Below are positions 1-21,565 of a stretch of DNA of 21,565 nt, one piece after another. The DNA is from Chloroflexota bacterium. GTDB taxonomy: Bacteria; Chloroflexota; Dehalococcoidia; GIF9; AB-539-J10. Location: positions 1-21,565 of the forward strand of contig JADFUX010000012.1 of assembly GCA_015222255.1 (NCBI GenBank). The letters run 5' to 3'. How positions within the stretch are numbered: position 1 is the stretch's first letter; each line of letters begins with the position of its first letter. The translations under genes and the position numbers were made by a program. The notes under the pieces were generated by a model that was not told where the DNA came from, did no database searches, and saw only the letters and a list, made by a program, of their open reading frames with translations.

Positions 1-31
1 AGACTGCTTCGCTTCGCTCGCAATAACAAAG
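1..31. repeat. Possible dispersed GC-rich palindromic repeat fragment
   Basis: The first 31 bases contain the tandem words gcttc-gcttc-gctcgc followed by aataacaa. This closely resembles a short interspersed repeat (reverse strand: attgcgagcgaagcgaagca) that I recall from intergenic regions of many environmental bacterial genomes. It lies at the window edge, so its left part is missing, and no second copy was found in the window. The assignment rests on recalled resemblance only. Confidence 0.35.
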
Positions 32-140
32 AAGAGAAGGGAGCAAAACGGCACCGAGAGGTGCTACAGAATTGAACTTGGCAGTACGTTTGCGTTAATA
101 TTCGTCTTAGGCTAAACTAGAACACAAGAATGAAAGCTCT

Positions 141-161
141 CCCTTAGTCCAGAACTAAGGG
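141..161 (+). promoter_or_regulatory. Perfect 8-bp stem-loop in the thiC leader
   Basis: The arms cccttagt (141-148) and actaaggg (154-161) are exact reverse complements around a 5-base loop, ccaga. The hairpin ends about 14 bases before the thiC Shine-Dalgarno (gaggggg, 175-181). No T-tract follows, so it is unlikely to be a simple terminator; an RNA-stabilising, translational or protein-binding role is possible. The conserved thi-box words of a TPP riboswitch are absent from 1-186. Confidence 0.4.
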
Positions 162-186
162 GATGATTTTTGCTGAGGGGGTAAGA

Positions 187-1482
187 ATGACTCAATTAGA
201 ACTGGCTCGGAGTGGCGTTATATCGGAGCAGATGAGGTATGTGGCTGAGCAGGAGGGGTTGGATGCCACATTTGTCCAACAAGGAGTAGCTGAAGGCACA
301 ATTGTGATCCCGGCTAACATCAACCACGGAAATCTTGTTCCTCTTGGCATAGGCAAGGGATTAAGAACGAAGGTCAATGCTAACATAGGCACTTCGTCGG
401 ACTTTGGCAATATGAGCACAGAGCTTGATAAGCTACAAACAGCTATTGACTATGGCTCTGATACAGTCATGGATTTGAGCACCGGCGGCGATATTTCAGC
501 GATTCGGCGAGCTATCGTTGCTGCCAGTCCCCTACCGGTTGGAACCGTGCCCATTTATCAGGTAGGTCTTGAGGCTATCGTAAGGCACGGAGCTATTGTA
601 GATATGACCATTGATGACATCCTGGATGTAATTGAGGAGCATGCCACGGATGGCGTTGATTTTGTCACTGTCCACTGTGGGGTGACGAAGGCAACTGTCG
701 AGCGACTAAGACATCAAGGTAGGGTAACCAACATCGTATCTCGGGGAGGCGCTTTTCTCGCTGCACGGATATTGCATACCGGTGAGGAGAATCCCCTATA
801 CGAATACTACGACCGCTTGCTAGATATAGCCCGCAAGTATGATGTAACTCTGAGCTTGGGTGATGGCTTGCGACCGGGAAGCTTGGCCGATGCCAGCGAT
901 CGAGCTCAATTTGAAGAGCTAATCACTCTTGGTGAGTTAACAGACAGGGCTCGTGAGGCTGGTGTTCAGGTCATGATTGAAGGTCCAGGACATCTGCCGC
1001 TAGACCAGGTGGTCAGCAACGTCCAGATGGAGAAGAGCATTTGCCGTGGGGCCCCATTCTATGTTCTGGGTCCCTTGGTAACCGATATAGGTGCAGGCTA
1101 TGACCATATTGTTGGTGCCATTGGAGGTGCTATCGCTGCTGCCGCCGGCACCGACTTCCTGTGTTACGTTACCCCCACAGAGCATCTTGGTCTTCCCGAT
1201 ACTGCAGATGTAAAGGAGGGGGTAATCGCCTCTCGCATTGCTGCTCATGCTGGTGACATCGTTAAAGGCGTGAAGGGAGCTCGGGATTGGGATGACAAAA
1301 TGGCCAGAGCTCGGAGTAGCTTTGATTGGGAAACCCAAGCTGAATTATCCCTAAATCAAGAGCGAGCACGAGGAGTTCATGCCAAGCATACCACCGCCGG
1401 CAGGGCATGCAGTATGTGCGGTGACTTCTGCGCCATGGAATTGATAGAGAAATGCCTGGACTCTCCCCAAGTCAGGTGTTAA
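187..1482 (+). CDS. thiC: Phosphomethylpyrimidine synthase ThiC (short form)
   Basis: Radical-SAM enzyme converting aminoimidazole ribotide to HMP-phosphate, the pyrimidine half of thiamine; cytosolic. The 431-residue protein is the short form that lacks the N-terminal extension of the roughly 630-residue proteobacterial enzyme. Visible family motifs in order are MDLSTGGD near 95-102, [34 protein letters not shown] and DIGAGYDHI, then a C-terminal cysteine cluster C408-x2-C411-x3-C415 for the 4Fe-4S centre. The usual textbook spacing is CX2CX4C, so this cluster is one residue tighter. The start at 187 is preferred over the in-frame ATG at 163 because gaggggg lies just upstream of it and the protein then begins at the expected [10 protein letters not shown]. 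First gene of a packed + strand run; cinA begins 9 bases after its stop. No TPP riboswitch is seen. Confidence 0.95.
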
Positions 1483-1491
1483 ATAAGTCGA

Positions 1492-2676
1492 GTGAAGGCG
1501 GAGATAATCCCCACCGGCACAGAGATCCTGCTTGGCGAGATAATAGATACTAACTCCTCTTTTTTGGCCCGCCAACTACCTCCACTCGGAATTGACCTTC
1601 ACTTCGTCTCCGTAGTGGGTGATAATCGAGCAAGGTTGCTTGATGCTTTAAGGCGAGCGTGGGAGAGAGCAGACCTCATTATTACCATAGGGGGCTTAGG
1701 TCCCACCCAGGATGACATCACTCGAGAGGCTATTGCCGAACTACTGGGGGAGGACTTGAAAATCGATCCTCTTTTATGGCGAGAACTGGAGGAGCTGTTT
1801 ATCCGGCATCATCGGGAGATACCGGCGAGCAATGTGAAGCAAGCAATGGTTATTTCTTCGGCACAGGTAGTTCGCAATCCTCAAGGCACCGCTCCCGGCT
1901 GGTGGATTGACAAGGATGGTCATATTATTGTGGCTATGCCTGGGCCACCCGAGGAGATGCAGTCTATGTGGATGAATAGCATCTTGCCCGCCTTGACGCA
2001 AAAGCGAACTGGCGCCGTTATTCTTTCTCGAACTATTAAGACCTTTGGATTAACTGAAGCCAAAGTGGATGAATTGGTAGCCCCCTTCTTGCACTCATCC
2101 AACCCAACTCTGGCTACCTATGTTAGACCTGATGGCATTCATTTGCGCATTGCAGCTAAGGCAAGCGAGATGTCAGAAGCACAGCAAATGATTGAACAAA
2201 GGGAAGCCGACATTAGGAAAATACTGGCTGACCACATATGGGGCGTGGATAGCGATACCTTAGGGTCTGCCGTTGCCGCTTTGCTTAAAGCTAAGAGGCT
2301 CAGTCTGGCCGTAATGGAATCATATACTGGTGGCCTTCTCAGCAGTACCCTCGCCAGCAGTGCGGAAAGCTTTAGCTACTTCAGAGGAGGATTAGTGGTA
2401 TGTAGTGAGGAAGCTAGAACCGCTTTTGGCCTCGATTCCCACCTCATAGGTAACCAATTGGCTGAGGCCATGGCCGATGTGGCGATGCGCCAGCTACGAG
2501 CTAGTGTCGGCATCGGTATTGCTGGGGAAGGCAGCAACGTATCTATTGGCTTGGATTGCCATAGGTTCAAGAGGAGCGTCACTCATAGCTACTTTGGAGA
2601 TCAACTGAGAATACAGCAGACGGTGGTTTATGCTGCCCTTTTTGAATTACGAAAAATACTGCTTGCGGAGGCTTGA
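1492..2676 (+). CDS. cinA: CinA family protein (MoCF-like domain plus C-terminal NMN-deamidase-like domain)
   Basis: CinA proteins act in pyridine-nucleotide recycling; they combine an N-terminal molybdopterin-binding-like (COG1058) domain, with ADP-ribose pyrophosphatase activity in characterised members, and a C-terminal nicotinamide mononucleotide deamidase domain (COG1546). Residues 1-170 show PTGTEILLGEIIDTNS, the GGLGPTQDDITREA signature (67-80) and AMPGPPEEM (148-156), so the first domain looks normal. The C-terminal domain (about 255-394) is degraded relative to the family: the AESCTGG motif reads MESYTGG (275-281), and the TGIAGPGGG loop is shortened to GIAGEGS (342-348). Deamidase activity is therefore doubtful although the motif Ser277 remains. 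GTG start; no strong ribosome-binding site. Its TGA shares one base with the speD ATG, implying translational coupling. Confidence 0.9.
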   Translation: MKAEIIPTGTEILLGEIIDTNSSFLARQLPPLGIDLHFVSVVGDNRARLLDALRRAWERADLIITIGGLGPTQDDITREAIAELLGEDLKIDPLLWRELEELFIRHHREIPASNVKQAMVISSAQVVRNPQGTAPGWWIDKDGHIIVAMPGPPEEMQSMWMNSILPALTQKRTGAVILSRTIKTFGLTEAKVDELVAPFLHSSNPTLATYVRPDGIHLRIAAKASEMSEAQQMIEQREADIRKILADHIWGVDSDTLGSAVAALLKAKRLSLAVMESYTGGLLSSTLASSAESFSYFRGGLVVCSEEARTAFGLDSHLIGNQLAEAMADVAMRQLRASVGIGIAGEGSNVSIGLDCHRFKRSVTHSYFGDQLRIQQTVVYAALFELRKILLAEA

Positions 2677-3050
2677 TGCATTTAATCATAGATGGCTATT
2701 CTAGCAATCAGGAAATCCTTCAGGACGAGGATTCCTTGCGTGATTGGTTGGAAAGCTACCCTTCTGAAATTGGTATGACCAGAATTTCGGCACCCTTGGT
2801 GCTCAGATATACGGGGGACAAGCTGGAGGATTGGGGAATATCAGGCTTCGTTTTTCTCGCTGAGAGCCATATCAGCGTCCATACCTTCGTCGAGCCATGC
2901 TATGTCAATATCGATGTTTTTTCCTGTAAGGATTTCGATACCGAGAGATCAGTCAAGGATTGCCAAGACAAGTTTCAGTTGGTCAGGTTAAGAACCCAGG
3001 TTCTTGACAGGGAATGGGCAGAAAAGCCTAGCACGGCTGCTAGCTCGTGA
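2676..3050 (+). CDS. speD: S-adenosylmethionine decarboxylase proenzyme (class 1B)
   Basis: Pyruvoyl-dependent enzyme making decarboxylated AdoMet, the aminopropyl donor for spermidine. The 124-residue proenzyme has the self-cleavage site LAE63-S64HISVHTF: processing between Glu63 and Ser64 turns Ser64 into the pyruvoyl group. His69 and Cys84 (in VNIDVFSC) occupy the positions of the processing and catalytic His68/Cys83 of the Thermotoga enzyme, shifted by one. Length and motifs match the small bacterial/archaeal form (SpeH/SpeD2). The ATG at 2676 overlaps the cinA stop, and ggagg at 2667-2671 serves as ribosome-binding site; an in-frame TTG at 2673 is less likely. An agmatinase homologue follows after 18 bases, so agmatine-to-putrescine and AdoMet decarboxylation may be produced together. 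No spermidine synthase is visible in the window. Confidence 0.95.
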   Translation: MHLIIDGYSSNQEILQDEDSLRDWLESYPSEIGMTRISAPLVLRYTGDKLEDWGISGFVFLAESHISVHTFVEPCYVNIDVFSCKDFDTERSVKDCQDKFQLVRLRTQVLDREWAEKPSTAASS

Positions 3051-3068
3051 CTTACCTTTACGCCGCTA

Positions 3069-3950
3069 GTGAAGGAGAACTCATTCTTGCCACCCAGTGT
3101 TTTTGCTGGCGTGCCAGCGCCATACTGTGATTTTGACAGAGCCAAAGTGGTAATCCTGCCTGTTCCCTATGATGGTACCACCGAATGGCGAACCGGCACG
3201 CGCGATGCTCCACAGGCTATCATTAATGCCTCCCGCTATTTGGAAATGTATGATTTAGAATTGGATCGAGAGATCTATGAAGTTGGCATTCATACCTTGC
3301 CCGAGGTAGAAGTGCTTATGAGCGGCCCGGAGAACATGCTTCAGAGAGTATATGAGATAACTGGGGAATTGGTGCAAAAGGGGAAATTGGTAGTTATGTT
3401 AGGCGGGGAGCATTCTCTATCCTTCGCCACAGTGCGAGCTTTAAGAGAGGCATTTCCTCAGCTTTCTGTATTGCAATTCGATGCCCATGCCGACCTTCGG
3501 GATGAATACTTGGGAACTAAGTATGGACAGGCTTGTGTTATGCGCCGTGTCTCTGAGCTCTGCTCTATTGTACAGGTTGGGATACGCAGCCTCTCCAGGG
3601 AAGAAAAGCAATTCCTGGACAGAAACAGAATGACACCATTCTATATGTCAACTATGGCTGAGGACAAAGACCTCGTAAACCATATCTTAGCTTCGCTTTC
3701 GGAAGAAGTATACGTGACCATAGACGTGGATGTCTTTGACCCTTCAATCATGCCGGCCGTAGGCACTCCTGAGCCCGGCGGCATGCAGTGGCAACAAGTG
3801 TTGGACATACTGAAGTCGGTAGCCCACCACAAACATGTACTTGGTTTTGACTTAGTGGAATTCTGCCCCAGAGAGGGGCCGATTTCTTGCGCTTTCACGC
3901 TCGCCAAATTGGCCTATAAGTTTATTGGGTACGCTGTGGCACATGGTTGA
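3069..3950 (+). CDS. speB: Agmatinase / ureohydrolase family protein
   Basis: Binuclear manganese ureohydrolase, expected to split agmatine into putrescine and urea in the cytosol. Metal-ligand motifs are intact: GGEHS (112-116), DAHAD (138-142) and DVDVFDP (219-225); EFCPREG lies near the C-terminus. Full family length at 293 residues from the GTG at 3069. A TTG at 3087 (giving MPPSVFAG) is a serious alternative because aaggag (3072-3077) stands nine bases before it, whereas the GTG has no ribosome-binding site of its own. Oddity: where relatives of this type have Tyr-Ser-His-Ala after the DAHAD loop, this protein reads Y152-G-Q154-A, so the conserved active-site His (the counterpart of E. 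coli agmatinase His163) is replaced by Gln. It could have altered activity or another guanidino substrate. The neighbouring speD supports a polyamine role. Confidence 0.88.
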   Translation: MKENSFLPPSVFAGVPAPYCDFDRAKVVILPVPYDGTTEWRTGTRDAPQAIINASRYLEMYDLELDREIYEVGIHTLPEVEVLMSGPENMLQRVYEITGELVQKGKLVVMLGGEHSLSFATVRALREAFPQLSVLQFDAHADLRDEYLGTKYGQACVMRRVSELCSIVQVGIRSLSREEKQFLDRNRMTPFYMSTMAEDKDLVNHILASLSEEVYVTIDVDVFDPSIMPAVGTPEPGGMQWQQVLDILKSVAHHKHVLGFDLVEFCPREGPISCAFTLAKLAYKFIGYAVAHG

Positions 3951-4806
3951 CCATGCTTGTGTTTCATTCTATCATATTACCAACATAGTGAAAGCACAGG
4001 AAAAGCCTTCCGGCGGAGACTATCATCCTAGCCTTGGCGAATTAGCTGTAAGTTTTCTCACCACTTTACCTTCTGAAGGTAGGGATAAGGCACAACAAGA
4101 GGTATACAATTTTGCCCATTGGTATGGCTGGAATCGGTTGGTCAGTGAACTTAGTGCTCCCAACGTAGCTAGCTATGCCGACCAGATTGCTTCTGCGGGC
4201 ACAGAAGCAGTAAAGAAGCTGGTGCCAGTTAGAGCCTTCCTCAATTACGCATGGAGAAGGAGATTGACCAAGACCAACGTTGGCATGCACCTTCGGCCAA
4301 GAAAAGCGCCATCTAGGACCACGTTATCACCTGGGCTAGCTTCCCAGAATACCATTGTCCTGACCGCCGAGGGCCGTGCCAAGTTGGAAGCGGATCTGGC
4401 TTCTCTTAGAGAAGAGCGCTCCGAGGTTGTTGAGGAGGTACAGAAAGCGGCGGCCGACAAGGATTTTCGGGAGAACGCTCCATTACAAGCTGCGAGAGAA
4501 CATCAAGGGCACCTGGAGGGAAGAATTCAGGAACTGCAATCAGCTTTGAAAGCGGCGAGTGTCATGGAGGAAGGGGGTAGCACCTCTGGCATAGGCATTG
4601 GTAGCGCAGTGGTGATCCAGGACGTAGAGTCTGGTAAAGAGCTAAGTTACGTTCTAGTTGACTCGAGAGAGGCAAACCCGCTTAAAGGTAAAGTCTCCGT
4701 TGCTTCACCTATAGGGAAAGCTCTGTTAGGCCGAAGGCAAGGGGAGACAGCCGAAATCAACGCTCCTGGGGGTATCTTTCGCTACCGCATTCAACACGTT
4801 CAATAG
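3943..4806 (+). CDS. GreA-type transcript cleavage factor with N-terminal recombinase-like SAM domain
   Basis: Two-part protein, 287 residues from this start. Residues about 137-287 are a complete GreA: a coiled-coil hairpin (140-210) with the tip ADKDFRENAP, whose Asp174 and Glu177 match the acidic pair (E. coli Asp41/Glu44) that drives RNA polymerase backtrack cleavage, followed by the FKBP-like domain (about 215-287). Residues about 30-118 are not GreA; they resemble the SAM-like core-binding domain of tyrosine recombinases (FAHWYGW, VASYADQI, VRAFLNYAW, LTKTNVGMHL). A Ser/Thr-rich linker (121-136) joins them. No recombinase catalytic domain is present. The start is uncertain: the ATG at 3943 overlaps the end of speB, while the GTG at 3988 gives MKAQEKPSGG and may fit homologues better; neither has a clear ribosome-binding site. 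Last gene of the + strand run. Confidence 0.88.
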   Translation: MVDHACVSFYHITNIVKAQEKPSGGDYHPSLGELAVSFLTTLPSEGRDKAQQEVYNFAHWYGWNRLVSELSAPNVASYADQIASAGTEAVKKLVPVRAFLNYAWRRRLTKTNVGMHLRPRKAPSRTTLSPGLASQNTIVLTAEGRAKLEADLASLREERSEVVEEVQKAAADKDFRENAPLQAAREHQGHLEGRIQELQSALKAASVMEEGGSTSGIGIGSAVVIQDVESGKELSYVLVDSREANPLKGKVSVASPIGKALLGRRQGETAEINAPGGIFRYRIQHVQ

Positions 4807-4811
4807 TGAGA

Positions 4812-5009
4812 ATCAACTGGCTCATGCAATCCAGGAATGTCATCTTCACAAACCGTGCGTCGCCCTTTGCTCTTTGTCTCGCCTCCAGGATAGGGAGCAA
4901 TAGCTGGACAAGGAGCACACCAATCAGCCGAGAAATCTACCACGACAGGCGCCTTCGGTGGCAGCATGGATTTACCCAGGTCTTCCTTTCCTAGTATGGG
5001 TCCTATCTA
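4812..5009 (-). pseudogene. Thioredoxin gene remnant
   Basis: On the reverse strand, reading down from 5009, one frame gives GPILGKEDLGKSMLPPK then VVVDFSADWCAPC and PAIAPY, an unmistakable thioredoxin N-terminus including the WCxxC redox motif (4908-4922). The start codon position reads ATA, and a stop lies just upstream. After the active site the frame drifts: RFVKM and DDIPGLHE, which match the central thioredoxin strand and the region after it, sit in different frames. The sequence then stops at the end of the greA-like gene without the cis-Pro half. It is a truncated, frameshifted remnant, not an expressed thioredoxin. The small + strand open frame here (4806-4994) is chance. Confidence 0.72.
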
Positions 5010-5022
5010 TTTGACCAGCTCG

Positions 5023-5799
5023 TTAGAGTGCCACATCTAAGGCGAAGAAATCGGCAGCATTTCTCGCTGTCTGCTCAGCAATTACGGACTCGTCGAGTTC
5101 CTTAAGACGCGCAACAGCCCTCAGACTCCTTAAGACATCAACAGGTCTAGAATTGTACCTTGCCTCTCTACCATAAGCAACGGGACAATCCGTTTCCAGG
5201 AATAACCTGTCCAGGGGTGTTTCCCTGACTGCCCTTCTGTGCTCTTCGTGATACTCTGCAGCCGGCGTAGCGGAGATGAAATACCCCACACTGATTATGT
5301 CCCTGAGTACGCTGGAAAAACCGGTGAACCAATGGAAGACGGCTTTGTCCACTCCACTATCCTGAACCAGCTGTAGCGCATCCTTCCAAGCATATCTGCT
5401 ATGAATTATCGCCGGTTTGGAGTATCTCTTAGCCAGATCTAGGAGACGCCTCAAAACAGCTTTTTGCATTTCCTTCGGTACGGCTCTTACCACTCTCTTA
5501 TCGTAGTCTAGGCCTATTTCGCCAATGGCACACGCTGCAGCAATGTTTTGCTCTATGAATTGCAAATTGTCGTTGACCTGAGTAGGCTCAAGATTAGCTA
5601 GCTGCCAAGGATGCAAGCCTAAGGCAGGATAGACAAAAGCATGGTGTTCTTGCGAAATTCGTAGTATTTTCACATTTGACTCTAGGTTCGAACCCACAGC
5701 TACTATGGCAATGACGCCGTTTTGCTTGGCTTCTTCAAGCAGCAAATCAGGATTCTCCAATTCATCCAGATGAGCGTGGCTGTCGATCAGTCTATACAA
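5023..5799 (-). CDS. TatD family metal-dependent hydrolase (putative DNase)
   Basis: A 258-residue TIM-barrel hydrolase of the TatD/YcfH family, whose studied members are 3'-5' exonucleases or DNases acting in DNA repair. Metal-site motifs appear in order: DSHAHLDE (N-terminus), GEIGLDYD (the bridging Glu), AIIHSR, VFHWFTG and FLETDCP. Length is normal for the family. The only start that fits the family N-terminus (YRLIDSHAH) is a TTG at 5797-5799; no obvious ribosome-binding site precedes it. The gene begins 15 bases after the stop of the small upstream gene (5815-6126) and probably shares its transcript. A decayed thioredoxin remnant lies just past its 3' end on the same strand. Confidence 0.9.
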   Translation of the reverse strand: MYRLIDSHAHLDELENPDLLLEEAKQNGVIAIVAVGSNLESNVKILRISQEHHAFVYPALGLHPWQLANLEPTQVNDNLQFIEQNIAAACAIGEIGLDYDKRVVRAVPKEMQKAVLRRLLDLAKRYSKPAIIHSRYAWKDALQLVQDSGVDKAVFHWFTGFSSVLRDIISVGYFISATPAAEYHEEHRRAVRETPLDRLFLETDCPVAYGREARYNSRPVDVLRSLRAVARLKELDESVIAEQTARNAADFFALDVAL

Positions 5800-5814
5800 C
5801 TTGAGATTAGCTAT

Positions 5815-6126
5815 TTAGATCTTCTTCTCTGCAAGCATCCCTTTGTAGTAGTTAATCCCCACCTCCGTCGGCTTGTAGCTGTAAAGGGCATATCTATCTC
5901 CCGGATCCTTAGTAATCAAACTCGCAGATATAAGCGCTCTCAGTACTGCTTCACCAAAGTATCCTCCCAAGTGAAGATGGTGGTCAGGTACGGATTTGCC
6001 GGTTGATTCATATTCCTTGCAAATGCTACCCAAAAGCCTAGCCGGATCCTCTTCTAAGCTCCTTAGAACGGCTTGTATGGTTTCCGTCCTCTTCACTACA
6101 GCGATAAAATCGTCAAACACACTCAT
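5815..6126 (-). CDS. Small protein of unknown function, winged-helix-like
   Basis: A 103-residue protein I cannot name. The N-terminal 40 residues are helical and charged (FDDFIAVVKRTETIQAVLRS). Residues about 48-97 have the spacing of a winged helix: HHLHLGGYFGEAVLRALISASLI, then a short charged wing (KDPGDRYALYSY), then PTEVGINYYKG, which resembles the last helix of MarR/ArsR-like domains (T.xG..yy). No metal or catalytic motif is seen. The ATG start is supported by aaagg about ten bases upstream. It precedes tatD on the same strand with a 15-base gap, suggesting co-transcription, and is divergent from the padR gene. A small DNA-binding regulator is a reasonable guess but unproven. Confidence 0.7.
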   Translation of the reverse strand: MSVFDDFIAVVKRTETIQAVLRSLEEDPARLLGSICKEYESTGKSVPDHHLHLGGYFGEAVLRALISASLITKDPGDRYALYSYKPTEVGINYYKGMLAEKKI

Positions 6127-6271
6127 AATCTATCGCCTTTCAGTTCTTGCTACAGCATAGAGGCGCCGAAATAATGTCCTTTCAATCCCTCTCCCCAGTT
6201 TCACCTCTCCCTGACTTGCCATCTCAGACACACCAAGAACACAGCAATCATCTTTCATCCCCTTATGCACC

Positions 6272-6299
6272 TTGACTCAAGCTAACCGTCTAATATTTT
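6272..6299 (+). promoter_or_regulatory. Candidate sigma-70-type promoter for padR
   Basis: TTGACT (6272-6277) and TATTTT (6294-6299) are separated by 16 bases. The predicted transcript would start near 6306, leaving a leader of about 115 bases before the padR ATG at 6421. The match is moderate, and other weak pairs exist in this stretch. Confidence 0.35.
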
Positions 6300-6420
6300 A
6301 GCCCCTAGTTGTTGTCTTGGCAATCTGATGATGTGCAGTCTCGAAGATCCCGTTGTTGACAGTCGAGATAGGCTATGCTACGGTGAACCGAGATCTAGGC
6401 CCCCCATGAGGGTAACTCAG

Positions 6421-6756
6421 ATGAACTTCAGTCGTGAATTGCTCAAGGGAAACACTGATTCTTTGCTGCTCTACCTGATCAATTGCCAGCCCACATATGG
6501 TTACCAAATCATAAAAGAGTTAGAGAAGCGGAGTAACGGATATTTCCAATTTAGGGAAGGAACGCTTTACCCTGCCCTTCATCGATTGGAGAGAAGTGAA
6601 CTAATTAGGGGCAGGTGGCAAAAGCTGCCCAACGGGCAAGAAAGGCGATATTACTACATAACCAGGAAGGGACAGCAAGCATTGGCCAAAAGACTGGCTG
6701 TGTGGCGGGATTTCTCCACCGCAGTCAAATCGATTATACAGCTAGAGACGACCTAG
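6421..6756 (+). CDS. PadR family transcriptional regulator
   Basis: Compact PadR-type repressor, 111 residues, with the characteristic winged-helix: ELLKGNTDSLLLYLI, the YGYQIIKELEKRS helix, FREGTLYPALHRLERSELIRG (recognition helix and following), the wing KLPNGQERRYYYIT and a final helix KGQQALAKRLAVW. Such proteins often repress the gene next to them. The ATG at 6421 is chosen because gagggt (6408-6413) lies seven bases upstream and the family N-terminus begins here; longer in-frame starts at 6328 and 6406 add sequence not expected of the family. Eight bases after its stop begins a wrecked gene for a HAAS-domain membrane protein, the common partner of such PadR genes, so this regulator has lost its obvious target. 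Confidence 0.9.
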   Translation: MNFSRELLKGNTDSLLLYLINCQPTYGYQIIKELEKRSNGYFQFREGTLYPALHRLERSELIRGRWQKLPNGQERRYYYITRKGQQALAKRLAVWRDFSTAVKSIIQLETT

Positions 6757-6763
6757 CACCCGA

Positions 6764-7272
6764 ATGGCAGACAGACCCAACGAGTATTTAAATAATCTTC
6801 CAAATTGCCTCAAGCTTAATTCGAAGATAAGGGCTAGTGTTTGTCGCGAATTACGTGCTCACCTTAAAGATACAAGTTAGGAGCTTAAGAGAAGTGGACT
6901 CACCGAAGAGGAGGCATTCAAAGGGGCTACGGCTTCTTTTGGTTCCTGGCAGCTTGTTGCCCAGCAGATGCACCATGCACACAGTCAGGGAAGCTGGCAA
7001 GAGGCATTCTTAACTGCTTTGCCTCACTCCTGGTAGCATCGCTTTTCACTTCGTATTGCTGGCGAAGCATCGCTTTCGTATCAATCGTATTGATAGGGAC
7101 CGCAGGCGTTGCTGTTTACTGATGGTGTCATGAAAAGCCAGTATGGTTTTCCCCTTGGTTGGCGTATTATCTACTACCGGTAATCATTGGCGGCATTGTG
7201 CTAATTCACCTGGTTCAAGGTTGGACTTCCGTAACTTCGGTAACTGGAGCGAAACTTAATTTCTATGGATGA
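6764..7272 (+). pseudogene. Decayed HAAS-domain membrane protein gene, PadR partner
   Basis: Conceptual reading from the ATG at 6764 gives MADRPNEYLNNLPNCLKL, then RASVCRELRAHLKDTS, an in-frame TAG (6878-6880), then ELKRSGLTEEEAFKGAT and FGSWQLVAQQMHHAHSQGSW, a typical HAAS (DUF1700-like) signature. The frame hits TAG at 7034; shifted at about 7025 it continues as LLVASLFTSYCW and IAFVSIVLIGTAGVAVY, then TGA (7120-7122), then WFSPWLAYYLLPVIIGGIV to a final TGA at 7270-7272. Two hydrophobic membrane segments are recognisable. Two nonsense codons and at least one frameshift make this a pseudogene. Position and family indicate it was the partner of the PadR gene immediately upstream. Confidence 0.82.
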
Positions 7273-7274
7273 TT

Positions 7275-7314
7275 GATGCTGAATCGCTCCCTGTGCTCCG
7301 GTTAGCGCAGCATC
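7275..7314. terminator. Stem-loop between convergent genes
   Basis: The arms gatgctg (7275-7281) and cagcatc (7308-7314) pair perfectly, and inside them cgct (7285-7288) pairs with agcg (7304-7307) after a 3-base bulge. The structure lies between the + strand HAAS pseudogene and the 3' end of ruvB on the - strand, where a bidirectional terminator would be expected. No T-tract follows on either side, so this is a weak call. Confidence 0.3.
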
Positions 7315-7360
7315 GTTGCGAATGAGTCTCAGTAGTATCTTTCGCCTCTGTATTCATTCG

Positions 7361-8416
7361 CTACTTCTGATTCCATAAGCCTAGGTCAGCCTGATAGTGC
7401 TTTTCATAACGCAACCCCAAATGCTCGTAGGCAAGTTTGGTAACTACCCTGCCACGAGGTGTGCGCTCCAGGAAGCCCAGTTGAAGGAGATATGGCTCAT
7501 AAACACTCGTAATAGTGTCAGCATCCTCATTAATAGAAGCGGCGATCGTATCCAAACCTACAGGCCCACCATCAAATCTAACGATTATAGCTTGCACCAG
7601 CTTATGATCCGCACTGTCTAAGCCTATGGAATCTACCTCGAGCTTAGAGAGCGCTTCTAGGGCCGTAGACTCAGTAATGACCCCAGTTGCCATAACCTGG
7701 GCGTAATCCCGAATTCGCTTAATTAGGCGGTTGGCTACCCTTGGGGTGCCTCGGGCGCGTTTGGCAATCTCAAAAAGGCTGTTCCCTTCCACTGGCACTT
7801 TCATGATAGCCGCGGATCGTCTTAGGATTGTCTCGATAGCTGTTTGATCATAAAAATCGAGGTGGTATATTGCCCCAAATCTATCCCGCAGTGGAGGGCT
7901 CAAAAGAGCAAACCGGGTCGTGGCGCCAATCAAAGTAAAATGGGGCAAACTCAGTCTAAGGCTTCTAGCCCCTGCTCCCTTGCCCAGGAAGATATCAAAA
8001 ACGAAATCCTCCATCGCAGGGTAGAGCTTCTCCTCAACCGTATGGCCAAGTCGGTGTATCTCATCAATAAAGAGGATGTCACCTTCGCGGAGGCTCGTAA
8101 GTATTGCTGCTAAGTCTCCAGGCCGCTCTACTGCTGGCCCTGAAGTGACCTTGATGTTAACCCCCATTTCAGCAGCAATAATAAAGGCAAGCGTAGTCTT
8201 GCCTAAGCCAGCAGGCCCGTAAAGTAGCGTGTGATCTAAAGGATCTCCCCTTGCCTCGGCGGCAGCAATAGCTATTTTCAGGTTCTCTTTGACTTTGCCT
8301 TGGCCTATGAACTCTGCGAGAGATCTGGGGCGAAGATTATAGTCTAGGGGGACATCCTCACTGATAGCTGTACTCGACGTGATTCGCATTCCATCATCTT
8401 GTTTCTTTCCAGCCAT
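7361..8416 (-). CDS. ruvB: Holliday junction branch migration ATPase RuvB
   Basis: AAA+ motor of the RuvABC complex that drives branch migration of Holliday junctions in recombination and repair. The 351-residue protein shows SLAEFIGQ, Walker [10 protein letters not shown] (67-75), Walker B LFIDEIHR (115-122), sensor 1 GATTR (164-168), the RDRFG box (177-181) with the arginine finger, sensor 2 region GTPRVANR, and the C-terminal winged-helix with [10 protein letters not shown]. Length is normal. The start lies only 2 bases after the rpoC stop on the same strand, with no recognisable ribosome-binding site, so translation probably depends on coupling to rpoC. Neither ruvA nor ruvC is in the window. 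The arrangement suggests read-through from the rpoBC transcript. Confidence 0.97.
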
Positions 8417-8418
8417 AG

Positions 8419-11400
8419 CTAAGGAACGGTCAATTCTGACTCATAAGGCACGGTTAGTTCTAATTGATCTGGCTGCAAGCTTTCTTCTTCGATCTCTCTT
8501 TTCAGGATTTGCGCCGGGATCAGTTTACCAAGGATAACATTCTCTTTGAGGCCACGAAGCCTATCAGTACTACCTTTGATTGCTGCGTCCACCAGGACGT
8601 GAGCGGTTTCCTGGAAAGAAGCCGAAGCTAGCCAGCTCTGGCTACTCAAAGAAGCCCTTGTTATTCCCAAGAGAACACCTTGCGCCGTAGCTGGTTCCCC
8701 ACCCTCAGCGATCGCGCTGGCGTTTATGTTCTCGTAGTCAAAACGGTTGACTAGCTCGCCTGGCAAAAGCTCCGTATCACCTGAGGAAAGAATCTGTACC
8801 CGGCTCAACATCTGGCGCACGATAACCTCAATATGCTTATCGCTAATACTGACGCCCTGAGAACGATAGACCTTCTGCACCTCGTCAATCAAATATCGCT
8901 GTACAGCCTCTTTGCCTATGATATGTAGAATATCGTGTGGGTCCATTACACCTTCAGTGAGCTGATCACCAGCGTTCACCTTGTCTCCGGGCTTGACAAT
9001 CAAGCGCGTAGCATGTGGAACAGAGTATTCTTTCTCATCTTTCCCTTCGTACTGAATATAAAGACGATTGTCCTCGGTAATGACTTGGCCCGAGACCCTG
9101 GCTTGTATAGGTTGTTGTTCAGCTACCATCGGTAGTTTGTTTTGGGTCTTACCCGCGGTGTAGTCCTTTGGGTAAGCTAGAACAGCGCCAATACCAACAA
9201 ATTCCCCACTACTTACAGCTAATTCCATTGCCGGTGATAAGGCATACTCATCCAAGTAGGGCTCAGAACTGGTAATCCTGATCGTGTGCCCTTTGTCGGT
9301 GTCAAACACCTCAGCAACGCCACTGATCTCGGAGACGATTGCGCTGGCTTTAGGAATCCTTGCCTCAAAGAGTTCCTCTACGCGAGGTAAGCCACTGGTA
9401 ATATCTGTGCTGACTATGCCCCCCGTATGGAACGTACGCAAAGTAAGCTGCGTGCCTGGCTCACCAATGCTTTCGGCAGCAATGATGCCCGCCGCGGTAC
9501 CAACGGTAATCAGCCTTCTCAAAGCTAAGTCCCGCCCATAGCAATACTGACAAACGCCATACCGCGAATGGCAGCTAAGAGGCGACCTTACATAAACTCG
9601 TGTAACGGCGCCTTCGACAATCTTTGAGGCCTTTGCCTCATCAATTTCTTCATTACGGTAGACAATAGTCTCGCCTGTCCGTGGGTCGTTGACGTCAGCC
9701 GCTACCAAGCGACCAACAAGTCTCTCATAAAGCGCGGGCAAAGAGCTTCCTTCTGCCCCTCCTGACACCCAAATCCCCTCAGCAGTTCCGCAACTCTCTT
9801 CAACTACAATCACATCTTGAGCTACATCCACCAAGCGCCTAGTGAGGTAGCCACTGCTTGAAGTTCTTAGGGCAGTATCAGCCAACCCCTTACGAGCCCC
9901 ATGAGTGGAAATGAAATACTCCATTGGAGTCAACCCCTCACGGAAGCTGGACTTGATGGGAAAATCGATTATCCTGCCAGATGGATCGGTCATCAATCCA
10001 CGCATTCCCGCCATCTGCCTAATCTGTGAAATGTTCCCTTTCGCCCCTGACGTGCTCATCATATAGATACCACCATAGCGATGTAGTGATTGGGAAATGG
10101 CCTCAGCGATTTTGTCCGTGGTTTCTGTCCATATTTGAATTTGACTGGTGTATCTCTCATCATCAGTAATTAAGCCGTGGCTAAACTGCTCCTCGACAGC
10201 CTTGACTTGCTCTTCAGCTTCTCTAATGATTTGTGGTTTACACTGAGGGACTTCAACATCTTGTATAGCAATAGAAGTTCCGGACTTTGTGGCATAGTCG
10301 AAGCCCAATTGCTTAAGATCATCCAGAAAGGTAGCTGTAGCCACATTGCCCAGTGAACTAAGGCAGTCTGATACCAAACGCCGTAGAGTACTCTTGTCTA
10401 TCACGTCGTTCAAGAAGCGGAATTGCGGTGGCAAAGCATCGTTAAATATAATTCGACCTACGGTAGTCTTTATCTTTTCGCCCCGCTTGTCCTCCTCTCG
10501 TACCGTAATTTCGGCTCTGAGTTCGACTACCCCAAGCTCATAAGCCAGCTTAGCCTCCTCGAAATTACCGAACACCTTTCCCTCTCCCCGACCACCACAC
10601 TCGGGACTGGTAAGATAGTAGCAACCGAGGACCATCTCGAGGCTAGGCGTCACTATTGGGTCACCTGAGCTTGGTAGCAACATATTATGAATGCTTAGCA
10701 TGTGTTCCTTAGCCTCCCTCACCGCCGCCTTAGACAAGGGCACATGAACTGCCATCTGATCACCGTCGAAATCAGCATTAAAGGGAGTGCAAACCAAAGG
10801 GTGAATTTGGAAAGCATCACCGTCGATAATCACGGGGTCGAAGGCTTGAAGGCTCAAGCGATGCAATGTTGGGGCACGATTAAGCAGTACAGGGGACTCC
10901 TTGACCACTTCATTAAGCAGGTCCCACACCTCCTGCCTAGGCCTCTCCATTTGTCTGCGAGCACTCTTTATATTGCTTGCATAGCCTCGCTCCATGAGCT
11001 TATGCACAACAAAGGGTTTAAACAACTCTAAAGCCACTTTTTGAGGCAGGCCACACTGATTGAGCTTGAGCTCTGGACCAACAACGATGACTGCCCGACC
11101 ACTGTAATCCACTCGCTTGCCTAGCAGGTTCTGCCGAAAGCGCCCTTGTTTCCCCTTGAGCATATCTGACAGTGATTTCAAAGTGTGAGCATTACCGGTA
11201 GTAACTGCGCGGCCTCTACGACCATTGTCGATAAGTGAATCGACCGCTTCCTGAAGCATATTCTCCTCATTGTGTATGATGACCTGTGGTGCCCCCATTT
11301 GGATGAGGCGACGCAGGCGTTTGTTACGATTAATAACCCGCCGATAAAGGTTGTTCAAGTCGCTAATGGCAAAGCGGCCACCATCTAGTTGGACCGCAGG

Positions 11401-12234
11401 CCGAAGTGCCGGTGGTAGCACGGGGAGCACGGTCAACACCATCCATTCAGGTTTGTTCCCACTCCGCCTGAGATCATCGACTAACCGCAATCGTTTGCTC
11501 GCCTTCTTCCGACGTTGACCAGAAGTAGTACATACCTCCTCGAGGAGGTCCTGGTATAATTGCCGTATATCAATCTGTTTGAGAAGCTCCAAGATCGCTT
11601 CAGCTCCTATGCCGGCTTTAAAAACATCGCCATATTTGTCCCTAAGCTGGCGATAGTTCTCCTCGCTGAGCAGTCTCAATCGCTGAAGACTCTTCATCTC
11701 GTCTATTTTTTTCTCTAATTCCTCCTCAAGCTCAATTCTTCTATCCTCTTGTTCGGCTACCCTTCTGGACGTCTCCTCTTTCAGTTGGCCAATCTTATCT
11801 TGACAGGCCTCACCATCAACTGCAGTGATAATATATTGGGCGAAGTAGATAACCCGCTCCAAGTTTCGTGGGGATAGATCAAGGAGGACTGCAAGTCGGC
11901 TGGGCACTAATTTGACAAACCAAATGTGCGCAACTGGTGCGGCTAACTCGATGTGCGCCATGCGCTCCCGACGCACTCTAGAATGCGTCACTTCCACTCC
12001 ACATTTATCACAAATAACACCTTGATAACGTTGCTTCTTATACTTGCCGCAGGAACATTCAAAGTCCTTGGTGGGACCAAAGATCTTTTCGCAAAACAAT
12101 CCGTCTCTTTCTGGCTTCAAAGTGCGATAGTTGATGGTCTCTGCCTTGATTACCTCACCATGAGACCAGCCCCTTATCTGTTCTGGTGATGCTAGGCTGA
12201 TACGGATAGCATTAAGCTCATTAACTATAGGCAT
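8419..12234 (-). CDS. rpoC: DNA-directed RNA polymerase subunit beta-prime
   Basis: Largest catalytic subunit of RNA polymerase; 1271 residues from this start. The N-terminal zinc site is C60-x-C62 with C75-x2-C78. The active-site NADFDGD motif occupies about 486-492 with the three Mg-binding Asp residues. The second zinc cluster appears as EESC followed later by [27 protein letters not shown] and, near the C-terminus, [17 protein letters not shown] are characteristic. The reading frame is open further upstream to 12330, but the ATG at 12234 is chosen: it gives the family N-terminus ([20 protein letters not shown]), has ggtggaaag upstream, and avoids overlap with rpoB. It lies 16 bases after the rpoB stop. 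The C-terminal tail ends with two ELTVP words separated by four residues. Confidence 0.98.
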
Positions 12235-12250
12235 TTCTTTCCACCGCAGA

Positions 12251-15200
12251 TTATACTCTAGTCCTCGCCCTTGGTTTCTCACCAAAAAGGTTGAGTTTCT
12301 CTTCCTCTTCGTTGAGCAACTCAACGGCAAATCCTAGGCTACGTAATTCCATAAATAGTACCTTGCACGACTCAGGAACACCTGACTGTGTAACATCTTC
12401 ACCTTTAACAATGGCTTCGTATGCTTTAGCTCGACCTGTCACATCGTCTGACTTCACGGTGAGCAACTCCTGCAGATTATACGCCGCGCCATATGCCTCT
12501 AGAGCCCACACTTCCATCTCACCAAAGCGCTGACCACCAAACTTAGCTTTGCCCCCCAAGGGTTGTTGGGTTACCAGAGAGTAAGGGCCGATAGAGCGTG
12601 CATGCACCTTGTCCGCTGCAAGATGTATTAGCTTCATCATATAAATATTGCCTACAGTTATTGGACGGTCAAAAGGCTCACCGGTTCGGCCATCGCGAAG
12701 AGTGATCTTCCCGTAGATAGGCGGTGAGAGCCTCTGTTCACGATGAATTTCCTGTGCGATCCCCTCTATCTCCTCATCAGTCAAGGTTCTTATCTTCATA
12801 CCCAATCTCTCCAGCCACAAACGAAGACAAACCACTTTAGCTTCCCCTCGATAGTTGTCATCAAACACTCTCTTAGCATCAAAACCACGATCAGCAAGCC
12901 ATAACTCGGCTTTCTCAAGACTCACAGCTAAGTTTCCTGCCCTTCCTTTCGAGTCAAGGACGATGGCTCCAGCTTCTTGGACTATCCAAACCCTTGCTAG
13001 AGCGTCTTCGATAGCTAGGTCATCAGCTCCATCGAATATCGGATTGATTGCTCTGAAACCCAAAATATGGGAGGCCCAACCTAAGTGAGCTTCCAAGACT
13101 TGTCCCAAATTCATGCGTGACGGAACACCAATAGGGTTAAGAATGATGTCTACGGGCGTACCATCAGGCAGAAAGGGCATATCTTCTTCCGGCAATATGA
13201 TAGAGATGACTCCTTTGTTGCCATGCCTACCGGACATTTTGTCACCAACTGAGAGTTTACGCTGTTGCGCAACCCATATTCTCACCAGCTGAATTGCCCC
13301 AAGTGGCAATTCAGCATGGTCTCCATGAGAGAAGACTTTAACATCAATTACTCGCCCGCGTTCACCAGGTGGCATCCTGAGAGAATTATCTTTCACGTCG
13401 CGCGTCTTCTCACCGAAGATAGCCCTTAGTAGTTTTTCCTCTGCTGTGAGCTCAGTTTCACCTTTAGGGGTGATCTTGCCCACCAAAATGTCGCCAGGAC
13501 CCACTTCGGCACCGATACGAATGATGCCATGCTCATCAAGATTACGTAGGCTTTCCTCACTTACATTAGGTATATCTGTAGTTATCTCCTCCGGCCCGAG
13601 TTTGGTGTCACGAGCCTCGATTTCATACCTTTCAATATGAATGGAAGTGAATGTATCCTCTTGTACTAGTCTCCTGTTAATAATGATTGCATCTTCAAAA
13701 TTGTACCCGTGCCAACTCATGAAAGCACAGATAATATTCTGCCCCAAGGCAAGTTTCTCATCGTCAGTTGATGAGCCCTCAGCCAGGACTTGTCCCCTCT
13801 TAATCCTGTCGCCTTTGTTTACCTTGGGATGTTGGTTGATGCACGTCCCCTGGTTAGTTCTAACAAATTTCCGCAACCGGTAGACATCCTCATCTCCTTC
13901 TGTCCCCACTACGACAATTTCAGAGCTCGTGACTGAAGTCACTATACCATCATTGCGAGCATACAATAGTTCTCTAATATATTTCGCTACCTCCCCTTCC
14001 ATGCCTGTGGCCACCACAGGAGCTTGCGGGCATAGTAGAGGTACTGCCTGGCGTTGCATATTGCAACCCATTAGGGCCCGGTTAGCATCGTCATGCTCCA
14101 GAAAAGGTATAAGGGAGGCACTAGCACCAAATATTTGCTTTCGAGAAACATCCATGAAATCGATGTTGCCAGGCGACTCTTTAAAGTATTTGCTACCTTT
14201 CCTAACGTCGAGCACTTCCTCGGAAAACTCACCCCTCGCGTTAAGAGAAGCTTTAGCTTCAACGATAACATATTGCTCTTCTTCGTCAGCAGCCAAGTAA
14301 GCAATTTGGTTAGAAGGGAAAGAATATACTCCGATCGCATGCAAAGGAAGAGAAGCTAGCCTCTCAGCAATTTTCTCCGTGACTAATGCTCCAGCTTCAA
14401 TTATGGGATGACCCCGGCCATCCACTATGTCCTCCCGAATCCTCCTTCCTACCAATTCCTCCACACGATTCGGTACTTGGTGGAGAACCCTGCGATACGG
14501 AGTTTCTATGAAGCCATATTCATTGACCGAGGCGTAGTTCGCCAAGGAATTGATAAGACCAATATTAGGACCCTCTGGCGTCTCTATAGGACAGATTCTG
14601 CCATAATGGGAATGGTGAACATCGCGGACATCGAAACCGGCACGCTCTCGGGAAAGCCCGCTAGGACCTATGGCCGAAACACGACGCTTATGCGTTAGTT
14701 CAGCTAACGGGTTAGTTTGATCAGCAAATTGAGATAACTGTGACCTACCAAAGAACTCTCTTACGGCAGCTACCACGGGGCGAGTGTTGATCAAATCCGC
14801 AGGAGTTGCTCCCTCAATACTGAGAATGCTCATGTGCTCCTTAATGGCTCTCTCTAGGCGTAACAAACCAATACGAAATTGGTTTTGCATCAAGAAACCC
14901 ACTGTCCGTGTCCGCCTGCTGCTTAAATGATTAATGTCATCAGGTTCTTCCTCTCCATTATTAATCAGAATCATATGCCGAACTACTTGCACAATGTCTT
15001 CAGGCACTAGAGCACAATGAGTCAAAGCAATGTCAAGGCCTAACCTTTTGTTAAGCTTGTATCGACCTACTTCACCCAAGTCATATTTTCGAGGGTTAAA
15101 CAAGAAATTGTTTATCATTGTCTGAGCGCTAGCTAGACTAGGGGGCTCACTTGAAGACAGTTTCCGATAGATATCAAGCAAGGCACTAGCCCTATCTGTA

Positions 15201-15904
15201 ACCAAAGGGTCCCGATCTATGGTAGAACGAATGTATTGGTGATCAGGCGAGCTATTATCCACGTCCTCGAAAAGCGCCAAGAGATCGCTATCTTTGGGAA
15301 AACCTATGGCCCGCAACAAAGTGGTGACGACTATTTTCCGCTTGCCAGTCACCTTCACTGAAAGCACATTTCGACCAGACGTTTCAAAATCGAGCCACGC
15401 TCCATGTTCAGGAATGAGTTTGGCACGACACAGCTCTCCTCCGCTTGTAGGATCACCCTCCAACGTGAAATAGATGCCGGAGGAGCGAATCAGTTGATTG
15501 ACCACTACCCGTTCTCCACCAGAAATAATGAAAGTGCCTCTATCTGTCATCAAAGGAATGTCACCAAAGAATATCTCTTTTTGCTTAATTTCCCCTGTAT
15601 CCTTGTTTAACAACCGAACTGTGGCATAAAGAGGAGATGTATAGGTCATGCCGCATTCGAGACACTTTTCTTCCGCGTGTTGAGGCTCGCGGAACTCATA
15701 ATCGGTAAAGCGCAGCTCTAATTTGGTGCCAGTAGAATCCTTGATAGGAGAAATCTCCTCAAGCAGTTCTTTTAGCCCTTCCTCGTGAAACCACCGAAAT
15801 GAATCCAGTTGACCTTGAATAAGATTCGGTACTGCTAGGATATCGGATAATTTGGCAAAGGATTTTTCTGTTTTTTCTTTATCAGACGCGGCTACAACAG
15901 CCAT
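12251..15904 (-). CDS. rpoB: DNA-directed RNA polymerase subunit beta
   Basis: Second catalytic subunit of RNA polymerase; 1217 residues, a compact bacterial form. Recognisable blocks include [40 protein letters not shown], the rifampicin pocket ([17 protein letters not shown] from residue 384, then [20 protein letters not shown]), [47 protein letters not shown] and [20 protein letters not shown]. Gln392, Asp395, His405, Arg408 and Ser410 match the E. coli contacts Gln513, Asp516, His526, Arg529 and Ser531, so no common target resistance change is present; Met515 is Ala here. The ATG is preceded by gaggtgagagg. First gene of rpoB-rpoC-ruvB, with a strong promoter about 140 bases upstream. Confidence 0.98.
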
Positions 15905-16043
15905 CCTCTCACCTCATAGTGAAATATAACCGGAAGGAATTTTACCGTAGTCAAGCCACTTCAAGCTTAAAGATGACTAACTGAGGATAAATCTAGGAAC
16001 CTAAGAAAATGGAACGAGGCACTATACACAATCGCAATTTGTT

Positions 16044-16072
16044 ATTATTGCACCTTTGTGCAAAATTGTCAA
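16044..16072 (-). promoter_or_regulatory. Strong sigma-70-type promoter for rpoB-rpoC-ruvB
   Basis: Read leftward, the consensus -35 TTGACA (16067-16072) is followed by exactly 17 bases and then AATAAT (16044-16049), five of six matches to the -10 consensus. Transcription would begin near 16037, giving a leader of about 130 bases before the rpoB ATG at 15904. This is the best promoter match in the region. Confidence 0.7.
16048..16063. promoter_or_regulatory. Perfect inverted repeat inside the rpoB promoter
   Basis: The sequence ttgcac-cttt-gtgcaa is a perfect 6-bp inverted repeat with a 4-base centre. It covers most of the spacer and two bases of the -10 element of the rpoB promoter, a position where a bound repressor would block RNA polymerase. 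It lies upstream of the predicted transcript start, so it cannot be an RNA attenuator of that transcript. Its function is inferred from position only. Confidence 0.45.
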
Positions 16073-16167
16073 CTGCGGTGCCAACTGAGCGATTTTCTTG
16101 ATGATTCCTCAGACTGATTATGCCATTAGACCACCCATCTGAGTTTCTAATAGAATCAAGAAAACCT

Positions 16168-16197
16168 TTGAAATTTGGCAGGCTCAAAGAGTAAACT
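16168..16197 (+). promoter_or_regulatory. Weak candidate promoter for the pduO-hisA-hisI genes
   Basis: TTGAAA (16168-16173) and TAAACT (16192-16197) with an 18-base spacer, about 90 bases before the adenosyltransferase start. Two mismatches to the -10 consensus; other weak options exist in this AT-rich stretch. Confidence 0.25.
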
Positions 16198-16286
16198 AGA
16201 AATATTATAGGTTCTTTTAACGATGGAAGCAAGGCGCTGAGGGTGGCAATTGCCAAGGAAAATCTGTATTATTTGCAGGTGATCGT

Positions 16287-16832
16287 GTGAAGACGTTCAA
16301 TAAGAAAGGAGACAGCGGGGAAACTAGCCTTCTTTACGGCTCCAGGGTGCCCAAATGTGATGTGAGGTGCGAAGCCTACGGAACGATTGACGAGGCCGTC
16401 TCGCTTGTCGGTTTGGCTAAGAACTTTTGTCTACCTGACATTAAAGATATTCTCTCTAGCGTTCAGCATGATTTGTTCACTGTAGGCGCAGAGATAGCAA
16501 CTCCTCAAGAGCGCCTTTCGCAGTTAGCTGCAAGAGGTACGGTGGTCAAGCCGGGAATGGTGCAAAGGTTGGAGAATCTGATAGATGATTTTGAGGCCAA
16601 GGTTGATATGCCTCGTAGCTTTATCATTCCTGGTGCCTGTGTAAGCTCAGCAGCCCTGGATGTAGCGCGCACTGTGGTCAGGCGCGCTGAGAGGAGAGCG
16701 GTTGCTTTGAAGGAATCAGGACAGCTAGCTAATGAAGAATTGCTGAAATATCTTAATCGCTTGGCTGACTTGATATTTACCTTAGCCCGTTATGAAGAGA
16801 AAAATGGAAATAATCCCGGCTGTCGATATTAA
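16287..16832 (+). CDS. pduO: ATP:cob(I)alamin adenosyltransferase, PduO type
   Basis: Transfers the adenosyl group of ATP to cob(I)alamin to form coenzyme B12. The 181-residue all-helical protein has the N-terminal ATP-binding signature KGDSGETSLLYGSRVPK (about 7-23), EAYGTIDEAVS (29-39), the helix RTVVRRAERR (128-137) that contributes phosphate and cobalamin contacts, and YLNRLADLIFTLARYEE (155-171), all typical of the PduO/MMAB (EutT-unrelated) family and unlike CobA/CobO. The GTG at 16287 follows aggtgat at 16277-16283; a GTG two bases earlier is out of frame. Its 3' end overlaps hisA by 29 bases, so the two are probably translated from one message, although cobalamin and histidine pathways have no direct link. 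Confidence 0.93.
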   Translation: MKTFNKKGDSGETSLLYGSRVPKCDVRCEAYGTIDEAVSLVGLAKNFCLPDIKDILSSVQHDLFTVGAEIATPQERLSQLAARGTVVKPGMVQRLENLIDDFEAKVDMPRSFIIPGACVSSAALDVARTVVRRAERRAVALKESGQLANEELLKYLNRLADLIFTLARYEEKNGNNPGCRY

Positions 16833-17526
16833 GGATGGCCAGTGTGTCGGCCTATTTCAAGGTGATTATAGCCAGCAAACCGTATTTGACAATAGGGCAA
16901 CGGCAGTAGCTTTGATCTGGCTTTCCAAGGGTGCACGCTGGCTTCACATAGTTGATTTGGATGGCGCCGCAACCGGCGAGCCCAAGAATATAGCTGCTAT
17001 CGAGGAGATAGTAAAAGTGAGCGGTTTACGCGTAGAAGTGGGAGGCGGCATCAGACGGGAAGATGTAGCTGAGGAGCTCTTCAGCAAAGGGGTACATCGT
17101 GTTATTCTAGGCACTTCAGCCATAGAGAACCCAAGATTAGTGGAAGAACTATGTCGCCGATTTGGCGAAGCCATAATAGTTGCCCTTGATGTTCGAGATG
17201 GCAAAATAGCTACTCACGGTTGGCTCGAAGACACTTTTGTTGATGTGTTGGAATTCGCTAGGGAAATGGTGGACATCGGCGTGAGGCGCTTCATTTACAC
17301 TGATATTAGAAGGGACGGTACCCTCACTGAGCCTAATTTTGATATGACAAGTAGATTGGTTGCTGAAACCAGAGTACCCATTATTGCTTCTGGGGGCATC
17401 TCCAGGCTGGAACACTTGGCTAAGCTTAAAGAGCTAGCCGTCGAAGGAGCCATCATAGGCAAAGCTCTTTATACCGGAGATATTGACTTGCAGGAGGCGA
17501 TAACTAGTTTCGGGAGCAAGGAGTGA
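16804..17526 (+). CDS. hisA: Phosphoribosylformimino-AICAR ribotide isomerase HisA
   Basis: Fourth step of histidine synthesis: Amadori isomerisation of ProFAR to PRFAR by a beta/alpha barrel. The 240-residue protein shows both phosphate-binding glycine motifs, GGGIR (80-84) and ASGGIS (195-200), the catalytic Asp8 (PAVDIKDG) and Asp129 (ALDVRDGKI), and YTDIRRDGT (165-173). Start: an ATG at 16792 would add four residues, but the ATG at 16804 gives the family N-terminus MEIIPAVDI and has gaagag upstream; both lie within the end of the preceding gene. hisI starts one base after the stop. HisF, the cyclase usually encoded between hisA and hisI, is not in this window. Confidence 0.96.
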
Positions 17527-17527
17527 G

Positions 17528-17848
17528 ATGTTAGAGTTCAATGATAGAGGTCTGATTCCAGCTATTATTCAAGATGTCAGCAGTCACGAAGTTCTTATGC
17601 TCGGCTATATGAATAAGGAGTCATTGAAGCTAACGCTGTCAAGTGGCGATGTTTGGTTCTACAGTCGTAGTCGTCACGAGTTGTGGCACAAGGGGGAAAC
17701 TTCAGGTAATTTCCTCAGGTTGAAGTCTATTATGAAAGATTGTGACAGCGATACTCTTTTGGTCCGTGCTGAGCCTACAGGCCCGGTATGCCATACCGGC
17801 AATAGAACCTGCTTCTTTGAGCAACTGGAAACTCAAGATCTAGAATAG
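17528..17848 (+). CDS. hisI: Phosphoribosyl-AMP cyclohydrolase HisI
   Basis: Third step of histidine synthesis: opens the adenine ring of phosphoribosyl-AMP using Zn and Mg. The 106-residue single-domain protein carries [18 protein letters not shown] (44-61), the metal-binding DCDSDTLL (71-78) with Cys72, and [13 protein letters not shown] (85-97) with Cys88 and Cys95 as the other zinc cysteines. There is no HisE pyrophosphohydrolase fusion, so that function must be encoded elsewhere. The ATG is preceded by aaggag (17518-17523), inside the end of hisA, with a one-base gap between the genes. Last recognisable gene of the rightward run. Confidence 0.96.
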
Positions 17849-18027
17849 AGTTTAGTTGGGCCCAAAGAGTCGCCTACTCTCTATAGGTCGACAACTATCT
17901 TCTTCGGGCGCGGGGTGGAGATTATAAGAAGGCAGTGACTGAGCCGTTCTACTCGTTTTGTCGTTTTTTCCTTCCTTGCCCCACAGGATAAGACAAAAGC
18001 ATCCTCCAGTAACTGACTGCATAGAAG

Positions 18028-18909
18028 TTAGGGTCGTACAAGCTCCTTAGCCTCAATGACTTCATTCAATGCTGATATCGCAGTCTCTAGTTGCTTGTCG
18101 TCAGGTTCACGGGTAGTCATAGCTTGCAATGCCAGTCCTGGTACAAGAAGAATTCGGATGACGGCGTTCTTGGCATGGCTTGCTGCAAATCTCATGATTT
18201 CGTAGCTTAGAGCCGCGATGACAGGAAGGAGGATTACGCGAGATAATATCCTTAGCCATAGTGTTTGATGACCAAGCAAGGCGAAGATAAAAATGGCGAG
18301 GACTAGAACAATAAAGATAAAGGCAGTGCCACAGCGAGCGTGGGCAGTGGGATAGTCTTTGACGGCCTCCACTTCCAAGGGGCAGCCAGCTTCATAGGCA
18401 TTGACTACCTTGTGCTCGGCTCCGTGGTAGGCAAAGACCCTTCTTATATCCGGTATTAGACCGATCAGCATAAGGTAGACAACGAAAATGCCAATACGGA
18501 TGAACCCCTCAACTACGTTGCTGGCTAAAACAGAGCTGATGTAAGGATCGACCAAGTAGCGGGTAGCGAGGACAGGGACAATGAAGAAGAGTACCACAGC
18601 AAAGGCAATGCTGGCGGCTACGGTCCCCCACAAAAGCGTTGCAGGTATTCTTTCGTTCTCCTCTCCTGAAGCAATCTGAGCAGAGTGCAGTAGGGCCTGA
18701 GTACCCAGAATCAAGGTCTCAATAAGGACGATGACCCCTCTTACTAACGGTACTTCCCTAAGGCGACCTTTACATATGTTGGGTAATGGCCGCTTTGCAG
18801 TGTTCAGTTTCCCGTCGGGACCACGCACGGATATGGCCACATTCTCCCTACCCCGCATCATCACACCCTCGATAACTGCCTGCCCACCGTAATGGAAATG
18901 TTCTGCCAT
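18028..18909 (-). CDS. DUF1385 family (YqhQ-like) membrane protein
   Basis: A 293-residue polytopic membrane protein of uncharacterised family DUF1385. Conserved features are the N-terminal GGQAVIEGVMMRG (8-20), PLVRGVIVLIETL, YHGAEHKVVNAYEAG in the middle and ARCGTAFIF before a hydrophobic run. At least four strongly hydrophobic segments are visible (around LLWGTVAASIAFAVVLFFIV, GIFVVYLMLIGLI, FIFIVLVLAIFIFALLG and VILLPVIAALSYEIM). The molecular role is unknown; in many Gram-positive and Chloroflexota-like genomes it lies near rpmE and prfA. Here rpmE is upstream on the same strand, but 450 bases of unassigned DNA intervene, and no prfA follows. Start ATG at 18909 with aaagg about 12 bases upstream, a weak site. 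Convergent with hisI. Confidence 0.88.
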   Translation of the reverse strand: MAEHFHYGGQAVIEGVMMRGRENVAISVRGPDGKLNTAKRPLPNICKGRLREVPLVRGVIVLIETLILGTQALLHSAQIASGEENERIPATLLWGTVAASIAFAVVLFFIVPVLATRYLVDPYISSVLASNVVEGFIRIGIFVVYLMLIGLIPDIRRVFAYHGAEHKVVNAYEAGCPLEVEAVKDYPTAHARCGTAFIFIVLVLAIFIFALLGHQTLWLRILSRVILLPVIAALSYEIMRFAASHAKNAVIRILLVPGLALQAMTTREPDDKQLETAISALNEVIEAKELVRP

Positions 18910-19362
18910 CTTTATGCTGCCTTTCAGAACCTAGTTCTAGCCTGCCAACTCACCGTAGCTTCCAGCCATAATAAGGGTCACAACAGTGTCCTGAAGCACA
19001 GCCCTGAACCCAAACCCCGAAGGTGGAAGAAGCAGCTAATAGTGCCCAAAGATCCAGCTCCTATCCCAATGATTCGACCACTCTTCCTGCATCTCCATGG
19101 GAATACCACACAAGATGACGGGTTAGACAGACCAGCCATGGGATTGCTAGAGCCACACATAACGGGCAGTAACGGCCTTCAAGAAAGGGTTTCTAAAGCT
19201 ACTCGCTGCCAAGAAGCAGCTACAGGAAAAAGGGCTAGGACAAAGATAGAATTAAGCCCACCGAGCGCCCAACTTAGTATCGAGGCCGGTGTAGTTAATC
19301 CCGGTCTCTCTGCTTTCTCCCACGGTCCACGGCCAAGCTTGCTACTTCCCACATCCTTAGAT
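18910..19362. other. 450-base gap without a recognisable intact gene
   Basis: It lies between rpmE and the DUF1385 gene. A 199-codon rightward open frame spans it but runs across the start of the DUF1385 gene and antisense through rpmE, with no family features. On the leftward strand one frame reads LTTPASILSWALGGL then NSIFVLALFPVAASW, membrane-segment-like, before a TGA; neighbouring frames contain CPLCVALAIPWLVCL. This could be a decayed membrane-protein gene, but I could not tie it to a family. No terminator with a T-tract or promoter of quality was found. Confidence 0.4.
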
Positions 19363-19569
19363 TTACTCTTTTATCTTATATCGCTTCTTAAAGCGCTCCA
19401 CCCTTCCCATGGTATCGCGTATCCTCTGTTCGCCGGTGTAGAAGGGATGGCACTTGCTGCATACCTCAATCCTGATCTCCAGCTTAGTTGAGCCGACGGT
19501 AAACGTGTTGCCGCAGAGGCAGGTCACTTTGGCATTATCGTGATACTTAGGGTGAATTTTGGTTTTCAT
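19363..19569 (-). CDS. rpmE: 50S ribosomal protein L31 (zinc-binding form)
   Basis: Small protein of the large ribosomal subunit, placed at the central protuberance bridging to the small subunit. The 68 residues begin MKTKIHPKY and contain the zinc ligands of the C+ form, C17-x-C19 and C37-x2-C40 ([10 protein letters not shown]), then [12 protein letters not shown]. The C+ form often serves as a zinc store and may have a Zur-regulated zinc-free paralogue elsewhere. Its ATG overlaps the rpmA TGA by four bases (ATGA), implying translational coupling. Third gene of rplU-rpmA-rpmE. Confidence 0.97.
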
Positions 19570-19817
19570 TTATAAACGCTAACCTTTTTCTTATACTTGT
19601 TGGCTGGCTCATATCTAACGCGGCCATCTATCAAAGCAAAGAGAGTATGATCTCTGCCAATACCCGCGTTGTTGCCGGGCAGGATACGGGTGCCACGCTG
19701 CCGAACCAAAATCGTCCCAGAACGAACTTGCTCCCCACCATACCTCTTCACCCCCAACCGCTTGGATTGACTATCACGCCCACAACGCGAGCTGCCACCA
19801 GCTTTCTTATGTGCCAT
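19566..19817 (-). CDS. rpmA: 50S ribosomal protein L27
   Basis: Large-subunit protein whose N-terminus reaches the peptidyl-transferase centre. The 83 residues start directly with [23 protein letters not shown] after Met, so there is no Firmicute-type cleavable N-terminal extension. [21 protein letters not shown] is characteristic. The start is preceded by gagggc, which is also the last codons of rplU; the gap to rplU is two bases. It overlaps rpmE by four bases. Confidence 0.97.
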
Positions 19818-19819
19818 CT

Positions 19820-20140
19820 CTAGCCCTCAGACTTAATGATTTCATCTATTGATAGCTTCGTATATATTTGACGATGCCCTTTTTTTCTGCGGTAACGGAC
19901 TTTAGACTTGTATTTAAATACCGTGACTTTATCACCCTTGACTTCTCCTAAACATGTAGCTATGACCGTAGCACCCTTAATGGTTGGATTACCCGCAAGC
20001 GGATTCTCACAGTCGCCAATAAATAATACCCTCTCAAGCTCTACCTTATCGCCTTCAAGTATGCTTAGGCGCTCAACCTCTATCGTCTGCTTTGGACCTA
20101 CCTTATATTGTTTGCCACCTGTTTCGACAATCGCGTAAAT
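19820..20140 (-). CDS. rplU: 50S ribosomal protein L21 with non-canonical ATT start
   Basis: Large-subunit protein binding 23S rRNA. The leftward frame ending with TAG at 19820-19822 reads (I/M)[17 protein letters not shown], then [30 protein letters not shown] and [21 protein letters not shown], clearly L21 (106 residues). No ATG, GTG or TTG occurs anywhere in this frame, and a TAG stands five codons upstream of the aligned first residue. The codon at the Met position is ATT (20138-20140), seven bases after a strong ribosome-binding site gggagg (20148-20153). I therefore call an AUU start, as known for E. coli infC; a sequence error of ATG to ATT is the main alternative. First gene of rplU-rpmA-rpmE; rpmA starts two bases after its stop. 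Confidence 0.93.
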
Positions 20141-20147
20141 CGTATTA

Positions 20148-20153
20148 CCTCCC
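20148..20153 (-). promoter_or_regulatory. Ribosome-binding site deciding the rplU start
   Basis: Read leftward this is gggagg, a near-perfect anti-16S match, placed seven bases before the ATT codon at 20140. Spacing and strength point to that codon as the initiation site. Confidence 0.75.
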
Positions 20154-20163
20154 TAAAAAGTAG

Positions 20164-20193
20164 ATTTTATGAATATCAGCTGCCAAATGTCAA
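20164..20193 (-). promoter_or_regulatory. Sigma-70-type promoter for rplU-rpmA-rpmE
   Basis: Leftward: consensus -35 TTGACA (20188-20193), an 18-base spacer and TAAAAT (20164-20169), five of six -10 matches. Transcription would start near 20157, leaving a leader of only about 17 bases, just enough for the ribosome-binding site. There is no room for a classical L21 leader structure. Confidence 0.6.
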
Positions 20194-20274
20194 GCGCCCT
20201 CGGGCTCTGTTGTTGATGTTCTATGATTTTGTCACCCTGCAAGTGTTCTGTGAAAACGCCACCCTAGCAAGGAG

Positions 20275-20464
20275 ATGGCCACATTGAACAGGAAAGAACA
20301 GAAAAGGCTACTGGTGTTGAACCAGGTGGAGATAGGCAAGATGATCAATCAAAGAGGACTAAGGTATTAGGCCTTTCCCTGCGCCACGTGCGAAGGATTT
20401 CGGCAGCGTGTCGCAAGCAGGGCGCCCGGCATTGGCCCATCGTAATCCGCGAAGAAAGCCCACC
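20275..20464 (+). pseudogene. Remnant of an insertion-sequence transposase (N-terminal HTH part)
   Basis: From the ATG at 20275 the reading is MATLNRKEQKRLLVLNQVEIG, ending at a TAG (20368-20370). In a second frame from 20367 it continues LGLSLRHVRRISAACRKQGA, and in a third from 20429 ALAHRNPRRKPT. Joined, this is the N-terminal helix-turn-helix of a transposase resembling the ISNCY/IS1202-type group (RKEQ...VLN..E.G...LGLS.RHVRR...YRK.GA.ALAH.N.GRKP). Two frame changes and the absence of any DDE catalytic part show that it is a dead fragment. No terminal inverted repeats or target duplication could be identified. Confidence 0.7.
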
Positions 20465-20749
20465 TTTTATCTTCTGGCCATTTTGCCCTCGTTACTGATT
20501 TCCTCCATTTTCTAGTACTAGCAGAAAAGGCAGGTGCTACAGCTAGCCCGGTCAACCTATGCAGTAAGAATATCGCTCACGTAGCGATCAATGGCATTTC
20601 GTGACGCTTGGCTTTTGATAGCAGATACCCATGTAACGTATGTCCAGGTTCTAGGCTAATACAGAAAGGCAGCGTTCGACGTGGAATGCATCAAGCGATG
20701 GCTAGTTTCCCACCCGATCAAATACCGGCTCCAAGCTATACTGCTTGTT
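20465..20749. other. Unassigned stretch between the transposase remnant and the lipoprotein gene
   Basis: About 285 bases with no recognisable gene, structured RNA or repeat. Short open frames on both strands (for example 20608-20844 rightward, which runs antisense into the lipoprotein gene) lack family features. It may be further eroded transposon sequence or simple spacer. Confidence 0.4.
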
Positions 20750-21565
20750 CTACATCACCGGTATCTCAGGAGCTTGTAGTGCCTCTGGCGGTAGCTCAAT
20801 GGAAATTGGTTGGTTGTAATCGCGAATCGTCATATCAATGCTGAAATCCATGGTCATTCTGTCGAAGTCTTCCAGAGTGAGTTCTACATCCTCAGGAGTC
20901 ACCTCCATAAGCATGTCAGCCTGAGCCCTCATCAAGAGAGAGCTATCCTTAGCTATCCATTCTCTGATCGACATAGACGTCTTCTCAAATAGCTCCTCCA
21001 AATTCTCAATGTCCTCTAAGTCCATGCCTTGCATGCCCTGTTGCTGAGCTAAGAATTCAGCCAGTTTCTCCACGTCAGGCATTATGTCAAATACATAACA
21101 GTCAGTACCATCTACAAGTTCACTACCTACGAGCTTGACTTCTGTTGCCGTTTTCAACAGCTCTATTTGCTGGTCAACTTGCTTCTGCATTTCCCACATT
21201 TCAGGGGTGAGCTTCGTTTTCATCCACTGTTCGCCCATTAAGGGTACACTCATCTTCACATACACCCATTCACCAACTATGTATATCTCCATGCCCATCT
21301 CTTGTTCGCTTTGCCCCGGCACGTTCATAGTCATGTTCATGGCCATCTGCATCTCTCTATTCACGCTATCTATAGCGCCAGTGCCATCAGCACCCATAGA
21401 CATCCTTCCTGGTTCGGTCCCTCCAATTACATCCATTGTGATAGACATGTCTGTATCAAATTTGTATGTTTCCGCCTCTGCGAGGGCATCTACTGCCTCT
21501 GTTATTATTTGGTCTATCTGCTCCGAACTGAGCGTCTCCTCTTTTTCAGCACAGCCAACGAAGGC
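20750..21565 (-). CDS. Predicted lipoprotein, methionine-rich, 5' end outside the window
   Basis: The leftward frame is open to the right edge, so the protein is N-terminally incomplete: 271 residues are visible. The first residues read AFVGCAEKEE, the end of a lipoprotein signal peptide with the lipobox Cys at visible residue 5, so the true start lies about 15-20 codons beyond the edge. An internal ATG at 21448 is not the real start. The mature part is acidic and mostly beta-like, with YIVGEWVYVKMSVPLMGEQW, KLVGSELVDGTDCYVFDI and IRDYNQPISIELPPEAL, resembling LppX/DUF6612-type lipid- or ligand-binding lipoproteins with an incomplete barrel. It is strikingly Met-rich between about visible residues 40 and 130 (for example EMQMAMNMTMNV). 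The function is unknown; outer face of the cytoplasmic membrane is inferred. Confidence 0.75.
   Translation of the reverse strand, partial: AFVGCAEKEETLSSEQIDQIITEAVDALAEAETYKFDTDMSITMDVIGGTEPGRMSMGADGTGAIDSVNREMQMAMNMTMNVPGQSEQEMGMEIYIVGEWVYVKMSVPLMGEQWMKTKLTPEMWEMQKQVDQQIELLKTATEVKLVGSELVDGTDCYVFDIMPDVEKLAEFLAQQQGMQGMDLEDIENLEELFEKTSMSIREWIAKDSSLLMRAQADMLMEVTPEDVELTLEDFDRMTMDFSIDMTIRDYNQPISIELPPEALQAPEIPVM

Follow-up and report, generated by a model that had tools for sequence, protein, structure and literature searches.

Ribosomes normally reject AUU as a start codon. According to the partly accessible literature, infC and pcnB of E. coli start with AUU, and discrimination by IF3 is described for infC; by one such account, chromosomal AUU starts in E. 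coli number two (PMC9410913). In S. aureus, infC (AUA), cvfC1 (AUU) and ccpN (AUA) combine a strong Shine-Dalgarno sequence with reduced efficiency, as stated in the accessible sections of PMC13009471. For the E. coli rplU-rpmA operon, the available text of PMC10931766 shows no feedback.

The window (the whole 21,565-nt stretch of DNA analysed here) carries an rplU gene for which a first-pass annotation had proposed an AUU start, and it is near certain that AUU is indeed its start codon. AUU and AUA starts are already known; the rplU case is unusual in gene and in breadth. In the following, ATH denotes ATT, ATC or ATA at the aligned Met position of rplU. With E. coli infC the locus shares a near-cognate start with a third-base mismatch in a gene of the translation apparatus; infC encodes IF3 and its discrimination by IF3 is known, whereas rplU, the first gene of its own cluster, encodes a 50S protein and would respond to IF3 by analogy. 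The likeness to E. coli pcnB is the AUU start itself, a weak start that limits translation of a chromosomal gene, but pcnB is not ribosomal, and ATH starts of rplU span 41 of 67 families of the class (31 by unambiguous loci). S. aureus ccpN and cvfC1 resemble rplU in having a conserved near-cognate start and an extended Shine-Dalgarno sequence; from what is available of PMC13009471 the former is a regulator and the latter a small protein, whereas here the gene encodes a ribosomal protein and has a predicted leader of 20 nt. The E. coli rplU-rpmA operon has the same genes in the same order, the difference being that rpmE is attached here and that no feedback is reported there in the accessible part of PMC10931766.

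Read from 20155 to 19820 on the minus strand, the rplU frame is TAG GGA GGT AAT ACG ATT TAC GCG and so on to a closing TAG (Table 1). Its 112 codons include no ATG, GTG or TTG, as had been claimed, and CTG is absent as well. That the gene is full length was borne out: the product scores 115 bits against Pfam L21 (PF00829) and 103.7 bits against TIGR00061, above the cut-off of 43.7, and its residues 1-100 match profile positions 1-100 of 101, profile position 1 being the Tyr directly after ATT. The position of ATT relative to the Shine-Dalgarno sequence and the presence of an in-frame upstream stop, both put forward in the first-pass annotation, proved correct, with the addition that the stop overlaps the Shine-Dalgarno sequence. 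The stop and ATT are five codons apart with no canonical codon between them, which refutes an upstream canonical start for the window. That rplU leads an operon, as was suggested, agrees with the tight packing of the genes behind it. Similar packing was seen in the 30 ATH loci with rpmA, where the distance between rplU and rpmA is 2 nt (19 loci), 3 nt (2 loci), 10-11 nt (4 loci) or an 11-nt overlap (5 loci); rpmA and rpmE overlap by 4 nt in 18 of 24 measured ATH loci. Between the lipoprotein gene and rplU lie about 590 bp (20156-20749) without a recognised gene, and only the last 40 bases, containing the predicted promoter, are accounted for. No tRNA was found in the window.

Table 1. Features of the rplU region in the window
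Feature	Position	Strand	Remarks
Lipoprotein gene, SCO4651 family	20750-21565		
-35 element TTGACA of rplU promoter (predicted)	20188..20193	minus	promoter score 11 of 12, spacing 18 bp
-10 element TAAAAT (predicted)	20164..20169	minus	predicted transcription start near 20157, leader ~17 nt
In-frame TAG	20153..20155	minus	closes rplU frame upstream; overlaps Shine-Dalgarno sequence
Shine-Dalgarno GGGAGG	20148..20153	minus	7 nt between GGAGG and ATT
ATT start codon of rplU	20138..20140	minus	position of Met; from the sequence and the alignment of relatives
rplU codon 2, TAC	20135..20137	minus	TAT never seen here in ATH loci
rplU (bL21)	19820..20140	minus	106 aa including initiator Met, plus stop; PF00829, TIGR00061
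rpmA (bL27)	19566..19817	minus	ATG start 2 nt past rplU stop
rpmE (bL31)	19363..19569	minus	ATG start, 4-nt overlap with rpmA stop

The start codon was then compared across the class. rplU was matched in 86 of 100 relatives, and all 86, G061 among them, were read; to these were added G114 and 60 further class genomes, mostly one per family, chosen out of 245 sampled class genomes, 231 of which had a match. After G047, whose locus ends at a contig edge, had been left out, 146 class genomes were counted; the stretches for the class-sample genomes, G061 and G114 cover about 65 rplU codons each. We take the class to be Dehalococcoidia (Chloroflexota), as the rplU frame of G127, a member of the window's class, is identical to that of D. 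mccartyi P0121 over the 80 residues read, the doubtful N-terminus included. ATH is present in 42 of the 44 readable genomes of the window's own family, which supports the AUU start well beyond a single genome. A canonical codon at this position in relatives had been named beforehand as the observation that would speak against it, and ATG, GTG or TTG was found there in 0 of the 44 (36 ATT, 5 ATC, 1 ATA, GCT and ACT). In the whole set, ATH occupies the Met position in 92 of 146 genomes (ATT 76, ATC 13, ATA 3); the rest have a canonical codon (15) or another codon (39) there. The window's genome, which is metagenome-derived, is incomplete (62%) and split into 114 contigs; errors in sequencing or assembly, or a gene broken in this one genome, could in principle mimic such a start. 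The same type of codon in 92 genomes, among them seven single-contig genomes of f16, the Dehalococcoides family, refutes this explanation, whose probability we regard as negligible.

In all 54 class genomes without ATH, a canonical codon occupies the Met position or lies in frame upstream of it (in 52 of them within 12 codons). ATH is absent from 26 of the 67 families, including f2, a neighbour of the window's family, and the start-codon device must therefore be dispensable. In f2, which belongs to the same order, ATG stands 3-4 codons upstream and a clear Shine-Dalgarno sequence is often absent (e.g. L036, L031 and L067). L307 and L317, which belong to other families, seem to be leaderless, their -10 box being 13-16 nt ahead of ATG.

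Translation could also begin at another codon, either a canonical one upstream or the ACG that precedes ATT in the window, with ATT being read as plain Ile. Many database proteins carry upstream extensions, and some canonical codon lies between the upstream stop and ATH in 41 of the 90 ATH loci in which a stop was reached; in the other 49 there is none. Taking into account the predicted transcription starts, the 83 ATH loci with a promoter fall into 44 with no canonical codon, 20 with canonical codons solely upstream of the transcription start and 19 with at least one past it. When canonical codons lying solely upstream of the predicted transcription start are disregarded, 69 of the 92 ATH loci, representing 31 families, have no possible canonical rival, and for these loci an upstream canonical start was rejected. 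The remaining 23 loci (the 19 just mentioned and 4 without a predicted promoter) are ambiguous, and ten families are known from ambiguous loci alone. In seven of the ambiguous loci (L013, L063, L263, L274, L275, L278 and L282) an ATG is located within 30 nt of ATH. An upstream start may hold for single loci of this kind: in L278 an ATG immediately precedes ATT, and to judge from this arrangement the gene probably starts there. In the Dehalococcoides loci L059, L265 and L266, TTG codons at -15 and -21 lie close to the Shine-Dalgarno sequence, so that AUU is not the sole possible start. ACG was rejected as the start because the codon preceding ATT varies among the relatives (ACG, AAA, GAA, AAG and others).

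The annotated N-termini themselves were inspected in the best 120 of 5114 database homologs of bL21. Among the 118 that were recognisable, 114 have Ile before Tyr-Ala, and in 76 of these 114 the extension ends in GG-x(1-3)-Ile, i.e. in a translated Shine-Dalgarno sequence. D. mccartyi P0121, which is called hypothetical, has the annotated N-terminus MYNIALLLGGVNI-YAII. The ATG annotated in G127 lies directly ahead of a TATAAT box, and the same codon is CTG in the two sister genomes G095 and G172. These observations suggest that the N-terminal extensions of the database proteins, that of D. mccartyi included, are probably false, and the extensions, like the name of P0121, probably result from gene callers not allowing ATT. 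Overall, initiation elsewhere than at ATH is considered very improbable. Three database proteins (P0024, P0165 and P0205), seen as protein entries only, begin with Met-Tyr-Ala. In a literature search covering mainly openly readable papers, no paper was found that joins rplU or L21 with an AUU start; a preprint dealing with genes that favour non-AUG starts (arXiv 2008.10758) could mention rplU. The accessible parts of PMC10783764 and PMC9845219 contain nothing on rplU, and that of the D. mccartyi proteome paper PMC7918482 nothing on L21.

A promoter scoring at least 9 of 12 is predicted in 88% of the 92 ATH loci and in 2.8% of shuffled upstream sequences, a comparison in which the shuffles ignore relatedness; 9 of the 92 have no promoter at score 8. 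Where the score is at least 8 (83 loci), the predicted leader has a median length of 20 nt (quartiles 19 and 24). A Shine-Dalgarno match of at least 5 bases is present in 87 of 92 ATH loci, and in 74 of the 89 loci with a match the spacing to the start is 6-7 nt. Given the position of the near-consensus promoter, the rplU leader is predicted to be about 20 nt long and to consist mostly of the Shine-Dalgarno sequence. Structured autoregulatory leaders exist in other ribosomal protein operons, and bL21 might repress its own operon through such a leader, the start codon then being incidental. For this the predicted leader is short, no Rfam family matched in the window at gathering score, and the folding of leader plus start, calculated for two sequences, was no better than that of shuffles (z 0.38 and 0.82). 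With the E. coli operon also showing no feedback in what could be consulted of PMC10931766, repression through a structured leader appears extremely unlikely.

Several further sets of loci served as controls. In other Chloroflexota families ATH was found in 0 of 38 loci, with a canonical codon at the position in 31 and upstream in frame in 7. A sample of 80 named genomes, drawn from among the matches listed and consisting mostly of distant bacteria, gave 70 ATG, 6 GTG, 1 ATT and 3 upstream ATG. In a MAG labelled Actinomycetota (L144:1498-1500, plus strand), an ATT start of rplU follows GGAGG and a TTGACA/TAATAT-like promoter; the start may have arisen independently or the genome may be mislabelled, and no infC was found in this MAG. 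Within the class, canonical starts were present in rpmA (36 of 36) and rpmE (28 of 28) in the loci that reach these genes. The other ribosomal proteins were scored in one genome, G095 (L229). In its S10-spc-alpha stretch, 25 ribosomal proteins and IF1, read from their first canonical codon, match their NCBIfam models from profile positions 1-5; in L4, S5 and S11 10-16 residues precede the start of the model, in the other proteins mostly the first few residues. As the first canonical codon was chosen by construction, this control shows that no ribosomal protein in the stretch needs AUU, and does not speak to the exactness of each start.

An altered initiator tRNA was considered and rejected, as the initiator-type tRNA of G095 has the usual CAU anticodon. 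Three tRNAs with this anticodon were present in the 30 loci examined (of 46 matches) in G095, and one of them has the GGG/CCC anticodon stem, which we take to be the mark of the initiator. This likely initiator tRNA (L246:1501-1575, plus strand) has C at the first base and T opposite (C1 x U72). The E. coli initiator tRNA has a C1 x A72 mismatch.

infC was found in 88 of 100 relatives, the window's genome included, and 50 loci (L168-L197 and L204-L223; the 30 best matches and 20 chosen, mostly from the window's family) were analysed. Of these, 45 have ATA, 3 ATC and 1 ATT at the aligned start or no more than 9 nt away from it; the one locus without a near-cognate codon, L211, has a pair of ATG codons upstream. 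There is no canonical codon back to the stop in 35 of the 49 loci in which a stop was reached, and some upstream canonical codon in 14. In many loci the ATA is located just a few codons past an in-frame stop. Taken together, the infC and rplU data show that two translation genes have retained near-cognate starts in the class, AUA being preferred in infC and AUU in rplU. A conserved ATH start of rplU, no canonical start in the window or in the unambiguous relatives, and an infC with a near-cognate start in the same class are what would be expected of control of the infC/pcnB type.

The sequence around the start bears further marks of selection. Among the ATH starts, 76 of 92 end in T, compared with 159 of 423 internal Ile codons in the opening 60 codons of the gene (Fisher p 1.7e-15, without regard to relatedness). 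Codon 2 of the 92 ATH loci is TAC in 91, TAT in 0 and AGC in 1, whereas internal Tyr codons are TAC in 49 and TAT in 44 cases; the TAC/TAT counts at codon 2 are 40/10 in the class genomes without ATH and 48/7 in the named controls with a canonical start. With TAT ahead of GCN, an out-of-frame ATG would arise four bases past the A of AUU; such an ATG would be a strong rival of a weak start and appears to be avoided. This bias was noticed post hoc and is regarded as a lead.

Considering all these observations, we estimate a probability of roughly 70 per cent that the AUU of rplU is a brake, set by IF3, on the output of bL21 behind a strong promoter and Shine-Dalgarno sequence. The near-consensus promoter would give an rplU mRNA with a leader of about 20 nt, mostly strong Shine-Dalgarno sequence, and an ordinary initiator tRNA with a CAU anticodon would read AUU (AUC or AUA in relatives) to yield a product beginning fMet-Tyr-Ala-Ile. 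Promoter and Shine-Dalgarno sequence being strong, the third-base mismatch at the start would be the rate-limiting brake, and the conserved AUU probably throttles the amount of bL21 made. IF3 would reject the mismatched complexes and in this way set the strength of the brake, as it does on its own gene in E. coli, so that a rise in free IF3 would lower bL21. Control through IF3 discrimination is the best inference, made by analogy with infC; its support is indirect and comes from the near-cognate start of infC in this class and from the third base of the rplU start having stayed T, C or A.

AUU could also be the true start and merely fix a lower level of bL21, with no sensing of IF3 or of initiation conditions. 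A weak start alone would explain why ATH is conserved together with a strong promoter and Shine-Dalgarno sequence, and in S. aureus the AUU of cvfC1 cut output with no effect of the medium (PMC13009471, available part). However, a weaker promoter or Shine-Dalgarno sequence could equally have cut bL21, and both are near consensus while the codon is weak; the same kind of start in infC also argues against a purely fixed level. Such a fixed setting seems unlikely compared with the brake set by IF3.

If IF3 does set the brake, rpmA and rpmE, packed behind rplU, would follow by coupling. A more tentative proposal, to which we give slightly less than an even chance, is that the whole bL21-bL27-bL31 cluster of Dehalococcoidia is wired to IF3 by the start codon: the ratio of free IF3 to 30S, held by the AUA of infC, would set the output of these 50S proteins with neither an RNA structure nor a ribosomal protein repressor, an arrangement kept across most of the sampled families. 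As for its putative physiological purpose, the E. coli rplU-rpmA operon being without feedback, the start-codon device would fill a real gap.

The distribution of ATH starts suggests that rplU is overlooked, or given a wrong start, in much of the class by gene callers that accept only ATG, GTG and TTG, with consequences for marker-gene sets and proteomic databases. Discrimination by IF3 is known mainly from infC, and few chromosomal AUU starts are established. A class-wide near-cognate start in a ribosomal protein gene, together with that of infC itself, makes IF3-coordinated ribosome production testable in cultured Dehalococcoides.
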